From: Desulfovibrio sp. Huiquan2017
GTDB lineage: Bacteria; Desulfobacterota; Desulfovibrionia; Desulfovibrionales; Desulfovibrionaceae
DNA: 64,000 nt
Direction of reading: 5' to 3'
NCBI RefSeq assembly: GCF_017351175.1
Contig: NZ_JAFMPN010000012.1
Coordinates: 67,208-131,207 of the forward strand
In this document: positions 1 to 64,000 of the stretch, one piece after another
Numbering within the stretch: position 1 is the stretch's first letter
Layout of the letters: each line of letters begins with the position of its first letter
Translations under genes and position numbers: made by a program
The notes under the pieces: generated by a model
Database searches by the model: none
Told to the model about the DNA's origin: nothing
Seen by the model: the letters and a program-made list of their open reading frames with translations, nothing else

Positions 1-733
1 TGGTTTTGCCGGATTCGATGTGGCTGATGAGGGCGGAGCCGAACACGGCGGCGTCCAGGAGCCCCTCGAATTCCTTGAGCTGGTCGGGATGCTTGATGCC
101 GAAGCCGAGGGCCACGGGGATATCGAAGACCTCCTTGGCCTCGGCCAGCTTTTCTTTGATGCGCGCGGGCAGGGCGTCACGCTGGCCGGTGGTGCCGAGC
201 ACGGACACGAAGTAGCAGAACCCCTGCGCGCCGTCGGCGTAGAGGCGCATGCGCTCCTTGGTGGTATTCAGGCCGATCAGGGGGACCAGGGCCACGCCGT
301 GGGGGGCGATGGCGTCCTTGACGAACTGTGATTCCTCGTGGGGCATGTCCGCGATGATCAGGCCGGACACTCCGGCGGCCTCGCAGTCCGCGCCGAATTT
401 GTCCAGCCCATACTGGTAGACCGGGTTGAGGTAGCCCATGAGCAGCAGGGCGGCCTTGAATTGTCCCTTGCGCTTTTTGAGTTCCGTCAGGATCCAGGTC
501 AAGTTGATGTTGTCCGCCAGACATTGCAGGGACGCCTTTTCCACCACCGGGCCATCGGCCACGGGGTCGGAGAAGGGCATGCCGATCTCGATGACCGACG
601 CGCCCGCCGCGTCGAGTTCCGCCAGTTCCTTCCAGAACCGCTCACGGTCGGGGAAGCCCGCGGGCAGGAAGGGAATGAGACCGACCTTGCCTTTCCGGTG
701 GGCCTCTTCGATTCGTATTTGCATGGGATTCAT
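1..733 (-). CDS. trpA: tryptophan synthase alpha chain, 3' end cut by window edge
   Basis: TrpA cleaves indole-3-glycerol phosphate to indole and glyceraldehyde 3-phosphate and channels indole to TrpB. The visible protein starts MNPMQIRIEEAHRKGKVGLI and runs through PFLPAGFPD, then EIGMPFSDPVADGP, which contains the conserved Glu and Asp of the alpha active site, and GYLNPVYQYG and FVSVLGTTGQR, all typical TrpA blocks. The start is the ATG at 731-733, preceded by GGAG. It lies 9 bp after the trpB stop, so the two subunit genes are transcribed together. About 244 codons are present and the usual length is about 255-268, so only a short C-terminal piece is missing at the left edge. Identification is firm. 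Confidence 0.95.
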   Translation of the reverse strand, partial: MNPMQIRIEEAHRKGKVGLIPFLPAGFPDRERFWKELAELDAAGASVIEIGMPFSDPVADGPVVEKASLQCLADNINLTWILTELKKRKGQFKAALLLMGYLNPVYQYGLDKFGADCEAAGVSGLIIADMPHEESQFVKDAIAPHGVALVPLIGLNTTKERMRLYADGAQGFCYFVSVLGTTGQRDALPARIKEKLAEAKEVFDIPVALGFGIKHPDQLKEFEGLLDAAVFGSALISHIESGKT

Positions 734-742
734 GATGATCTC

Positions 743-1906
743 CTAGAGTATCCGGTCGAGGATGCCGAGGTCCTTGTCGCCGCGCCCGGACAGGCAGACG
801 AGCACGGACTTGCCTTGGAGGGCGTCCTTGTTCTCGATGGCGTAGGCCACGGCGTGGGAGGATTCCAGGGCCGGGATGATGCCTTCGCGCCGGGACAGGA
901 CCTTGAAGGCGTTGATGGCCTGGGCGTCATTGATGGTCGTGTAGTCCACGCGGCCGATGGCGTCGAGATGGGCGTGCTCCGGGCCCACGCCGGGGTAGTC
1001 CAGGCCCGGGGCCACGGAGTGCGACGGCTCGATCTGGCCGTCCGGGGTCTGGAGCAGCTTGGTCTTCATGCCGTGCAGCACGCCCTCGGTGCCGTGGTCG
1101 ATGGGCGCGGAGCTGTAACAGCCCGGCTCGCCGGTGCCCGCGGCCTCAACACCCACGATCTTCACGGATTCGTCCGGGATGAAGTGGTGGAACATGCCGA
1201 TGGCGTTGGAGCCGCCGCCCACGCAGGCCACGACCACGTCGGGCAACTCGCCCCGGTTGCGCTCCATGAACTGGGCCCGCGCCTCTTTCGAGATGATCTG
1301 TTGGAACTCGCGCACCAGGGTGGGGAAGGGGTGCGGTCCGGCGGCGGTGCCGAAACAGTAATGGGTGGTCTCCTGGTCCGCGATCCAGCGCCTGAGGGCC
1401 GCGTTGATGGCGTCCTTGAGGGTCTTGGTGCCCGATTCCACGGCGATGATGTCCGCGCCCATGAGGCGCATGCGGCCCACATTGGGTGCCTGGCGGACCA
1501 CGTCGGTGGCCCCCATGTAGATGACCGCCTTCATGTCGAGCATGGCGGCGGCCACGGCGGTGGCCACGCCGTGCATGCCCGCGCCGGTCTCGGCCAGGAG
1601 GACTTCCTTGCCCATCATCTTGGCCAGCAATCCCTGGCCCAGGGTGTTGTTGATCTTGTGCGCGCCCGAATGGTTCAGGTCCTCGCGCTTGAGCCAGAGA
1701 TCCAGGCCGAGATCCTTGGACAGGTTCGGACAGTAGGTGATGGCCGACGGACGGCCCACGTTTTCCTTGAGCATGTCGGTGAAGCGGCTTTGGAACGCCT
1801 CGGAGGGGAGGATGGTCCGCATGGCCTCTTCGAGCTCAATGAGCGGCGGCATGAGCAGTTCGGGGATGAACTGCCCGCCGAAATCGCCGAAGTATCCTTT
1901 TTTCAT
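743..1906 (-). CDS. trpB: tryptophan synthase beta chain
   Basis: PLP enzyme that condenses indole with serine to give tryptophan. The 387-residue protein has the normal TrpB length. It starts MKKGYFGDFGGQFIPELL, carries the PLP-lysine block with the HKINN motif (GAHKINNTLGQGLLAKMMGK), the ETGAGMHGVATA loop and the phosphate-binding GGGSNAIGMF. The ATG has a GGAAT/GGA-type ribosome site in the 9 bp after the trpF stop. It sits directly upstream of trpA. This is a TrpB1-type sequence, as expected for a gene paired with trpA. Confidence 0.97.
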   Translation of the reverse strand: MKKGYFGDFGGQFIPELLMPPLIELEEAMRTILPSEAFQSRFTDMLKENVGRPSAITYCPNLSKDLGLDLWLKREDLNHSGAHKINNTLGQGLLAKMMGKEVLLAETGAGMHGVATAVAAAMLDMKAVIYMGATDVVRQAPNVGRMRLMGADIIAVESGTKTLKDAINAALRRWIADQETTHYCFGTAAGPHPFPTLVREFQQIISKEARAQFMERNRGELPDVVVACVGGGSNAIGMFHHFIPDESVKIVGVEAAGTGEPGCYSSAPIDHGTEGVLHGMKTKLLQTPDGQIEPSHSVAPGLDYPGVGPEHAHLDAIGRVDYTTINDAQAINAFKVLSRREGIIPALESSHAVAYAIENKDALQGKSVLVCLSGRGDKDLGILDRIL

Positions 1907-1915
1907 GGTGATTCC

Positions 1916-2542
1916 TTATTCCATTTCCGCGAGAATCCGGAGGACTTCCCGCAGCTTGGTCTCGTCCTTGATGCCCGGCGCGCTTTCCACGCCGGAGTTG
2001 AAGTCCAGGCCGGAGGGGCCAGCCGTCAGGGCGCGCCTGACACTGTCTGGGCCGAGTCCGCCTGCAAGGAACCAAGGTGTTTGTATTTCAATATCTTGCA
2101 GAATGTCGATATCAATCGAATTGCCGGTGCCGCCCTGGCCTTTTGCGCCCGCGTCCAGGAGAAAGTGTCCGCAGACCTCGGCGTAGCGCTCCAGGTCGCG
2201 CACCAGGGCTCCGGGCGAGGGATAGGTGTCGGGCCAGAAGGTCCGGATGACCCGGTCCGGTCCGATCTTCCAGCAGAAGTCCACGTCCTGGCCGCCGTGC
2301 AGTTGGGCCGCGTGCAGCCCGCAGCGGCCCATGATTTCGATGACTTCGTCGGCGGTCTGGTTGACGAACACGCCGACCTTGGAGACCTTGCCGGTTTTGA
2401 CCGCAGCCACGAAATCCGGGGCCGCGTTGCGCGGGCTGCCGGGATGGAAGATGAAGCCGATGAGATCCACGCCGAGATCGACGCAGAGTTGGACATCCTC
2501 CATGCGGGTCATGCCGCAGACCTTGACCAGGGGGCGCGCCAT
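1916..2542 (-). CDS. trpF: phosphoribosylanthranilate isomerase
   Basis: Converts N-(5'-phosphoribosyl)anthranilate to the carboxyphenylamino-deoxyribulose phosphate by an Amadori rearrangement. The 208-residue TIM barrel opens with VKVCGMTRMEDVQL, whose Cys is the expected general base. It has GVFVNQTADEV and LHGGQD mid-protein, LDAGAKGQGGTGNSID with the conserved Asp, and the phosphate-binding end WFLAGGLGPDSVR followed by GLDFNSGVESAPGIKD. The stop of trpC (2543) abuts its start, so translation is probably coupled. Family length is about 200-210. Confidence 0.96.
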   Translation of the reverse strand: MARPLVKVCGMTRMEDVQLCVDLGVDLIGFIFHPGSPRNAAPDFVAAVKTGKVSKVGVFVNQTADEVIEIMGRCGLHAAQLHGGQDVDFCWKIGPDRVIRTFWPDTYPSPGALVRDLERYAEVCGHFLLDAGAKGQGGTGNSIDIDILQDIEIQTPWFLAGGLGPDSVRRALTAGPSGLDFNSGVESAPGIKDETKLREVLRILAEME

Positions 2543-3313
2543 TTATTTCGCTCCCGTCAGCTCGGCGAGCTTGGCGCCGGGGTCTTCGGCCTCCATCAGG
2601 GACGTGCCGATGAGGATGGCGTCGAAGCCGAGTCCGGCCATTTCCTCGACCTGGGCGCGGGTGGACACGCCGCTGGCGCAGATCCACAGTTCGCCGTCGC
2701 GCTTCTGCTTGATGAAGCGGCGGCCCTGGTCGAGGGTGGTGGTCAAGGTGTCCAGGTCGCGGTTGTTGACCTGGATGATATCCGCACCGGCCTCGCGGGC
2801 CCGGTCCAGGTCCGCCTGGTCGAAGATCTCGACCACCGGGGCCAGGCCGGGCATGCGGGCGATGTCGATGAGCTGCCTGAGATGGGTCGCGTCGTCGCAC
2901 ATGCGGGCGATGAGCAGCACGGCCGAGGCCGGGCTGGAGGCCGTCATGGCCACCTGGAGCGGATCGAAGATGAAGTCCTTACGCAAAAGCGGCAGGCCGG
3001 GCTCGTTCATCATGAACAGGAAGTCCGGGGTGCCCTTGAAGTACTTGTGTTCGGTCAGCACGGAAATGGCCGCGGCCCCGTTTTGCGCATAGGCTTCGGC
3101 ATAGTCGAGCGGATTGAGGTTTTCGCGCAGTACGCCCTTGCTCGGGCTGGCGGGCTTGAACTCGGCGATGATCGCGCCGGGTCCCTTGGCCCGGACGGCC
3201 TCGACGAAGGAGGGGCGCTCGCCCCGGTAGGCGGCCGGGATGCGCCCGGCCGCGAAGTCCTTGTGCAACGACTCGATTTCGAGCCGTTTCGCTTCACGGA
3301 ATTTATTCAACAT
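2543..3313 (-). CDS. trpC: indole-3-glycerol phosphate synthase
   Basis: Closes the indole ring to form indole-3-glycerol phosphate. This 256-residue single-domain TrpC is not fused to TrpF, unlike in enteric bacteria. Recognisable blocks are IIAEFKPASPSKGVLRENL near residue 50 (with the conserved Lys), LTEHKYFKGTPDFL, LLRKDFIFDPLQV and EVNNRDL-type IIQVNNRDLDT, then ICASGVSTRAQVEEM. The start at 3313 overlaps the last 11 bp of trpD, which suggests translational coupling in the trpEGDCFBA operon. Confidence 0.96.
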   Translation of the reverse strand: MLNKFREAKRLEIESLHKDFAAGRIPAAYRGERPSFVEAVRAKGPGAIIAEFKPASPSKGVLRENLNPLDYAEAYAQNGAAAISVLTEHKYFKGTPDFLFMMNEPGLPLLRKDFIFDPLQVAMTASSPASAVLLIARMCDDATHLRQLIDIARMPGLAPVVEIFDQADLDRAREAGADIIQVNNRDLDTLTTTLDQGRRFIKQKRDGELWICASGVSTRAQVEEMAGLGFDAILIGTSLMEAEDPGAKLAELTGAK

Positions 3314-4310
3314 AGGGTATTCCTTTTGTCAGTCCGGCGTGGACCACGTCCCGGGCGATGTCGGCGCACTCGGCCATGGTCCCCTTGTCCAGGAGATTGA
3401 GGCAACCTGCCAGATTGAGGGCCACCATGTCCATCATGGCCTCGGGGCCCTTGCCCGCCAGGATCAGCCGGAGCTTGTCCACGGCGTCCTCCTTGCCGGT
3501 GACGCGCACATCTTCCGGGGCATAGCGCGGGAAGCCGAGGGCGGACGGGTTGACCACGGCCTTGTCCATGCGGCCGTCGTCGATGATGTAGCCTCTGTTC
3601 ACGCCCCAGGTGGTCAGTTCGTCGAAGCCGCCCGCGCCCGCGAAGATAAGGGCGCGTTTGACGCCGGTCAGCAGCAGGGTCTCGCCCATGAGGAAGAGCC
3701 GTTCCGGGTCGCCCACGCCGATGAGCTGGTGGGATGGCCGTACCGGATTGAGCAGCGGGCCCATGAAGTTGAACAGGGTGCGGATGCCGAGCTGTTTGCG
3801 CACGGGCATGATGAACTTGAAGGCCGGGTGGTAGGCGGGGGCGAACAGGAAGGCGAAGTTGTATTTTTCGAGCCCGGCCTTGGCCTCTTCCGGAGTTTGC
3901 TCCAGCGGGATGCCCAATCCTTCCAGGGCGTCGGCCGACCCGCAGGAGGAGGACAGGGCGCGGTTGCCGTGTTTGGCCACGGTGTAGCCCATGTCCGCCA
4001 GGAACAAGGAAACCGCCGTGGAGTTGTTGAAGGAGTGCTGACCGTCGCCGCCGGTACCCACGGTGTCGAAGATGGGGTGGTCCGGGGTGGCCTGGATGCC
4101 GGGGATGGTCCGGGCGTGGGCCAGGCAGGCGCGCACACCCGCGGCCAGGTCCGTGGAGTCCTCGCCCTTGGCGCGCAGCCCCATGAGAAAGGCCCCGACC
4201 TGGGCCTCGGTCAGGTTGCCGGTCATGAGTTCTTCGAACATGAAGTCCGCCTGGTCGTCGCTCAGGGGACGTTTCTGGGCCAGGATTTCAAGGATTTCTG
4301 CTATGGTCAT
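3303..4310 (-). CDS. trpD: anthranilate phosphoribosyltransferase
   Basis: Transfers phosphoribose from PRPP to anthranilate. The 335-residue protein matches the usual 330-345. The glycine-rich PRPP loop is FDTVGTGGDGQHSFNNSTAV, followed by KHGNRALSSSCGSADALEGLG, which carries the conserved anthranilate-site residues, and RTLFNFMGPLLNPVRPSHQL. It is a separate gene from trpG, so the amidotransferase is not fused here. Six bp separate it from trpG, and its 3' end overlaps trpC by 11 bp. Confidence 0.96.
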   Translation of the reverse strand: MTIAEILEILAQKRPLSDDQADFMFEELMTGNLTEAQVGAFLMGLRAKGEDSTDLAAGVRACLAHARTIPGIQATPDHPIFDTVGTGGDGQHSFNNSTAVSLFLADMGYTVAKHGNRALSSSCGSADALEGLGIPLEQTPEEAKAGLEKYNFAFLFAPAYHPAFKFIMPVRKQLGIRTLFNFMGPLLNPVRPSHQLIGVGDPERLFLMGETLLLTGVKRALIFAGAGGFDELTTWGVNRGYIIDDGRMDKAVVNPSALGFPRYAPEDVRVTGKEDAVDKLRLILAGKGPEAMMDMVALNLAGCLNLLDKGTMAECADIARDVVHAGLTKGIPYVE

Positions 4311-4316
4311 GATATG

Positions 4317-4869
4317 TTATCCTTTTATATTCAAGAAGTTGGCAAGGAGTTTGGGGCCTTCGGGGGTGAGGATGGATTCCGGATGGAACTGCACGCCGTG
4401 CCAGGGACGGTCCCGGTATTGCAGCCCCATGACCTCGCCCTGATCGGTGCGGGCCGTGACCTCGATCTTGTCGGCGGCCTTTTCGGCCGGGACGATGAGG
4501 GAATGGTAGCGGCAGACCGTGAACGGCGAGGGCAGTCCGGCGAACACGCCCTGTCCCTCATGAAAGACCTCGGAAGTCTTGCCGTGCATGATCCGCCCCG
4601 CGCGTTCCACGGGCGCGCCCGCGAAGTGCCCCAGGGTCTGGTGGCCCAAGCAGACGCCGAGCACCGGGGTCTGTTTGGGCAGCCGGGCCAGGAATTCCAG
4701 GCAGAACCCCGCGTTTTGCGGGTTGCTCGGACCGGGAGACAGGCAGACCCGTTCGAGTTCGCCGCTTGCGGCCAGCTCCAGGACTTGCTCGCGGTCGTTG
4801 CGGATGACCACGGGATCGGCTCCAAGCTGCTGGAAGGCCTGCACCAGATTGAAGGTGAAGGAGTCGAAA

Positions 4870-4889
<20 letters not shown>
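4317..4889 (-). CDS. trpG: anthranilate synthase glutamine amidotransferase subunit
   Basis: Class I glutamine amidotransferase that supplies ammonia to TrpE. The 190-residue protein starts FLLIDNFDSFTFNLVQ. It has the catalytic Cys in PVLGVCLGHQTLGHFAGA and the His-Glu pair in WHGVQFHPESILTPEG. The KTSEVFHEGQGVFAGLPSPF segment is typical of TrpG/PabA. Its start lies inside the end of trpE (20 bp overlap), the normal coupling of the two subunits. It could also serve a PabB elsewhere, but no pabB is seen here. Confidence 0.95.
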
Positions 4890-6327
<1,438 letters not shown>

Positions 6328-6404
6328 GATTCATCCTTTGCGGCCGGGACCCGCGAAGCGTCGGCCTCGCGCGCAACGGCGCATGTCGTTACAATTGAAC
6401 TTTA

Positions 6405-6410
6405 ATTATA
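6405..6410 (-). promoter_or_regulatory. candidate -10 element of a trpE promoter
   Basis: A perfect TATAAT lies on the minus strand about 78 bp before the trpE start, within an AT-rich patch of a GC-rich gap. No good -35 hexamer is seen at 16-18 bp upstream, so it may be a weak or activator-dependent promoter. It would give the trp genes transcription independent of the upstream aro genes. Call is inference from sequence only. Confidence 0.4.
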
Positions 6411-6464
6411 TGGCCGGGGTATGACCTGCCATCCCTTGATCTTCTTGCGGTTCTCGGACCGCTT

Positions 6465-6479
6465 TCACGTACCGTTCAT
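6465..6479 (-). other. minimal ORF with strong ribosome site before trpE
   Basis: Just after the tyrA terminator the minus strand has AAGGAG (6487-6492), a 7 bp spacer and ATG AAC GGT ACG TGA, a four-codon ORF. After the TGA the same frame stays open for about 20 codons and includes one Trp codon before TAA near 6402. No Trp-rich leader is present. The strong ribosome site in front of almost nothing may be a decayed leader or a coupling element, or it may be chance. Confidence 0.25.
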
Positions 6480-6493
6480 CTGTGTTCTCCTTG

Positions 6494-6533
6494 AAAAAAA
6501 CGAAGCCGCATCCCGGGTAGGGGTGCGGCTTCG
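6494..6533 (-). terminator. intrinsic terminator between tyrA and trpE
   Basis: On the minus strand the arms CGAAGCCGCA and TGCGGCTTCG flank a 13-nt loop and are followed by seven T. It lies 42 bp after the tyrA stop, so it would end or reduce transcription of the aro half before trpE. Confidence 0.85.
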
Positions 6534-6575
6534 GTTACGGGTGTAATCGTGTGCCGGGCGAAACGCCGCACCCCA

Positions 6576-7346
6576 TCAACAAGACTTTTCGTTGCGCCAC
6601 CACCACTGGGCCCGGTCGGCCAACAGGTCGAGATCGCCGCCGGCGGCCAAGCTGAGATAGGACATGAACTTGCGGTTGACTTCCTGCAGGAACGGATTGG
6701 CCTCGGAGATGATCTCGAACAGTTCCATATCCTGCGTGAGCATTTTGGAGGCCGCGTCGAGCCTGCGCCGGAAGGACGGGGTGACGAAGTTTTGGATGCC
6801 CTCCACATCGCGGGCGGCGGCCAGAAAGGCCACGGTGGAGGTGTAGTTCAGCCCCTGGACGTAGGCCATGGCCCGGTCGTGTTCCTCGGGCGTGGAGGCG
6901 AAGCAGCCATAGCCGCAGCGGGTGAACAGGTCGCCGACCCGGGCCGCCGCGTCCGCATCCCGGTCGCGGGCGGGCATGACCGCCACGCGTGGCTCGAAGC
7001 CCTCGGGGACGATCGGGCCGAAGAGGGGGTGGGTGCCCACCACCGGGCCTTGGTAGCGGTTGACCATGGCCTTGACCGGCATGACCTTCACCGAGCCCAC
7101 GTCGCACAATATGGTCGGTTCCGTCAGATGGGGCGCCATGCGTTCGAGCACGGCGTTCATGGCCGTGACCGGCACGCAGAGCAGGAGCAGGTCGCAGCCG
7201 TCGAGGGCTGCGCGCACCTCTTCGTCCGAGGAATGCCGGTCCAAGCCGGAGACGGACAGCCCGAGCCCGGTGAAGTCCGCCGAGAAGCGGCCGCCCATCT
7301 GCCCGCCCGCACCCACGATGGTGATATGGTGAATTGCCGTTGCCAT
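6576..7346 (-). CDS. tyrA: prephenate dehydrogenase (tyrosine branch)
   Basis: Oxidatively decarboxylates prephenate to 4-hydroxyphenylpyruvate using NAD(P). The N-terminal Rossmann motif is IVGAGGQMGGRFSADF. CDVGSVK and THPLFGPIVP match the conserved prephenate dehydrogenase blocks, with the catalytic His in THPLFGP. I chose the ATG at 7344-7346 (MATAIHHITIVGAGG, 256 residues) because GGAAAG precedes it and it clears the aroA stop. The frame is open further upstream but would overlap aroA. There is no chorismate mutase or ACT domain, so regulation must be elsewhere. It follows aroA by 23 bp. Confidence 0.9.
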   Translation of the reverse strand: MATAIHHITIVGAGGQMGGRFSADFTGLGLSVSGLDRHSSDEEVRAALDGCDLLLLCVPVTAMNAVLERMAPHLTEPTILCDVGSVKVMPVKAMVNRYQGPVVGTHPLFGPIVPEGFEPRVAVMPARDRDADAAARVGDLFTRCGYGCFASTPEEHDRAMAYVQGLNYTSTVAFLAAARDVEGIQNFVTPSFRRRLDAASKMLTQDMELFEIISEANPFLQEVNRKFMSYLSLAAGGDLDLLADRAQWWWRNEKSC

Positions 7347-7369
7347 GGTTCTTTCCGCGTCGCTGGGGG

Positions 7370-8710
7370 TCAGCCGACGATCTTTTTCCATTCCTCGAAG
7401 AAGCCCGGGAATGATTTGTTGACGCATGCCGGATTGTCAAGGTTGACCGTGATTCCGGCCAATTCGAACAGGGACAGGGACATGGCCATGCGGTGGTCGT
7501 TGTAGGCCTTGAAGTCCACCTCGCGGCCACGCGGCAGCGGGGCGGGCCGGACGATCAGCGAATCGTCGGTGGCTTCGGTGCCGCACCCGGTGCGGGCCAC
7601 TTCGGTGGCGCAGGCGGCCAGCCTGTCCGTTTCCTTGAGGCGCAGATGGGCCACGTTGCCGATGGTCGTGGGCGTGGAAGCGAAGGCGGCCACGGCGGCC
7701 ACGGTGGGCACCAGGTCCGGGCAGCGGCCCATGTCCACGCTGATGCCGCGCAGCGGGCCCGGCTCCACCAGGATACCGTCGAAGTTGACCTTGATGGACG
7801 CCCCCATCTGGCTGAGAATGTCCAGGATCGCCCGGTCGCCCTGGAGGGAATCGGCGGCCAATCCCTTGAGGAGCACCGGCCGCGTGCCCACGGCCCCGGC
7901 GGCCAGGAAATAGCTGGCGTTGGACCAGTCGCCCTCGACCTGGTACCCGGTGTTCTCGTAGCCGGTGGGCTTGACAATGAACCGGACTTTGCCCGGGGTC
8001 ACATTTTTGATCGAGCGCCACGGGACTTCCTTCCAGGTGTTTCCCTCGCGGATCTCCACGACGAATCCCGCTTTGAAGTCCTCCATGATGCGCAGGGTCA
8101 GGGCCACATAGGGCCAGGACACGGCCTTTTTGCCGGTCACCGAGACGGTTGTCTCGTGGTCGGCCATGGGGGCACCCAGAAGCAGGCCGGACAGATATTG
8201 GCTGCTCTCCTCCAGGGAGATCTCCACGCTTTTCTTTTTGTAGCCGTTGGCGGTCATGACGAAGGGCAGGAAGCCCGCCTTGTTCTCGAAATCGAACTTC
8301 GCGCCAAGCGCGGCCAGGGCGGTGGTCAGTTCGGCCATGGGGCGTTCGTGCATGCGCGCCGCGCCGTGGACCCGGAAAGAGCCCTTGCCCGCAGCGGCCA
8401 CGGCAGTCATCAGCCTGCATGTGGTCCCGGATTCGTGCATGAACAGCTCATGCGGGGCCTCGTCCTTGTGCTTGCCGTCCGCGTTGCCGCCCCTGGGCCC
8501 GTCTTCCATGCCCGTGACCGTGAGCCTGCCGTTTCGCTCCTCAAAGGACGCGCCGCAGGCGGTCAGGCAGTCCCGGGTGCGAGTGATGTCGTCGGAGTCG
8601 AGGACCGAGGATATCTCGGACACCCCCTTGGCCAGGGCGGCCGCGATCAGGGTGCGGTGGGACAGGGACTTGCTGGCCGGTGCGTGGATGATGATCGGGT
8701 CTTTGGTCAT
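7370..8710 (-). CDS. aroA: 3-phosphoshikimate 1-carboxyvinyltransferase (EPSP synthase)
   Basis: Adds enolpyruvate from PEP to shikimate 3-phosphate. The 446-residue protein starts MTKDPIIIHAPASKSLSHRT, which contains the Lys-Ser-x-x-x-Arg substrate block. It continues with SGTTCRLMTAVAAAGKGSF, RMHERPMAELTTALAALG, SSQYLSGLL, VEGDWSNASYFLAAGAV and HLRLKETDRL, the expected order of EPSP synthase motifs. The usual NAGT element reads ESGTT here, so this is a divergent member. Its ATG at 8708-8710 overlaps the pheA stop. It is part of the aro half of the supra-operon. Confidence 0.93.
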   Translation of the reverse strand: MTKDPIIIHAPASKSLSHRTLIAAALAKGVSEISSVLDSDDITRTRDCLTACGASFEERNGRLTVTGMEDGPRGGNADGKHKDEAPHELFMHESGTTCRLMTAVAAAGKGSFRVHGAARMHERPMAELTTALAALGAKFDFENKAGFLPFVMTANGYKKKSVEISLEESSQYLSGLLLGAPMADHETTVSVTGKKAVSWPYVALTLRIMEDFKAGFVVEIREGNTWKEVPWRSIKNVTPGKVRFIVKPTGYENTGYQVEGDWSNASYFLAAGAVGTRPVLLKGLAADSLQGDRAILDILSQMGASIKVNFDGILVEPGPLRGISVDMGRCPDLVPTVAAVAAFASTPTTIGNVAHLRLKETDRLAACATEVARTGCGTEATDDSLIVRPAPLPRGREVDFKAYNDHRMAMSLSLFELAGITVNLDNPACVNKSFPGFFEEWKKIVG

Positions 8711-9813
8711 TGCAGTTCCTCCTGGGTGGGGTAGGTGCCGAGCACTCGCAGCGTAAGGCATTGTTGGCGGATGTCTTCCAGCACGTCCTCGTACCGGCCG
8801 CCGCCCAGGTCGCAGGCCAGGTCGGCGAAAAAGACGTATTTCCATTTCTCGCCCCGGAAGGGACGGGATTCGAGCTTGGTCACGTTGATGCCCTGGTGGG
8901 CCAGGGTGGTCAGCACCCGGGCCAGGGCCCCCGGCCGGTTGGGCGTGGTGAACAAGATGGAGGTCTTGTCGCGCCGGTCCTCCTGGGAGGGGGCCGCTCC
9001 GATGATCACGAAGCGGGTCCAGTTGTCCGGCAAGTCCTCGATGGATTCGGCCAGCACGTTCATGCCGTGCATGTCCGCCAGCTTGCGGTGCCCGATGACG
9101 GCGGCGGCCTTCTTGCCCGCCACCACTTCGGCGGCCTCGGCCGTGGATTCCATGGGGATGGTCGGCACGTCCCGCAGATGGGCGTGCAGCCACTCGCGGC
9201 ACTGGCCCAGCGGTTGCGGGTGCGAATAGATGACCTCCACGTCCTCCACCTTGTCGGCGCGGGAGATGAGGCAATGGCTGATGCGGCTGAAGACCTCGGC
9301 CTGGATGTATACCTTGTATCTCATGAACAGGTCCACCACCTGGCCCACGGTGCCCTCGATGGAGTTTTCCAGCGGGATGACACCCAATTCGGCCCCTTCC
9401 TCGGCCACGGCCCGGAAGATTTCCTCGAAATTCCCTTTGGGTGTCAGCGAGGCGGACGACCCCATGTGTTCGATGGCCGCGAAATAGGAAAAGGTGCCTT
9501 CGGGGCCGAGATAGACCACCCGCTCGGGCCGCTGCAAATGGCGCGACGAACTCATGATCTCGCGGTAGATGGTTCGCAGGTGCTTGTCCGGCAGCGGGCC
9601 GGGCGAGGAGTCGGCGATCTTGTCCATGACCTCCTGCTCACGGAAGGGCTTGTAGATGGCTTCGCCCTTGGCCGCCTTGTACCGGCCCACGCTCAGGGAC
9701 AACTCGGCCCGCTGGTTGAGCAGGTCCACGATCTTCTTGTCCAGGACGTCGATGGAATTGCGCAGTTCCCCGAGATCGGGGATTACATTCTGGTTCTTAT
9801 TGTCGTCAGCCAT
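8707..9813 (-). CDS. pheA: bifunctional chorismate mutase / prephenate dehydratase
   Basis: Makes phenylpyruvate from chorismate in two steps. Residues about 10-95 are an AroQ chorismate mutase domain (LRNSIDVLDKKIVDLLNQRA, then a helical bundle). Residues about 100-280 are the dehydratase (YLGPEGTFSYFAA, VIPLENSIEGTVGQV, NWTRFVIIG with the conserved Thr-Arg-Phe). The last 80 are an ACT domain with NRPGALARVL and LESRPFRGEKWKY, the GALV- and ESRP-like phenylalanine-binding elements, so feedback inhibition by Phe is likely. The start at 9813 has GGAG six bases upstream. It overlaps aroA by 4 bp. Confidence 0.95.
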   Translation of the reverse strand: MADDNKNQNVIPDLGELRNSIDVLDKKIVDLLNQRAELSLSVGRYKAAKGEAIYKPFREQEVMDKIADSSPGPLPDKHLRTIYREIMSSSRHLQRPERVVYLGPEGTFSYFAAIEHMGSSASLTPKGNFEEIFRAVAEEGAELGVIPLENSIEGTVGQVVDLFMRYKVYIQAEVFSRISHCLISRADKVEDVEVIYSHPQPLGQCREWLHAHLRDVPTIPMESTAEAAEVVAGKKAAAVIGHRKLADMHGMNVLAESIEDLPDNWTRFVIIGAAPSQEDRRDKTSILFTTPNRPGALARVLTTLAHQGINVTKLESRPFRGEKWKYVFFADLACDLGGGRYEDVLEDIRQQCLTLRVLGTYPTQEELQ

Positions 9814-10020
9814 ATTGTCTCCAGGTTCGCCTCCGGCGGCCGGGCGCGTCTTTGCGAGCCCCGGTCCCCTAAATGTGTTGTCGCGCCTTGGTCGGGGCCG
9901 TGCGAACGCGGTGATTTTCACTCATGTTTACAATGTCATGCTTCATCATGCGTTTTTTCTCAACCCCCGCTCCAAGCGGAACCCGAATGCGCGGGGCGGA
10001 GAGAAAGGGAGCCCCGGGCG
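9814..10020 (-). other. 207-bp gap inside the aro operon
   Basis: This is the only long gap between dehydroquinate synthase II and pheA. It contains a 26-codon ORF (starting ATGATGAAG near 9951) with no aromatic-rich stretch. I see no convincing T-tailed hairpin. A separate promoter for pheA is possible but no good -35/-10 pair was found. Confidence 0.4.
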
Positions 10021-11004
10021 TCATCCCTCCTTGATCTCCTCCTGGAGGCGCATGCCGAAGTGGCGTCCGGCCTGGTCGGTGCGCACGAGGATCCGGTCGC
10101 CGACCTTGAGAGTGACCACGGACACTGGCTCGCCCTTGTCGGAGACCACGCGGATGGTTTCGGCGTTTTGCAGGAAAACCTGGCCTGTCTTGATGCCGCT
10201 CTCGGTCTCGACTTCGGCGGAGATGAGCAGCATGGGCCGGACTTCGACCTTGACGCGTCCCACGGTGGCCAGCGAAGTGGAGCCGTCTGCGCCGACGATG
10301 AGCACATCGGTGCCTGCGGCCAGTTCTTCGAGATACGTGGTCTTGTCGCCGGGCATCTGGGCATAGGCATGGACCGCGCCCGCGTTGATGCGGAAGGGGC
10401 GTGCGGCCACATAGGGGTTGGATTCGGTCTCGGCGTGAACCAGGAAGGAGAAGGCGCTGGAGTTGCCGATGAGCATGCCCTGGCCCTTTTTCAACATGGA
10501 GATGGTGTCCACGCAGACGCGGTGGCCCAGGCCGGTGGGTTCGATGGCGGTGACGGTGGCGGTGGAAAGTTCCATGGTTCCCTGGGAGAGTTTGAGTTCG
10601 GCGACGATCCGCTTGAGGTCGGCGGCTCCCTCGGGCAGGACCACGATGGTGTCGCAGCCGCGCTCCAGGATACCCGCTGCCAGCAGGGCGCGGTCCAGGG
10701 ATTCGCATTCCAGGGCCAGGCTGTCCACCTGGGCCAGGATGTTCTCCACCGGGATGATTTCCCATCCCTTTTTGAGGACCACGTTCTTGCCCGCCTTGAT
10801 CCCCTTGACCGCGACGTCCTCGTCGGCCTTTTCGGTCAGTTCGACCACGGGCATGTCCTCGGGGGTGACGACCGCGACCCGGCCGAGCGCCTTGACGGCC
10901 TCGACGCGGTCTTTCTCGACCATGACGGCGTCCACGCCGGATTCCAGGGCCAAGGTGATCAGGGTCTTGTCGAAAGGCACGGATTTGAAGATGACTTTTT
11001 TCAT
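10021..11004 (-). CDS. 3-dehydroquinate synthase II (archaeal-type AroB')
   Basis: In archaea and some anaerobes this NAD-dependent enzyme oxidatively deaminates and cyclises 2-amino-3,7-dideoxy-threo-hept-6-ulosonate (ADH) to 3-dehydroquinate, replacing DAHP synthase plus AroB. The 327-residue sequence starts MKKVIFKSVPFDKTLITLAL. It has the family blocks ATVTAIEPTGLGHRVCVDT, GMLIGNSSAFSFLVHAET, ARPFRINAGAVHAYAQ and LAAGTDVLIVGADG. It lies 10 bp after the ADH synthase gene that makes its substrate. It is unrelated to classical AroB. Confidence 0.93.
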   Translation of the reverse strand: MKKVIFKSVPFDKTLITLALESGVDAVMVEKDRVEAVKALGRVAVVTPEDMPVVELTEKADEDVAVKGIKAGKNVVLKKGWEIIPVENILAQVDSLALECESLDRALLAAGILERGCDTIVVLPEGAADLKRIVAELKLSQGTMELSTATVTAIEPTGLGHRVCVDTISMLKKGQGMLIGNSSAFSFLVHAETESNPYVAARPFRINAGAVHAYAQMPGDKTTYLEELAAGTDVLIVGADGSTSLATVGRVKVEVRPMLLISAEVETESGIKTGQVFLQNAETIRVVSDKGEPVSVVTLKVGDRILVRTDQAGRHFGMRLQEEIKEG

Positions 11005-11014
11005 GGCGGCTTCG

Positions 11015-11812
11015 CTATGCGTTGAGGTGGTTGAGGGCGGCCTCGACGGACTCGTCGCCGTGGACGATCATGTTCAGGGCCTCCACCAGGCGGGTGGGAT
11101 TCTCGTGCTGGAAGACGTTGCGGCCCACGGACAGGCCCGCGCCGCCCGCTTCCAGGGAATCATGAACCATCTGAAGGAATGCCTCGGTGCTGTCAAGTTT
11201 GGGCCCGCCCGCGATGACTACGGGGATGCAGCATGCGTCGCATACATGAGCGAAGGTTTTTTTGTCGCCGGTGTAGTTGACCTTGACCACGTCCGCGCCG
11301 AGTTCGGTGCCGACCCGGGCGCAGTGGGCCACGATCTCGGGAGCGTATTCGTTTTTCACCTTGGGGCCGCGCGCGTAGACCATGGCCAGGAGCGGAATGC
11401 CCCAATTGGCGGCATCGGAGGACATTTTGCCGAAATCGCTCAACATGGCGGATTCGGTCTCGTCGCCGAGGTTGCAGTGGATGGACACGGCGTCCGCGCC
11501 CAGCCGGATGGCGTCCTCCACCGAGGCTACCAGGGATTTCGCGTTGGGGAAGGGGGACAGGGAAGTGGAGGCGGACAGATGGACGATGAGCCCGATGTCC
11601 TTGCCCTGGGCGCGGTGTCCGCAGCGGACCAGCCCCTTGTGTTCGATGACGGCGTTGGCGCCGCCCTCCACGACCTTACCTACGGCCTCGCGCATGTCCA
11701 CCAGCCCGTCAATGGGGCCTACGGTCACGCCGTGATCCATGGGGACGATGATGGTCCGGCCGGTGTTGCGGTTGAAGATGCGCTCCAACCGGATGGCTTT
11801 ACCGATGTGCAT
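11015..11812 (-). CDS. ADH synthase (2-amino-3,7-dideoxy-threo-hept-6-ulosonate synthase), class I aldolase family
   Basis: First committed enzyme of the alternative shikimate route: a Schiff-base aldolase joining a deoxy-ketohexose phosphate fragment with aspartate semialdehyde. The 265-residue TIM barrel begins [20 protein letters not shown]. It carries [46 protein letters not shown] with the Schiff-base Lys, [10 protein letters not shown] and [14 protein letters not shown]. It is like the archaeal fructose-bisphosphate aldolase family, and pairing with dehydroquinate synthase II points to the ADH reaction. It is the first structural gene after the aromatic attenuator; ribosome site AAAGGAGAG. 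Confidence 0.92.
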
Positions 11813-11871
11813 GATGTCTCTCCTTTGCGATTGTTTGTCCCAAGGAGCCGGTGGCGGGGTGGCGGCCGATG

Positions 11872-11912
11872 AAAAAAAACAAGGGGCCGCCGGCTTTCGC
11901 CCGCGGCCCTTG
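11872..11912 (-). terminator. attenuator terminator upstream of the aromatic supra-operon
   Basis: On the minus strand CAAGGGCCGCGGGC, a GAAA tetraloop and GCCGGCGGCCCCTTG form a 13-bp stem with one mismatch and one bulged C, followed directly by eight T. It lies 60 bp before the first structural gene and after the aromatic leader peptide. Its 5' arm is shared with the antiterminator. Confidence 0.9.
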
Positions 11913-11976
11913 AAGAAGTTCTTGTTTGCTTGTGTGATCCACCAACAGGTTACACAGCACCTCTTCCAAGCCCGCG
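11902..11976 (-). promoter_or_regulatory. alternative antiterminator of the aromatic leader
   Basis: CGCGGGCTTGGAAGAGGT (11976 to 11959, inside leader codons 24-29) is complementary to ACTTCTTCAAGGGCCGCG (11919 to 11902): 14 Watson-Crick and 2 G-U pairs out of 18. The downstream arm includes the 5' arm of the terminator, so the two structures exclude each other. A ribosome stalled on the aromatic codons would leave the upstream arm free; one that reaches the stop codon would cover it. This is the logic of classical attenuation. Confidence 0.8.
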
Positions 11977-12045
11977 AGCATGGCTAAACCAATACCAAAA
12001 ATAAAAGTTGGAAAAGTATGCGGTGGGGATGGTGGTGGTGTTCAT
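11950..12045 (-). CDS. aromatic leader peptide (31 aa)
   Basis: Short ORF with nine aromatic residues among residues 10-20 ([11 protein letters not shown]: three Tyr, four Phe, two Trp). It is the sensor part of a transcription attenuator for the aro and trp genes that follow: translation rate through these codons would report charged tRNA-Phe, tRNA-Tyr and tRNA-Trp together. It starts at ATG 12043-12045 and stops at TAA 11950-11952, between the antiterminator arms. No clear Shine-Dalgarno sequence precedes the ATG, so the message may be leaderless or weakly initiated. The aromatic run in a gap of this kind is very unlikely by chance. Confidence 0.85.
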
Positions 12046-12053
12046 GGCAATTA

Positions 12054-12082
12054 GAGCTACACGGTTGCGGTCTGTCTGTCAA
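12054..12082 (-). promoter_or_regulatory. candidate promoter of the aromatic operon
   Basis: A perfect -35 TTGACA (12077-12082) is followed after 17 bp by TAGCTC, a poor -10. If used, transcription would begin almost at the leader ATG, giving a leaderless message. An alternative TTGGAA-16-TATTGA pair lies about 25 bp further upstream. Which is used cannot be told from the sequence. Confidence 0.35.
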
Positions 12083-12302
12083 TAAAAAATTTTGTTACAA
12101 TTCCAAGAAGATAGCGGATATTGCCCGTTTAGCAAGCGACCGGCGGTCATTTTTCGTGGTTTTTACATTTTTTTACATGTTGACAATTTTGGTGCAATTT
12201 TTACCCTGCAAAAATGTACTTTATAACAAAAATGAAAAAATAGAGGTGGTATACCGAGGCGAGAATTGGCGTTTTTACGTGAATAGCAATAGAAAACGAA
12301 TT
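12083..12302. other. AT-rich divergent intergenic region
   Basis: This 220-bp stretch between the aromatic leader and amt is far richer in A and T than its surroundings. It contains A/T tracts and TTTTTACA-like repeats (for example around 12160-12185). It should hold regulatory sites for both directions. I see no gene in it. Confidence 0.5.
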
Positions 12303-12318
12303 TGGCACGGGTCTTGAT
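12303..12318 (+). promoter_or_regulatory. sigma-54-like promoter of amt-glnB
   Basis: TGGCACGGGTCTTGAT matches the -24 element TGGCAC exactly with correct spacing to the -12 element, which reads TTGAT instead of TTGCA/T. It lies about 50 bp before the amt start. Control of amt-glnB by sigma-54 under nitrogen limitation is common. The imperfect -12 lowers confidence. Confidence 0.5.
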
Positions 12319-12367
12319 AGGAGGAGGGCAGGTTAGAAACGCATTCCATTCAAAGAGGAGTACTGCA

Positions 12368-13726
12368 ATGTTTTCGAGAAAGTCCCCGACCCATGTTTCC
12401 AAGAGGCTCGCCATCGGCGCGGCCGCTTTGGCGGCAGTTCTGGCCCCCACCCTCGCCCACGCCCAGGAAGTGGAGGTCCTCACCCAGTCCAACGCCAACA
12501 TTCTGTGGACGTTGATCGCCGCCTGTCTGGTCATGATCATGCAGGCCGGTTTCGCCTGCGTCGAGTGCGGCTTCACTCGCGCCAAGTCCGCCGGCAACAT
12601 CATGATGAAGAACTTCCTGGACTTCGCCGCCGGTTCCATCGTCTTCTTCCTGTTCGGATTCGGCGTCATGTTCGGTCTGGACGCGGGCGGGTTTTTCGGC
12701 ACCTCCGGCTTCGCCCTGTCCGGCGTGGCCGAAGGCGACATGATGTGGACCTACACCTTCTGGTTCTTCCAGTCCGTGTTCGCCGCCACCGCCGCCACCA
12801 TCGTCTCCGGCGGCATGGCCGAGCGCACCAAGTTCGGCAGCTACATCGCCGTTTCCATCGTTATCTCCGGCCTGATCTACCCCATCTCCGGTCACTGGGC
12901 CTGGGGTTCCCTGTGGCTGGGCGATGACGGCTCTGGCTGGCTGGAAGCCCTGGGCTTCTGCGACTTCGCCGGCTCCTCCGTGGTCCACTCCGTGGGCGGC
13001 TGGATCGCCTTGGCCGGAGCCTTGGTGCTCGGCCCGCGCATCGGCAAGTACTCCGAGGACGGCAAGGCGCGCGCCATTCCGGGTCACAATATCCCGCTGG
13101 CCGGTCTGGGTGTCTTCATCCTCTGGTTCGGCTGGTTCGGATTCAACCCCGGCTCCACCACCACCGCCGACGACACCATCGGCCTGATCGCCATGAACAC
13201 TTCCCTGGCCGCCTGCGCCGGTACCCTGGGTGCAATGGCTTTCGCCTGGTTCCGGTTCGGCAAGCCTGACATCTCCATGTCCATGAACGGCGCCCTGGCC
13301 GGCCTGGTCGGCATCACCGCGCCCTGCGCCACCGTCACGCCCGGTCCTTCCATCATCATCGGTCTGGTTGCCGGCGTGCTGGTCGTCTTGTCCATTGAAT
13401 TCATCGACAAGGTCCTGAAGATCGACGATCCGGTCGGCGCTGCCTCGGTCCACGGCGTTTGCGGAGCCTGGGGGACCATCGCCTGCGGCCTGTTCAATAC
13501 CGACGGCGGGTTGTTCTTCGGCGGCGGCATGAGTCAGCTCGGCGTGCAGTTGATCGGCGTGGGCACCTTCTTCGTCTGGGCCTTCGGTTGCGGCTTCATC
13601 CTCATGAACATCGTCAAGGCTGTCTTCGGCCTCCGCGTGACCAAGGACGAGGAACTCAAGGGGCTGGACATCGCCGAGCACGGTTCCGAGTCCTACAATG
13701 GCTTCCAGCTCTTCAGCAACGAGTAG
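12368..13726 (+). CDS. amt: ammonium transporter Amt
   Basis: Inner-membrane trimeric channel for ammonium/ammonia. The 452-residue protein starts with a cleavable signal (MFSRKSPTHVSKRL, then a hydrophobic run ending AHAQ), followed by eleven hydrophobic segments. Amt signatures are visible: AGFACVECGFTRAKSAGNIMM, GSSVVHSVGGWIAL with the first pore His, WFGWFGFNPGS and AASVHGVCGAWGTIACGLF with the second pore His. The ATG at 12368 is preceded by AAAGAGGAG; an upstream in-frame start would add a non-signal extension. It is followed after 48 bp by the PII gene, the standard amt-glnK arrangement. Confidence 0.95.
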   Translation: MFSRKSPTHVSKRLAIGAAALAAVLAPTLAHAQEVEVLTQSNANILWTLIAACLVMIMQAGFACVECGFTRAKSAGNIMMKNFLDFAAGSIVFFLFGFGVMFGLDAGGFFGTSGFALSGVAEGDMMWTYTFWFFQSVFAATAATIVSGGMAERTKFGSYIAVSIVISGLIYPISGHWAWGSLWLGDDGSGWLEALGFCDFAGSSVVHSVGGWIALAGALVLGPRIGKYSEDGKARAIPGHNIPLAGLGVFILWFGWFGFNPGSTTTADDTIGLIAMNTSLAACAGTLGAMAFAWFRFGKPDISMSMNGALAGLVGITAPCATVTPGPSIIIGLVAGVLVVLSIEFIDKVLKIDDPVGAASVHGVCGAWGTIACGLFNTDGGLFFGGGMSQLGVQLIGVGTFFVWAFGCGFILMNIVKAVFGLRVTKDEELKGLDIAEHGSESYNGFQLFSNE

Positions 13727-13774
13727 GCGAAGCTGTCGAAGCGTAACCAGAGATCATTTTAAGGAGAATATACA

Positions 13775-14107
13775 ATGAAGCTCATCATAGCATACATCAG
13801 GCCCGAAAAGCTCAACGACGTGAAGCAGGCCCTTTACGCCAAGGAGATCTACTCCCTGTCCGTGACCAACATCCTGGGCTCGGGCCGCCAGAAGGGATTC
13901 ACCGAGACCTACCGCGGCGTGCAGATGGAAGTGAATCTGCTCAAGAAGGTCCGTTTGGAAATTGGCGTCAACGACGACTTCGAGCAGAAGGCCATCGATG
14001 CCATCCTGTCCTCCGGCCAGACCGGTACCGAAGGCGACGGCGTGATCTTCGTCACCGAACTGACCAAGGCCCTGCGCATCAGGACCGGTGAGGACGGCAT
14101 CCTCTAG
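13775..14107 (+). CDS. glnB: PII signal protein lacking the Tyr51 uridylylation site
   Basis: Trimeric nitrogen sensor that binds ATP/ADP and 2-oxoglutarate and, next to amt, would block the channel through its T-loop. The 110-residue protein starts [20 protein letters not shown] and has the normal body: [17 protein letters not shown], then [14 protein letters not shown] and [10 protein letters not shown] for nucleotide binding. Aligned with E. coli GlnB/GlnK, Tyr46 is kept but position 51 is Met (YRGVQMEV), so the usual uridylylated Tyr is missing. Arg47 and Lys58 are retained. Signalling by ligand binding alone is the likely mode. Ribosome site AAGGAG. Confidence 0.95.
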
Positions 14108-14131
14108 TATGGATTGCGACTGCATATAGGC

Positions 14132-14162
14132 GCCGGGGCGGCGCACGGAGCGTCGCCCCGGC
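14132..14162 (+). terminator. GC-rich hairpin after glnB
   Basis: CCGGGGCG and CGCCCCGG arms flank a short loop 25 bp after the glnB stop. There is no T-tract, so termination strength is uncertain. Confidence 0.4.
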
Positions 14163-14222
14163 CTTACGCAAATCCGGGCACGTGGGTTGATAAACGTAAC
14201 GGCCGACAGGCAAGGTATTTCA

Positions 14223-15467
14223 GTGTTGACCGCAGTGCCCGACATACGAAAGATCATTGAAAACCGTTCCCTGATCACGCACTTCCAGCCCCAGGTCTCC
14301 CTGAAGAGAAAGGCGGTCGTCGGACTGGAGGCGTTGAGCAGGGGATTCGACCCCCAAAGCGGAGAAATCATACCTCCAACCCTGCTGTTCGCGCAGGCCC
14401 GGGACAAGGCATCCCGGCTCGCCCTGGACCGGGCCTGCCGAACAAATGCGGCGGAATCCTTCGCCGCTCTGCACAGACGGGACAAGAGCCTGATGCTTTC
14501 CATGAACATCGACGCCGCCTGCATCAACGAAGAAACGCGCGGCTCCTGCCACATCCTCAACCTGGTCGCCCGGTGCGGCATCAGTCCGAGCAACGTGATC
14601 ATTGAGATCATCGAGTCCCAGTGCGAAGACATGGCCGCCCTCATGGATTTCGTCGGGTTCTACCGCGACAACGGTTTCCTCATCGCGTTGGACGCCGTGG
14701 GGGCCGGGTTCTCCAATCTCGACCGCATCCCCCTGCTCAAACCGGATGTCATCAAGCTGGACCGCACGCTCATAAGCGGTGTGGACCGGCATTTCCACAA
14801 GCTGGAGGTGGTCCGCAGTTTCGTCCAGATGTCCAACCGCCTCGGCTGCCTGGTCCTGGCCGAGGGCGTGGAGACCGCCGAGGAAGCCATGTGTCTGCTC
14901 GGCAACGGGGTGGATGTATTTCAGGGATTCTATTTCGCCCGGCCCGCGCCGGGGCTCGACGCCGTGCCCGGCATGGCCTCCAAAGTGGACGCCCTGGCCG
15001 AGCGGCACCGGGAGAACCGCACCCAGCAGATCGCCGACGACAAGCGGCTGTATTCGAGCTACGACCTGATCGTGCTGACCATGTGCCAGACGCTGTCCGA
15101 GACCTTGATCAAGGACATGGGCCAGGTATTGTCCAATTTCGTCGAAAACTACGACGGCGTGGAATGTCTCTACGTCCTGGACATGCGCGGCAACCAGATT
15201 TCCGACACGGTTTGCGACCCGTCCCGGCTCAAGACCTGCAAGCGTTTCCTGTACGAGCCCGCCAGCGTGGGTGCGGACCATTCGCTCAAGGAATATTTTC
15301 TGCCTATCCAGGCCGGGCTGGAGAAATTCACCACCCGGCCGTACATTTCGCTCGCCTCGGGCAATCTGTGCATCACCATCTCCCACGTTTTTTACCACAA
15401 GAGCAGCGGCCGTCATCGCATTCTGTGCGTTGACATGTCACGGGCCGGAGAGGGAGGCCCCCGATAG
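14223..15467 (+). CDS. EAL-domain protein with degenerate metal loop and C-terminal sensor-like domain
   Basis: Residues about 10-260 form an EAL (c-di-GMP phosphodiesterase) domain. The signature EAL is at residues 36-38, the metal-binding Glu in IIEIIES is present, Lys is at 178 (VIKLD) and Glu at 214 (EGVET). The loop that normally reads DDFG reads DAVGAG (residues 157-162), so one of two neighbouring metal-binding Asp is Ala. Activity may be low or lost, leaving a c-di-GMP-binding role. Residues about 275-410 resemble the YkuI C-terminal PAS-like domain. I favour the GTG at 14223 (AAGG upstream); an in-frame TTG at 14187 would add 12 residues. It lies downstream of glnB but probably is a separate unit. 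Confidence 0.8.
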   Translation: MLTAVPDIRKIIENRSLITHFQPQVSLKRKAVVGLEALSRGFDPQSGEIIPPTLLFAQARDKASRLALDRACRTNAAESFAALHRRDKSLMLSMNIDAACINEETRGSCHILNLVARCGISPSNVIIEIIESQCEDMAALMDFVGFYRDNGFLIALDAVGAGFSNLDRIPLLKPDVIKLDRTLISGVDRHFHKLEVVRSFVQMSNRLGCLVLAEGVETAEEAMCLLGNGVDVFQGFYFARPAPGLDAVPGMASKVDALAERHRENRTQQIADDKRLYSSYDLIVLTMCQTLSETLIKDMGQVLSNFVENYDGVECLYVLDMRGNQISDTVCDPSRLKTCKRFLYEPASVGADHSLKEYFLPIQAGLEKFTTRPYISLASGNLCITISHVFYHKSSGRHRILCVDMSRAGEGGPR

Positions 15468-15495
15468 GGTCGAATGGCCGCGTCGCTCCAAAGGG

Positions 15496-15534
15496 AACCG
15501 CCCGATCCGGCAGCATGTCGGATCGGGCGGTTTA
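15496..15534 (+). terminator. terminator of the EAL gene
   Basis: AACCGCCCGATCCG and CGGATCGGGCGGTTT form a perfect long stem 29 bp after the stop and end in a short T run. It is symmetric enough to serve the convergent minus-strand gene as well. Confidence 0.8.
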
Positions 15535-15585
15535 TCGTCGAAGGGGAGGGAGTGCGCCCGGAGGCCGGGTGCGGTTGTTCCCGCG

Positions 15586-17214
15586 CTACATGTCCAGAAT
15601 CCGCTTGGCGGTTTCATCCATGATGTCGGTGATGAACCTGATTCCGGTCTCCCGCTCGGTTTCGCGGTTGCCCGAAGCGATGTCCTCGCGTCCGATGTCC
15701 TGAATCCGGAACTTGCGCGCGCCGCACATGAGCTGTTGCAGGCCTGCGGACAGCTTGTCCACCAGGCTCCAGATGCCCACCGCGCCGAGGGGGATGTCCT
15801 TCATCTCGTTCGCGCCGACGCGCTTTTCCACATCCTGGTAACAGGAGAAGATTTCCTCGGCGGAGGTGCCGTATTTGGTCACCGTGGCGGGGAGCTTGTC
15901 CCAGTTGCCATGGACGGTTCCCCGGCGTTCGGGGAAGAGCGCGCCCTCGATGTTCGCGCCCAGGAAGCCGGGGATCATCATGGCGCGCCCCATGCAGATC
16001 ATCTTGACGTAGGGAGCGCCCAGGGAGAGGGCCTTGAAGATGTTGCTGCCCTTGGCGAAACCGCCCGCGAAGGACATGTCCACCACGCGGTGGCCGCGTG
16101 CGGCCAGTCGGGAGGCGTACTCGTGGGCCTTGGCGTGGAGCAGGATGGAGGGTACGCCCCAGCTTTCCATCATGTTCCAGGGGCTCATGCCGGTACCGCC
16201 GCCGGAGCCGTCCATGGTCAGCAGGTCGAGTTCCGCCTCCGAGGCGAACTTGATGGCCATGGCCAGGGCCTCCATGCCGTAGGAGCCGGTCTTCAGGGAG
16301 ATACGTTTGAAGCCGAGCTTGCGCAGGTACTTGACCGAGTCCATGAAATTCTCGCGGACCTGCTCGTAGGACCCGAGATCGGTGTAGCCGAGCCGGCTGT
16401 GGCGGGCGAAATGCTTGATCGCCCCGCGCGCGTAGCCCTCCTTAACTTCTTCCTTGTCGGGATCGGGGTCCACGAGATAGCCGCGCTTCTTCAGGAACTG
16501 GGCGTATTCGATGCTGGAGACTTCGATTTCCCCGCCGATGTCTTTTGCCCCCTGGCCCCACTTGAGTTCGATGATGACCTTGTCGCCGTATTTCTCGGCC
16601 ACGTATTCGGCCACGCCGTTGCGGGTATCCTCCACGTTGAGCTGGACGATGATCGCGCCGTAGCCGTCATAATAGCGCATGTACGTGTCGATGCGCCGTT
16701 CCAGCTCCGGGGCGCTTTGGACGCGGCCGTTGCGGAATTCGGCGTCCCGGTCCACACCGACGACGTTCTCGCCGACCACGATGGGGGCGCCCACCAAGGC
16801 GCAGCCCACGGCGAAGGCGTCCCAGTACTTGGCCGCAATGAAGGTGGAGCCGAGCGCGCCGGTCATGAAGGGTACCTTACACTTGGTGATTTCCCGGGCT
16901 CCGAAGGAGCTTTCCAGGCTGACGTCGGTGAAGAGGAGGTCCGCATCCGGGTCGGCGGCTCCGGTCGCTCCGTAGTTCTGCCCCTGGATCCTGAGGGAGT
17001 TGTAGGACACGCCTACATGACAGGTGTTGCCGCTGCCTGCCGTGACCATGCCGAAATCGCGGGGGTAGAGGATTTCGCGGCCGCGCAGGGAGGAGAGCCA
17101 GGTTTCACATTTGCCCTGACAATCCGCCCGGCACAGGGTGCAGAGACCGGATTCGATGGCGTTGCCCCGGTTGGTGCTGCCTATGACGTCGTTGCTTTTG
17201 GGATAGATACTCAT
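15586..17214 (-). CDS. stand-alone FMN-binding glutamate-synthase-like protein
   Basis: The 542-residue protein matches the FMN/central domain of the glutamate synthase large subunit without the glutaminase domain. GSGGGTGMSPWNMMESWGVPS and SFAGGFAKGSNIFKALSLGA are the expected FMN and phosphate-binding blocks; KTGSYGMEALAMAIKF precedes them. The N-terminus has a Cys cluster CTLCRADCQGKC (about residues 23-34) that could bind an iron-sulfur cluster. Later MICMGRAMMIPGFLG replaces the classical GltB Fe-S region. The ATG at 17214 is preceded by GGAG; the frame stays open upstream but without a better start. Archaeal-type GltB is one possibility, but the substrate is not proven and no gltD-like gene is adjacent. 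Confidence 0.8.
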   Translation of the reverse strand: MSIYPKSNDVIGSTNRGNAIESGLCTLCRADCQGKCETWLSSLRGREILYPRDFGMVTAGSGNTCHVGVSYNSLRIQGQNYGATGAADPDADLLFTDVSLESSFGAREITKCKVPFMTGALGSTFIAAKYWDAFAVGCALVGAPIVVGENVVGVDRDAEFRNGRVQSAPELERRIDTYMRYYDGYGAIIVQLNVEDTRNGVAEYVAEKYGDKVIIELKWGQGAKDIGGEIEVSSIEYAQFLKKRGYLVDPDPDKEEVKEGYARGAIKHFARHSRLGYTDLGSYEQVRENFMDSVKYLRKLGFKRISLKTGSYGMEALAMAIKFASEAELDLLTMDGSGGGTGMSPWNMMESWGVPSILLHAKAHEYASRLAARGHRVVDMSFAGGFAKGSNIFKALSLGAPYVKMICMGRAMMIPGFLGANIEGALFPERRGTVHGNWDKLPATVTKYGTSAEEIFSCYQDVEKRVGANEMKDIPLGAVGIWSLVDKLSAGLQQLMCGARKFRIQDIGREDIASGNRETERETGIRFITDIMDETAKRILDM

Positions 17215-17327
17215 TTGATCTCCAAGGGGAAGCATGAAAATGGTTTGAAAACGAACGAAGTACAACAAAGGTGGAATTGTGTAGCAGAAGGTTGCGTGGA
17301 AGTCATTATCAAATGCCATTTTTGAAA

Positions 17328-17348
17328 ACTATTGTGCTACAAAATAGT
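17328..17348. repeat. inverted repeat upstream of the FMN gene
   Basis: ACTATT and AATAGT (9 bp apart) make a symmetric site in an AT-rich stretch about 115 bp before the start of the FMN-binding gene. It could be an operator. No regulator is identified. Confidence 0.35.
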
Positions 17349-17454
17349 ATTTGAATGCTTCGCGGACGGAAAACGTCTTATCGGTGGAATGGTCGTGCGC
17401 CGTGCCGGGGGGCGCCCGTCGGCGCTCCCGGGCGGGCCCGGCGGAGAAAAGAGA

Positions 17455-17486
17455 AGGGGGGCGGAAGCCGTTGCTTCCACCCCCCT
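17455..17486 (-). terminator. terminator of panC-panD-metK
   Basis: On the minus strand GGGGGGTGGAAGC and GCTTCCGCCCCCC flank a 4-nt loop and run into TTCTCTTTT, 26 bp after the metK stop. Confidence 0.85.
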
Positions 17487-17511
17487 GTGTCGTGCGTGTT
17501 GCGCGCGGAAG

Positions 17512-18681
17512 CTAGATCTTGCAGGCGGTGCGCAGATCGTCCACGGCGTCGGTGGCTTCCCAGGTGAACTCGGGCAGCTCGCGGCCGAAGTGGCCGTAGT
17601 TGGTGGTTTTCTGGAAGATGGGGCGGCGCAGGTTGAGGCGCTCCTGGATGAAGTAGGGGCGCAGGTCGAAGACCTCGGTCACGGCCTTGGTCAACTGCTG
17701 GTCGGACACCTGGCCGGTGCCGCGCGCGCTGACAACCACGGACACGGGCTGGGCCACGCCGATGGCGTAGGCTATCTGGACTTCGCAGATGTCGGCCAGG
17801 CCTGCGGCGACCACGTTTTTGGCTACGTAGCGGGCCATGTATGCGCCGGAGCGGTCCACCTTGGAGGGGTCCTTGCCGGAGAAGGCGCCGCCGCCGTGGG
17901 CGCCCGCACCGCCGTAGGTATCGTTGATGATCTTGCGGCCGGTCAGGCCGCAGTCGCCGACCGGGCCGCCGATGACGAACCGGCCGGTGGGGTTGATGTA
18001 GGTCTTCAGCTTGTCGTCGATGAGTTCCTCGGGCAGGGACTTCATGATCACTTCATCGAGGATGGCGTGTTTGAGGTCCGCATAGGCGATATGCTCGTCG
18101 TGCTGGGAAGAAACGACCACGTTATCGATGCGCACGGGCTTGCCGTTGTCGAACTCCACGCAGACCTGGGTCTTGCCGTCCGGGCGCAGGAAATCGAGGA
18201 TGCCTTCCTTGCGCACGTAGGTCAGGCGGCGGGACAGCTTGTGGGCGTAGTAGATGGGGGTGGGCATGAGCGTGGGGGTCTCGTTGGTGGCGAAGCCGAA
18301 CATCATGCCCTGGTCGCCCGCCCCCTGCTCCTCGGGCTTTGTCCGGTCCACGCCTTGGGCAATGTCCGGGGATTGCTTGTCGATGGACGAGATGACCGCG
18401 CAGGTCTGCCAGTCGAAGCCCATGGTGTCGGAGCTGTTGTAGCCGATGCTCTTGATGGTCCCGCGGACGATCTCGGGGAAGTCGGCGAAGGCGGTGGTGG
18501 AAATCTCGCCGGCGATGAAGGCCATGCCGGTGGTGACCAGAGTTTCGCAGGCCACGCGGGCATTCGGGTCCTGGCCGATAATGGCGTCCAGGATGGCGTC
18601 GGAAATTTGGTCGGCGACCTTGTCCGGGTGGCCTTCGGTCACGGATTCGGAAGTGAACAGGTATTTGCCTTCAATCTGCAT
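17512..18681 (-). CDS. metK: S-adenosylmethionine synthetase
   Basis: Makes SAM from methionine and ATP. The 389-residue protein starts [20 protein letters not shown], the family start with the ATP-binding His. It carries [12 protein letters not shown] (signature 1), [20 protein letters not shown] (signature 2, P-loop-like) and [19 protein letters not shown]. Ribosome site GGAGG. It follows panD by 33 bp, too short for a SAM riboswitch, so SAM feedback through one is not indicated here. Confidence 0.97.
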
Positions 18682-18714
18682 CGGGTCCTCCTTGGGGGTG
18701 CTACTTGCTGGCGT

Positions 18715-19095
18715 CTAGAAATCCGGATTGATCAGATCACATTCCAGGATTTCGTCCACGGTATTGTTTTTGCCTGCGATGACGACCCGAGGCCGACGGG
18801 TTTTGGCCTCGTTCTCGTCCAGCCACATGTATGCGGCGATAATCACGCGCTGCCCGACTCCGCCCTTGTGGGCGGCGGCGCCGTTCAAGCATATCTCGCC
18901 CGGCGCGCCGGGGATGGCATAGGTGGTCAGCCGTTCCCCGTTGTCCAGGTTGTACACATCCACCTGTTCGTAGGGCAGCAGGCCCACCGTTTTCATCAGT
19001 TTGGTGTCGATGGATATGCTGCCCCGGTATTCCAGGTTCGCGCAGGTAATGGTCGCGCCATGGATCTTGGCGCTCAAAAAACATCTCTGAGCCAC
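18715..19095 (-). CDS. panD: aspartate 1-decarboxylase (pyruvoyl)
   Basis: Makes beta-alanine for pantothenate. The proenzyme self-cleaves between Gly and Ser; here the site is in EYRGSISID (about residues 22-30). LNGAAAHKGGVGQRVIIAAY is the conserved downstream block. Length 126 is normal. It uses a GTG start (19093-19095) with AAGG upstream. Five bp separate it from panC, the preceding gene of the same operon; metK follows. Confidence 0.95.
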   Translation of the reverse strand: MAQRCFLSAKIHGATITCANLEYRGSISIDTKLMKTVGLLPYEQVDVYNLDNGERLTTYAIPGAPGEICLNGAAAHKGGVGQRVIIAAYMWLDENEAKTRRPRVVIAGKNNTVDEILECDLINPDF

Positions 19096-19100
19096 GAGTA

Positions 19101-19949
19101 TTAACCTTCTATCAATATATTATCGATGAGCCGGGCCTTGCCCATGCGTACGGCCACGGCGGCCAGTCCGGAACGGGCAATGGTCGTTATCGGTGAAATT
19201 TCGTCCGGGTCCACGATTTCGATGTAGTCCACCTCGCCCATGGGCAGGGTGGCGGCGAATTCCTCGGCCAGGAACCGCTTCAGGGCCGCGCAGTCCCGCT
19301 CTCCGGCTTTGGCTTTCTCGGCGAGCTTGAGCAGTCCCTTGCGGATGTTCGGGGCGGCCGCGCGTTCTTCCTTCGTCAGGTAGGCGTTGCGTGAACTCAG
19401 GGCCAGGCCGTCTTCCTCGCGGACGATGGGATGGCCGATGAGCCTGATCGGGATGTTCAGGTCGCGGACCATGCGGCGCAGGACGGCCAATTGCTGCCAG
19501 TCCTTTTCGCCGAACACGGCCACCTCGGCCTGGGTGAGCATGAACAGCTTGGTGACCACCGTGCATACGCCCCGGAAATGGACAGGGCGGGTGGCGCCGC
19601 ACAGATGGATGGCGAGCCGGGGGACCTCCACCCAAGTGGCGTGGTTGGCCTCGTACATGGCTCCGGGCTCGGGCGCGAAGAGCAGGTCCACGCCCTGGGC
19701 CTCGGCCTTGGCGCGGTCGCTTTCGAAGTCGCGCGGGTAGGAGGACAGGTCCTCGTTCTCGCCGAACTGGGTTGGATTGACGAAGACCGAGACCACCAGC
19801 CTGTCGCACTCGGGCCGTGCCCGGCCGATGAGGGAGGTGTGGCCGTGGTGCAGGTAGCCCATGGTCGGCACGAGGCCGATGGAATGGCCCTGCTTGCGCC
19901 AGGTCAGGCACTGGCGCTGCAACTCTGTCGGATCGGTGATGATATTCAT
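19101..19949 (-). CDS. panC: pantothenate synthetase
   Basis: Joins pantoate and beta-alanine using ATP. The 282-residue protein has GLVPTMGYLHHGHTSLIGRA (with the HIGH-like nucleotidyl motif HHGH), VVSVFVNPTQFGENEDLSSYPR, VFGEKDWQQLAVLRRMVRDL and IVREEDGLALSSRN, all family hallmarks. It is the first gene of panC-panD-metK. Together with panD it covers the last two steps to pantothenate; panB is not in the window. Confidence 0.96.
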   Translation of the reverse strand: MNIITDPTELQRQCLTWRKQGHSIGLVPTMGYLHHGHTSLIGRARPECDRLVVSVFVNPTQFGENEDLSSYPRDFESDRAKAEAQGVDLLFAPEPGAMYEANHATWVEVPRLAIHLCGATRPVHFRGVCTVVTKLFMLTQAEVAVFGEKDWQQLAVLRRMVRDLNIPIRLIGHPIVREEDGLALSSRNAYLTKEERAAAPNIRKGLLKLAEKAKAGERDCAALKRFLAEEFAATLPMGEVDYIEIVDPDEISPITTIARSGLAAVAVRMGKARLIDNILIEG

Positions 19950-20150
19950 TGTTCGCCTCGAAGCTTGGTGAACACCTGACAGATTTACTCGGAGGAGTCA
20001 AACAAAATGTTTATATCTGGATGTATTGATATAGCGGGCTTGTCAATTTTCGGAAGGGGCCGGATTCGGTGGAAAAAAGTGGTTTTGCACCATGTCGTTA
20101 CCCAAAGTTTTGTTTGAGAAAAAACAGTCCCCGTTGTACCCTGGCCCATT

Positions 20151-22574
20151 ATGAGGACAAACAAGGACATCTTCTCGGATCGGACCGTGTCGCTCACTCC
20201 CCAGGAGCTGATCGATTTCGAACACACCATCAAGGATTGCATGGCGGAGTTCGTGCCCTTCACCTCCTACAGCCTGTTCTTTCCTCGGCAGAAATCGGAC
20301 GTCATCCCCGAACCTGAGTTCAGGGCCGCGGACAACGAGTTGATCCTGCCCATGGTCTTCAAAGGCGAGATGATGTGCTATTTCATCGCCAAGGGCGTGC
20401 GCCTCAAGGCCCCGGCCACGGCCCCCGGCTACCTTATGGCCCTGGCCGCGTCCGTGCTGGAGAAGCTGGCCCTGTACAAGAAGGCGGTCACCGATCCGTT
20501 GACCGGCCTGTATTCGCGCAATTTCTTTTTCGAGGAACTGGAGCAGGCCATCGAGCAGGTCCAGGATTGCCTGGCCACGGGATCCTGCCGGGCGGGCATG
20601 GAGGCGCGCGAACCCGAGATCACCTTTTCCGGGACGTTCGGGGTCATTTTTCTTGATTTGGACACGTTCCAGCCCATCAACGAACGGTACGGCTACTTGA
20701 AGGGCGACGACATGTTGAGCGAAGTGGGGCGGCTGCTCCACATGGTTTGCCCCAAGTATACCACCGTGGCGCGCTTCGCCAACGACAAGTTCGCCATCCT
20801 GGTGCCCGACGCCAAGCCCCACGCCTGCTTCCAATTGTCCGAGGTCATTCGCTCGGGGCTGAGCAAGCTGTCCTTCACCGACGACATCACCAATGATACC
20901 ATCACCATCACCGGCAGCCTGGGCTACGTCTGCTACCCGCAGGGGCTGGAGGGCGCGCAGTTCCGACGCACGCCGTCCGAGCAGGCGCGCATGATCGTGC
21001 GCAAGGCGCGCAAGGGCGTGGCCGTGGCCAAGGACCAGGGGCGCAACCGGGTCTTCGGCTACGCAGATATCCTGTCCAAGGGCGGCCGGGTTCTCGAAAC
21101 ATTGCCCATGAACCGCATGGTCGTGTCGCTGGGCGAGGCCTCCGGGGCCAAGGTGGGGCAGCGGTTTCTGGTCCGTTCGCCCAAGTCCGGCGGCATCGCC
21201 TCGGCCTCGCTGACCGAAGACGAACGCCTGTCCGGCCGCTATCCGGCCCTGTACAAGGGCGAGGTGGTCCTGGTCGAAGTCCAGGATGACATCGCTTTCG
21301 CCGAGGCGCTGCACCTGGGCGACGCGGCCTGGGCCGTGGAGCCCGGCGACCGGCTCAATCTCATAGAGGGCGACGAAAGTCTGTTTTCGCCCGATCAGGA
21401 AATCAAGGACGACTCCATGCCCAGCCACGACGGCGCCACCCAACTCCTGCGATACGGCGAATTCGTCTCCTGGTTCGCCAAGGCCCGGCTTAAGCCCGAG
21501 ACCTTTGGCCTGTCCCTCATCCGCATCCTGGATCAGCCTGAAGAGAGCGACCGCTATCAGGACGGCATGGACCACATGGCCCGCGACGTGGCCCGGCTCG
21601 CCCGGGGTATCTTCGGCGACGCGGCCACCGGCGGCAGGTTCGGCCTCAACGGCATGATCTTTTTTGCCGAGGGTGTGGACCGGCAACCCCTCATGGACCG
21701 ATCCTTGGAACTGATCAGCGCGGCCGCCCGGTCCTTCGGCCTCAGGCTCGCCGTGGGCTCCGCTCGCTATCCCTTCCTCAATTTCGATCGGGCCGACATG
21801 CTCGAAAACTGCCGCAAGGCCTTGGAGCACGCCCTGCTTCTGCCCGAGCCGTGCGCGGCCGTGTTCGATTCCATTTCCCTCAACCTTTCCGCCGACCGCC
21901 GCTTCATGGACGGCGACGTCTACGGGGCCATCGAGGAATTCAAGCTGGCCTTGCTTGACGATGACAACAATCTGCTGGCCCGCAATTCGCTTGGCATTTG
22001 CTATGCCCAGCTTGGCCGGTTCGAGGAGGCCCGCCATGAGTTCGAGCGGGTGGTGGAGCTGGACAGGAAAGATGTCCTGGCTCTCTACAACCTGGGTTGG
22101 GCCAACCACCGCCTGGGTGATTTGCAGTCCGCCGAAAAAGCCTACCGCCAGTGCCTCAAGGCCGAACCCGGCCACGTTTATTCGCTCATGCGCCTGGGCT
22201 CCATCGAGGAAAAGGCCAACCACCTCAAGAAGGCTGCCAATCTCTATCAAAAGGCCGCCGGACAGCCTGGCGGTGAACGGCTGGTCTTCCGCCCTCTGGC
22301 CCGCGTTGCCTACCGGCGGGGCGACATCGAGGCCACTCGCGAGTACCTGCACCTGGCGCTGAACGCCGATCACAACGACCACCGGGCCATGCACATGCTC
22401 GCCAAGCTCTATCTCGACCAGGGCGAGGATCCGCAGATCGCCGAGGTCCTGGCCCGCCAGTCCTCGGCCCTGGCGCCCGGCGTGGACGACTACTGGGATA
22501 CCCTGGTCGAAGCCCTCGAAGCTCAGGGCAAGGGCGAGGAGGCCGCCATCGTCGCCGCCCGCGCAGCAGGGTAA
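20151..22574 (+). CDS. degenerate GGDEF protein with second cyclase-like domain and C-terminal TPRs
   Basis: An 807-residue cytosolic protein. The N-terminal 110 residues resemble a GAF-like sensor. Residues about 112-300 are a diguanylate cyclase fold with the linker DPLTGLYSRNFFFEEL and the metal site FGVIFLDLDTFQPINERYG. The signature GGDEF is replaced by ANDKF (about residues 210-214), so catalysis is unlikely. Residues about 410-575 look like a second nucleotide-cyclase-like region (FGLSLIRILDQPEES, LRLAVGSARYPF). Residues about 585-790 are tetratricopeptide repeats (LLARNSLGICYAQLGRFEEA, VLALYNLGWANHRLGDL). It probably acts as a signalling scaffold. The ATG has no good Shine-Dalgarno; it faces panC divergently. 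Confidence 0.75.
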   Translation: MRTNKDIFSDRTVSLTPQELIDFEHTIKDCMAEFVPFTSYSLFFPRQKSDVIPEPEFRAADNELILPMVFKGEMMCYFIAKGVRLKAPATAPGYLMALAASVLEKLALYKKAVTDPLTGLYSRNFFFEELEQAIEQVQDCLATGSCRAGMEAREPEITFSGTFGVIFLDLDTFQPINERYGYLKGDDMLSEVGRLLHMVCPKYTTVARFANDKFAILVPDAKPHACFQLSEVIRSGLSKLSFTDDITNDTITITGSLGYVCYPQGLEGAQFRRTPSEQARMIVRKARKGVAVAKDQGRNRVFGYADILSKGGRVLETLPMNRMVVSLGEASGAKVGQRFLVRSPKSGGIASASLTEDERLSGRYPALYKGEVVLVEVQDDIAFAEALHLGDAAWAVEPGDRLNLIEGDESLFSPDQEIKDDSMPSHDGATQLLRYGEFVSWFAKARLKPETFGLSLIRILDQPEESDRYQDGMDHMARDVARLARGIFGDAATGGRFGLNGMIFFAEGVDRQPLMDRSLELISAAARSFGLRLAVGSARYPFLNFDRADMLENCRKALEHALLLPEPCAAVFDSISLNLSADRRFMDGDVYGAIEEFKLALLDDDNNLLARNSLGICYAQLGRFEEARHEFERVVELDRKDVLALYNLGWANHRLGDLQSAEKAYRQCLKAEPGHVYSLMRLGSIEEKANHLKKAANLYQKAAGQPGGERLVFRPLARVAYRRGDIEATREYLHLALNADHNDHRAMHMLAKLYLDQGEDPQIAEVLARQSSALAPGVDDYWDTLVEALEAQGKGEEAAIVAARAAG

Positions 22575-22613
22575 CCCGGACATTTTCACCCCTTGCCGGG
22601 GCATGTCTTTAAC

Positions 22614-22650
22614 GCAAAAACGCATCGTGCATGGCACGATGCGTTTTTGC
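22614..22650. terminator. perfect palindromic terminator
   Basis: GCAAAAACGCATCGTGC, ATG, GCACGATGCGTTTTTGC: a 17-bp perfect stem with a 3-nt loop. The T-rich 3' arm can end transcription from either side, serving the GGDEF-TPR gene and the convergent M48 gene. Confidence 0.85.
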
Positions 22651-22811
22651 TTGGTTGCTGCGTTCCGGCGATTTGGCCGCTTGTACGCCATGGTCATGTC
22701 GCTGCCGGTGCGGGGTGGGCGCTCAAGCACAGAGCCGTGCGGACGCCCTGTATTCGTTCAACGGCGGGCCCGCTGGCGACCGCCGCGCTCCCCCTTTCCG
22801 GGGCAGGAGGG
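22651..22811. other. GC-rich gap without a recognised gene
   Basis: 161 bp between the palindromic terminator and the M48 stop. It is very GC-rich with several short self-complementary segments. No ORF or known RNA is convincing; a GGAA-loop resemblance to SRP RNA was considered and not accepted. Confidence 0.4.
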
Positions 22812-24050
22812 CTAACGGGGAGTCGCGGCCAGCGCGCGGATGCGCGCCGGGACCGGAGGGTGGCCGTAGTCGAGCCAGACCGTGAGCGGGTGCGGGGTCG
22901 GGTTGGACAGGTTGGAGGCCGAGAGCTTTTTCAGGGCCGAGATCAGGGCCTCGGGGCGGCCCGTGGTCCGGGCGGCGAAAGCGTCGGCTTCGAATTCGTG
23001 CCGGCGGGACAGGGCATTGGCGGCCACGGAGAGGACCAGTGATAGCGGGGTATAGAGTAGGATAAAGAAGACCAGTCCCGCATAGAGCGACATGTGCGTC
23101 ATGCCGAAGGCGCTGAAAAGGCCCTTGGAATCCAGAAACAGGGACATGAGGTAGAAAATCGCTCCGGTCTTGAGGATGCCCGTGACCAGCCGCTTCCGGA
23201 TGTGCCCGAGCTTGGCGTGGCCGACTTCGTGGGCCAGCACAGCCACGATTTCGTCCGGGTTCATTTCCTTGATGAGCGTGTCGAACAGGGCGATGCGCCG
23301 CCGCTTGCCGAACCCGGTGAAGAAGGCGTTGCTCTTGGTGGACCGCTTGGAGCCGTCCATGACGAAGATGCCGGTCAGTTCGAATCCGGCCTTGTCTGCA
23401 AACGCCTCCAGCTTGTCGCGCAGCTCGCCTGCTTCCAACGGAGTGAACTTGTTGAACAGCGGCAATATCCAGGTGGGGGCTACGTAGGTCAACCCCAGGG
23501 AGAGCAGAACCGCGAATCCCCAACACAGGAGCCATGCGTAGGGGCCTGTCCCGGCCAAAAAGAGCAGAATGCCCGCTACCAGCGCCCCGCCGATGAGCGC
23601 GCCGAGGACCAGTCCCTTGATGCGGTCCAGGACGAAGGTGCCCGGTGTGGTGGTGTTGAAACCGAACCGTTTTTCCAGGAAGAAGGTGTGGTAGATGTCG
23701 AAGGGCAGGCCGAGGATCGCGCTGATCAGGGCCAGCCCGCCGATGTAGGCCAGGCCGGTGACCAGCGGGCCGAACCCGGCGGCGCGGACGAGTTGATCGA
23801 GGACATTGAACCATCCGGCCGTGATGGCCGTGATCAGGACCGCCGTGTTGAAGGTCTCGCTGACCGACGAGAATCGCATGGAGGCCAGGGTGTAGGCCCG
23901 GGATCTGGCATAGGTTTCGGCGTCGAAGACGTCGGCCAGCTCCTCTGGCGGGGCGGGGCGCATGGCCCGGGCGGACAGGCGGTCGGATAGCAAGCCCAGG
24001 AACCATGCCGCCAGCAGGGACCCGATGATGATCGTGAGATAAGGGTTCAA
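22812..24050 (-). CDS. M48 family integral membrane zinc metalloprotease (Ste24/CAAX-type)
   Basis: About 412 residues with several membrane segments at the N-terminus and on both sides of the active site. The zinc motif HEVGH is at residues 274-278 (VLAHEVGHAKLGHIRKR). The third ligand is the Glu in RRHEFEADAFAA. YVAPTWILPLFNKFTPLEAG and SKRSTKSNAFFTGFGKRRRI are typical of the Ste24-like branch. I prefer the TTG at 24050 (MNPYLTIIIG; GGGAG 7 bp upstream); a TTG at 24080 would add 10 residues. Bacterial members act in membrane protein quality control; the substrate is unknown. Confidence 0.88.
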   Translation of the reverse strand: MNPYLTIIIGSLLAAWFLGLLSDRLSARAMRPAPPEELADVFDAETYARSRAYTLASMRFSSVSETFNTAVLITAITAGWFNVLDQLVRAAGFGPLVTGLAYIGGLALISAILGLPFDIYHTFFLEKRFGFNTTTPGTFVLDRIKGLVLGALIGGALVAGILLFLAGTGPYAWLLCWGFAVLLSLGLTYVAPTWILPLFNKFTPLEAGELRDKLEAFADKAGFELTGIFVMDGSKRSTKSNAFFTGFGKRRRIALFDTLIKEMNPDEIVAVLAHEVGHAKLGHIRKRLVTGILKTGAIFYLMSLFLDSKGLFSAFGMTHMSLYAGLVFFILLYTPLSLVLSVAANALSRRHEFEADAFAARTTGRPEALISALKKLSASNLSNPTPHPLTVWLDYGHPPVPARIRALAATPR

Positions 24051-24251
24051 GAACAACTCCCGGTGGCTGTGAACGCGCAATGCGCAGTGACCGGGTACGC
24101 TATACGGTTGCGCCCGCGCGCGTCAACCAAAGGGATGCCGCATGGGCTAGTGGTTCGGAAATATGGGATAATCGCGTCCATACTTGCCAATTCCCCACGG
24201 CTGTATTAATTTGCGCCTGTCGTTTACCGTTTTTTCGAGACGAAGGACAGC

Positions 24252-25106
24252 ATGTCAACAAGCCCCATGACCGCCAAGGAAATCCGCGAGGACATCGCGC
24301 GCGCTCGCGCCTATGCCAAGAAAAACGATTATCTGCGGACCCTCAGATGTTTGGCCAACGCTATCCGCGGGATAGTTTCCAACAAGGTCTTCGGGGCGGA
24401 GAAATTCGAGATTCAGGCCCACCTCGACGAGGCCCTTCGCGACCTGAACAAGATGAAGATGATCAAAAAGCTCTTCCCGGACGGGCTCCAGTACCGGAAG
24501 GGCAAGGAAAAGGCGTTCTTCCAGACCCTCATGCGGCTGCACAAGAAGCTCGGCGAGGCCATGGAGAAGGCCCGTGTGGCCCGGCTGCGCAAACGTCTCG
24601 GCGTACTCGACGACAACCTCATCAAGGCGGCCAAGCTGATCCAGGCCGGGCAGCCGCTGGAAGCCCGTAAACTGTATAGCAAGATTGCGGAATATTTCCA
24701 GGATATCGAGGGGATCCATTCGGATATCGGCAACCGCATGGCCACCTTCGGTCTGTTCGCCGAGGCCGTGCCCTACCTGATCAAGGCCCTCGAAACCCAG
24801 AACAACGACGTGCGTGCCCACAATGCGCTCATCCTCTGTTATGAGGGGCTGCACGAGACCGACAAGGCCATGGCCGCCGTCAAGGACGCCATGCGCTGGC
24901 TCGGCCCCAGCGAGAACCTGTACCTGCGCCTGGCCCGGCTGCACCTGCAAAAGCGCGAGTGGGGCGAGGTCTTCAACAGCGCCAAGGCCGCCCTGGACCG
25001 CAACCCCTTGAACACCGAGGCGGCCAAGCTCATGAAGCAGGCCGAGCCCAAGATCTTCTCCGGGGCCAAGAGTGCGGCCAAAAAAAATCACGACCTCAAT
25101 TTCTAG
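24252..25106 (+). CDS. TPR-repeat protein
   Basis: A 284-residue soluble helical protein without signal peptide. The first 130 residues are Lys/Arg-rich helices (IARARAYAKKNDYLRTLRCL, KLFPDGLQYRKGKEKAFF). Residues about 140-265 are tetratricopeptide-like repeats (LIQAGQPLEARKLYSKIAEY, AVPYLIKALETQNNDVRAHN, LYLRLARLHLQKREWGEVFN). The start has GAAGGA upstream. It probably mediates protein contacts, but no partner is indicated by the neighbours. The convergent gene overlaps its stop by 4 bp. Confidence 0.8.
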   Translation: MSTSPMTAKEIREDIARARAYAKKNDYLRTLRCLANAIRGIVSNKVFGAEKFEIQAHLDEALRDLNKMKMIKKLFPDGLQYRKGKEKAFFQTLMRLHKKLGEAMEKARVARLRKRLGVLDDNLIKAAKLIQAGQPLEARKLYSKIAEYFQDIEGIHSDIGNRMATFGLFAEAVPYLIKALETQNNDVRAHNALILCYEGLHETDKAMAAVKDAMRWLGPSENLYLRLARLHLQKREWGEVFNSAKAALDRNPLNTEAAKLMKQAEPKIFSGAKSAAKKNHDLNF

Positions 25107-25609
25107 TCAGGCCTAGGCTCTTTTTCGCCGACGGTCATGGTGAACGGTGCGTCCGGCAGATCGTCAAACAGGCAGGTGAACCGGGCCACCGCCGCGTCGG
25201 GATTCCGGGTGTAGGCCGGGGCAAAGGCCATGTGCGTGGCGCATGCTGTCTGTATGGACGTCTGGATGCCGACCGGCCGGAAGTCCTTGGGCGACGCCTC
25301 GTCCTTGGCCGGGGCCTGTTCGATTTCGGCCTTGTGGGGATGACCGCCCTTGACCCGGACCGCGTCCGCCTGGGCCACGTACCGTTTGGCCGGTGGCGTG
25401 GTGGGGATGTCCTTTGCCAGGAGCAGCGCGGCGATGTCGTTGCGGACCGCTTCGGTCTTGTCCGCCAGTTCCTCGGGAGTGAGCAGGGGCACCCTCTTGC
25501 CATGCAATCCTCGGGGCGATGCCGCCGCAGTGGATGCTTCCTCCGGCCTATCGGGTTCTTCCGCGTCCGTTTCGTGACGTAGTTTCGCCACCTCGGGGAT
25601 GGTCACCAT
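25103..25609 (-). CDS. hypothetical protein
   Basis: A polar protein of about 168 residues from the ATG at 25609 (MVTIPEVAKLRHETDAEEPD), with a charged N-terminus and a denser C-terminal part (LLTPEELADKTEAVRNDIAA, RFTCLFDDLPDAPFTMTVGE). The frame is open 50 codons further upstream but that part looks non-coding. No family is recognised, and no signal peptide or membrane segment is seen. It could be a chance frame in GC-rich DNA, but the C-terminal half looks protein-like. Confidence 0.45.
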   Translation of the reverse strand: MVTIPEVAKLRHETDAEEPDRPEEASTAAASPRGLHGKRVPLLTPEELADKTEAVRNDIAALLLAKDIPTTPPAKRYVAQADAVRVKGGHPHKAEIEQAPAKDEASPKDFRPVGIQTSIQTACATHMAFAPAYTRNPDAAVARFTCLFDDLPDAPFTMTVGEKEPRPD

Positions 25610-25854
25610 GTCGCCACATTCGTTTTGGGATGCCTGCCCTGCGGTCGTTCGCGTCGAATGCGAAGTGGGGAAAACGGCCTGTGTGCCGCAGCCCCGCGCC
25701 ACGGGGGAATCCTGTTCCCCTCCTTGCCGGATAATTCTTTTTTCGGTGAAGTCGGGCAAGGGGTAAGAGGTCTGCCGGGAACAAGGGGAAAACAGGCGGG
25801 CGGGGCCAAGAAGACGCCTGGCGGGCGCTCCGGCCCCGTCCTGGTTATGGAGGA

Positions 25855-26319
25855 CTAATCGGAAAAGCGAAGATCGGCGCGGGGCAGACGCAGGAACGCG
25901 CCTTTATCCGTAACAACGAGCAGGTTGCCGTCGCGGTCCAGATTCAACCCAGACACTTGGCTGCCGCAGCGGAACACCCGGCTCACCGCACCGTCGGGCG
26001 TAACCGCGAAAATATCGCCGCTCACGGTGCCCACGAAGAGGGTGCCCAACCGGTCCACGGCCAGGGTCGTGGGTCCGTCCACCCGGGCGTAGACCAGGGG
26101 ATCGTCGTCCGGCGGGACGCACAGGATTATCCCCGCCCGGCGGTCTACGGTGTAGGCGTAACCCCGGCCATCCATGACCAGCCCGGTCGTCCCGGGCAGG
26201 CCCGAACCGATCGCCCGTGACCCGTCGCCCGCCCAGGCCCTTGGGCCTGTCCCGGACAGGATGGCGGCAACTGTGAAAATACTTAACAAGAATAATTTGA
26301 TACGCAAACAACCCTGCAT
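25855..26319 (-). CDS. small exported beta-propeller-like protein
   Basis: 154 residues with a signal peptide (MQGCLRIKLFLLSIFTVAAI, then AWAGDG). The mature part shows three NHL-like strands sets, each with a Gly-rich turn: LVMDGRGYAYTVDRRAGIIL, LAVDRLGTLFVGTVSGDIFA and LNLDRDGNLLVVTDKGAFLR. Three repeats are too few for a closed propeller, so it may oligomerise or be a shortened relative. A strong ribosome site (GGAGG) precedes the ATG. It is transcribed divergently from the LysR gene and is a likely target of it. Confidence 0.65.
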   Translation of the reverse strand: MQGCLRIKLFLLSIFTVAAILSGTGPRAWAGDGSRAIGSGLPGTTGLVMDGRGYAYTVDRRAGIILCVPPDDDPLVYARVDGPTTLAVDRLGTLFVGTVSGDIFAVTPDGAVSRVFRCGSQVSGLNLDRDGNLLVVTDKGAFLRLPRADLRFSD

Positions 26320-26365
26320 GACGTGCCTCCTTTCTGTTTGAGGACACGGTAGAAATGGTGCATTA

Positions 26366-26382
26366 ATATGTCCAATACATAT
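26366..26382. promoter_or_regulatory. LysR-type operator candidate
   Basis: ATATGT and ACATAT arms with a 5-bp spacer form a symmetric site containing the T-N11-A pattern of LysR-type regulators. It lies in the 97-bp divergent gap, 35 bp before the lysR start and 47 bp before the exported protein gene. Confidence 0.6.
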
Positions 26383-26416
26383 TTACACGAAGATCAATAT
26401 GGATTAACTCTGAATC

Positions 26417-27307
26417 ATGGAACTGAGACAGCTTATTTATTTCATTGCCGTGGCCGAGGAACTGCACTTCGGGCGGGCCGCCGAGCGGTGCCATATCGCC
26501 CAGCCGCCGTTGTCGCAGCAGATAAAGCGCCTTGAGGAGGAACTCGGGGTGACACTTCTGGAGCGGACCAGCCGGAAGGTTTCCCTGACCCCGGAGGGCA
26601 AGGAATTTCTCAAGCGGAGCAAGGATGTGCGCGACCGCCTGAACGAGGCCGTCATCTGCGTGCAGGACATGGCCCAGGGGCTTGAGGGGCAACTTCGGGT
26701 CGGCTTCATCGGCCCGGCGTCATTGTCCCGGCTGCCCCAGGCCATCCGCGCCTTTCGTGAGCGTAATCCGCGTATCCGCCTGGATTTTTCGGCCCAATCC
26801 ACATCCGAGCAACTGCCGCTTCTGCGCGGTGACCGGCTGGACATCGCCTTTGTCCGCCTGTTCGGCCATGACACTTCGGGGCTCAACTCCCTGCTTTTCC
26901 TGCGTGAACCCTATGTCCTGGCCCTGCCCGAAGGGCATCGTTTCTCGGATCGCGACGTTCTCGACCTGACCGACCTTGAAGGCGAACCGCTCATCTTCAA
27001 CCAACGCCTCGCCCAACCCGCCCTGTATCGTTCGCTGATCGGCTCCTTCCACAAGGTCGGTTTCATGCCCAATATCGTCCAAGAGGTGAACACCGAGCAG
27101 TCCACCGTGGCTCTGGTCGCCACCGGCCTGGGCTGCGCCCTGGTCCCGGCCTCCAGCGCCTCCAGCTACCGCTCCGGCGTGACCTTCCGTCCCTTGACGG
27201 GCGACCTCCCCCAGTGGGAGATCACCGCCCTCTGGAAAAAGAAGAACCAATCCACCATCCTCCAGAAGTTCCTCGACGTGGCCCGCGAATTTCGCGAGGT
27301 GCGGTGA
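26417..27307 (+). CDS. LysR-family transcriptional regulator
   Basis: 296 residues. The N-terminal winged helix-turn-helix is MELRQLIYFIAVAEELHFGR, AAERCHIAQPPLSQQIKRLE, then LLERTSRKVSLTPEG; the PPLSQQI helix is like the CatR/BenM branch. Residues about 90-290 are the periplasmic-binding-protein-like effector domain (LRVGFIGPASLSRLPQAIRA, LPLLRGDRLDIAFVR). The effector cannot be told from sequence. It probably controls itself and the divergent exported protein through the palindrome between them. Confidence 0.92.
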   Translation: MELRQLIYFIAVAEELHFGRAAERCHIAQPPLSQQIKRLEEELGVTLLERTSRKVSLTPEGKEFLKRSKDVRDRLNEAVICVQDMAQGLEGQLRVGFIGPASLSRLPQAIRAFRERNPRIRLDFSAQSTSEQLPLLRGDRLDIAFVRLFGHDTSGLNSLLFLREPYVLALPEGHRFSDRDVLDLTDLEGEPLIFNQRLAQPALYRSLIGSFHKVGFMPNIVQEVNTEQSTVALVATGLGCALVPASSASSYRSGVTFRPLTGDLPQWEITALWKKKNQSTILQKFLDVAREFREVR

Positions 27308-27476
27308 GAAGGGTGCCCCCGGTCTCCACCATCCCCACGTTTTCCTGAACTTTTTGGTGGCCCTTCGCGGGGTGCGGATGCGGTGGGGCGGAACGTTGTG
27401 CGGGCGGCGGGGGCTGTGATAGTGGGGGGCAGGTTGAGTTCTTTTTATTCATTCAATTACAGCAAAAGGCAGTATT

Positions 27477-27854
27477 ATGGGATTTCTTGACGGCTTGATG
27501 GGCAATGCGACCGAGATTTCGCTTGCCGACGTGCAGGAGGAGCTGGCCCCGATCCTGGGCGACAACGAACGGGTGGAGCGGGCCTTCAAGGTCGTGCGCG
27601 ACATGTACGTCTTCACCTCCGGCCGCCTGCTGCTCATCGACAAGCAGGGCGTGACCGGCAAAAAGGTGGACTACCTGTCCATTCCCTACCGCGCCATGAA
27701 CTCGTTTTCGGTGGAGACCGCGGGCCATTTCGACCTCGACGCCGAACTCAAGCTCTGGGTCTCCGGCCGCCACGAGCCCATCGAGCGCACGCTCAAGGGC
27801 GGCAGCGATGTGATCGGCATCCAGAAGCTGCTGGCGAACAAGGTGATTCGCTAA
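27477..27854 (+). CDS. bacterial PH-domain protein
   Basis: 125 residues matching the stand-alone bacterial pleckstrin-homology family: MGFLDGLMGNATEISLADVQ, LLIDKQGVTGKKVDYLSIPY and SFSVETAGHFDLDAELKLWV. Such proteins form small oligomeric rings; the cellular role is unknown. No signal peptide or membrane segment. It is a single gene with its own terminator. Confidence 0.8.
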   Translation: MGFLDGLMGNATEISLADVQEELAPILGDNERVERAFKVVRDMYVFTSGRLLLIDKQGVTGKKVDYLSIPYRAMNSFSVETAGHFDLDAELKLWVSGRHEPIERTLKGGSDVIGIQKLLANKVIR

Positions 27855-27895
27855 CGGAGTAGCGCCGCATACCACGTCACGAATCTTTCTTCGAG

Positions 27896-27933
27896 AAACG
27901 GCCCCTGTCCTGATGGACCTGGGCCGTTTTTTT
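27896..27933 (+). terminator. terminator of the PH-domain gene
   Basis: AAACGGCCC and GGGCCGTTT close a stem with an inner GTCC/GGAC extension; seven T follow. It starts 42 bp after the stop. Confidence 0.85.
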
Positions 27934-27993
27934 GAAGCGCGAGAGAGCGGGCGGAGGCGGGGACTATGCCCCTCCCATGCCGCCGGATCCAGG

Positions 27994-28215
27994 CTATTCG
28001 GGGGATTCCTCGTCGGCCGTGTAGCGGAGGATGTCGCCGGGCTGGCAGTCGAGGGCCTTGCAGATGGCGTCGAGGGTGGTGAAGCGGATGGCCTTGGCCT
28101 TGCCGGTCTTCAGGATGGACAGGTTTTGCGGGGTGATGCCCACGGCGGCGGCCAGTTCCTTGGAGCTGGTCTTGCGTCTGGCCAGCATGACGTCGAGATC
28201 GATGATAATGCCCAT
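27994..28215 (-). CDS. small XRE-family DNA-binding protein
   Basis: 73 residues that are almost only a helix-turn-helix: MGIIIDLDVMLARRKTSSKE, LAAAVGITPQNLSILKTGKA, then LDAICKALDCQPGDILRYT. It resembles the YozG-type regulators that travel with DUF2975 membrane proteins, and such a gene is 8 bp upstream. The partner probably senses a signal in the membrane. The true start is the ATG at 28213-28215, inside a longer open frame. Confidence 0.88.
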   Translation of the reverse strand: MGIIIDLDVMLARRKTSSKELAAAVGITPQNLSILKTGKAKAIRFTTLDAICKALDCQPGDILRYTADEESPE

Positions 28216-28223
28216 GGCGTCCC

Positions 28224-28793
28224 CTAGACCGTCAACTCGTCCGCTTCGCGCAGCTTGCGGCCCTCGTCCATGATCCAGCTGACCAGGATGATGATCCCGG
28301 CGATGAGCAAGTCGCGGATCTCGCTCGATTCCAGCGAGATGGTGATCAATCGTTCGCCCGGCGGGTTGTGCATGGTCAGGACCAGGGTCAGCAAGGCTTC
28401 GTGAACGGGCATGAGGGCCACGCCCGCCAGCATGGTCCAGCCCGTGCGGCGGATGTACCTGACCGTATTGCCCGTGAATATCTCGCCTGCTGAAAACAGG
28501 CTGAACAACCGTACCAGCCACCACAGGCAGAGCATGGTCGCCCCCAGCGGGATCAGGCTGACGCCCAATCCCAGCCAGCGCTGACCCCAGGGCAGCGGAA
28601 GCGCGGGTGCGTGCGCGGCATCCAGGCTCACGTTGCTCCAGGCTTGTCCGATGACCGCCGTCGCCTCGCCATCCCCGAGCAGCACCTCCCCGCCCGAAAG
28701 CCAGAGTCCGGCCACCACCGCCGGACTCAAAACAAACACCGCGAAGAAGATCGCCCTGAATACTTTGGCAAATCGTTGAATCCGTCGATCCAT
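28224..28793 (-). CDS. DUF2975-type membrane protein
   Basis: 189 residues with four hydrophobic segments (IFFAVFVLSPAVVAGLWL, LGLGVSLIPLGATMLCLWWL, MLAGVALMPVHEALLTLVL, DLLIAGIIILVSWIMDEG). The pattern ends with the DEGRKLREADELTV tail typical of the DUF2975 group. The start at 28793 has AAGGAG. It forms a two-gene unit with the XRE gene downstream; function is unknown but likely regulatory. Confidence 0.8.
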   Translation of the reverse strand: MDRRIQRFAKVFRAIFFAVFVLSPAVVAGLWLSGGEVLLGDGEATAVIGQAWSNVSLDAAHAPALPLPWGQRWLGLGVSLIPLGATMLCLWWLVRLFSLFSAGEIFTGNTVRYIRRTGWTMLAGVALMPVHEALLTLVLTMHNPPGERLITISLESSEIRDLLIAGIIILVSWIMDEGRKLREADELTV

Positions 28794-28926
28794 GAGATAC
28801 TCCTTTGTTTTGATGTATCTCTTTTGCGGCAATTTATTACTGTTTGTCAATAATTATTCATGCAAAATGAGCTGCATTCGGAGACCATTTCCAGCCCCTG
28901 AGAAAGCGGCCCTATGAATCGGGCCC

Positions 28927-28965
28927 AAAAAAAACGGCCCCGGTCCATTTGGACCGAGGCCGGTT
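28927..28965 (-). terminator. terminator of groES-groEL
   Basis: On the minus strand AAACCGGCCTCGGTCC and GGACCGGGGCCGTTT flank a short loop and run into eight T, about 33 bp after the groEL stop. Confidence 0.88.
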
Positions 28966-28997
28966 TATTATAAGCTAGGCTGAAAGCGCTGGGTGGC

Positions 28998-30662
<1,665 letters not shown>

Positions 30663-30711
30663 TTACCTAAGTAAATTTGCTGTTTGCGTTGGGTTCGTGT
30701 CGGGAATGGAG

Positions 30712-30999
30712 CTATTCGACGATGGCGAGGATATCGTCCTCGCGCATGACCAAGTGCTCTTCGCCGTCGATGCTGATCTCGGTTCCCGCGTATTTGGCGA
30801 ACAGGACCAGATCGCCCGTCTTGACGGTGGGCGTTACACGCTTGCCGTCTTCGTCCAGCTTGCCGGGGCCGACGGCCACGACTTCGCCCTTCATGGGCTT
30901 TTCCTTCGCGGAATCCGGGATGTAGATGCCACCCGCGGTTTTTTCTTCCGTTTCCAGACGCTTGACCAGGACGCGGTCGTTCAGCGGTTTCAATTTCAT
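30712..30999 (-). CDS. groS: co-chaperonin GroES
   Basis: 10-kDa lid for GroEL. The 95-residue protein starts [20 protein letters not shown], has the mobile loop [15 protein letters not shown] and the block [20 protein letters not shown]. It is the first gene of the operon, with GGAGG upstream of the ATG. Confidence 0.97.
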
Positions 31000-31068
31000 C
31001 CTCTTATACCTCCAAGATGAATTTTTTGAATGGTTGCGCCGGGCGACGTATGCCGTCCGGCTTGATGT

Positions 31069-31096
31069 TAGATAAACACGGCATGCCGGGTGTCAA
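31069..31096 (-). promoter_or_regulatory. groES-groEL promoter candidate
   Basis: A perfect -35 TTGACA (31091-31096) is spaced 16 bp from TATCTA (31069-31074), about 70 bp before groES. The 5' leader that follows can form a hairpin (GCCGGACGGC near 31054). No CIRCE element and no clear sigma-32 sites are seen, so heat control would use another device. Confidence 0.5.
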
Positions 31097-31105
31097 CCCG
31101 GACGC

Positions 31106-31133
31106 ACAAAAAAAAATGGGCCCTCGTCGAGGC
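31106..31133 (-). terminator. weak terminator of the hemerythrin gene
   Basis: A short CCTC/GAGG hairpin followed by GCCC and nine T on the minus strand, 37 bp after the hemerythrin stop. The T-run is strong but the stem is small. Confidence 0.45.
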
Positions 31134-31169
31134 GGGAAGGCAAGCGAAAGGTGCGGAGGGTGGGTTGCC

Positions 31170-31604
31170 TTACTTCTCGGATTTATTGCGGAATTCAGCA
31201 AACGGACGATCCAGTCCCCGGATGTGGTCGGCAAACCAGTCGGCCAGGAATCCGTGGAGTTTGACCGGCGGGACGGACGTGCCGTTCATGAGTTCGGCCT
31301 CCATGCGGACAAGGTCGTCGAGGAACCGCTCATGGGCGTCCTGCTGGTCGTCCAGCCCGGGGTAGTCCGCCTCGTCCATGAGATTCTCCTCAAAGCTGAA
31401 GTGCTGCATGGCGAAGTCCTTGAGATCGTTCATGATGTCGAGCATCTCGTCGGTTTCGTCATCGTCGAGCTGGCGGTATATGTCCGGGGACACCGCGCTG
31501 ATGCGGCCGAGCATGCTGAAAAGGGTTTTGTGCTGTTCGTCGAGTTCGGGGACGCCCAGAGCGAGTTCGGGCGAAAACCCCGACGGGGTCGGTTTGGCTG
31601 CCAT
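31170..31604 (-). CDS. bacteriohemerythrin
   Basis: Di-iron O2-binding protein of 144 residues. The ligands appear in order: VPELDEQHKTLF (His), HFSFEENLM (His and Glu), DAHERFLDDL (His) and WFADHIRGLDRPF (His and Asp). It has no fused sensor domain, so it probably carries or scavenges oxygen, as expected in an anaerobe exposed to air. I chose the ATG at 31604 (GGAG upstream); the frame could start 12 codons earlier. Confidence 0.9.
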   Translation of the reverse strand: MAAKPTPSGFSPELALGVPELDEQHKTLFSMLGRISAVSPDIYRQLDDDETDEMLDIMNDLKDFAMQHFSFEENLMDEADYPGLDDQQDAHERFLDDLVRMEAELMNGTSVPPVKLHGFLADWFADHIRGLDRPFAEFRNKSEK

Positions 31605-31839
31605 GCGTTTCTCCTGTAACGCGGGTTGGTTTTCGGACACCGTATACCGGGAATCCAGAAATATGTCACGCCCTGTCCGCCCTTTTCCCGGGGATGGACG
31701 GCCGGGAGGCGGTTGCGGGACCGTGCGTCACACAGTTGCCGGGCGGGTGTCACCAAAAAATACGAAATCGTCATGGAGGCGGCGCGAAGGGATTGCGGGG
31801 CGCGGGTATGGTGCGGCAACCATATCAGGAGGAAGGATA

Positions 31840-33678
31840 ATGGAAGATCGCCTTGCCGGTCCGCTGTTCAATCTGGATTCGCCCTTCACCGACCCCGTTC
31901 GACACACCCTCTTTTCCATGGTCAGGCGTCCGCTGGCCAAAGTTCTCAGGCTCGACACGCTGAATTCTCTCTACTCGACCCTGCAAACCGGAAAGGGCGA
32001 AGGGTGTTTCGTGGACAAGGCCCTGGATCTGCTCGGGGTGCGTTTTTCCGTGGACGGCCAGCCCGTGAGCCGGGTGCCGCGTACCGGGCCGCTGGTGGCC
32101 GTGTGCAACCACCCCTTCGGCGTGCTTGAAGGGCTTTTGCTGGTGCGCATCCTGCGCGAGGTCCGTTCGGACATCAAAATCATGGCCAACTTCATGCTCG
32201 GCATGATCCCGGAGATGGAAGACCTGATCATCCGTGTGGATCCTTTCGGCGGGGCCGGGGCCTCGCGCAAGAACATCGCCGGGCTCAAAGCGAGCATGCG
32301 CTGGCTGAAGCAGGGCGGCATGCTGGTGGTCTTTCCGGCCGGCGAAGTGTCGAGCCTCAAGGTCAAGAAGCGCCGCGTGGGCGACCCGAGCTGGAGCCCC
32401 ATGATCGGGCGGATCATCCGCAAGACCGGGGCGGCGGCCCTGCCGGTCTTTTTCAACGGGCGCAACTCCGGCCTCTTCCAGACGCTCGGGCTCATCCATC
32501 CTCGGCTGCGTACCGTGCTCCTGCCGCACGAAAACCTGAAGCACGCCGCCCGCGACGTCATCGGGGTCCGGCTGGGCACGGTCATCGCCCCCGACAAGCT
32601 GGCCGAACTCGACGGCGACCAGGCCGTGATGGATTATCTGCGCTTCCGCACCTATCTCCTGCGCCGGGAGCGCAAGCCGCGCTTCCACTTCAAGGCCCGG
32701 GACGGCCAGCGGCGCATGGACCCCATCGCCAATTCGCGCGGCAAGCACATTCTCGCTTCGGAGGTGGCCAGCCTGCCGGACGGGAACATCCTGCTCGAAA
32801 GCGGGGAATTCACCGTGTTTCATGCGCAGGCCCACATGATTCCCCGGCTGCTGCGCGAGATCGGCATCCGCCGCGAGGAAACCTTTCGCCAGGTGGGCGA
32901 GGGCACGGGGCGGGCCATGGACATCGACGTGTTTGACGACACCTACGAGCATCTGGTGCTCTGGAATCGCCGGGAGCGCGAGGTGGCCGGCGCGTACCGT
33001 TTCGCCCGGACCGACGAGATCCTGGCGGCGCAGGGCCTTTCCGGTTTGTATACTTCGACCTTGTTCGATTACCGACCGGGGTTTCTGGAGGAGCTGGGGC
33101 CCGCCCTGGAGCTGGGCCGGTCCTTCGTCACCCCCGGGTATCAACGCAGCTACCAGCCGCTGCTTCTGCTGTGGAAGGGGCTGGCCGAGTATGTGGTCCG
33201 TAATCCGCGCTACCATCGGCTCTTTGGCTGCGTGTCCATCTCCGGCGATTATTCCGTGATTGCCCGCGAACTCATCGTCGGCTTCATGCAGCGCCATTGC
33301 TCCCAGCCTGAGCTGGCCCGCATGGCCCTGCCCAAGAGGCCGCCCAAGGTCAAGCGCCTGAAGCGAGTGGATTTCTCCTTGCCCGAGACGGTCTTCGACG
33401 ACCCCGAGGATGTGGCCGACTTCGTGCGCGACGTGGAAGACGGCCGGTCCATCCCGGTGCTGCTCAAGCAATACCTCAAGCTGGGCGGCAAGATTCTCGG
33501 CTTCAACATGGACCCGGATTTCGGCAACTGCATGGACGGGCTCATCCTGGTGGACCTGCTCAAGTCCGACCCCAAGGTCTTGTCCCGGTTCATGGGGCGC
33601 GACGGGGTGAACCGCTTCCTGGCGAACAATCGCGCGGCGTCCGTCCATCCTGTGCGCATGGGCGACGCGGCCGCCTGA
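31840..33678 (+). CDS. fused PlsC-type acyltransferase and GNAT-type N-acyltransferase (OlsF-like)
   Basis: 612 residues with two catalytic modules. Residues about 60-300 form a lysophospholipid acyltransferase domain with VAVCNHPFGVLEGLLL (the His motif, with Glu at the usual Asp position) and GGMLVVFPAGEVSSL. Residues about 300-560 are a hemolysin-like GNAT domain as in OlsB (FRQVGEGTGRAMDIDVFDDT, YEHLVLWNRREREVAGAYRF, LELGRSFVTPGYQRSY). This order matches OlsF, which makes ornithine lipids by N- then O-acylation. Direct evidence of substrate is absent. The ATG has AGGAGGAA upstream; the frame is open far upstream without coding signal. Confidence 0.78.
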   Translation: MEDRLAGPLFNLDSPFTDPVRHTLFSMVRRPLAKVLRLDTLNSLYSTLQTGKGEGCFVDKALDLLGVRFSVDGQPVSRVPRTGPLVAVCNHPFGVLEGLLLVRILREVRSDIKIMANFMLGMIPEMEDLIIRVDPFGGAGASRKNIAGLKASMRWLKQGGMLVVFPAGEVSSLKVKKRRVGDPSWSPMIGRIIRKTGAAALPVFFNGRNSGLFQTLGLIHPRLRTVLLPHENLKHAARDVIGVRLGTVIAPDKLAELDGDQAVMDYLRFRTYLLRRERKPRFHFKARDGQRRMDPIANSRGKHILASEVASLPDGNILLESGEFTVFHAQAHMIPRLLREIGIRREETFRQVGEGTGRAMDIDVFDDTYEHLVLWNRREREVAGAYRFARTDEILAAQGLSGLYTSTLFDYRPGFLEELGPALELGRSFVTPGYQRSYQPLLLLWKGLAEYVVRNPRYHRLFGCVSISGDYSVIARELIVGFMQRHCSQPELARMALPKRPPKVKRLKRVDFSLPETVFDDPEDVADFVRDVEDGRSIPVLLKQYLKLGGKILGFNMDPDFGNCMDGLILVDLLKSDPKVLSRFMGRDGVNRFLANNRAASVHPVRMGDAAA

Positions 33679-33747
33679 TCGCGGCCGGACTGCCCGCCCG
33701 GCCGCGGGGGGCTTGGCTTTCCGGCGGGAAGAGCATATGTTGCCGGC

Positions 33748-34488
33748 ATGCAAAAAGACTTGATCCTCCTGCCGTTGCTGCTCGCCACCCTGGTTCTGTT
33801 CTTCGGATGCCAGCGGGTGGATACCCCCGAGTCCGAAGGCCGCAAGCCCGCCGCTGGTGGACCGGCCAAAACCGCGACTCTGGCCCCGGCCTCGGCATGG
33901 GCCGCCGAAGCGGACGAGCCCAGGATTCCCGAAGGGTGTTCGCCCGAGTTCCGGGCCTTTTTCGATCATGCCGTGGTGGAGCTGCGCGGCCGGGGCGACC
34001 TGGACGTGACCGTGGTTACCGACCCCCTGTGCTGGCACTGCCGCCTGGCCAACAAGCTGCTGGGCGAATACCCCGAGCTGTACGGCAGGTTGCGCCTTTC
34101 CTTTTTCCCGCGCCGGGGCTTCATCGGTTCGGATATGGCCGCCTGGATTCTGGAGGATGCGGCGGGGACCGATCGCCTGCCCAAGCTGGTGGATTTCGCC
34201 TACGGCGAGCTGAAGCAGCCTAAGGTCGAGGACATCATGGAGGCGCGCATGCTCGTCCTGGTCCAGTTCACCCGGGCCTTTCCCGAATTGTTCGGTGGCG
34301 CGCCCATCGAGGAACTGTATGTCCGCTTGCAAAAGGCGCATGAGTCCCATGTGCTTGAAAGCGTGGTCCTCGCCCACGAGGCCCATCTCCCCGGCACCCC
34401 CATCCTGATCGCGGGCGACAAAGTGGTCCTGGGCTTCGCCCCCGCCGTCTGGCTCAAGGTCCTGAAAGAGGCCGCGATGTGCAAGTAG
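33748..34488 (+). CDS. thioredoxin-fold lipoprotein with CWHC motif
   Basis: 246 residues. The N-terminus is a lipoprotein signal (LLATLVLFFGC, lipid-modified Cys21). The core has VTVVTDPLCWHCRLANKLLG with a redox CxxC (Cys95, Cys98), and LPGTPILIAGDKVVLGF carries the cis-Pro loop. It resembles DsbA/DsbG-like periplasmic oxidoreductases with a helical insert. No Dsb partner gene is adjacent. The ATG has a weak ribosome site. Confidence 0.75.
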   Translation: MQKDLILLPLLLATLVLFFGCQRVDTPESEGRKPAAGGPAKTATLAPASAWAAEADEPRIPEGCSPEFRAFFDHAVVELRGRGDLDVTVVTDPLCWHCRLANKLLGEYPELYGRLRLSFFPRRGFIGSDMAAWILEDAAGTDRLPKLVDFAYGELKQPKVEDIMEARMLVLVQFTRAFPELFGGAPIEELYVRLQKAHESHVLESVVLAHEAHLPGTPILIAGDKVVLGFAPAVWLKVLKEAAMCK

Positions 34489-34738
34489 CCGGTTTCGGCC
34501 CATGCCCGGATGGCGGGCGCTTCCGGGGCGTCTTTCCTTCCTTTCCGCACAAGCTTGCAGGTTTTCCGACATTTCCATAGAAGGGTACACCGTGCGTGTA
34601 TCGTGAGGAAATGCGGAATGCTTCGAATCATGCCGCAACCTTCGACTATCCTCGCATCGTCGCCCGCCGCCGTTTTCAGACGGACCGTCGGATTCCGGGC
34701 CGTTGCCGCACCCCTCCATAAGACAAGGAGATAGCCCC

Positions 34739-36364
34739 ATGGTCATTCGATATCTTTTGCCGACCGTTTCGCGTCGCACTCGGGCCGCAGCCGCGCTGCT
34801 GCTCGTCGTGGCGGGCATGACGTTGCTGCCCGCCCTGGCCGATGGCGCGTTCGCCGGGACGTCGTCCCCCGAGCCTTTCGACTACGCCGCGCTCAAGGGC
34901 AAGGCCCGCGCCCTGGCCGCGCAGCCTTATGCCGACCATGCGGGGGAGGTCCCTGAATCGGTCGCGAAGATGACCTGGGACCAGTACCAGGCCATCCACT
35001 TCAACCGGGACCACGCCTTGTGGCGCGGCGGTGACTCCAAGTTCCAGGCCATGCTTTTTCACCTCGGGCTGTATTTTACCAAGCCCGTGGCCATGTATGA
35101 ACTCGCGGACGGCAAGGCCAGGCGAATCGATTACGACGCCGGGCTGTTCGATTACGGCAAATCCGGCATCGACCCCGGGAAGCTCCCGGCGGACATGGGG
35201 TTTGCGGGCTTTCGGCTTCAGTTCAGCCCGGATTGGGGGCGCGATGTGGCCGCGTTTCTCGGCGCGAGCTACTTCCGCGCCGTGGGCAAGGAGATGCAAT
35301 ACGGCCTGTCCGCGCGCGGCCTGGCCGTGGATACGGCGCTGTCTCGGCCCGAGGAATTTCCGGCCTTCACCGCCTTCTGGTTGGAGCGCCCGAAGCCGGG
35401 CGGCGGCACGGCCACGGTCTACGCATTGCTCGATTCGCCGAGCATCACCGGGGCCTACCGCTTCGACATCACCCCCGGCGACACGTTGGCCATGCGCGTG
35501 GATGCGGCGCTCTACCCGCGCAAGGTCGTCGAGCGCCTGGGCGTCGCCCCGTTGACCAGCATGTTCATGGTCGGCGAGAACGACCGGCGCACGGGCTACG
35601 ACTGGCGGCCTGAAATTCATGATTCGGACGGGCTGGCCCTGCACACCGGCGCGGGCGAATGGGTCTGGCGGCCCCTGAACAATCCCCGCCACCTGCGCTT
35701 CAACGCCTACATGGACGACAACCCCAAGGGATTCGGCCTGCTCCAGCGCGACCAGAATTTCGACCACTACCAGGACGACGGTGTGTACTATGACAAGCGT
35801 CCCGGCCTGTGGGTTGTGCCGCGGGGGGACTGGGGCCGGGGGGCCGTGCAGTTGGTGGAGATTCCCGCTCTGGACGAGACTTTCGACAACATCGTGGCCT
35901 TTTGGTGCCCGGAAGAGCCCGTGAAACCCGGCCAGGAATTGCTTTTCAGCTACGATCTGCTCTGGGGCACGGCCTCGCCCGGGCCCGAACACCTGGCCCG
36001 GGTGGTGGATTCCTTCACCGGGCTCGGCGGCGCGGTGGGCAAGCGGCGCACGCGCTATAGCAAGCGGTTCGTGGTGGATTTTTCCGGCGGCCCGCTGGCG
36101 GCGTTGGATCGGGACGCCCCGGTGCGCGCGGCCATCGAGACCTCGGCCGGGACCATCGAGCTGACCTCGGTCCTGCCACTTGCATCCGTCAAGGGGTATC
36201 GGGTCCGCTTCGACCTGGTTCCGCCCGACGAGAGCGAGAATCCGATCAACTTGCGGCTGATCCTCAAGTCCGGCGACCGGGCCCTGTCCGAGACCTGGAC
36301 CTACCAATGGAGCCCGCCTCCGGCCGATCAACGGAAGCTGCACAACGCCGGGCACCTGCAATAG
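34739..36364 (+). CDS. opgG: periplasmic glucan biosynthesis protein, OpgG/OpgD family
   Basis: 541 residues, exported (arginine-rich start VSRRTRAAAALLLVVAGMTL, cleavage near ADGAFAG). Family blocks are EPFDYAALKGKARALAAQPY, MTWDQYQAIHFNRDHALW, FHLGLYFTKPVAMYE, MFMVGENDRRTGYDWRPEIH and HDSDGLALHTGAGEWVWRPL. The protein modifies or shapes osmoregulated periplasmic glucans. The usual partner glucosyltransferase opgH is not adjacent. Start by AAGGAG 8 bp upstream. Confidence 0.9.
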   Translation: MVIRYLLPTVSRRTRAAAALLLVVAGMTLLPALADGAFAGTSSPEPFDYAALKGKARALAAQPYADHAGEVPESVAKMTWDQYQAIHFNRDHALWRGGDSKFQAMLFHLGLYFTKPVAMYELADGKARRIDYDAGLFDYGKSGIDPGKLPADMGFAGFRLQFSPDWGRDVAAFLGASYFRAVGKEMQYGLSARGLAVDTALSRPEEFPAFTAFWLERPKPGGGTATVYALLDSPSITGAYRFDITPGDTLAMRVDAALYPRKVVERLGVAPLTSMFMVGENDRRTGYDWRPEIHDSDGLALHTGAGEWVWRPLNNPRHLRFNAYMDDNPKGFGLLQRDQNFDHYQDDGVYYDKRPGLWVVPRGDWGRGAVQLVEIPALDETFDNIVAFWCPEEPVKPGQELLFSYDLLWGTASPGPEHLARVVDSFTGLGGAVGKRRTRYSKRFVVDFSGGPLAALDRDAPVRAAIETSAGTIELTSVLPLASVKGYRVRFDLVPPDESENPINLRLILKSGDRALSETWTYQWSPPPADQRKLHNAGHLQ

Positions 36365-36403
36365 GACGGCCCGATAAGACCGGGCTGCCGTCGGACCGGA
36401 TAT

Positions 36404-36432
36404 GAAAAGGGCCTCTATGCGAGGCCCTTTTC
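36404..36432. terminator. bidirectional terminator
   Basis: GAAAAGGGCCTC, 5-nt loop, GAGGCCCTTTTC: perfect 12-bp stem between opgG and the convergent small gene. Confidence 0.85.
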
Positions 36433-36444
36433 GTATTCGTCGAT

Positions 36445-36798
36445 TTAAACGATGATATCCAGGGGAGCTCTGGAGGGCTCACCGACGTTGACCGGTAAGG
36501 TCTGCGTCGGGGCGGCGGCCTGTTTCCCGCTGTTCGTGGGGTCGGTCATCAGGGCGTTGATCTGGCTGGAGGAGGACTTCTCGGCTTCCAGTCCCTTCAT
36601 CAATCCCGAGGTGTATTTGGAGTCCTCTTTGGCCCCGTGCACAAAGTGGCCGGTCATCATGTTGGAATTGCTGAGGGTGACTCCCTGCGCCTTTCCAGTT
36701 TCAACGGTGTCGGTCTTTTCGGGAGTCCGTTTGGCTGCACCCGCCTGGGTGAAGCCTGTCGATGTCGTTTGCGTCAAGTTGATGCCGGATATAATCAT
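36445..36798 (-). CDS. small hypothetical protein, Ser/Thr-rich
   Basis: 117 residues from the ATG at 36798 (MIISGINLTQTTSTGFTQAG; AGGTGG upstream). Rich in Ser, Thr, Gly, Lys and Gln, low in hydrophobic residues, so probably unstructured or a small secreted/flagellar-type protein. No signal peptide and no family recognised. The start MIISGINL resembles the N-termini of some flagellar-related small proteins, but this is weak. Confidence 0.6.
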   Translation of the reverse strand: MIISGINLTQTTSTGFTQAGAAKRTPEKTDTVETGKAQGVTLSNSNMMTGHFVHGAKEDSKYTSGLMKGLEAEKSSSSQINALMTDPTNSGKQAAAPTQTLPVNVGEPSRAPLDIIV

Positions 36799-36870
36799 GG
36801 TTTCCACCTGTGGTAAAAGTTTCTATGAAAGTCGTATCGACATGTATTCATATTTCATTAGGGGAAAAGA

Positions 36871-36904
36871 TGAAAAAAAGGCCTCGATCAGAGGCCTTTT
36901 TTCA
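36871..36904. terminator. terminator overlapping the end of the LOG gene
   Basis: TGAAAAAAAGGCCTC / GAGGCCTTTTTTCA with a 5-nt loop. The stop codon of the LOG gene (36888-36890) sits in the loop and its last codons are the stem. Confidence 0.88.
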
Positions 36905-37484
36905 TTTCAATCCATTTGTCCACCACGGGTGGATCGTACTCCACGAAGCGGTTGATGAGTTCGCCGGGGGTCGGGCTGGTCAGGACCATGCTCCGGTGGA
37001 CGGGCATGAGGAAGCCCTCGGCGACCATGCGGTCCAGGTGTTCGGCCAGGAAGCCGTAGTAGCCGTTCACGTCCAGCAGACCGCACGGCTTGGCGTGGTA
37101 GCCGATCTGATTCCAGGTCAGGACCTCGAAGAACTCGTCCAGGGTGCCCAGGCCGCCGGGCAGGGCGATGAAGGCGTCCGACAGGTCGGCCATGAGCTGC
37201 TTGCGTTCGTGCATGGTGCGGACCACGCGGGATTCGGTCAGCCCCGGGTGGGCGATTTCCTTTTCCACCAGCCGCTCGGGGATGACGCCCACGACCTCGC
37301 CGCCCTCGGCCAGACAGGTGTCGGCCAACCGTCCCATGAGCCCGGTGGAAGAACCGCCGTAGACCAGGCCGATGGAGCGCTCGGCTAGTTCGCGGCCCAG
37401 CGCCTCGGCGGCGGCCACGTAGGCCGGGTTGTTGCCGGGATTGGATCCCAGGTAGACGCAGATGCGTTTCAGCTCACGGTTCAT
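36888..37484 (-). CDS. LOG family protein (nucleotide 5'-monophosphate phosphoribohydrolase)
   Basis: 198 residues: ICVYLGSNPGNNPAYVAAAE at the N-terminus, GLVYGGSSTGLMGRLADT, and the signature PGGLGTLDEFFEVLTWNQIG with the catalytic Glu. LOG enzymes release free bases from N6-modified AMP (cytokinin type) or related nucleotides; older labels call them lysine decarboxylase, which is wrong. Its start overlaps the threonine aldolase stop by 4 bp. It is the last gene of the operon. Confidence 0.92.
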   Translation of the reverse strand: MNRELKRICVYLGSNPGNNPAYVAAAEALGRELAERSIGLVYGGSSTGLMGRLADTCLAEGGEVVGVIPERLVEKEIAHPGLTESRVVRTMHERKQLMADLSDAFIALPGGLGTLDEFFEVLTWNQIGYHAKPCGLLDVNGYYGFLAEHLDRMVAEGFLMPVHRSMVLTSPTPGELINRFVEYDPPVVDKWIEMKKGL

Positions 37485-38521
37485 GACGCCGCTTCCACGG
37501 CCTTGCGCAGGTCGTCCACGAATTCATCGACCATTTCTTCGGTGGTGGCCCAGGAGGTCATCCAGCGCACGGTCTGGTCGTGCTCGTTCCAGACGTAGAA
37601 GTAGTATTTTTTAAGCAGGATCTCCGTGGCCGCGGGCGGGATGTGCGCGAACAAGGAATTGCAGTCCACGGTTCCCTTGATGGTCACGCCGTTAATGGCC
37701 CCGGCTTTTTCGGCCAGCCGTTTGGCCATGGCGTTGGCCTTTTGCGCATTCTTCAGCCACAGGTCGTTGGCCAGGTAGGCCTCCAACTGGGCCGAGACGA
37801 AGCGCATCTTGGAAACCAGCTGCATGGCTTGTTTGCGCAGATAGGAGAAGCCTTGGCCGATGTCCGGGTTGAGAAAAATCACGGCCTCGCCCATGAGGCA
37901 GCCGTTTTTGGTTCCGCCGAAGGAGATGAAATCCACGTCCAAGGCGGTGGTCAGGTCGAAGAAGGTGCAGTCGAGCGCGGCGCAGGCGTTGGCCAGGCGC
38001 GCGCCGTCCATGTGCACCAGCAGGTCGCGGTCGTGGGCGAAGGTCACCAGGTCCTCGATTTCCTTGATGGAGTAGAGGGTCCCCACCTCTGTGGGCTGGG
38101 TGATGGAGATGACCTTGGGCTGGGAGGCGTGGACGAAGCCGATGTGGCCCAGGTAGGGGGCGACCATGCCGGGCGTGAGCTTGCCGTTCGGGGAGGGAAT
38201 GGGCACCAGCTTGATGCCGCCGAAGGCTTCGGGCGCGCCGCATTCGTCGGTGTTGATGTGGGCCTGTTCGGTGCAGAGCACCGAATTGTAGGTGTGGGTC
38301 ACGGAGCGCAGGCCGAGGACGTTGGCCGCCGTGCCGGTGGTCACGTAGTGGATGCGCGCCTGGGAGCCGAAAAACTCCTTGAAGACGTCGTCGGTGTGGA
38401 TGGACAGTTCATCGTCGCCATAGGACTTGCAATGCCCCGCATTGGCCCGGATGACGGCCTCCATGACGGCCGGATGGGCCCCGGAGTTGTTGTCGCTGGC
38501 AAAGGATTTCAGATCGGTCAT
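37481..38521 (-). CDS. ltaE: low-specificity threonine aldolase
   Basis: PLP enzyme that cleaves threonine or allo-threonine to glycine and acetaldehyde. The 346-residue protein starts MTDLKSFASDNNSGAHPAVM. It has the family block YVTTGTAANVLGLRSVT, LLVHMDGARLANACAALDC with the PLP-binding Asp-Gly-Ala-Arg, and FISFGGTKNGCLMGEAVIF with the Schiff-base Lys. It lies between the SGNH hydrolase gene (3 bp gap) and LOG (4 bp overlap). Serine hydroxymethyl-type activity is a possible side reaction. Confidence 0.92.
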   Translation of the reverse strand: MTDLKSFASDNNSGAHPAVMEAVIRANAGHCKSYGDDELSIHTDDVFKEFFGSQARIHYVTTGTAANVLGLRSVTHTYNSVLCTEQAHINTDECGAPEAFGGIKLVPIPSPNGKLTPGMVAPYLGHIGFVHASQPKVISITQPTEVGTLYSIKEIEDLVTFAHDRDLLVHMDGARLANACAALDCTFFDLTTALDVDFISFGGTKNGCLMGEAVIFLNPDIGQGFSYLRKQAMQLVSKMRFVSAQLEAYLANDLWLKNAQKANAMAKRLAEKAGAINGVTIKGTVDCNSLFAHIPPAATEILLKKYYFYVWNEHDQTVRWMTSWATTEEMVDEFVDDLRKAVEAAS

Positions 38522-38524
38522 GGT

Positions 38525-39103
38525 TTACTCCAGTCCGAGAAAGTCCCGGACCGCATGGGTTTGCAGAAGATAGTCGGCCAGGGTTGCGTATCCCTTGGCC
38601 GCGGGGTGGACATTGTCGTAGGCCGTCAGAGCGGCATTGTAGGCGGCGGATTCCCGCAGGAAGCCGAGCACCGGGACATGGGGTACGCCGAGCCGTTCGC
38701 ACACGGATTCAAACCCCAGGGAAAGCTGGACGATGTGTTCGGTCCTCTCCGGATCGCCCACGGGCATGGGGCCGATGAACAGGGTCGGGCCCATGGTCAG
38801 GGCTTCCGACAGGATGGCCTCGGCGTTCTCGTAGGAGGTCGCGGCGGGCACGTCGTTGGCGATGTCGGCCACGCCGAAGGAGAGGAAGAGCCGGGTGTCC
38901 TGGCCCGGCAGGAATCGGCGTGTGACTTCTTCCCGCAACCGCTCGCGGATTTTGGTCGTGGTGTTCGCCCGAACTCCGAGGTTGTACCAGGTCAGGTCCT
39001 GGCCGCTTTTCATGACGGCGGAGGCGAGGCGCCCGGGCCAGCCGAGGCCGCTTTCGTCGCCGCAGCCGAGCGTCAGGGAATCACCGATGAAAAAGGTGAT
39101 CAT
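38525..39103 (-). CDS. SGNH/GDSL-type hydrolase
   Basis: 192 residues. Block I is ITFFIGDSLTLGCGDESG with the nucleophile Ser, block III is LSFGVADIANDV and block V is NVHPAAKGYATLADYLL with the Asp/His dyad (VHPAAKG). No signal peptide, so it is cytosolic. Substrate (ester, lysophospholipid or acetylated sugar) cannot be inferred. Middle gene of the PNPOx-SGNH-aldolase-LOG operon. Confidence 0.88.
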   Translation of the reverse strand: MITFFIGDSLTLGCGDESGLGWPGRLASAVMKSGQDLTWYNLGVRANTTTKIRERLREEVTRRFLPGQDTRLFLSFGVADIANDVPAATSYENAEAILSEALTMGPTLFIGPMPVGDPERTEHIVQLSLGFESVCERLGVPHVPVLGFLRESAAYNAALTAYDNVHPAAKGYATLADYLLQTHAVRDFLGLE

Positions 39104-39112
39104 GGCTCCTTC

Positions 39113-39562
39113 CTATTGTTTGATTCGCGCGGTGGCGGATTCGATGTCGATGGCGTACACGCCGGTGACGGCCAGAACCTTGTCGTTGTAGGGCATTTCC
39201 CGGCCCGCGTACTTGAGGGTGATGCAATCCAGCGCGTGCAGCTTGTCGTCGCCGTCAAGTGCGCGCGGAGTGCCCCGGCCCATGACCGACCGGAACCGGT
39301 AGCCCAGTTCGCAGGCGTTCTGATCGCTGGTCTTGAGCTCCATCTCCACCGCAGCGGAGAAGGCCAGGGGGGCGCCCGCGTCCAGGCAGGCGGCTTTGCG
39401 TCCCCGCTCGCCGGAGTGGATGTAGAGTATTTCGCCCTCGCGCGCGAAGTTCACGGGCACGCAGTGCGGGCCATTGCTGTCGTTGAGGGCCAGCCAGATC
39501 ACTTCCGCCCGGTCCAGGATGTCGGCCGTCACGGCCTTGTCGTCGGTCACGCCTTTGCGCAT
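39113..39562 (-). CDS. PNPOx-like flavin-binding split-barrel protein
   Basis: 149 residues of the pyridoxamine-phosphate-oxidase-like fold: MRKGVTDDKAVTADILDRAE, VIWLALNDSNGPHCVPVNFA, ILYIHSGERGRKAACLDAGA, then YRFRSVMGRGTPRALD. Such proteins bind FMN or F420/heme; the family tells no reaction. Start by GGAGGA before the ATG at 39562; the frame could begin 10 codons upstream. First gene of its operon, divergent from nhaA. Confidence 0.82.
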   Translation of the reverse strand: MRKGVTDDKAVTADILDRAEVIWLALNDSNGPHCVPVNFAREGEILYIHSGERGRKAACLDAGAPLAFSAAVEMELKTSDQNACELGYRFRSVMGRGTPRALDGDDKLHALDCITLKYAGREMPYNDKVLAVTGVYAIDIESATARIKQ

Positions 39563-39745
39563 GGTTTCCTCCGGTCTTTGTAAAAAATGCAATCTGACTA
39601 GTAATCACCCCCGGCCCCGAAGGCAACCTCGGCGGGTTCCATTTCCGTGATCATCCGAGGGGGGGGGCTTTCCCGGTCCGGCCGGGAGTTGCCCTTCACG
39701 CGGATGCTGGTATACTCGTATCGTCAACCGCAACAGGAGCACTCC

Positions 39746-41113
39746 ATGATCCGACCCAAGGACAGGCCGCTGCCCATCCACTACGTTCTCCGTTCCTTCG
39801 ACAGATTTTTCCGCATGGAAGCTGCGGGCGGTATCGCGCTCATGGTTTGCACCGTGGTTGCCCTGGTCTGGGCAAATTCGCCGTGGGCCGCCGCCTATGA
39901 CGAGGTGTGGCGGACCCGGCTGACCGTGGGCGCAGGCGACTGGGTGTTGTCCAAGCCCGCGCTGCTGTGGATCAACGACGGGCTCATGGCCATCTTCTTC
40001 TTCCTGGTGGGGCTGGAGATCAAGCGTGAACTGCTGGTGGGCGGCCTGTCCACTCCGAGCCGGACGATCATGCCCGTGGCCGCGGCCGTGGGCGGCATGA
40101 TCGTGCCCGCGCTCATCTTTTTCGGGCTGAACACGGGGCATGAATCCATCGTGGGCTGGGGCATCCCCATGGCCACGGACATCGCCTTCGCCCTGGGGAT
40201 CATGTCTCTGCTGGGCAACCGGGTGCCGGTGGGCCTTAAAATATTCCTGACGGCCGTGGCCATCGTGGACGACATCGGGGCCATCCTGGTCATCGCCGTC
40301 TTTTATACCGCCACGCTGAACCTGACGGCCCTGTGCGTGGGCTTGGCTGCCTTGTCCCTCATGGCCGTGTTCAACCTCCGCTGGCGTATCCGCCGTTCCA
40401 TCCCGTACCTGATTCTCGGGGTGGTGGTCTGGTTCGCCTTCCTCCTGTCCGGCATCCACGCGACCATTGCGGGCGTGCTGGCGGCCATGACCATCCCGGC
40501 CGGAACGCGCATGAACTGCGCCGCCTTTGTCGCGGAGCTGCGCGAGGCCGCCGAAGTCTTCGAGATGGCCATTACCCCGGGGAAGACCGTGCTGACCAAC
40601 CGGGAACAGCAAATGGCCCTGCACGCCGTGGAACATGCCTACGATGCGGCCTCCACGCCGTTGCAGAACATCGAGCACGCCCTGCATCCCTGGGTTTCCT
40701 TCTTCATCATGCCGGTCTTCGCCTTGGCCAATGCGGGCGTCGCCCTGGATGCGGACGTCTTCCGGCATCTGTTTTCCCCGGTGGCCCTGGGGGTGTTTTT
40801 CGGCTTGGTGGCGGGCAAGCAGATCGGCGTCACCGGGGCGTGCTGGCTGGTCAACCGGCTCGGTCTGGCCGAGTTCCCGGACCGGACCACGCTGCTGCAC
40901 CTGTGGGGCGCGGCCTGCCTGGCGGGCGTGGGCTTCACCATGTCCATCTTTATCGGCAATCTGGCCTTTGACGAGGGCTCCTCACTGGTGGCGCTGTCCA
41001 AGGTCGCCATCCTGTTCGCCTCCCTGGTTTCGGGGCTGCTCGGCTATCTGGGCCTGCGCTACGTGGCTCCCGCCGGTCCGGCGGAAGGGGAGGAACACAT
41101 CACGGACGCCTAG
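39746..41113 (+). CDS. nhaA: Na+/H+ antiporter NhaA
   Basis: 455-residue inner membrane protein of about 12 membrane segments that exchanges two protons for one sodium ion. The key features are FFFLVGLEIKRELLVGGLST, the segment PMATDIAFALGIMSLLGNRV with the first functional Asp (NhaA D133 equivalent), and KIFLTAVAIVDDIGAILVIA with the Asp-Asp ion site. C-terminal CLAGVGFTMSIFIGNLAF is also typical. Length is longer than the 388 of E. coli because of an insert around residues 250-310. AGGAG precedes the ATG. Consistent with a marine or saline habitat. Confidence 0.94.
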   Translation: MIRPKDRPLPIHYVLRSFDRFFRMEAAGGIALMVCTVVALVWANSPWAAAYDEVWRTRLTVGAGDWVLSKPALLWINDGLMAIFFFLVGLEIKRELLVGGLSTPSRTIMPVAAAVGGMIVPALIFFGLNTGHESIVGWGIPMATDIAFALGIMSLLGNRVPVGLKIFLTAVAIVDDIGAILVIAVFYTATLNLTALCVGLAALSLMAVFNLRWRIRRSIPYLILGVVVWFAFLLSGIHATIAGVLAAMTIPAGTRMNCAAFVAELREAAEVFEMAITPGKTVLTNREQQMALHAVEHAYDAASTPLQNIEHALHPWVSFFIMPVFALANAGVALDADVFRHLFSPVALGVFFGLVAGKQIGVTGACWLVNRLGLAEFPDRTTLLHLWGAACLAGVGFTMSIFIGNLAFDEGSSLVALSKVAILFASLVSGLLGYLGLRYVAPAGPAEGEEHITDA

Positions 41114-41132
41114 GCCGCGTTCGCCGCAACGA

Positions 41133-41170
41133 CGAAGCCCCCGCTGGTCCAGGGACCGGCGGGGGCTTCG
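41133..41170. terminator. hairpin between nhaA and the convergent gene
   Basis: CGAAGCCCCCGC / GCGGGGGCTTCG with an inner GGTCC/GGACC extension. No long T run on either side, so it may be a partial terminator. Confidence 0.6.
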
Positions 41171-41183
41171 TCATGCTTCCGGG

Positions 41184-41453
41184 TTAGAAATCGGCCAGCC
41201 CCAGGGGGTCGAGTTCGGAAACCTGCACGCGCACGAAGGTGGCTACGTCGAAGAACAGATCCTGAGTGATGGAGGTCAGCCGCCATCGGCTGCCCGTGCC
41301 GAAGGAGTTCCAGAGTTCGGTCTGGATGCCTTGGCGGACCTTGAAGGACACGGACTCCACATCGGGGTCGGATCCCTCCAGGTAGGTCTGCATGAGCGGC
41401 ACCAAGCCGCAGGTGACGTGCTGCACATCGATGATCTCGGGTTCCTTGGTCAT
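41184..41453 (-). CDS. hypothetical protein
   Basis: 89 residues starting MTKEPEIIDVQHVTCGLVPL, then LMQTYLEGSDPDVESVSFKV and SRWRLTSITQDLFFDVATFV. No signal peptide or membrane segment. It begins 1 bp after the mnmE stop, so it is in that operon and is probably translated by coupling. No family is recognised. Confidence 0.65.
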   Translation of the reverse strand: MTKEPEIIDVQHVTCGLVPLMQTYLEGSDPDVESVSFKVRQGIQTELWNSFGTGSRWRLTSITQDLFFDVATFVRVQVSELDPLGLADF

Positions 41454-41454
41454 G

Positions 41455-42846
41455 TTATTTCCCTATGCAGAAGGTGTCGAAAATGGCGTTGAGAACGTCG
41501 TTCGCCGCGATTTCGCCGGTAATGCCGGAGAGCGTGTCGCAGGCGGTTTCCAGCCGTACGCTCAGGAGGTCGTAGGGGACCCCGGCCCCGGCGTCGTCGG
41601 CGAGACCGGCCAGTTCGGCGTCAGCCTCGGCCAGCACAGCGGCCTGGCGGGCGTTGGGCGCGAGTTCGTCAGGGTCGGGCTGGCCCGCGCCCCGAAGGAT
41701 GCGCTCCCGGATGTGCGTGGCCAGGCGGTCGAGCCCCGCGCCGGTCCTGGCCGACACGGCCAGGGTCTCCAGGCCGAGGTCGGTGAGCGCCGCGCCGTTC
41801 GCTTCATGAAATTCGTCGAGGTCCGCCTTGTTCAGCACGGCCAGGCCCTTGGCCGGACCCAGGCGTCGGGCGGCGTCCATGGTATCGGCGTCCACGGGCG
41901 CGGCGCCGTCGGTCAGGAGCAGAACCAGGTCGGCGCGGTCCATGAGTTCGCGGCCCACTTCGAGCCCGGCGGCCTCCACGGCGTCGTCGGTGGCGCGCAT
42001 GCCTGCGGTGTCGGCCAGGCGGATGGACAGCCCGTCCAGGTTCAGGGTTTCTTCCAGGTAGTCGCGGGTGGTGCCGGGCTGGTCCGTGACAATGGCCCGG
42101 TTGCGGCCGAGCAGCGCGTTCATGAGGCTGGATTTGCCCGCATTGACCCGTCCGGCCAGGACTACGAGGGCTCCCTCGCGCCAAGCGCGGGTGCGGTCCA
42201 CCGCGCGGAGCAGACCGGCTATTTCGGCGCGCACGGCCTCCACGGTGGAGATCAACGCTTCCGGGGAGAGGCATTCCAGCTCCTCGTCGGGAAAGTCCAC
42301 GGCTACGGCCAGTTGGGCGCGCAGCGTTTCGAGCTGGGCCCGCAGGGCCGCGATTTTCTGCCCGAGCAACCCGGACAGTTTGACTTGAGCCAAGTGCAGG
42401 GCCGCCTTGGTGGGGGCGTGGATCATCTCGGCCACGGCCTCGGCCTGGGACAGGTCCATGCGGCCGTTCATGAAGGCGCGGTAGGTGAATTCGCCGCGTT
42501 CGGCCAGCCGTGCGCCCCGATCCAGGGTTTCCTGCAACACCGCCGCGAGCACGGTGCGTCCGCCATGGCAGTTGATTTCGACCACGTCCTCGCCGGTGTA
42601 GGAATTCGGGCCGGGCATGCTGGCGCAGAGCACGTCGTCCAGGAGAGCGCCGTGCGCATTGACCACCTGGCCGTGGTGCAGCCGGTAGGGCGCGAAATCG
42701 GTGAAGCCCGAGTTTGCGGACCGGAACAGGGTACGGGCGATGGCGCGGGCGCGCGGGCCGCTGATGCGGATGATGCCCACGCCGCCGTCGCCGGGCGGAG
42801 TGGCTATGGCCGCAATGGTGTCCTGGGAGTGCCTGGGGTCGAGCAT
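41455..42846 (-). CDS. mnmE: tRNA modification GTPase MnmE
   Basis: With MnmG it adds the carboxymethylaminomethyl group at the wobble uridine of certain tRNAs. The 463-residue protein has the N-terminal folate-binding domain (SQDTIAAIATPPGDGGVGII, NCHGGRTVLAAVLQ). The G domain is inserted in a helical domain: GRVNAGKSSLMNALLGRNRA (G1), GTTRDYLEE (G2), DTAGMR (G3), NKADL (G4). The C-terminus FDTFCIGK carries the catalytic Cys. Classical position at the end of rpmH-rnpA-yidD-yidC-jag. Confidence 0.97.
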   Translation of the reverse strand: MLDPRHSQDTIAAIATPPGDGGVGIIRISGPRARAIARTLFRSANSGFTDFAPYRLHHGQVVNAHGALLDDVLCASMPGPNSYTGEDVVEINCHGGRTVLAAVLQETLDRGARLAERGEFTYRAFMNGRMDLSQAEAVAEMIHAPTKAALHLAQVKLSGLLGQKIAALRAQLETLRAQLAVAVDFPDEELECLSPEALISTVEAVRAEIAGLLRAVDRTRAWREGALVVLAGRVNAGKSSLMNALLGRNRAIVTDQPGTTRDYLEETLNLDGLSIRLADTAGMRATDDAVEAAGLEVGRELMDRADLVLLLTDGAAPVDADTMDAARRLGPAKGLAVLNKADLDEFHEANGAALTDLGLETLAVSARTGAGLDRLATHIRERILRGAGQPDPDELAPNARQAAVLAEADAELAGLADDAGAGVPYDLLSVRLETACDTLSGITGEIAANDVLNAIFDTFCIGK

Positions 42847-42880
42847 GGAGATTCCTTACAGGAGCTTGGGTGGAATGGCA

Positions 42881-42913
42881 AAAAGGAAAAGGGCCGCTCA
42901 TGGAGCGGCCCTT
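42881..42913 (-). terminator. terminator between jag and mnmE
   Basis: On the minus strand AAGGGCCGCTC, CAT, GAGCGGCCCTT is a perfect 11-bp stem followed by TTCCTTTTT, before the mnmE start. Part of the transcription may end here, so mnmE could have its own promoter. Confidence 0.8.
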
Positions 42914-42969
42914 GAATATTCCGTGGCTTTCGGCCTGGCACGGATGCGCCGCAGCCGAGAGGGGCCGTC

Positions 42970-44061
42970 CTAGTACCGGGCGCGGCCGTTGTTTTTGCGG
43001 CTTTTGGGGACGATGAGCACGCGCTTCATGGGACCGTCGCCCTTGGAGCGGGTGAAGACCGTTTCGTTTTCCTGGAGGGCCAGGTGGATGACCCGGCGGT
43101 GATAGGAGGAGAGGGGTTTGGTGGACTGGGTCCGGCCCAGGCTGTCGGCCTTTTCGGCCAAGTGCCAGGCAATCTGCCGGAGTTTGTCGTCCTGGCGTTC
43201 GCGGTAGTCCCCGGTGTCCACCTGGATGCGCACCGAGCCTTCCATCTTGCGGGAGACCAACCGGTTGACCAGGTACTGGATGGAGGACAGGGTCTGTCCC
43301 TCGCGGCCGATGATCAGGCCGGAGTTTTCCTCGTCGTCGATGAAGACCTTGACCCGGTCGGATTCCAGGGTGACCTCCACGGTGGTTTCGCCCACGATGG
43401 GGGTCAGGAGTTCGCCCATGACCTCGCGTACGGCGGTTTCCAGCGCAGCAGGGTCAAATTCGGACATATCCGTGCGGGGGCGCTCCTCGCGTTCCTCACG
43501 CTGCTCTCGGGGTTCGCGCGCCTTTCTCTCACGTGGCTTGCGCTCGCGGCCCTTTTTCTCGCCTTTGGGCGGACGGGGCTTCTTTTCGCGCGGTTTGCGC
43601 TTGGGGGCGTCGTCCGGCTCGGGGGTGACCACGTTGCCGTTGATGTCGTTGAAGACTTCTTCCGGGATGAGGTTGCCGTTGGGCTCGTCGATGGTTTCTT
43701 CGACCACGTCGATCTCCCGGATTTCCTCGATCTCCTCGATCTCCTCGAATTCGTCGATATCGTCGAACTCGTCGGGTTCGTCCGCCGGGGCCGGGGCCGG
43801 GGTCTTTTCGGCCTTGGGCTTGGCCGGGCGCTTGGGCCGGGACGGCTTGGCCTCGCCGCTGAGGATGTCGGAGGCGTTCACCTGGGCGCGGGGCTGGGCC
43901 TGGACCTTGGCCTTCTTCACGCCCATGAGGCCGAAGATGCCGGAGGAGCCTCCGGAGAGGATCTCTATTTCCAGGCGGTCGCGTTGCAGATTGAAGTAAT
44001 TACACGCGCTTTCGATCGCTTCGTCCAGGTCCTTGCCCTGGAATTCCTTGAAGTCGCTCAT
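42970..44061 (-). CDS. jag: Jag/KhpB-type RNA-binding protein with long charged linker
   Basis: 363 residues. Residues 1-50 form the Jag-N domain (FKEFQGKDLDEAIESACNYF, ILSGGSSGIFGLMGVKKAKV). Residues about 60-200 are low complexity: an acidic part (DEFDDIDEFEEIEEIEEIRE) and a basic part (KKPRPPKGEKKGRERKPRER). The C-terminal 160 residues are a KH domain (GLIIGREGQTLSSIQYLVNR) and an R3H domain (LSSYHRRVIHLALQENETVF). It binds RNA and acts with the YidC/cell-elongation machinery in other bacteria. It follows yidC by 43 bp. Confidence 0.92.
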   Translation of the reverse strand: MSDFKEFQGKDLDEAIESACNYFNLQRDRLEIEILSGGSSGIFGLMGVKKAKVQAQPRAQVNASDILSGEAKPSRPKRPAKPKAEKTPAPAPADEPDEFDDIDEFEEIEEIEEIREIDVVEETIDEPNGNLIPEEVFNDINGNVVTPEPDDAPKRKPREKKPRPPKGEKKGRERKPRERKAREPREQREEREERPRTDMSEFDPAALETAVREVMGELLTPIVGETTVEVTLESDRVKVFIDDEENSGLIIGREGQTLSSIQYLVNRLVSRKMEGSVRIQVDTGDYRERQDDKLRQIAWHLAEKADSLGRTQSTKPLSSYHRRVIHLALQENETVFTRSKGDGPMKRVLIVPKSRKNNGRARY

Positions 44062-44104
44062 TCTCGTATCCTTATCAAGCCGGGGTGATAGCCCCCCGGA
44101 GGCG

Positions 44105-45772
44105 TTAGTCGTTGCTCGCGGCGGCCTTGGCCTTGGATTTCCTGGCGATCATCAACTGCTGCCCGATGGACAGGAGGTTGTTGAACAGCCAGTAGATGAC
44201 CAGGCCCGAGGGGAACTGCAGGAACATGAAGGTGAAGACCAGCGGCATGAGGAGCATGATCTTCTGCTGCGTGGGATCGCCAGCGCTCGGGGTCATCTTC
44301 TGCTGCAGGAACATGGACGCGCCCATGATGATCGGCGAGATGTAGTACGGGTCCTTGGCGGACAGGTCGGCCAGCCAAGGCAGATCGGTGAAGGGCAGGT
44401 GCGCGATGAACGGGGCGTGGCGCAGTTCGACGGCGCCGAGGAGGGCCTTGTACAGGCCGAAGAAGACCGGAATCTGCACGATCATGGGCAGGCAGCCGCC
44501 CATGGGGTTGACCTTGTACGTCTTGTACAGGGCCATGGTCTCCTGGTTGAGGCGTTGCTTGTCGTCGCCGTACTTCTCGCGCAGCTTGGCGACCATGGGC
44601 TGGAGCTTCTTCATCTGTTCCATGGAGCCGTAGCTCTTCTGCGACAGGGGCCAGAAGATGAGCTTGATGATCAAGGTCAGGATGATGATGGCCACGCCGT
44701 AGTTGCCGACGAAACCGTAGAAGAAGTTCAGGCCCACCAGCAGGGGCTTGGCCAGGAAGTCGAACCAGCCGAAGTTCACGGCGTCGGCCAGGTCGTTGGG
44801 CATGGCGTTCAGCATCTTGCGGTCCGTGGGGCCGACGAAGTAGCTGGTCTTGAGGGTTTTGGCCACGTTGGGCATGAACGTGGCTTCGTCGGTCACGGCC
44901 ATGCGGAAGATGTCATCCTGCACGCCGCCGGACAGGGAAGCGTTTTCGCTCCTGGGCATGACCGCGAACAGGAAATAGTTGGACTCGATGGCTCCCCACT
45001 TGAGGTCGCCCGGAGCCGAGATGCCGTCCTTCTTGAGGTCGTCGCGGTCGGTGATTTCCTTGCGGGTGTCCTTGGTCAGGTAGGCGATCTTGGTCGGGTT
45101 GTAGCGGTCGCCCTCTTCGGACATGGACTTGGCCGCGGCGGTGAAGGACACCGCGCCCTCGGCGCCGAGGGCTGTCAGGTTGACTACCGTGGCGGACTCG
45201 TCGATGAGGTAGGTGTCCGGGTGGAAGGTCAGAACCCGCTCGATACGATACCCGTCAACCTGGCCGGAGAAGGTCAGGGTCTTGGTGCCGTCGCCTTCGG
45301 CAAGATTCAGGTCCGAGCCGGAAAAGGCCCACTCGCCGCGTTTCCAGGTGTGGTATTCCTTGCCGTTCAGGGTCAGGATCAGGCCCAGCGGTCCCTTGGC
45401 GAAAGCGTTGGTGCCCACCAGGTCCACGAACGGAGAGTCGTTCTGAATGGTCTCGCGGTATTTCTTGAGGATGAATTTTTCGAGTACGCCGCCCTGTGAA
45501 TTGAACACGGCAGTGTACAGCGGGGTGTTCACCGTGACGGACACGCCGTCGGTGGGAACGAAATTGGGAACGGGAGCAGCTTGTTCGGCGGCCTCGGCTG
45601 CGGTTTGGGGTTTCTGGGTGAGGGCGGCCGTCTTCTGCTCGGCCTCGGCGGCCTTGCGGGCCATTTCCGCTTTTTGTTCCGCCGAGGGACCCGTGAGATA
45701 TTGCCATCCGAAGAGGACAATAAAGCTCAGGACCAGGGCAATTACAAGACGGATTTGCTCCTTCTTCTCCAT
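44105..45772 (-). CDS. yidC: membrane protein insertase YidC
   Basis: 555 residues of the Gram-negative type: an N-terminal membrane anchor ([20 protein letters not shown]), a large periplasmic domain and five C-terminal transmembrane segments. The conserved region includes [20 protein letters not shown] with the essential hydrophilic-groove Arg/Lys side, [20 protein letters not shown] and [21 protein letters not shown] chose the ATG at 45770-45772 (MEKKEQ) because YidC always starts close to the anchor; a TTG 12 codons earlier is possible. Its start overlaps yidD by 31 bp. Confidence 0.96.
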
Positions 45773-46023
45773 GGGGTGAATCTCGCTTTGGTTTTGGAAT
45801 CGGGCCAAACGGCCGGGACGGGGTCAAATCCCCCGCGGCATAGAGGCTGGCAACGAAGGAGACGCCAAAGCGTAAGAAGGCTCCCCTTGACGGCTCCGTG
45901 GCGGATCAGGGCTTCCCTGGCGTACTCGGAGCACGTCGGATAGAACCTGCATGCCGAAGGCAGCAAGGGGGAGATGAGTTTTTGGTAAAACCAAATGAGC
46001 GCCAGGAATATGGAGCGCATCAT
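45742..46023 (-). CDS. yidD: membrane protein insertion efficiency factor YidD
   Basis: 93 residues: [20 protein letters not shown] and [20 protein letters not shown], the defining Cys-Arg-Phe-x-Pro-Thr-Cys motif, then [17 protein letters not shown]. It helps YidC insert membrane proteins. Lies 7 bp after rnpA and overlaps the yidC start by 31 bp, in the fixed rnpA-yidD-yidC order. Confidence 0.94.
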
Positions 46024-46030
46024 TTCCTCT

Positions 46031-46402
46031 CTAAGAGGCCGCCGCTTTGGTCCGCAAACGGCTTAAAAGCGGGGTAAACTCTTCTGTGGCGAGGGCGAGG
46101 GTCAGCTGCTTGGCCTCAAGGTTCCGCTTCGGAACAACGACGACATCCAGAGGCAAATCAAAATCGAATTGACGCAGCCGGAAATACTCGCGCACCACCC
46201 TCTTTATACGGTTGCGCGCCACTGCATGCCCCATCTTTTTACTGACAGTCAGCCCCAGACGGATACCGTCCTCGGGGCTGCTGCGCTTGAGGATGAACAG
46301 GATGAAACTTCGGGTGAAATGCTTCTTGCCCTGCTCATAACAAGCTGTGAATTCAGGGCTTCTGAGCAGCCGGCGCTCCTTGTTCCAAGCTAGACGGCTA
46401 AT
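46031..46402 (-). CDS. rnpA: RNase P protein component with non-standard start codon
   Basis: Protein subunit of RNase P for tRNA 5' maturation. In the frame the conserved N-terminus [20 protein letters not shown] is encoded upstream of the first ATG (46232-46234). The RNR block is [20 protein letters not shown]. The frame is closed by TAA at 46406-46408 and holds no ATG, GTG or TTG before that block. Candidates are ATT at 46400-46402 (123 residues, overlaps rpmH by 13 bp) or CTG at 46367-46369 (112 residues), which has a perfect AAGGAG 6 bp upstream. I give the longer extent; CTG is at least as plausible by ribosome site. Starting at the ATG would remove the whole N-terminal third. Confidence 0.8.
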
Positions 46403-46524
46403 CTCTTACGACCTTTGGCGCGGCGGCGGGCAAGCACCTTGCGACCGTTTTTGGTGCGGGAGCGCACCAGAAAACCATGGGTCCTTTTGCGACGGCATTT
46501 GCTGGGCTGATACGTGCGTTTCAT
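46390..46524 (-). CDS. rpmH: 50S ribosomal protein L34
   Basis: 44 residues: [20 protein letters not shown], then [20 protein letters not shown] and RLAV. Typical L34, very basic. Ribosome site AGGAG. It is the first gene of rpmH-rnpA-yidD-yidC-jag, and its 3' end carries the putative ATT start of rnpA. Confidence 0.97.
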
Positions 46525-46577
46525 ATCGGTAATCTCCTAAAGAGTGAAATTTTGCTAGAAGTTGCGTTGAACGGAAG

Positions 46578-46606
46578 CATATAACCGCTGTCCCCGTGAC
46601 CGTCAA
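46578..46606 (-). promoter_or_regulatory. rpmH promoter candidate
   Basis: TTGACG (46601-46606), 17-bp spacer, TATATG (46578-46583), about 55 bp before the rpmH start. Good match to sigma-70 type. Confidence 0.65.
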
Positions 46607-46755
46607 GCGCTATTTTCGACGTCATTCCGGGACGCCGCTTCCGGCCGAGCGGCTTTTCTGCTACAAGCTTTTTCACCGCTTGGCGAGTGAAAAATCGCCT
46701 GTTTCTCCAATTGGCACAAGAGACCCTTTTAAGGAATTATATACTGTGAGGTAAT

Positions 46756-47409
46756 ATGGACAAGCCCATGGACAACTACTGGAAGCTGAATCTCGCCGAT
46801 CTCAAGGAACAGCTCGAACACAACGGTTTCGACGTCTTCATGGCCGATTCCCTGGACGGGGCCCGCGATGTCGTGATCAACGAAATCCTGCCCGCCATCA
46901 AGCCCGGTACCGTATCCTGGGGCGGGTCCGGCACCTTGGCCGCTTCGGGCCTCTGTGACTACCTGCGCGACAACCCGGAGTACGAGGCCCTGGATACCTG
47001 GGACAAGGCCCTGTCCCCCGGTGAGAAATACGAATTGCGCCGCCAGGCCCTGCTGGTGGACTGTTTCTTTACCGGAACCAACGCCGTCACCCGCGAGGGG
47101 CATCTGGTCAATCTCGACATGATCGGCAACCGCGTGGGGGCCATCACCTTCGGCCCGCGCCATGTGGTGCTGCTCATTGGCCGCAACAAGCTGGTGCCCG
47201 ACCTGGAACGGGCCATGGAGCGGATCAAGGAATACGTGGCCCCGGTCAACACCATGCGCCTGGATTCGAAGACCCCGTGCGTTAAGACCGGCTATTGCAT
47301 GGACTGCTCCTCCCCGGAGCGCATCTGCAACGTCTGGACAATCACCGAGAAGTCCTTCCCCAAGGGCCGCATCAAGATCGTCCTCATCAACGCGGACGTG
47401 GGGATTTAG
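46756..47409 (+). CDS. LUD-domain protein (LutC/YkgG-like)
   Basis: 217 residues of the lactate-utilisation (LUD) fold: VVINEILPAIKPGTVSWGGS, LVDCFFTGTNAVTREGHLVN, and NRVGAITFGPRHVVLLIGRN. The C-terminus adds a Cys cluster PCVKTGYCMDCSSPERICNV (four Cys) that may bind a metal or Fe-S centre. No lutA/lutB genes are adjacent, so this is an orphan LUD protein. Divergent from rpmH. Confidence 0.85.
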   Translation: MDKPMDNYWKLNLADLKEQLEHNGFDVFMADSLDGARDVVINEILPAIKPGTVSWGGSGTLAASGLCDYLRDNPEYEALDTWDKALSPGEKYELRRQALLVDCFFTGTNAVTREGHLVNLDMIGNRVGAITFGPRHVVLLIGRNKLVPDLERAMERIKEYVAPVNTMRLDSKTPCVKTGYCMDCSSPERICNVWTITEKSFPKGRIKIVLINADVGI

Positions 47410-47481
47410 GGCTCCGGCGCCCTGGCGGTGGGCGACGTGCCGATCTTTCGCCCGAACAGGGGGCGGCGTGTCGCGGGAGGG

Positions 47482-47543
47482 TGTGGAAAACGGTGTTCGT
47501 TTCGTGTGCGTAATGGAGCCTGCTGTGGATAAGGTGTGCGCAA
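47482..47543. promoter_or_regulatory. cluster of DnaA-box-like 9-mers
   Basis: TGTGGAAAA (47482-47490) and TGTGGATAA (47524-47532) match the reverse complement of the DnaA box TTWTNCACA exactly. TGTGCGTAA (47505-47513) and TGTGCGCAA (47535-47543) are one and two changes away. All share one orientation within 62 bp of a 186-bp gap, 1 kb from rpmH. There is no AT-rich unwinding region and no dnaA, so this is a candidate DnaA-binding cluster, not a proven origin. Confidence 0.45.
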
Positions 47544-47595
47544 GTGTGTTCGTAACCTGTTCTGTATTGGGAACATCGGCTTGGAGGTCTTGGTG

Positions 47596-48342
47596 ATGGG
47601 CGGCAGGCATCTTTCCACGGATCGTGGATACCGGCGTATGGTCCGGGCGCGGGAGGGCGAGGTCCGCTTTCAGGTGGCCGTGGAGCAGACCGACCTGCTC
47701 GTAGTCGCCGAGTTGGACCTGCGCGACGAGATCGCGGCCTTCGTCTCCAAGGTGCGCGGCGAGATCAAGAACTGGATCATGTTCCATCCCGAGTTCGCCG
47801 AGAGCCTGACGCCCGTGGCCGTGCCGGACAGTGCGCCGGGCATCGTCCAGGCCATGGCGGCGGCCGCCGAGGCGTGCGGAGTGGGGCCCATGGCCGCCGT
47901 GGCCGGGGCCGTCGCCCAGGCCGTGGGCGAGGCCTTTGCCCCGCGCAGCCCGAACCTCCTGGTCGAGAACGGCGGGGACACCTACCTGTGCTCCACGCGC
48001 GAACGGGTGGTGGCGCTGCTGGCCGACCCCGGGTCCGGGGCGTCCGTGGGGTTGCGCATCGCGGCCGATGCCTTTCCCGTGGCCCTGTGCGCCTCCAGCG
48101 GGACCATCGGCCATTCTCTGAGCCTCGGGTCCGGCGACTTGGTGGCCGTGCGTTCCGGGGATGCCCGGCTGGCAGACGCCGCGGCCACGGCCCTGGGCAA
48201 TCTGCTATGTTCGGAGAAGGACATGGATCGGGTCCTGAAGCGGGCCCGCGAACTTGCCCCCCATGGGTTGGACGGGGTTTTTGCCCAGTTCGACGCCAAG
48301 GTGGCCGCCTGGGGCGATCTGGAATTGGTGGCCCTGGACTAG
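47596..48342 (+). CDS. UPF0280-type (ApbE-like) protein
   Basis: 248 residues. The middle block ESLTPVAVPDSAPGIVQAMA, then AAAEACGVGPMAAVAGAVAQ, AVGEAFAPRSPNLLVENGGD and TYLCSTRERVVALLADPGSG resembles UPF0280, related to FAD:protein FMN transferase ApbE. No signal peptide. The start near 47596 (ATG) has GGAGG 9 bp upstream; a GTG at 47593 is also possible. Function not established. Confidence 0.8.
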   Translation: MGGRHLSTDRGYRRMVRAREGEVRFQVAVEQTDLLVVAELDLRDEIAAFVSKVRGEIKNWIMFHPEFAESLTPVAVPDSAPGIVQAMAAAAEACGVGPMAAVAGAVAQAVGEAFAPRSPNLLVENGGDTYLCSTRERVVALLADPGSGASVGLRIAADAFPVALCASSGTIGHSLSLGSGDLVAVRSGDARLADAAATALGNLLCSEKDMDRVLKRARELAPHGLDGVFAQFDAKVAAWGDLELVALD

Positions 48343-48358
48343 GACCGTCCGTCCGGGG

Positions 48359-48895
48359 TTAGAGCAATTGGCCGTAGATCCACAGATCCGTGAGTTTTCC
48401 CCACTTGCGGACCACGCCCAGGCGCAGCCCCTCCTGCCTGAACCCGGTCTTTTCGAGCACCCGGCGGGAGGCCGGGTTCCAGCCGAAACAGGAAGCCGAG
48501 AGCTGCTCGACGGCCGTCTCCTCGCGCATGTACCGGACCAGTTCGTTCACGGCCTCGGTAGCCAGTCCCTTGCCCCAATATGCCGGGCCGAACCAATAGC
48601 CCACCCTGGCGGTGTGCGCCTCCACGTCGGCGCCCCGGATAGCTCCGCAACTGCCGACCAGCTCCCCGTCGAGGAAGATGGCGAACTGCCACTTGTCCTC
48701 GCCCGCGCCGTCCCGGGCCCACAGGACCAGCCGTTCGGCCGCCGCCTTGTCAAAGGGGTGGGGGAAGCGGAACGAAGTGTTCCAGGATATCTCCCGGGTA
48801 TTCGCTACGGGCGGGATCAAGGGGATGTCCGCCATCCTCCATGGACGCAGCAGGCAGCGCGCGGTGGTGCGTTCGGTTCGTGAAAAATCATTCAT
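48359..48895 (-). CDS. GNAT acetyltransferase (RimJ/RimL-like)
   Basis: 178 residues: RTERTTARCLLRPWRMADIP at the N-terminus, ARVGYWFGPAYWGKGLATEA (acetyl-CoA loop) and NPASRRVLEKTGFRQEGLRL, the usual RimJ/RimL pattern. Its start overlaps the stop of the upstream Crp-like gene by 4 bp, so the two are co-translated. Substrate unknown. Confidence 0.88.
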   Translation of the reverse strand: MNDFSRTERTTARCLLRPWRMADIPLIPPVANTREISWNTSFRFPHPFDKAAAERLVLWARDGAGEDKWQFAIFLDGELVGSCGAIRGADVEAHTARVGYWFGPAYWGKGLATEAVNELVRYMREETAVEQLSASCFGWNPASRRVLEKTGFRQEGLRLGVVRKWGKLTDLWIYGQLL

Positions 48896-49548
48896 TCCGT
48901 CGGCTCCCGTTGCCGCATGACGGCGGCGAGCAGTTCCCGTTCGCGGATGCGGAGGACGCGCATGTCGGCCGCGTCCCGGCCAATGGCTACCAGCCCCTGT
49001 CCGGCCATGCCGTGGATATAGCCCTCGATGCGGTCCGGGGTGGTCACGAAGGTTTCCGCCAGGGTTTTGACCGTGGCCTCATACTTGAGTTCGAGCGTGC
49101 CGCAAGTGGAGAAAAGATCGAGGATGCGCACCACGCCAAGCCCCACGGACGGGACCTTCATGGCCTTGCGCGTGGTGGACTTGAGGCGGCTGACCAGCAC
49201 GGTGATGATCGAGGCGATGACCTTGGGGGATTCGCGCATGAATTCCTCCAGGTCGTCCCGCGTGACCACGATGACCTTGGAGTCCTCCAGGGCGATGGCC
49301 GTGGCCGTGCGCACGCCGTCATCCAGGAACAGGGCCATCTCGCCGAAGATGGAGATGGGCTTGAGGACGGCGAAGACCTTCTTGCGGCCTTCGACGGTCC
49401 CGGAGATCTCGATTTTGCCCTCGGTCAGGATGTATGCGGCGTCGCCCTTGCCGCCTTCCTCGAAGACCATGTTGTGCCTGAGCACGTTGCGCATCAGGTA
49501 GTTGCCGCGTGAAACCTGCTTCAACTGGATGTTTTGTTGGGTGATCAT
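48892..49548 (-). CDS. Crp/Fnr-type cyclic-nucleotide-binding regulator
   Basis: About 218 residues. The N-terminal half is a cNMP-binding domain with the phosphate-binding-cassette region EGRKKVFAVLKPISIFGEMA. The C-terminal part (FVTTPDRIEGYIHGMAGQGL) has a weak winged-helix pattern and lacks a strong helix-turn-helix, so DNA binding is uncertain. ATG at 49548 is used; a GTG two codons earlier is possible. Operon with the GNAT gene. Confidence 0.75.
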   Translation of the reverse strand: MITQQNIQLKQVSRGNYLMRNVLRHNMVFEEGGKGDAAYILTEGKIEISGTVEGRKKVFAVLKPISIFGEMALFLDDGVRTATAIALEDSKVIVVTRDDLEEFMRESPKVIASIITVLVSRLKSTTRKAMKVPSVGLGVVRILDLFSTCGTLELKYEATVKTLAETFVTTPDRIEGYIHGMAGQGLVAIGRDAADMRVLRIRERELLAAVMRQREPTE

Positions 49549-49603
49549 GGACACGGTGTGGCTGCTCCGTTTTCGCTGAGGATGATCGCCGTCCGGGGCG
49601 CGG

Positions 49604-51577
49604 TTATTGCCTGACCACCGAGTTGCGGCCCGATTGCTTGGCCTTGTACAGGCCCTTGTCGGCCCGTTTGAGCAGGTCGTTGACGGAGTCCTCGGGGTCC
49701 ATGGCGGCCATTCCGATGGAAACGGTCACGGTCAATGGTCCGGCCTCGGTCGGGATGGGTCGGGATATGGTCATGCTCCGGATGCGTTCGGCCGCTTCCA
49801 TGGCCTGTTCGGCGTCGGTCTCCACCAGCAGGGCGGCGAATTCCTCCCCCCCCAGGCGGGCGAAGATGTCGCTTTGCCGGAATCCGGCCCGGCAACGCAG
49901 GGCGAAGGCGCGCAGGACTTCGTCTCCGACGGCGTGCCCGTGGGAGTCGTTGACCGCCTTGAAGTGGTCGAGGTCGCACATGAGTACGGTCAGGGGGCGG
50001 CCGAACCGCTTGGCCCGCGCCAGTTCGTTTTTGGCCCGCTGGAAAAAGGCGTGGCGGTTGTAGGCCCCGGTCAACTGGTCGCGGGTGGCCATGCGTTCGA
50101 GCCGGGCCTCCAGCCGCCGTTTCTCGGTGACGTCGTGGATAATGGAGTAGTGCAGTTGGCGGCGTCCCAGGGAGACCGGCCCGGTGAAGACTTCCACGTC
50201 ACGCCGGGTGCCGTCCTTGAGGGTGTGCACGTGTTTGAAGTAATTGCGCCGTTCCTCGGCCGCCGTCCTCAGCTCTCCATAGATTTCCGCGTCGCTCATG
50301 CAGTCCAGTTGGCGAATGGTCATGGAGGTCATTTCTTCGCCGGTGTAGCCGTAGTATCGGCAAGCCGCCGGATTGACGAACTGAATGGACGAGTCCAGGG
50401 GGTCGTGCAGGATCATGATCGCCTTGTTCTCCTCGAAGAAGGCGCGGTACAGCTCGTCGCGTTCCGCCATGGCCCGTTCCGCCTCCACCTGGTCCGTTAT
50501 GTCCTGCATGACGCCGTTGAAGGACCCGTCCGGGGTCAGCCGTCCCGAGAGCTCGGCCCAGATGCGGCTGCCGTCCACCCGGCGCAACTGGAGACGAAAG
50601 CGGGATATCGCGCCGTCCCGCTCCAGGGCCGCCCATATCCGTTCCCGGTCCTCGGGATGCACGTAGTGGTTCTGGATACTGGCCGTGTCCACCGGTTCGG
50701 TGGGATCGTAGCCCAGGATGTCGGTCACGGTCCGGTTGGCCTCGACGACGGCGCCGTCGGAGTTGATGAGATAGATGCCCACCAGGGCGTTTTCGAAGAG
50801 CTGGCGGTAGCGTTTTTCGCTGTCGGCCAGGGCCTCCTCTTTGGCCGCGATGTGCTGGAGCATGGCGTTGTGGGCGTCGATGACTTCGCCGATCTCGTCG
50901 TCGCTGTGCCAATCGGCCTGGGCCCAACGGCCGGTGTCCCCGGTGGTGCGGATGGCCTGGAGCAACGCTTCGAGCGGGCGGCTCACGGTCCGGTTGAAGG
51001 CGTAGACCGTTCCGGCCAGAGTCACGGCAATGATCAGCGCATAGGAAAGCATCTGCCAGAGGAACTGCTGGCGGAATCGTTTTTCGGCAAAGGTATGGGT
51101 GTAGTGGATGCCCAGCCTACCCATGTCCACGCGGCTTCCGTCGGGCATGCGCCGGTAAATGTCCCGCCACAGGGTCCGCAGACCGTCCACCCGGTCGGCC
51201 GGGGTGATGCCGTAGGCCAGGAATAGGTTGCCTTTTTCGTCGAGGATTTCGGCCCCGAGCATGGCCTGGTTGCTGGAGATGGTCGCCAGGGCACTGACCA
51301 TTTCCTCGGTCTGATAGTTCCACAGCAGCCCGGCCAGCACGCGGCTGGTGGCCGTGGCGAAGACGCCGGCATCGGTGTCGATCCTGGACATGGCCTCGCG
51401 GCGGGAGAAGTGCCCGACGACAAGCATGAGCAGCAGGGTGCCCACCAGCAGGGGCGGCAGAATGCGCACCAGGAACTTGAAGGTCAGGGACCGGGTGTTG
51501 AACGTCCCCGGCGGAGCCGGGGGGGCGTTCCCGTAATGTGTGGGCTGTTTGTCAGGAGGGGCTGCCATGGAGGGCAT
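49604..51577 (-). CDS. membrane PAS-GGDEF diguanylate cyclase
   Basis: 657 residues. A membrane segment (FLVRILPPLLVGTLLLMLVV) and a second one (MLSYALIIAVTLAGTVYAFN) flank a sensor region of about 120 residues. After a HAMP region come two PAS domains (YRQLFENALVGIYLINSDGA; AFFEENKAIMILHDPLDSS). The C-terminal cyclase has RDQLTGAYNRHAFFQRAKNE, the active GGEEF loop IFARLGGEEFAALLVETD and the inhibitory RxxD site (RQSD) five residues before it. It should make c-di-GMP with product inhibition. It begins 3 bp after the thiamine-binding-type gene, which is upstream in the same operon. Confidence 0.92.
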   Translation of the reverse strand: MPSMAAPPDKQPTHYGNAPPAPPGTFNTRSLTFKFLVRILPPLLVGTLLLMLVVGHFSRREAMSRIDTDAGVFATATSRVLAGLLWNYQTEEMVSALATISSNQAMLGAEILDEKGNLFLAYGITPADRVDGLRTLWRDIYRRMPDGSRVDMGRLGIHYTHTFAEKRFRQQFLWQMLSYALIIAVTLAGTVYAFNRTVSRPLEALLQAIRTTGDTGRWAQADWHSDDEIGEVIDAHNAMLQHIAAKEEALADSEKRYRQLFENALVGIYLINSDGAVVEANRTVTDILGYDPTEPVDTASIQNHYVHPEDRERIWAALERDGAISRFRLQLRRVDGSRIWAELSGRLTPDGSFNGVMQDITDQVEAERAMAERDELYRAFFEENKAIMILHDPLDSSIQFVNPAACRYYGYTGEEMTSMTIRQLDCMSDAEIYGELRTAAEERRNYFKHVHTLKDGTRRDVEVFTGPVSLGRRQLHYSIIHDVTEKRRLEARLERMATRDQLTGAYNRHAFFQRAKNELARAKRFGRPLTVLMCDLDHFKAVNDSHGHAVGDEVLRAFALRCRAGFRQSDIFARLGGEEFAALLVETDAEQAMEAAERIRSMTISRPIPTEAGPLTVTVSIGMAAMDPEDSVNDLLKRADKGLYKAKQSGRNSVVRQ

Positions 51578-51580
51578 GCC

Positions 51581-51880
51581 TTATGTAAGTTTGCTCTCCA
51601 CACTGTGGAGCTTTTGGCTCATGCCGTCTCGGCGGCCCTTGCGGGCGTCCACCTTGATGGTCATGTACAGCCGGTCCGAATCCTTTTCCAGCTCACGGTA
51701 GCAGCCGTCGATCACGTTCATGACCTCGTCCCACTCGCCTTCGATGCTGGTCCCCATGGGGCAGAGGCGATATTTCAGCCCGGACGCCTTGATGACGTTC
51801 AGGGCGCGGGAGACGTAGGTGCTCAGACCGGAGCCGCCCTTGTCCAGGGGAAAAATGGAAAGATCAACGATAACGGCCAT
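51581..51880 (-). CDS. MTH1187/YqgV family thiamine-binding-type protein
   Basis: 99 residues: MAVIVDLSIFPLDKGGSGLS, YVSRALNVIKASGLKYRLCP and MGTSIEGEWDEVMNVIDGCY. This ferredoxin-like fold family (formerly DUF77) binds thiamine or related ligands in known members. Here it precedes the PAS-GGDEF gene. Ribosome site GGAGG-like (AGGGAGGG). Confidence 0.85.
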   Translation of the reverse strand: MAVIVDLSIFPLDKGGSGLSTYVSRALNVIKASGLKYRLCPMGTSIEGEWDEVMNVIDGCYRELEKDSDRLYMTIKVDARKGRRDGMSQKLHSVESKLT

Positions 51881-52329
51881 GGAAAAGCCCTCCCTTGAAT
51901 GGATGTTTTGTTCCCGGTTATAGCCCGATTGTACCAGGAGAGGAAGAAGGGAATCAATTATAGTTCACGACGCCCGTTTCGTATCGCCGTGGCGGGAGGA
52001 AGGGCGTCCACGGCCCCCCGCCGTCCGCCACGGCTGGCCGCTCTGTGATTCTTGTCACGAGTGCTCACCGGTGCCTAGTTTGCCGATTCGCTTGAAAGTT
52101 TTTTGAAGTTGCCTATTGATTTTGTTTGTAAAGCGAGATACGACTTTGTTAATTAATTTTTCCGGGGGGTTATAGCACGAACTCGGAAAAAGAATGTTAA
52201 TCGTGTCACGATTTTGTTAATCGTGGCAAAGAGACGGTTTAGGTCCGAGTTCGGGCGTGTGCCCGACGGTCATGGCGGGAATAACGGTGTTTCCGGCATG
52301 GCAGACTCATTCTATTACGGAGGTGTTCT
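51881..52329. other. hydrogenase promoter region
   Basis: About 430 bp before hynB with AT-rich patches (52090-52200) in GC-rich surroundings. It contains the repeats listed separately, TTGTTAATTAATTTT near 52146 and CTTGTCACGAGTG near 52053. No ORF stands out. It should carry the control of the hydrogenase operon. Confidence 0.6.
52195..52228 (+). repeat. 20-bp-spaced direct repeats with palindrome
   Basis: TGTTAATCGTGTCA (52195-52208) and TGTTAATCGTGGCA (52215-52228) agree at 13 of 14 positions, 20 bp apart (about two helix turns). The first overlaps AATCGTG T CACGATT (52199-52213), a perfect 15-bp palindrome. Likely binding site for a dimeric regulator, about 100-130 bp before hynB. Confidence 0.6.
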
Positions 52330-53316
52330 ATGAAATTTTCCGTAGGTCATGGCAAGGAAGGAGCCGTGGAACGGCTGGAAAAACGCGGTGTCTCCCGTCG
52401 TGATTTCATGAAGTTCTGCGGAACCGTGGCCGCAGTGATGGGCATGGGTCCGGCTTTCGCCCCGAAAGTCGCCGAGGCCCTCACAGCTGACAACAGGCCC
52501 GACGTGGTCTGGTTGCACAACGCCGAATGTACCGGATGTTCCGAATCCATCCTGAGGACTGTCGAGCCTTACATCGACGCCCTCATTCTGGACTACATCT
52601 CGCTGAACTACCATGAAACCATCATGGCCGCGGCGGGTCACGCCGCCGAGAAGGCCCTGTGGGATACCGTCAATGCCGGCAACTATGTCGCCGTCATCGA
52701 AGGCGGTGTTCCCACTGCTCCGGCCGGCACTGCCAACGAGGCCGGTGCTCACGGCAAGGTCGGCGGGCACACCATGCTGGAGACCACCACCAAGGTTGTC
52801 ACCGGCGCCGCCGCCACCATCACGTACGGCACCTGTGCCTCCTACGGCGGCGTGCAGAAAGCCGCTCCGAACCCCACCGCCGCCAAGGGCGTCGGCGAAC
52901 TGTTCCCGGGCAAGGCCATCATCAACGTGCCTGGCTGCCCGCCGAACCCGTTCTCCCTGGTCGGCACCATCGTGCACTTCCTCACCAAGGGTATTCCCGA
53001 ACTCGACGCAGTCGGCCGTCCGATCCCCTTCTACGGCGAGACCGTGCATGACAACTGCCCGAGGCAGGAGCATTTCGACATGGACGAATTCGCGCCTTCC
53101 TTCGGTTCCGAAGAAGCCCGCAAGGGCTGGTGTCTGCGCAAGCTCGGTTGTCGTGGTCCCGAGACCTTCAACAACTGCCCCACGGTCAAGTTCAACCAGT
53201 ACAACTGGCCTGTCCAGTCCGGCCACCCCTGCATCGGCTGCTCGCAGCCCGATTTCTGGGACGGTGCCGACTGGGATGGCGAGACCTACTTCTACGCCGA
53301 CCTGAGCCAGCTCTAG
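52330..53316 (+). CDS. hynB: periplasmic [NiFe] hydrogenase small subunit
   Basis: 328 residues; carries the three iron-sulfur clusters that take electrons from the active site to cytochrome c3. Twin-arginine signal [10 protein letters not shown] (Arg23-Arg24), cleaved near residue 50. Cys ligands: CTGCSES (Cys67, Cys70), [18 protein letters not shown]; distal cluster in [11 protein letters not shown] and [10 protein letters not shown]; medial [3Fe-4S] type in [14 protein letters not shown] and [17 protein letters not shown] precedes the ATG. It is exported together with HynA by the Tat route. Confidence 0.96.
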
Positions 53317-53381
53317 TCGATGTGGAAATGGTTTCGTTCAACAAACGCAGACTGAATCAGAATTCTTAAGGAGGATACAAT

Positions 53382-55100
53382 ATGTCTGGTTGCTCCCCTA
53401 AAGCCGCCCCGATGGCGCACGGGAAACACGATGTCGTAGTTGATCCGGTCACCAGGATCGAGGGTCACCTGCGCATCGAGGCCGTGGTCGAAGATGGCAA
53501 AATCGTTGATGTCCGCAGCAGCTCCCAGCTGTTCCGCGGTCTGGAGATCATCCTGAAAGGCCGTGATCCCCGCGATGCCCAGCACTTCACCCAGCGCTCC
53601 TGCGGCGTCTGCACTTACGTGCATGCTCTGGCTTCCATCCGTTGCGTCGACAATGCCGTCGGCGTGGACAAGGAACTGCCCCACAACGCCACCATCATCC
53701 GCAACCTGGTGATGGCCGCGCAGTTCATGCACGACCACATCGTGCATTTCTATCACCTGCACGCCCTGGACTTCGTCGACGTCACCGGCTGTCTGTCCGC
53801 CGATGTCAACAAGACCGCTGAAATCGCCGCCGCCGTCGCCAAGACCGTGCGCCCTGATCCCAAGATCGTCTCCTCCAAGGAAGACCTTCAGAAGACCAAG
53901 GACACCGTCAAGGGCATCGTCGATTCCGGCCGCCTGGGCATTTTCACCAACGCCTACTTCCTCGGCGGCCACCCGGCCTACGTCCTGCCGCCCGAGGTCA
54001 ACCTGCTGGCCACCAACCACTACCTGAACGCCCTGCACCTGCAGGTCAAGGCCGCTCGCGCCATGGCGGTGTTCGGTGCCAAAAACCCGCACACCCAGTT
54101 TACCGTCATGGGTGGCGTGACCTGTTACGAAGGTCTGACCGACAAGTACATCAATGACTTCCTGGCTCTGTACGCGGACATCAAGGACTTCATCCTCGAC
54201 TGCTACATCCCGGACCTCATCGCCGTTGCCAGCTACTACAAGGATTGGGCCTCCATCGGCGGCACCACCAACTTCATGAGCTTCGGCGAATATCCGGCTC
54301 AGGGCGGCGAGGCCGACCTGAACTCCCGGTACGTCAAGCCCGGCGTCATCTTCGACCGCAAGATCACCGACGTGCAGGCCTTCGACCCGACCAAGATCGA
54401 AGAGCACGTCAAACACTCCTGGTACAAGGATGATTCTCCGAAGCATCCCTACGCCGGCGTGACCGATCCCATGTACACCAGCCTGGACGACAAGGCGAAG
54501 TACTCCTGGATGAAGGCGCCCCGCTACGACGGCAAACCCACCGAGGTCGGCCCGCTGGCCACCTGCCTGGTCAACTACGGCCTGGGTCATCCCGAGTTCG
54601 TCAAGTACGTCAACTTCGTGCTCGGCAAACTGGAAGTCGGCCCCGAGGCCCTGTTCTCCACCCTGGGCCGCACCGGCGCCCGTGGTATCGAGTGCCTGAT
54701 CACCTGCCTGAAGACCGAAGACATGGTCAACGATCTGAAGGAAAACATCGCCAAGGGCAACCTCGACATCTGCAAGGATTGGGACATGCCCTCCGAGGCG
54801 CAGGGTGTTGGTTTCGTCAACGCTCCCCGCGGCGCCCTGAGCCACTGGATGAGCATCAAGGGCGGCAAGATCGACAACTTCCAGCTCGTGGTCCCGTCCA
54901 CCTGGAACCTCGGTCCCCGCTGCGACAACAACCTGCCCGGCCCCACTGAAGAGGCCCTGCTGGACAACACCCCGATCGCCGATCCGGAACGCCCGGTCGA
55001 GATCCTGCGCACCGTCCACTCCTATGACCCCTGCATCGCCTGTGGCGTGCACGTCATCGACAACAAGACCGGTAACGTCAAGAAGTTCCGCGTCCTGTAG
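53382..55100 (+). CDS. hynA: periplasmic [NiFe] hydrogenase large subunit
   Basis: 572 residues; holds the Ni-Fe site that splits or makes H2. The Ni ligands are RSCGVC (Cys74, Cys77) and DPCIACGVH (Cys551, Cys554). All four codons are TGC/TGT, so this is not a [NiFeSe] enzyme. The C-terminal tail after His557 (15 residues, VIDNKTGNVKKFRVL) is the peptide removed by the maturation protease. It has no own signal and is carried by HynB. It follows hynB by 65 bp with AAGGAGG upstream. Confidence 0.97.
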   Translation: MSGCSPKAAPMAHGKHDVVVDPVTRIEGHLRIEAVVEDGKIVDVRSSSQLFRGLEIILKGRDPRDAQHFTQRSCGVCTYVHALASIRCVDNAVGVDKELPHNATIIRNLVMAAQFMHDHIVHFYHLHALDFVDVTGCLSADVNKTAEIAAAVAKTVRPDPKIVSSKEDLQKTKDTVKGIVDSGRLGIFTNAYFLGGHPAYVLPPEVNLLATNHYLNALHLQVKAARAMAVFGAKNPHTQFTVMGGVTCYEGLTDKYINDFLALYADIKDFILDCYIPDLIAVASYYKDWASIGGTTNFMSFGEYPAQGGEADLNSRYVKPGVIFDRKITDVQAFDPTKIEEHVKHSWYKDDSPKHPYAGVTDPMYTSLDDKAKYSWMKAPRYDGKPTEVGPLATCLVNYGLGHPEFVKYVNFVLGKLEVGPEALFSTLGRTGARGIECLITCLKTEDMVNDLKENIAKGNLDICKDWDMPSEAQGVGFVNAPRGALSHWMSIKGGKIDNFQLVVPSTWNLGPRCDNNLPGPTEEALLDNTPIADPERPVEILRTVHSYDPCIACGVHVIDNKTGNVKKFRVL

Positions 55101-55130
55101 AGTGCATAGGCGCAACCGCGCAAAAGAACA

Positions 55131-55160
55131 GGGGGTCGGCTTATGCCGGCCCCCTTTTTT
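55131..55160 (+). terminator. terminator of hynBA
   Basis: GGGGGTCGGC, TTAT, GCCGGCCCCC, then six T; 30 bp after the hynA stop. Confidence 0.93.
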
Positions 55161-55500
55161 GGGGCCGGCATCGGCGGCGGTTGATCGTGGCCCATCCGCA
55201 TAGTTCTCGCGGGGGCTTCGATCTGCCCCCAGGCGGACTATGTTGCGGTCAAATCCCTTCTCGAAAATGCACGGCTGATCCACTTCGCGAAGCCTTTATT
55301 CGCGCGTACACGGGAAGGGTGCGCGGGATGGGCTACTTGAACGGTTCGGTCTGGCCCGATCAAGCGCGATGCCCACGGCCGTCGCATGGTGGCGGACCGC
55401 GGTGTTCTCGCGTGTGGGAGAGGCCATTTCGCGGGACGTCGGGCTCTCGGCGGTCGGTCGGGTTTGACCTTCATGAGGTTGGTGGGCTACGAAGTTGGGT
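55161..55500. other. 340-bp gap without a recognised gene
   Basis: GC-rich and irregular. Small open frames on both strands have compositions unlike proteins (Arg- and Pro-rich). No tRNA, hairpin with T-run or repeat stands out apart from a GGCC-rich palindromic start at 55161. Confidence 0.45.
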
Positions 55501-56007
55501 ATGCGGGAAAAGGAAAGATCGAGTGCCTGGGAGCGCGGGGCGCGGTATGTGCGGGCCGCGCCGTGGCCGTATTTGACCGGGACCGGAGCGCTGTTGCTCG
55601 CCTTCGGATTGAAGGGGGTGGGCGTGGCTCACTGGTCGGCCGGGAATGTGGTGGTCGGGCTCGCCTTCGGGTGGTGGGGCGCATGCTGGCTGGCGGTCGC
55701 CTTCTTTGCCCTGGCCGACGGCGTGTCGCGGCATCGCGAGTACCGACGGATCAAGGCCATGCTTCTCCGGTACGGGTTCAACGAACGCATCCTGAAGCCC
55801 CTGGCCCGGTCGCGTTGCCAGCGCGACGCCGCCCTGCACGCGGCCCGGGAGACCGGGCACCTGGACCGAGCCCGCATCTATTTCCACGGACGGGGCTACC
55901 GCTGGTACCACATCCTGCCCGATCTCGTGGTCCGCAACCCGCTGGCCTTTGCCAGTCCGGCGTTCTTGCGCACCTCGTTCCTGCCAGGCAAGAAACAGCG
56001 CGCCTGA
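55501..56007 (+). CDS. small membrane protein of unknown function
   Basis: 168 residues from the ATG at 55501 (MREKERSSAWERGARYVRAA). Two hydrophobic segments (LTGTGALLLAFGLKGVGVA; VVVGLAFGWWGACWLAVAFF) are followed by an amphipathic, Arg-rich cytosolic tail (ALADGVSRHREYRRIKAMLL; RARIYFHGRGYRWYHILPDL). No family recognised. The ribosome site is weak; the start is uncertain. It precedes the SMR gene by 20 bp, which suggests joint expression. Confidence 0.65.
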   Translation: MREKERSSAWERGARYVRAAPWPYLTGTGALLLAFGLKGVGVAHWSAGNVVVGLAFGWWGACWLAVAFFALADGVSRHREYRRIKAMLLRYGFNERILKPLARSRCQRDAALHAARETGHLDRARIYFHGRGYRWYHILPDLVVRNPLAFASPAFLRTSFLPGKKQRA

Positions 56008-56027
56008 ACAGGCGCATGGGAAGCATC

Positions 56028-56357
56028 ATGGGATATGTCTATCTGGCTCTTGCCATAGTCTGCGAAGTCATCGGCACAACGGCGCTCCAGGTGAGCGACG
56101 GGTTCACCCGCATCGGCCCGAGTCTGCTGGTGGTGGCCGGGTACGGGCTGGCCTTCTTTCTATTCGCCCTGGTTCTCAGGACCATTCCCATGGGCGTGGC
56201 TTACGCCATCTGGGCGGGCCTGGGCATCGTGCTCATCGGCCTGGTCGGGGTGGTCGTCTACAAGCAGTCCCTGGACCTTCCGGCTTTGCTTGGCATGGGC
56301 CTCATTGTGGCCGGGGTGGCGGTCATCAATCTTTTTTCAAAGACCGTGGCCCACTGA
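56028..56357 (+). CDS. small multidrug resistance (SMR) transporter, EmrE/QacE-like
   Basis: 109 residues, four membrane segments. GYVYLALAIVCEVIGTTALQ carries the essential Glu13 (EmrE Glu14). VSDGFTRIGPSLLVVAGYGL and IPMGVAYAIWAGLGIVLIGL match EmrE. It exports cationic compounds by proton exchange as an antiparallel dimer. An in-frame ATG at 56016 would add four residues. It lies between the hydrogenase and its maturation genes, on the same strand as hynBA. Confidence 0.93.
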   Translation: MGYVYLALAIVCEVIGTTALQVSDGFTRIGPSLLVVAGYGLAFFLFALVLRTIPMGVAYAIWAGLGIVLIGLVGVVVYKQSLDLPALLGMGLIVAGVAVINLFSKTVAH

Positions 56358-56376
56358 GCCCTGTCGTCCGGCGATG

Positions 56377-56412
56377 AAAAAGGCCCGGAGCGCAACGCGT
56401 TCCGGGCCTTTT
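56377..56412. terminator. bidirectional terminator
   Basis: AAAAGGCCCGGAGCG / CGTTCCGGGCCTTTT with a short loop, between the SMR gene and the convergent hypC. Confidence 0.85.
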
Positions 56413-56430
56413 GGTGTCTTGGCGGAATGC

Positions 56431-56688
56431 CTAGAGCATTTCGTGCTGATAATTCTCGCCGCCCAGAAGGTCCACCATGTCGCGCAGGATCTTGAGGGTC
56501 TCCTGGGCTTCCTTGGGGTCGAGCTTGCGCAGGGCGAAACCTGCATGGATGATGATGTAGTCACCCAGCGCCACTTCCTCGTCCATGAGCATGATGGACG
56601 CCTGGACCGTGGTGTCGCCTTCGCCCACCTTGCAGGTGGCGACGCCGTCACTGATTTCAAGAATTTCTGCTGGTATCGCGAGGCACAT
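56431..56688 (-). CDS. hypC: hydrogenase assembly chaperone HypC
   Basis: 85 residues, starting MCLAIPAEILEISDGVATCK. The N-terminal Cys2 is the one that binds the large subunit precursor and the Fe(CN)2CO unit. VALGDYIIIHAGFALRKLDP is the other family block. Its start overlaps the end of the protease gene by 32 bp. It belongs to the maturation of the hydrogenase encoded nearby. Confidence 0.95.
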   Translation of the reverse strand: MCLAIPAEILEISDGVATCKVGEGDTTVQASIMLMDEEVALGDYIIIHAGFALRKLDPKEAQETLKILRDMVDLLGGENYQHEML

Positions 56689-57211
56689 AGATCTTCTCCA
56701 TTGCGGGGTTCTTGTCCGTCCGAAGGGTATGGGAGCCGCCCGCGGCCTCCACTTCCTTGAGCACCAGGGCTTCCATCTGCGGCAGCCGGGCTTCGAGCTC
56801 GGGGGACAGGGCGGCGGACATGTCGTGGTAGTTGACCGGTTCGATGCCGAACAGGACCACTTGATCCGGCACGCTGCCGATGATGCTACACTGCGCCAGC
56901 GTGTCGAGCAAGTCGGTCTGGTGCAGGGAGTTCTTGAAGGCGCAGGCTTTGTTCAGGTCCTCGCCCAGCAGGCGGAATATTTCTCCCGGCTCGCCGTCGT
57001 TGAGCACGATGTCCACGATGATCAGGTAGTCCGACTCCATGATCGGCCCCATGAGCTTGAGCCCCAGGGTGCCGCCGTCGAGCACGGTCACGTTGTCGGA
57101 AAATTCGTATTTTTGCTCCAGATCTTCGGCCACCCGAACGCCGAATCCCTCGTCGGTGAACAGGATGTTGCCGACGCCCAGAATGAGAATGCGTGTATCT
57201 TTTTCAGGCAT
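56657..57211 (-). CDS. hynC: hydrogenase maturation endopeptidase (HyaD/HybD type)
   Basis: 184 residues; removes the C-terminal tail of HynA after nickel insertion. ILILGVGNILFTDEGFGVRV carries the Ni-binding Glu21, YLIIVDIVLNDGEPGEIFRL the Asp and NSLHQTDLLDTLA the His. I use the ATG at 57211; a GTG three codons earlier is possible. It faces hynBA across the SMR and small membrane protein genes. The symbol hynC is by analogy with Desulfovibrio hydrogenase operons. Confidence 0.92.
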   Translation of the reverse strand: MPEKDTRILILGVGNILFTDEGFGVRVAEDLEQKYEFSDNVTVLDGGTLGLKLMGPIMESDYLIIVDIVLNDGEPGEIFRLLGEDLNKACAFKNSLHQTDLLDTLAQCSIIGSVPDQVVLFGIEPVNYHDMSAALSPELEARLPQMEALVLKEVEAAGGSHTLRTDKNPAMEKIYVPRDTSRNS

Positions 57212-57269
57212 GACTTTCACTTAGTAGAGAGCCAAGGTTTTCGCAAGGTCTAAAACGAAAATCCGTGTC

Positions 57270-57303
57270 CGAAATCGGGCCGGGGAGCGGCTCCCGGCCC
57301 GAT
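57270..57303 (-). terminator. terminator of the ThDP enzyme gene
   Basis: On the minus strand TCGGGCCGGGAGCC / GGCTCCCCGGCCCGA-type stem (57275-57302) followed by TTTCG; 11 bp after the stop. Confidence 0.75.
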
Positions 57304-57313
57304 AAACGTGGTC

Positions 57314-58906
57314 CTAGATGACGGCCTCAATGAGCCGGGGGCCCTTGGCGCTCAGGGCTGAGCGCAGGGCGTCGGCGAATCCCCGGGTGGTCTCGGCGCG
57401 CACGGCCTGGACGCCCATGCCTTCGGCCAGGCGGACCCAGTCGAGGGACGGATCGTGCAGATCGAGCAGGGACAGGGCCTTGTCGCCCTTGGACGCGGCC
57501 CTGACCAGCTTGAGCTCCTGGTTGAGGACCGCATAGGAGCGGTTGGCGTAGAGCACGGTGACCACGTCCAGATTTTCGCGGGCCTGGGTCCACAAGGACT
57601 GCACGGTGTACATGGCGCTGCCGTCGCCTTCCAGGCAGACCACCTTGCGGTCGGGCGCGGCCACGGCGGCCCCGGTGCTGAGCGGCAGGATGCCGCCGAT
57701 GGAGCCGCCGGTCAGGGCCAGATAGTCGTGGGGCGCGGCCTGGGCGAGCAGGTTTGCATAAGGTAGGGTCGAGGTGATGCCCTCATCGGTGACAATGGCG
57801 TTCTCGGGCAACAGGGCGGCCACGATGCGCAGGGCGGCCTCGGCGGTCAACGGACCATCGCCGGGCAGGGCGGGCGGGGCGAGCGGGACCATGGGGCAAT
57901 CGGGCGAGGCGTTTACGGCCTCGGCCAGGTGGATGAGGGCGGCGTTGCCGTCCTGGCTCGCGTGGGCCAGGGTCAGGATGGCGCAATGGGGCGGGGTCAG
58001 CCAGCTCTCCTGGCCGGGATAGGCGAAGAAGGAGACCGGCGGTTCGGCCCCGACCAGCAGGAGCTGCTCGAATTCGTCGAGCCGGGCCAGGACGTCCTTG
58101 CCCCGGTAGGGCAGCCGTTCCACCACGGGCGCGCCCGCGCCGGAGCGCATGCGCGGGGTGAACGTGTCGCAGAACAACGTGGCCCCGGTCTTGGCCGCGA
58201 CGCACCCGGCCGCATTGAGGCCATCGCCCCAGAGCACGGCCCCGCGCAGGAGAATGGCGGTTTTTTTGCCGTTGGTCAGCGCTTTGGCGGCCGCGTCCAT
58301 GGCGTCCGGGTACACGGGGGCGGGGCCGGGCGCATCCAGGCCGGGCGCGGGGCGTTCGGCCGGAAGCCAGGCCGTGTCCGCGGGCAGGATCAGCGTGGCC
58401 ACCTGGCCCGGGGCGACGCGCGCTGCGCGGACCGCTTCGGCGGCGTCCATGGCCACGGTGCGGGGGCTGCGCGGGCGGCGGACCCAGTGGGAGATGGCCT
58501 CGGCAAAGCCGACCACGTTGGAGGTCAGGGGCGCGTCGTAGCGCTCATGATAGGTGGCGTGATCGCCGACGATGTTGACCACCGGGGATTGGCCCTTGCG
58601 GGCATTGTGCAGGTTGGCCATGCCGTTGGCAAAGCCTGGGCCGAGGTGGAGCAAGGTGCAGGCGGGCTTGCCGGTCATGCGCGCATAGCCGTCGGCCGCG
58701 CCCGTGGCCACGCCTTCGAACAGGCAGAGGACCGGCCGCATGCCCGGGATGCGGTCCAGGGCGGAGACGAAATGCATCTCCGAGGTGCCGGGATTGGCGA
58801 AGCAGACCTCCACGCCGCTGTTGACCAATGTGGCGACCAGGCTGTCCGCGCCGTTGCATTCGCTGCACTGGCCGGTTTGGGTGATCTCAGGGGTATTTTG
58901 AGACAT
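57314..58906 (-). CDS. acetolactate-synthase-like ThDP enzyme, stand-alone
   Basis: 530 residues. The N-terminal ThDP Pyr domain has VEVCFANPGTSEMHFVSALD and the catalytic Glu in CLFEGVATGAADGYARM. The C-terminal domain has the ThDP-binding GDGSAMYTVQSL followed by VVTVLYANRSYAVL. A Cys pair lies near the start (QCSECNGAD). It resembles acetolactate synthase large subunits/benzoylformate decarboxylases, but no small subunit is adjacent and the substrate cannot be assigned. AAGGAG precedes the ATG at 58906; the frame is open upstream without coding character. Confidence 0.8.
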   Translation of the reverse strand: MSQNTPEITQTGQCSECNGADSLVATLVNSGVEVCFANPGTSEMHFVSALDRIPGMRPVLCLFEGVATGAADGYARMTGKPACTLLHLGPGFANGMANLHNARKGQSPVVNIVGDHATYHERYDAPLTSNVVGFAEAISHWVRRPRSPRTVAMDAAEAVRAARVAPGQVATLILPADTAWLPAERPAPGLDAPGPAPVYPDAMDAAAKALTNGKKTAILLRGAVLWGDGLNAAGCVAAKTGATLFCDTFTPRMRSGAGAPVVERLPYRGKDVLARLDEFEQLLLVGAEPPVSFFAYPGQESWLTPPHCAILTLAHASQDGNAALIHLAEAVNASPDCPMVPLAPPALPGDGPLTAEAALRIVAALLPENAIVTDEGITSTLPYANLLAQAAPHDYLALTGGSIGGILPLSTGAAVAAPDRKVVCLEGDGSAMYTVQSLWTQARENLDVVTVLYANRSYAVLNQELKLVRAASKGDKALSLLDLHDPSLDWVRLAEGMGVQAVRAETTRGFADALRSALSAKGPRLIEAVI

Positions 58907-59147
58907 GATTCGACTCCTTTTTTGCAGGGTCTGGTGGAGAGACGGTCCCGGCCGGAGGCGAAAACGGAAATCCGGAGGGGCGACGGTGTCCCGAAAGGGG
59001 GGGGACAATCGTCTGCGAGCGTCGGCCCGGCGGGAACCGGGCTGTGCGGGACCGGCCGGGAAAACAGTTCCCGCCATTGCCGAGGGTAGCCAAGAGGGGG
59101 GTGGGGGTCAAGCCGTGGAGCGGCGATTCGTTGGACACAAAGCAGAA

Positions 59148-59180
59148 CGGCGGGCCGCGACGATTGGTCGCGGCCCGCCG
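59148..59180 (-). terminator. GC-rich hairpin after icd
   Basis: CGGCGGGCCGCGAC, loop AATC, GTCGCGGCCCGCCG on the minus strand, 24 bp after the icd stop, followed by TTCTGCTTT. The stem is perfect but the T-run is broken. Confidence 0.65.
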
Positions 59181-59203
59181 GGAAGGTTCGGGAAAGCGGC
59201 AGG

Positions 59204-60346
<1,143 letters not shown>

Positions 60347-60503
60347 TGGATCCTCCTGGGCAATGTGGTCGGGTGATTGCGAAATAAAGAAACGGACTAT
60401 GACGTTTATTCGGCCGGATTGCAAGCGGCCTGGCCGGAGCCGTCGCGGAACGGGGCGGGCTTCGGCCTTGAAAATGATAAAATAACGGACAATTGGAGAT
60501 AGC

Positions 60504-61235
60504 GTGCAGGCTAAATTGGAGATGGTCAAGGCCTTGTTGAGCGGCGGCGGGCGAGTGGTCGTCCTGACCGGCGCGGGCGTGTCCGCCGAAAGCGGGGTGC
60601 CCACCTTTCGGGGGCGCGACGGACTGTGGAAGCATCATCGGGCCGAGGATCTGGCCCGGCCGGACGCCTTTGCCGCCCACCCGGAACTGGTCTGGGAATT
60701 CTACAACTGGCGGCGCAGTCTGGTGAGCGGTTGCCACCCCAACGCGGCGCACCTGGCGCTGGCGGCCATGGAGCGGCAAATACCGAATTTTCTTCTGATC
60801 ACCCAGAACGTGGACGGTCTGCATACCCGGGCGGGCAGCCACAAACTCCTTGAGATGCACGGTTCGCTGTGGCGGGTGCGCTGCACGGTCTGCACCCACG
60901 CCCGCGAGGATTTCAGCGATCTGCCGGACCTGCCGGACTGCCCGGTCTGCGGGCATCTGCTGCGGCCAGGCGTGGTCTGGTTCGGCGAACCGCTCACTCC
61001 GGGCGTGCTCCGGCTGGCCATTGAGGCGGTCGGCAAGGCGGACGTGTTTCTGTCCGTGGGCACGTCGAACCTGGTCCAGCCCGCCGCGTCCTTCTATCAA
61101 CTGGCCAAGGACCACGGGGCCGTGACCGTAGAAATCAACCCCGCGCCGACCCCGAACACCGGGTTCATGGACTTCGCCCTGCACGGCCCTGCCGGGGAGA
61201 TCCTGCCCGAACTGGCCGCCGGGCTGGGGGAGTGA
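60504..61235 (+). CDS. cobB: sirtuin NAD-dependent deacylase, class III type
   Basis: 243 residues. NAD site GAGVSAESGVPTFRGRDG, ITQNVDGLHTRAG with the catalytic His in LEMHGSLWRVRC, zinc Cys pairs RCTVC and DCPVC, and SVGTSNLVQPAA. Tyr67 and Arg70 in EFYNWRR form the Y-x-x-R pair that recognises acidic acyl groups, so desuccinylase or demalonylase activity is likely besides deacetylation. GTG start with GGAG 5 bp upstream. The next gene, a GNAT acetyltransferase, begins 4 bp later. Confidence 0.93.
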   Translation: MQAKLEMVKALLSGGGRVVVLTGAGVSAESGVPTFRGRDGLWKHHRAEDLARPDAFAAHPELVWEFYNWRRSLVSGCHPNAAHLALAAMERQIPNFLLITQNVDGLHTRAGSHKLLEMHGSLWRVRCTVCTHAREDFSDLPDLPDCPVCGHLLRPGVVWFGEPLTPGVLRLAIEAVGKADVFLSVGTSNLVQPAASFYQLAKDHGAVTVEINPAPTPNTGFMDFALHGPAGEILPELAAGLGE

Positions 61236-61239
61236 CGCG

Positions 61240-61731
61240 GTGTTCAGCGATATTCTGTACGAAACGTTGGCTCCCGAGCGGGAGTCCGAGGCCCGGCGAT
61301 TGGTCCGGGATGTGTTCGCGGACTTCGTGGGTCCCGATTTTTCAACGCAGGGCCGCATCGCCTTCGAGTCCTTCCTGAGCGGGCATGCCTTCTCCCGCAG
61401 ACCCGGCCGGGGGGTTGCGCTTGCGGCTCGACGGGGCGACGTCCTGGTGGGCGTCATCGAGGTGGTGGACGGCGGACACGTGGCTTTGTTTTTCGTTTCG
61501 GGCCCTTGCCGGGGGAAGGGCGTGGGGAAGGCTCTCATGCGGATGGCCGTGGGACGTTGCCGCGCGGAAAACCCGGACCTGACCGAACTGACGGTCAACG
61601 CCTCGCCGGGATCGGTGGGCGGCTATGCCAGGATGGGATTCGTTGCCGTGGCTCCCGAGCGGGAATCCGACGGCATCCGGTTCGTTCCCATGGTGTTACG
61701 CCTCACCGAGCCGGGTTCGAAGGCGGGCTGA
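61240..61731 (+). CDS. GNAT-family N-acetyltransferase
   Basis: 163 residues from a GTG start. The acetyl-CoA loop is CRGKGVGKALMRMAVGRC after VGVIEVVDGGHVALFFVSGP; the later block GGYARMGFVAVAPERE is typical. Its start lies 4 bp after cobB, so an acylation/deacylation pair is suggested, but the substrate is unknown. Confidence 0.85.
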   Translation: MFSDILYETLAPERESEARRLVRDVFADFVGPDFSTQGRIAFESFLSGHAFSRRPGRGVALAARRGDVLVGVIEVVDGGHVALFFVSGPCRGKGVGKALMRMAVGRCRAENPDLTELTVNASPGSVGGYARMGFVAVAPERESDGIRFVPMVLRLTEPGSKAG

Positions 61732-61847
61732 GACGCGGATCGGGGCCCCGGACCGCAAAGGCGCGCCTCGGGATTTCGTGTTTCCTTGCCACGCGCCCGT
61801 GCCCCTGGTAATCATGAGCCCCAATTCATTGAAGTAGGAGACCAATC

Positions 61848-62321
61848 ATGTCGATAATATGGAAGAGAGTCTGTTGCGTGGCCCTGGTTCTGGCCGCTTT
61901 GGCGGGCCTTGGCGCGTGCGGAGGAACCCACGAGGTCCCGACCATGAACGAGGACGCCATCCGTCAGGCCCTGGTCGGCAAGACCTGGACCCTGCGCAAG
62001 ATCGTGGCCCGGAGCTATTCCGACGATCCCGCGCGGACCCTGAAATTCAACGCCGACGGTACGGTGGAGGGCTTCGGCGGATGCAATGCCTTCACGGGCA
62101 CGTACACCCTGTCCGGCGACACCATTGATTTTGGCCCTCTGGCTTCCTCGCACAAGTCGTGCGGGCCGGGGCTGGACGAGCAGGAATATACCTACCTGAC
62201 CTATCTGGGCCGGGCGGTTCGTCTCGAGATCGAGAGCGAGGGCTCGGAACTTATCCTGCTGACGGAGAATCAGAGCGAGATTCATTTCACTTCCGGGGAA
62301 TCCTCCGGGTTTTTCTGGTAG
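61848..62321 (+). CDS. META-domain lipoprotein (HslJ-like)
   Basis: 157 residues with a lipoprotein signal (ALVLAALAGLGACGG, lipidated Cys24). The mature META domain contains LVGKTWTLRKIVARSYSDDP, LKFNADGTVEGFGGCNAFTG and SSHKSCGPGLDEQEYTYLTY. Such proteins are outer-membrane or periplasmic, often heat-induced, and of unclear function. AGGAG is 7 bp before the ATG. Confidence 0.88.
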   Translation: MSIIWKRVCCVALVLAALAGLGACGGTHEVPTMNEDAIRQALVGKTWTLRKIVARSYSDDPARTLKFNADGTVEGFGGCNAFTGTYTLSGDTIDFGPLASSHKSCGPGLDEQEYTYLTYLGRAVRLEIESEGSELILLTENQSEIHFTSGESSGFFW

Positions 62322-62346
62322 GTTCGGCGCGTTCCGAACGCTTTTG

Positions 62347-62386
62347 CCGCCGCCGATCGCCCGCAAGGGGCGGTCGGCGGTTTTCG
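62347..62386 (+). terminator. terminator of the META gene
   Basis: CCGCCGATCGCCC, GCAA, GGGCGGTCGGCGG, then TTTTCGTTT; 26 bp after the stop. Confidence 0.88.
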
Positions 62387-62445
62387 TTTGGTGCCGTCGC
62401 GTCGAAGCCGGGTTCCGTTCCGCGACGCCACTTGCGCCCGGACGG

Positions 62446-63543
62446 CTACCGCCGCAGCGATTCCTTCAACCGCATGATCCGTTCGAAGGATGCCCGAATG
62501 CGCGCTTCGGGGATGGTCCCATCGTTGACCATGCCCCGGATGAGAGTGTGGACTTTTTCCACGATGTTTTCGTCGTAGGCGAGATTGTTGCCGAAAAGGA
62601 GGATGTCCGCGCCCGCCTGGATGGCCCGGCGCACGGCCTCCCGGCGGCCGTACTCGTCGGCGATGGCCCCCATGTCCATATCGTCGGTGATGATCACGCC
62701 GCCGAAGCCGAGCTGCTCGCGCAGTAGGCCGGTGATGACTTTTCCCGACAAGGTGGCGGGGTACTTGGGGTCCAGGTGCGCGTTGAAGATGTGGGCGGTC
62801 ATGATCATGTCGGCCTTGCCGCTCCTGATCAGCTCCCGGTAGGGAATGAGCTCGGTCTCGGACCAGGTGGTGGTCACGTCGGTCAGCCCCTTGTGCGAAT
62901 CGCTGCCGGCGGATCCGTGGCCCGGGAAATGTTTGAGGCAGGAGAGCACGCCCGCGCGGTGGAGCGCATCCATGAAGATGGCGGCGCAGCGGGCCACCTG
63001 TTCGGGATCGCTGGAAAAGCTGCGTCCGATTTTGCCGATGGCCGGACTGTCCGGGTTGATGTTCACATCCACCACCGGCGCGAAGTCGAGGTTGAAGCCC
63101 ACGGAGGCGAGGGTGGCCCCGACCGTGCCGCCCGCCCGGCGCACCCCGGCCTCGTCCCCGGCGCAGATGTCCGCCGCCGACGGCGTCTCGCGGAACCCGT
63201 ACCGGGCCTTGAGCCGCTGGACCTTGCCGCCCTCCTGGTCCACGGCCAGGAACAGCGGGATGTCGGCGGCGGCCTTGAGGTCCCGGAGGAGGGTGCGGAC
63301 CTGCTCCGCCGATCGGATGTTGCGCTGCCCGCTGCCCCAAAGCATGTCGTAGTCGAACAGGATGACTCCGCCCAGATGGCGTTCGCGGATGTCGCGGATG
63401 ACGGTCGAATCCTGGTTCACGGAAAAGCCTCGGAATCCGGCCAGGATCATCTGGCCGATCATGGTGTCCAGATCGGCGGCGGAGGCCGGTGCGGGGAGCA
63501 GACAGAGGGCCAGCAGGAACAGGGCGGCGATACGGATGCGCAT
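62446..63543 (-). CDS. nagZ: beta-N-acetylhexosaminidase (GH3), NagZ-like, exported
   Basis: 365 residues with a signal peptide (MRIRIAALFLLALCLLPAPA, cleavage near ASA). GH3 features are LKHFPGHGSAGSDSHKGLTD with the His-Asp acid/base dyad region, FGGVIITDDMDMGAIADEYG with the catalytic Asp, and ILLFGNNLAYDENI. It releases GlcNAc from muropeptides or glycans. Unlike the cytosolic E. coli enzyme this one has a leader. The ATG has a weak ribosome site; the frame is open upstream. Confidence 0.92.
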   Translation of the reverse strand: MRIRIAALFLLALCLLPAPASAADLDTMIGQMILAGFRGFSVNQDSTVIRDIRERHLGGVILFDYDMLWGSGQRNIRSAEQVRTLLRDLKAAADIPLFLAVDQEGGKVQRLKARYGFRETPSAADICAGDEAGVRRAGGTVGATLASVGFNLDFAPVVDVNINPDSPAIGKIGRSFSSDPEQVARCAAIFMDALHRAGVLSCLKHFPGHGSAGSDSHKGLTDVTTTWSETELIPYRELIRSGKADMIMTAHIFNAHLDPKYPATLSGKVITGLLREQLGFGGVIITDDMDMGAIADEYGRREAVRRAIQAGADILLFGNNLAYDENIVEKVHTLIRGMVNDGTIPEARIRASFERIMRLKESLRR

Positions 63544-63657
63544 GGCGGGACTCGTCGGGCTGAAAGGTTGCGGAGCCGGGTCAGCATAGGGCGGGTGGTC
63601 CCGGGAGGCAAGGGGGAAACCTGTTTGCTCCGGACTGCAATTCCTATATATTGGGGC

Positions 63658-64000
63658 ATGCCCGTTCACACGCCTCGTCCCGGATTTTTCCGCCGCGTTT
63701 TGCGCCATGCCTGGGGCGACCTCGTTCCTCTGGTGCGCGGCGAGGGTGCCGCTCCCCTGTCCCATCGGGAGGCCCAGTTGTGGGGGCTGGTCCTGGCTTC
63801 GCGCCACGTGCCCCACCGGTTGCGGCGGCTGTCCGCCGAGCAGGGCGGGGGCTACGCGGTCATGGTCCAAGAGTGGTATGCGGACCGGGCCGGGGAAGAA
63901 ATCGAGCTCTATTTCGAGGAGAACCGGCCGGAGCCGGCCAAGGCGGCGTTGCCCGATCTGCGCCCCGTGGGCGGGCTGGAGCCGACCCTCTTCGGGCTGG
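63658..64000 (+). CDS. start of a probable rhomboid-family protein, cut by window end
   Basis: 114 codons are visible, starting MPVHTPRPGFFRRVLRHAWG. The segment HREAQLWGLVLASRHVPHRL, then EWYADRAGEEIELYFEENRP, resembles the cytosolic N-terminal part of rhomboid-type intramembrane proteases of Desulfovibrio. The membrane part, with the catalytic Ser and His, is beyond the edge, so the call is inference. A TATATA (63646-63651) lies 7 bp before the ATG. Confidence 0.5.
   Translation, partial: MPVHTPRPGFFRRVLRHAWGDLVPLVRGEGAAPLSHREAQLWGLVLASRHVPHRLRRLSAEQGGGYAVMVQEWYADRAGEEIELYFEENRPEPAKAALPDLRPVGGLEPTLFGL

Follow-up and report, generated by a model that had tools for sequence, protein, structure and literature searches.

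The window analysed here, a stretch of 64,000 nucleotides of Desulfovibrio sp. Huiquan2017 DNA, very probably carries a ribosome-mediated transcription attenuator on a presumably leaderless mRNA in front of an aro-trp operon. The argument is drawn from the sequence and its comparison with relatives, that is, from the leader peptide, the predicted RNA structures, their conservation and covariation, the matching of codon content to the gene controlled and the position of the promoter. Mixed aromatic attenuation before this operon, as put forward in the original prediction made from the window alone, gains strong support from conservation, pairing and codon-content matching.

The leader ORF and the operon behind it

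The leader ORF (Table 1) holds nine aromatic codons within 11 positions (codons 10-20) of its 31 codons, just as had first been described for it. In a survey of all short ORFs of the window (8-75 codons, both strands, n=845), its aromatic-run score of 7.6 was the highest; a score of at least 5 was reached by two of the 845, and the maxima of ten block shuffles of the same scan lay between 3.3 and 4.6, by which a chance origin of the leader is rejected. The other high-scoring ORF, at 27258 on the minus strand (WFFFF), runs antisense in a LysR-type gene (named by eye) and was dropped as a chance occurrence. Pooled over the runs of all leaders, Phe is encoded by TTT in 431 of 541 cases and Tyr by TAT in 268 of 393, as compared with 7 of 100 and 11 of 48 in the nine aro-trp genes of the window, a comparison that is rough because the leaders stem from genomes of differing base composition.

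Table 1. Features of the attenuator and of the operon that follows it (window coordinates)
Feature	Position	Strand	Basis and remarks
-35 element TTGACA	12077..12082	-	begins 37 nt upstream of the A of the leader AUG
-10 element TAGCTC	12054..12059	-	17-nt spacer; transcription would start on the AUG or no more than about 2 nt from it
Leader peptide ORF, 31 codons + stop	11950..12045	-	ATG 12045, stop 11952-11950; homologues in relatives
Aromatic run, codons 10-20	11986..12018	-	codons 10-19 within the computed productive stall window
Region 1 (protector)	12005..12021	-	predicted pairing with region 2 in the absence of a ribosome stall; limits approximate
Region 2, antiterminator 5' arm (core)	11960..11979	-	inside the leader ORF; extended pairing to about 11939
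Region 3, antiterminator 3' arm	11899..11918	-	overlaps the terminator 5' arm
Intrinsic terminator hairpin (regions 3:4)	11880..11912	-	13 pairs, one mismatch, one bulge; -25.9 kcal/mol
Eight-T run	11872..11879	-	sequence; predicted 3' end of an attenuated RNA of ~174 nt
ADH synthase (2-amino-3,7-dideoxy-D-threo-hept-6-ulosonate synthase)	11015..11812	-	TIGR01949, 392.7 bits (cut-off 299.45)
3-dehydroquinate (DHQ) synthase II	10021..11004	-	NF002628, 564.6 bits (cut-off 508)
pheA, chorismate mutase / prephenate dehydratase	8707..9801	-	Pfam CM_2, PDT, ACT; start approximate
aroA (EPSP synthase)	7370..8719	-	named from the original prediction and conserved order; start approximate
tyrA, prephenate dehydrogenase	6576..7427	-	Pfam PDH_N
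trpE, trpG, trpD, trpC, trpF, trpB	743..6327	-	trpE family-scanned; others by order and by eye

The first gene of the operon encodes ADH synthase, the first enzyme of the alternative aromatic pathway, whose closest named relatives are mostly Pseudodesulfovibrio records, so that the window probably belongs to that genus. The leader had been proposed to couple ADH synthase, DHQ synthase II, pheA, aroA and tyrA, and possibly trp; the trp genes do appear to belong to the unit, trpE starting 248 nt after tyrA in the window and the order aro to trp being kept in the 45 typed relatives with trp genes, a few of which have gaps of 0.3-2.1 kb. In the scan of trpE, Pfam families scored above their cut-offs and the listed NCBIfam equivalogs below theirs. 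A trpA-like frame follows trpB toward the window edge.

Predicted structures and their conservation

Two mutually exclusive structures had been proposed to compete behind the run, a 13-bp terminator followed by eight T and an 18-nt antiterminator with 16 of 18 positions paired, and both were recovered when the RNA was folded, along with the fold between regions 1 and 2 (-35.7 kcal/mol for that stretch). Read from 11979 and from the stretch that ends at 11899, the antiterminator consists of 8+3+8 pairs with two mismatches (the count of 16 in the first 18 positions includes G-U), and the full predicted hairpin extends beyond this core, reaching -37.2 kcal/mol. The stop codon, said to lie between the antiterminator arms, does so with respect to the core arms, but it falls inside the extended stem. 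The fold of 12060-11866 as a whole has a z value of -2.1 versus shuffles, 4 of 200 of which were as good. A simple scanner working by its own rules reported neither a promoter nor a terminator between 11800 and 12350. That the element is a T-box, a TRAP site or another known RNA regulator has, as far as such elements are covered by Rfam, a negligible chance of being right, as no Rfam family (Trp, His, Leu and Thr leaders and T-box included) reached its gathering score in the window, and relaxed thresholds brought up sub-threshold matches to unrelated families, none of them convincing.

For comparison, 80 loci taken from ADH synthase relatives and 153 regions surrounding ADH synthase genes, some from genomes already represented, were joined with the window into 234 records (L081-L083 having been excluded beforehand), which reduce to 183 distinct upstream regions. 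Gene content was typed in 88 distinct loci from 93 longer regions: 45 with aro and trp genes, 15 with aro genes without trp, 25 with a stand-alone ADH synthase and 3 undecided. A leader with a run score of at least 3 precedes 45/45, 15/15, 16/25 and 3/3 of these, respectively, so that the leader expected before ADH synthase in related genomes is present in all 60 typed aro operons. The original prediction had been staked on the peptide or the pairing being conserved in relatives, and it stands on this point, the leader and both helices being conserved.

From the 80 operon leaders in which a terminator was called, fifty were selected by thinning out similar ones and were aligned (alignment A1). 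The terminator is paired in 98.8% of the cells, and six of its ten pairs show changes on both sides, a count that none of 500 shuffles matched. For the antiterminator, 90.3% of the cells are paired versus 35-44% when the arms are slid, and cells with changes on both sides number 17 versus 6.5 in shuffles; pairs with both-side changes (2 versus 2.1) and further pair types (12 versus 13.0) show no excess, and the covariation rests mainly on one pair of columns, 32-113 (UA 29, CG 14, AU 2, UG 2, other 2). The terminator leaves column 113 unpaired, so only the antiterminator can account for this covariation; column 32 holds the first position of a codon, and the change therefore turns the Cys of the peptide into Arg or Ser. 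The pairing thus suggests that the peptide end is maintained for the sake of the RNA. Conserved, covarying and, as predicted, mutually exclusive, antiterminator and terminator are what is expected of a ribosome-mediated attenuator.

Would the conserved peptide end not rather point to a TnaC-type arrest, in which a free aromatic compound, and not tRNA charging, makes the finished nascent peptide stall the ribosome? The fact that conservation of the end (A-C/R-G) goes beyond the run would agree with such a mechanism, but the same end switches among Cys, Arg and Ser as the RNA pair requires, the runs are Phe-rich, Tyr-rich or mixed depending on the gene controlled, and the productive stall sites of the model described below lie in or before the run and not at the end of the peptide; arrest by the peptide is therefore very unlikely.

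Pairing of the arms was also assessed as a duplex in 137 of the 183 regions, 24 with a run score below 3.3 and 22 without a called terminator being left out. The antiterminator arm begins a median of 5 nt past the run (at 79-82 nt in four leaders), and the cognate arms paired better than all 60 shuffles in 95 of the 137. When arms were swapped between species, at most 3 of 60 swapped arms were as good in only 32 of the 137 leaders, a test of covariation that is weak, probably because many leaders are close kin. The terminator caller found none in 22 of 159 leaders, among them the Phe leader of the genome of the window.

Codon content and the gene controlled

Classified by their runs, the 183 distinct regions comprise 100 leaders with Phe, Tyr and Trp, 25 Phe, 22 Tyr, 5 Phe/Trp and 4 Phe/Tyr leaders, and 27 regions classed as having none. 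The rule misfits four loci, which it called 'none' despite aromatic ORFs (L132, L211, L115 with a short FWPFYIY ORF and a terminator, and L121 with MAFFYFGLF near the gene), and one leader (L125) was set to mixed by hand. Of the leaders with all three amino acids, 93 of 100 precede operons. By contrast, no DHQ synthase II was seen beside ADH synthase behind 24 of the 25 Phe-class and 21 of the 22 Tyr-class leaders, many of these solo loci being read only about 200 nt past the gene, a span that did show DHQ synthase II in 19 of 20 operon controls. Phe is the only aromatic residue in 13 of the 25 Phe-class runs and is accompanied by Tyr in the other 12, and Tyr is alone in 16 of the 22 Tyr-class runs. 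The share of Trp follows the genes as well: at least two Trp codons occur in the runs of 23 of 45 aro+trp leaders and of none of the 15 aro-only ones (Fisher p 0.0002, uncorrected for kinship), and 11 of the 15 aro-only leaders have one, as the common pathway would need. These patterns are best explained by a sensor whose codon run can be exchanged, with Phe or Tyr prevailing to suit the gene behind it.

Alternatively, the short ORF might sense translation in general, with read-through upon any slow-down and only a minor part for the aromatic codons. Modelled stalls at codons 2-9 would indeed antiterminate too, but the aromatic content is kept across genera and is matched to the downstream genes, and this alternative is thus given very little probability, on a par with the arrest peptide. 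We return to attenuation governed by the aromatic codons.

A tree of 140 ADH synthases made by a quick method unites the Phe-leader copies from the genus of the window and one relative in a clade of 16 (SH-aLRT 98) and most of the Tyr-leader copies in a clade of 14, one of which was classed 'none' (SH-aLRT 92); paralogues without a leader fall into two clades, of 13 (96) and of 6 (99). Not all Phe and Tyr leaders belong to these clades, and several of the others sit on long branches whose position is uncertain. The genome of the window itself has three copies, one in the mixed operon, one behind a Phe leader (FFFFFSF, contig C1) and one without a leader (contig C11). The Phe- and Tyr-leader copies of ADH synthase would achieve by RNA what E. 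coli achieves with the isozymes AroF, AroG and AroH. The codon swaps suggest amino-acid-specific roles for these first-enzyme isozymes.

Several individual loci stand apart. The ADH synthase paralogues without a leader (L153, L035, L037, L106, L113 and kin) group in clades of their own; a RidA-like gene (named by eye) lies just 5' of the stand-alone Phe-leader ADH synthase at L152 and L100; and at L133 the leader RYYYYYF precedes the order ADH synthase, DHQ synthase II, aroE-like gene (named by eye), aroA. The leader upstream of ADH synthase at L154, kept in the Phe class, seems frameshifted relative to its neighbours, as a result of either an assembly error or decay.

The modelled ribosome stall and the proposed mechanism

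The effect of a ribosome was modelled by a mask on the RNA, and the measure was the cost of freeing the 5' arm of the terminator from RNA upstream of it, in a transcript that ends just after this arm. It was chosen after equilibrium folding and sequestration probability, and of the three it was the informative one. At equilibrium the full-length RNA favours the terminator in all ribosome states (class means 0.81-1.00; 0.58 in the window, the same in every state), so that the switch would have to be kinetic, and the sequestration probability differed only modestly between states. With the ribosome at the first, middle and last codon of the run, the freeing cost in the window is 21.7, 19.8 and 5.5 kcal/mol, and it is 9.6 with the ribosome at the stop codon and 11.8 with no ribosome; the respective medians of the 137 leaders are 15.3, 13.2, 8.3, 9.2 and 10.3. 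Compared with a ribosome at the stop codon, one at the first codon of the run raises the cost by more than 3 kcal/mol in 91 of these 137 and lowers it by as much in five. In the Tyr class the difference is nearly nil (11.7 versus 11.2), so that the energy model speaks for a choice of structure by ribosome position in most leaders but not in this class.

Followed codon by codon, the cost in the window amounts to 20-22 kcal/mol at codons 10-15 and 13-16 at codons 16-19, and it drops from 13.2 at Trp19 to 5.5 at Phe20. Codons 10-19, which include all three amino acids, are thus productive in the model, and the low value at codon 20 suggests that this Phe codon is probably not regulatory. The earlier proposal of a ribosome that stalls near codons 17-19 and leaves the upstream arm free agrees with the model, as does, in part, its counterpart, a ribosome at the stop codon that covers this arm: the 3' half would be covered, but the cost still amounts to about 10-12 kcal/mol, like that with no ribosome (11.1 with the slightly different stop-codon mask of the codon-by-codon run).

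We propose that the transcript begins on the leader AUG or beside it and that ribosomes would load on this 5' AUG. Should charged Phe-, Tyr- or Trp-tRNA run short, the ribosome would stall within codons 10-19 and free region 2, which encodes the end of the peptide, for pairing with region 3 as the latter is being made by RNA polymerase; the terminator would then not form in time, and the operon from ADH synthase and DHQ synthase II through pheA, aroA and tyrA to trp would be read. With all three plentiful, the ribosome would run past, region 2 would be partly covered or paired with region 1, region 3 would pair with region 4, and transcription would end at the T-run. Since stalling at one productive aromatic codon, whichever it is, should suffice, the response would be to a shortage of any of the three amino acids, and the operon is probably not coupled to the sum of three charged tRNAs, as had been suggested.

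Promoter position and a probably leaderless mRNA

Where does the leader mRNA begin? A TTGACA box with at most one mismatch starts at -39 to -35 from the leader AUG in 118 of 156 leaders, and 113 of these 118 have the TA of a -10 hexamer at a spacer of 16-18, as opposed to 7 of 118 at control spacers. A Shine-Dalgarno-like sequence was found before 152 of the 156 ADH synthase starts, before 10 of the 118 leaders with the -35 box and before 16 of the 38 others; none was seen before the leader AUG in the window. From the spacing of the two elements, and from the scarcity of Shine-Dalgarno-like sequences, it follows that the mRNA probably begins at the leader AUG or beside it, the exact start being deduced from the promoter. 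Exceptions to this pattern include gut Desulfovibrio and the operon copies of Desulfoluna. Start codons of the leaders were set by rule, and some leaders without the -35 box (e.g. L201, L194, L156) may truly start further upstream. Overall, the counts suggest that a leaderless mRNA is usual for the aromatic attenuator in sulfate reducers.

Relation to known attenuators

Leaders that read several amino acids are known from thr (Thr/Ile) and ilvGMEDA (Ile/Val/Leu), and the aromatic leaders of E. coli read one amino acid each. The leader of the window had been contrasted with single-amino-acid leaders as usually described, and this contrast holds for the aromatic leaders of E. coli but not in general, as thr and ilvGMEDA provide a precedent. 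With the E. coli trp, pheA, thr and ilvGMEDA leaders, for which the part of PMC1183508 consulted lists attenuation, it shares a short ORF with regulatory codons, a competing antiterminator and terminator and a biosynthetic operon; it differs from those of E. coli in that a single supraoperon is preceded by intermixed Phe, Tyr and Trp codons and that related copies exist with shifted codons.

For sulfate reducers, a table published in 2005 (PMC1173090, Table 7) includes a putative attenuator in front of D. vulgaris aroA'>aroB'>aroQ-pheA>aroF>tyrA>[trp operon], with a website of attenuator predictions as its source. It concerns the same operon type and the same kind of element, likewise in silico, but the portion of that paper available to us treats one species, does not use the word 'leader' and gives neither codons nor a comparison. 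The words aromatic, tryptophan and leader peptide are absent from a paper on delta-proteobacteria (PMC545781), and the only amino-acid leaders named in the accessible portion of an Rfam leader survey with 10 Desulfovibrionales genomes are Trp, His, Leu and Thr (PMC3766115). A literature search, mostly among papers open without subscription and to be taken as weak evidence, found no description of a Phe+Tyr+Trp leader or of such codon swaps.

Within the literature covered, and as far as the accessible excerpts go, the nearest characterised leader is AroR of C. glutamicum, which precedes aroF, for a DAHP synthase, and contains Phe-Tyr-Phe codons (PMC11802643, PMC4046766). As in the window, aromatic codons stand before the first enzyme of the aromatic pathway; unlike the window, phylum and first enzyme are different, and the excerpts mention no Trp codons. 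According to the excerpt of PMC11802643, AroR responds to Phe, and Tyr supply is without effect despite the Tyr codons, which counts against the three-amino-acid reading of the leader of the window.

The nearest leaderless attenuator, with the same restriction, is that of S. meliloti trp, the RNA of which also begins with the AUG of the leader ORF, but which has a Trp leader, a 14-aa peptide and known functions in trans (PMC7298713, in part). Could the terminated RNA or the peptide in Desulfovibrio likewise act in trans, as rnTrpL/peTrpL do in Sinorhizobium, besides or instead of attenuation in cis? The precedent of a leaderless attenuated RNA of similar design speaks for it (PMC7298713, in part), but codons matched to the genes in cis argue for a cis role first, and action in trans appears even less probable than peptide arrest or an unspecific sensor.

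Attenuation in cis, by one kind of RNA switch that carries Phe, Tyr, Phe+Trp or all-three runs, each before a fitting gene, would amount to a natural codon-swap series. Such variants make it testable which leader codons set the response and what sensitivity is lost by mixing amino acids, a lower share of cognate codons lowering sensitivity in the modelling reported in the consulted part of PMC1183508. A broad mixed leader that works beside sharper single-amino-acid leaders would fit this result.

A wider leader family

The aromatic regulon as a whole is likely run largely by one duplicated, mostly leaderless attenuator family, the codon cassette of which would have been rewritten several times: to Phe, Tyr and Trp for the common operon, to Phe or Tyr for ADH synthase isozymes and symporters and to a Trp-rich form for split-off trp operons, the last by the same or by separate descent. 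A covariance model (R1) was built from the 50 operon leaders of alignment A1. In a recall test it found 6/6 Phe leaders, 6/6 Tyr leaders and the one Phe/Trp leader given and none of five paralogues without a leader; it misses the Desulfoluna operon leader L147.

Split-off trp operons were sought in 28 genomes in which the aro operon either lacks trp or was read too short a way to tell, and a trpE match was found in 24 genomes. Among 24 loci with trpE at the head of a trp cluster and no aro gene in the upstream stretch read, 22 have a WW, WWW or WWRWW leader before the genes, chosen as the best Trp cluster among short ORFs at most 700 nt upstream and uncontrolled for chance; the other two, L251 and L259, have no qualifying Trp leader. 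The leader ORFs hold two to four Trp codons, and several also hold Phe codons, which makes 'Trp-rich' the right word. Six loci with the order trpG>trpE (L261-L266), set apart from these, are without such a Trp leader. R1 matched only 4 of the 23 split trp loci given to it, and weakly (E 0.01-0.05), and their descent is therefore left as same or separate.

Across 59 genomes of the family, R1 has at least one match at E 1e-4 in 48. Twenty further regions, corresponding to 21 of the 79 matches listed and chosen because these had not already been met beside an ADH synthase gene, were read, with products named by eye: eight regions precede symporters (three of them were family-scanned and match Pfam SSF), five precede stand-alone ADH synthases with Phe leaders, four operon-type ADH synthases with mixed or Phe/Tyr leaders (one cut by a contig end) and two trpE with WW leaders. 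In the remaining region the match, L328, proved false, being a terminator at a gene end and not a leader.

In the genome of the window itself, R1 marks three places at E <1e-6, namely the leader of the window, that of the Phe copy of ADH synthase and a symporter leader; the next matches are the reverse strands of these three or weaker than E 0.05, such as one on contig C4 (L279, E 0.056). At the third place (L278, contig C14), the Phe leader MQSYLNRTRSFFSFRFFRSACGFEVCV is followed by a small protein, which belongs to the symporter small accessory proteins (NF045580), and by a sodium:solute symporter. The sodium symporters behind Phe or Tyr leaders are thus predicted to import Phe and Tyr, respectively, that of L278 phenylalanine, which would supply substrates for a symporter family hitherto uncharacterised. 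On contig 13 of one relative (G129, L325), two tandem sodium symporters that are 85% identical have, respectively, a Phe leader (FLFAFFGF) and a Tyr leader (YFYAYYGY), and both leaders share the antiterminator-coding peptide end CGSVECV.
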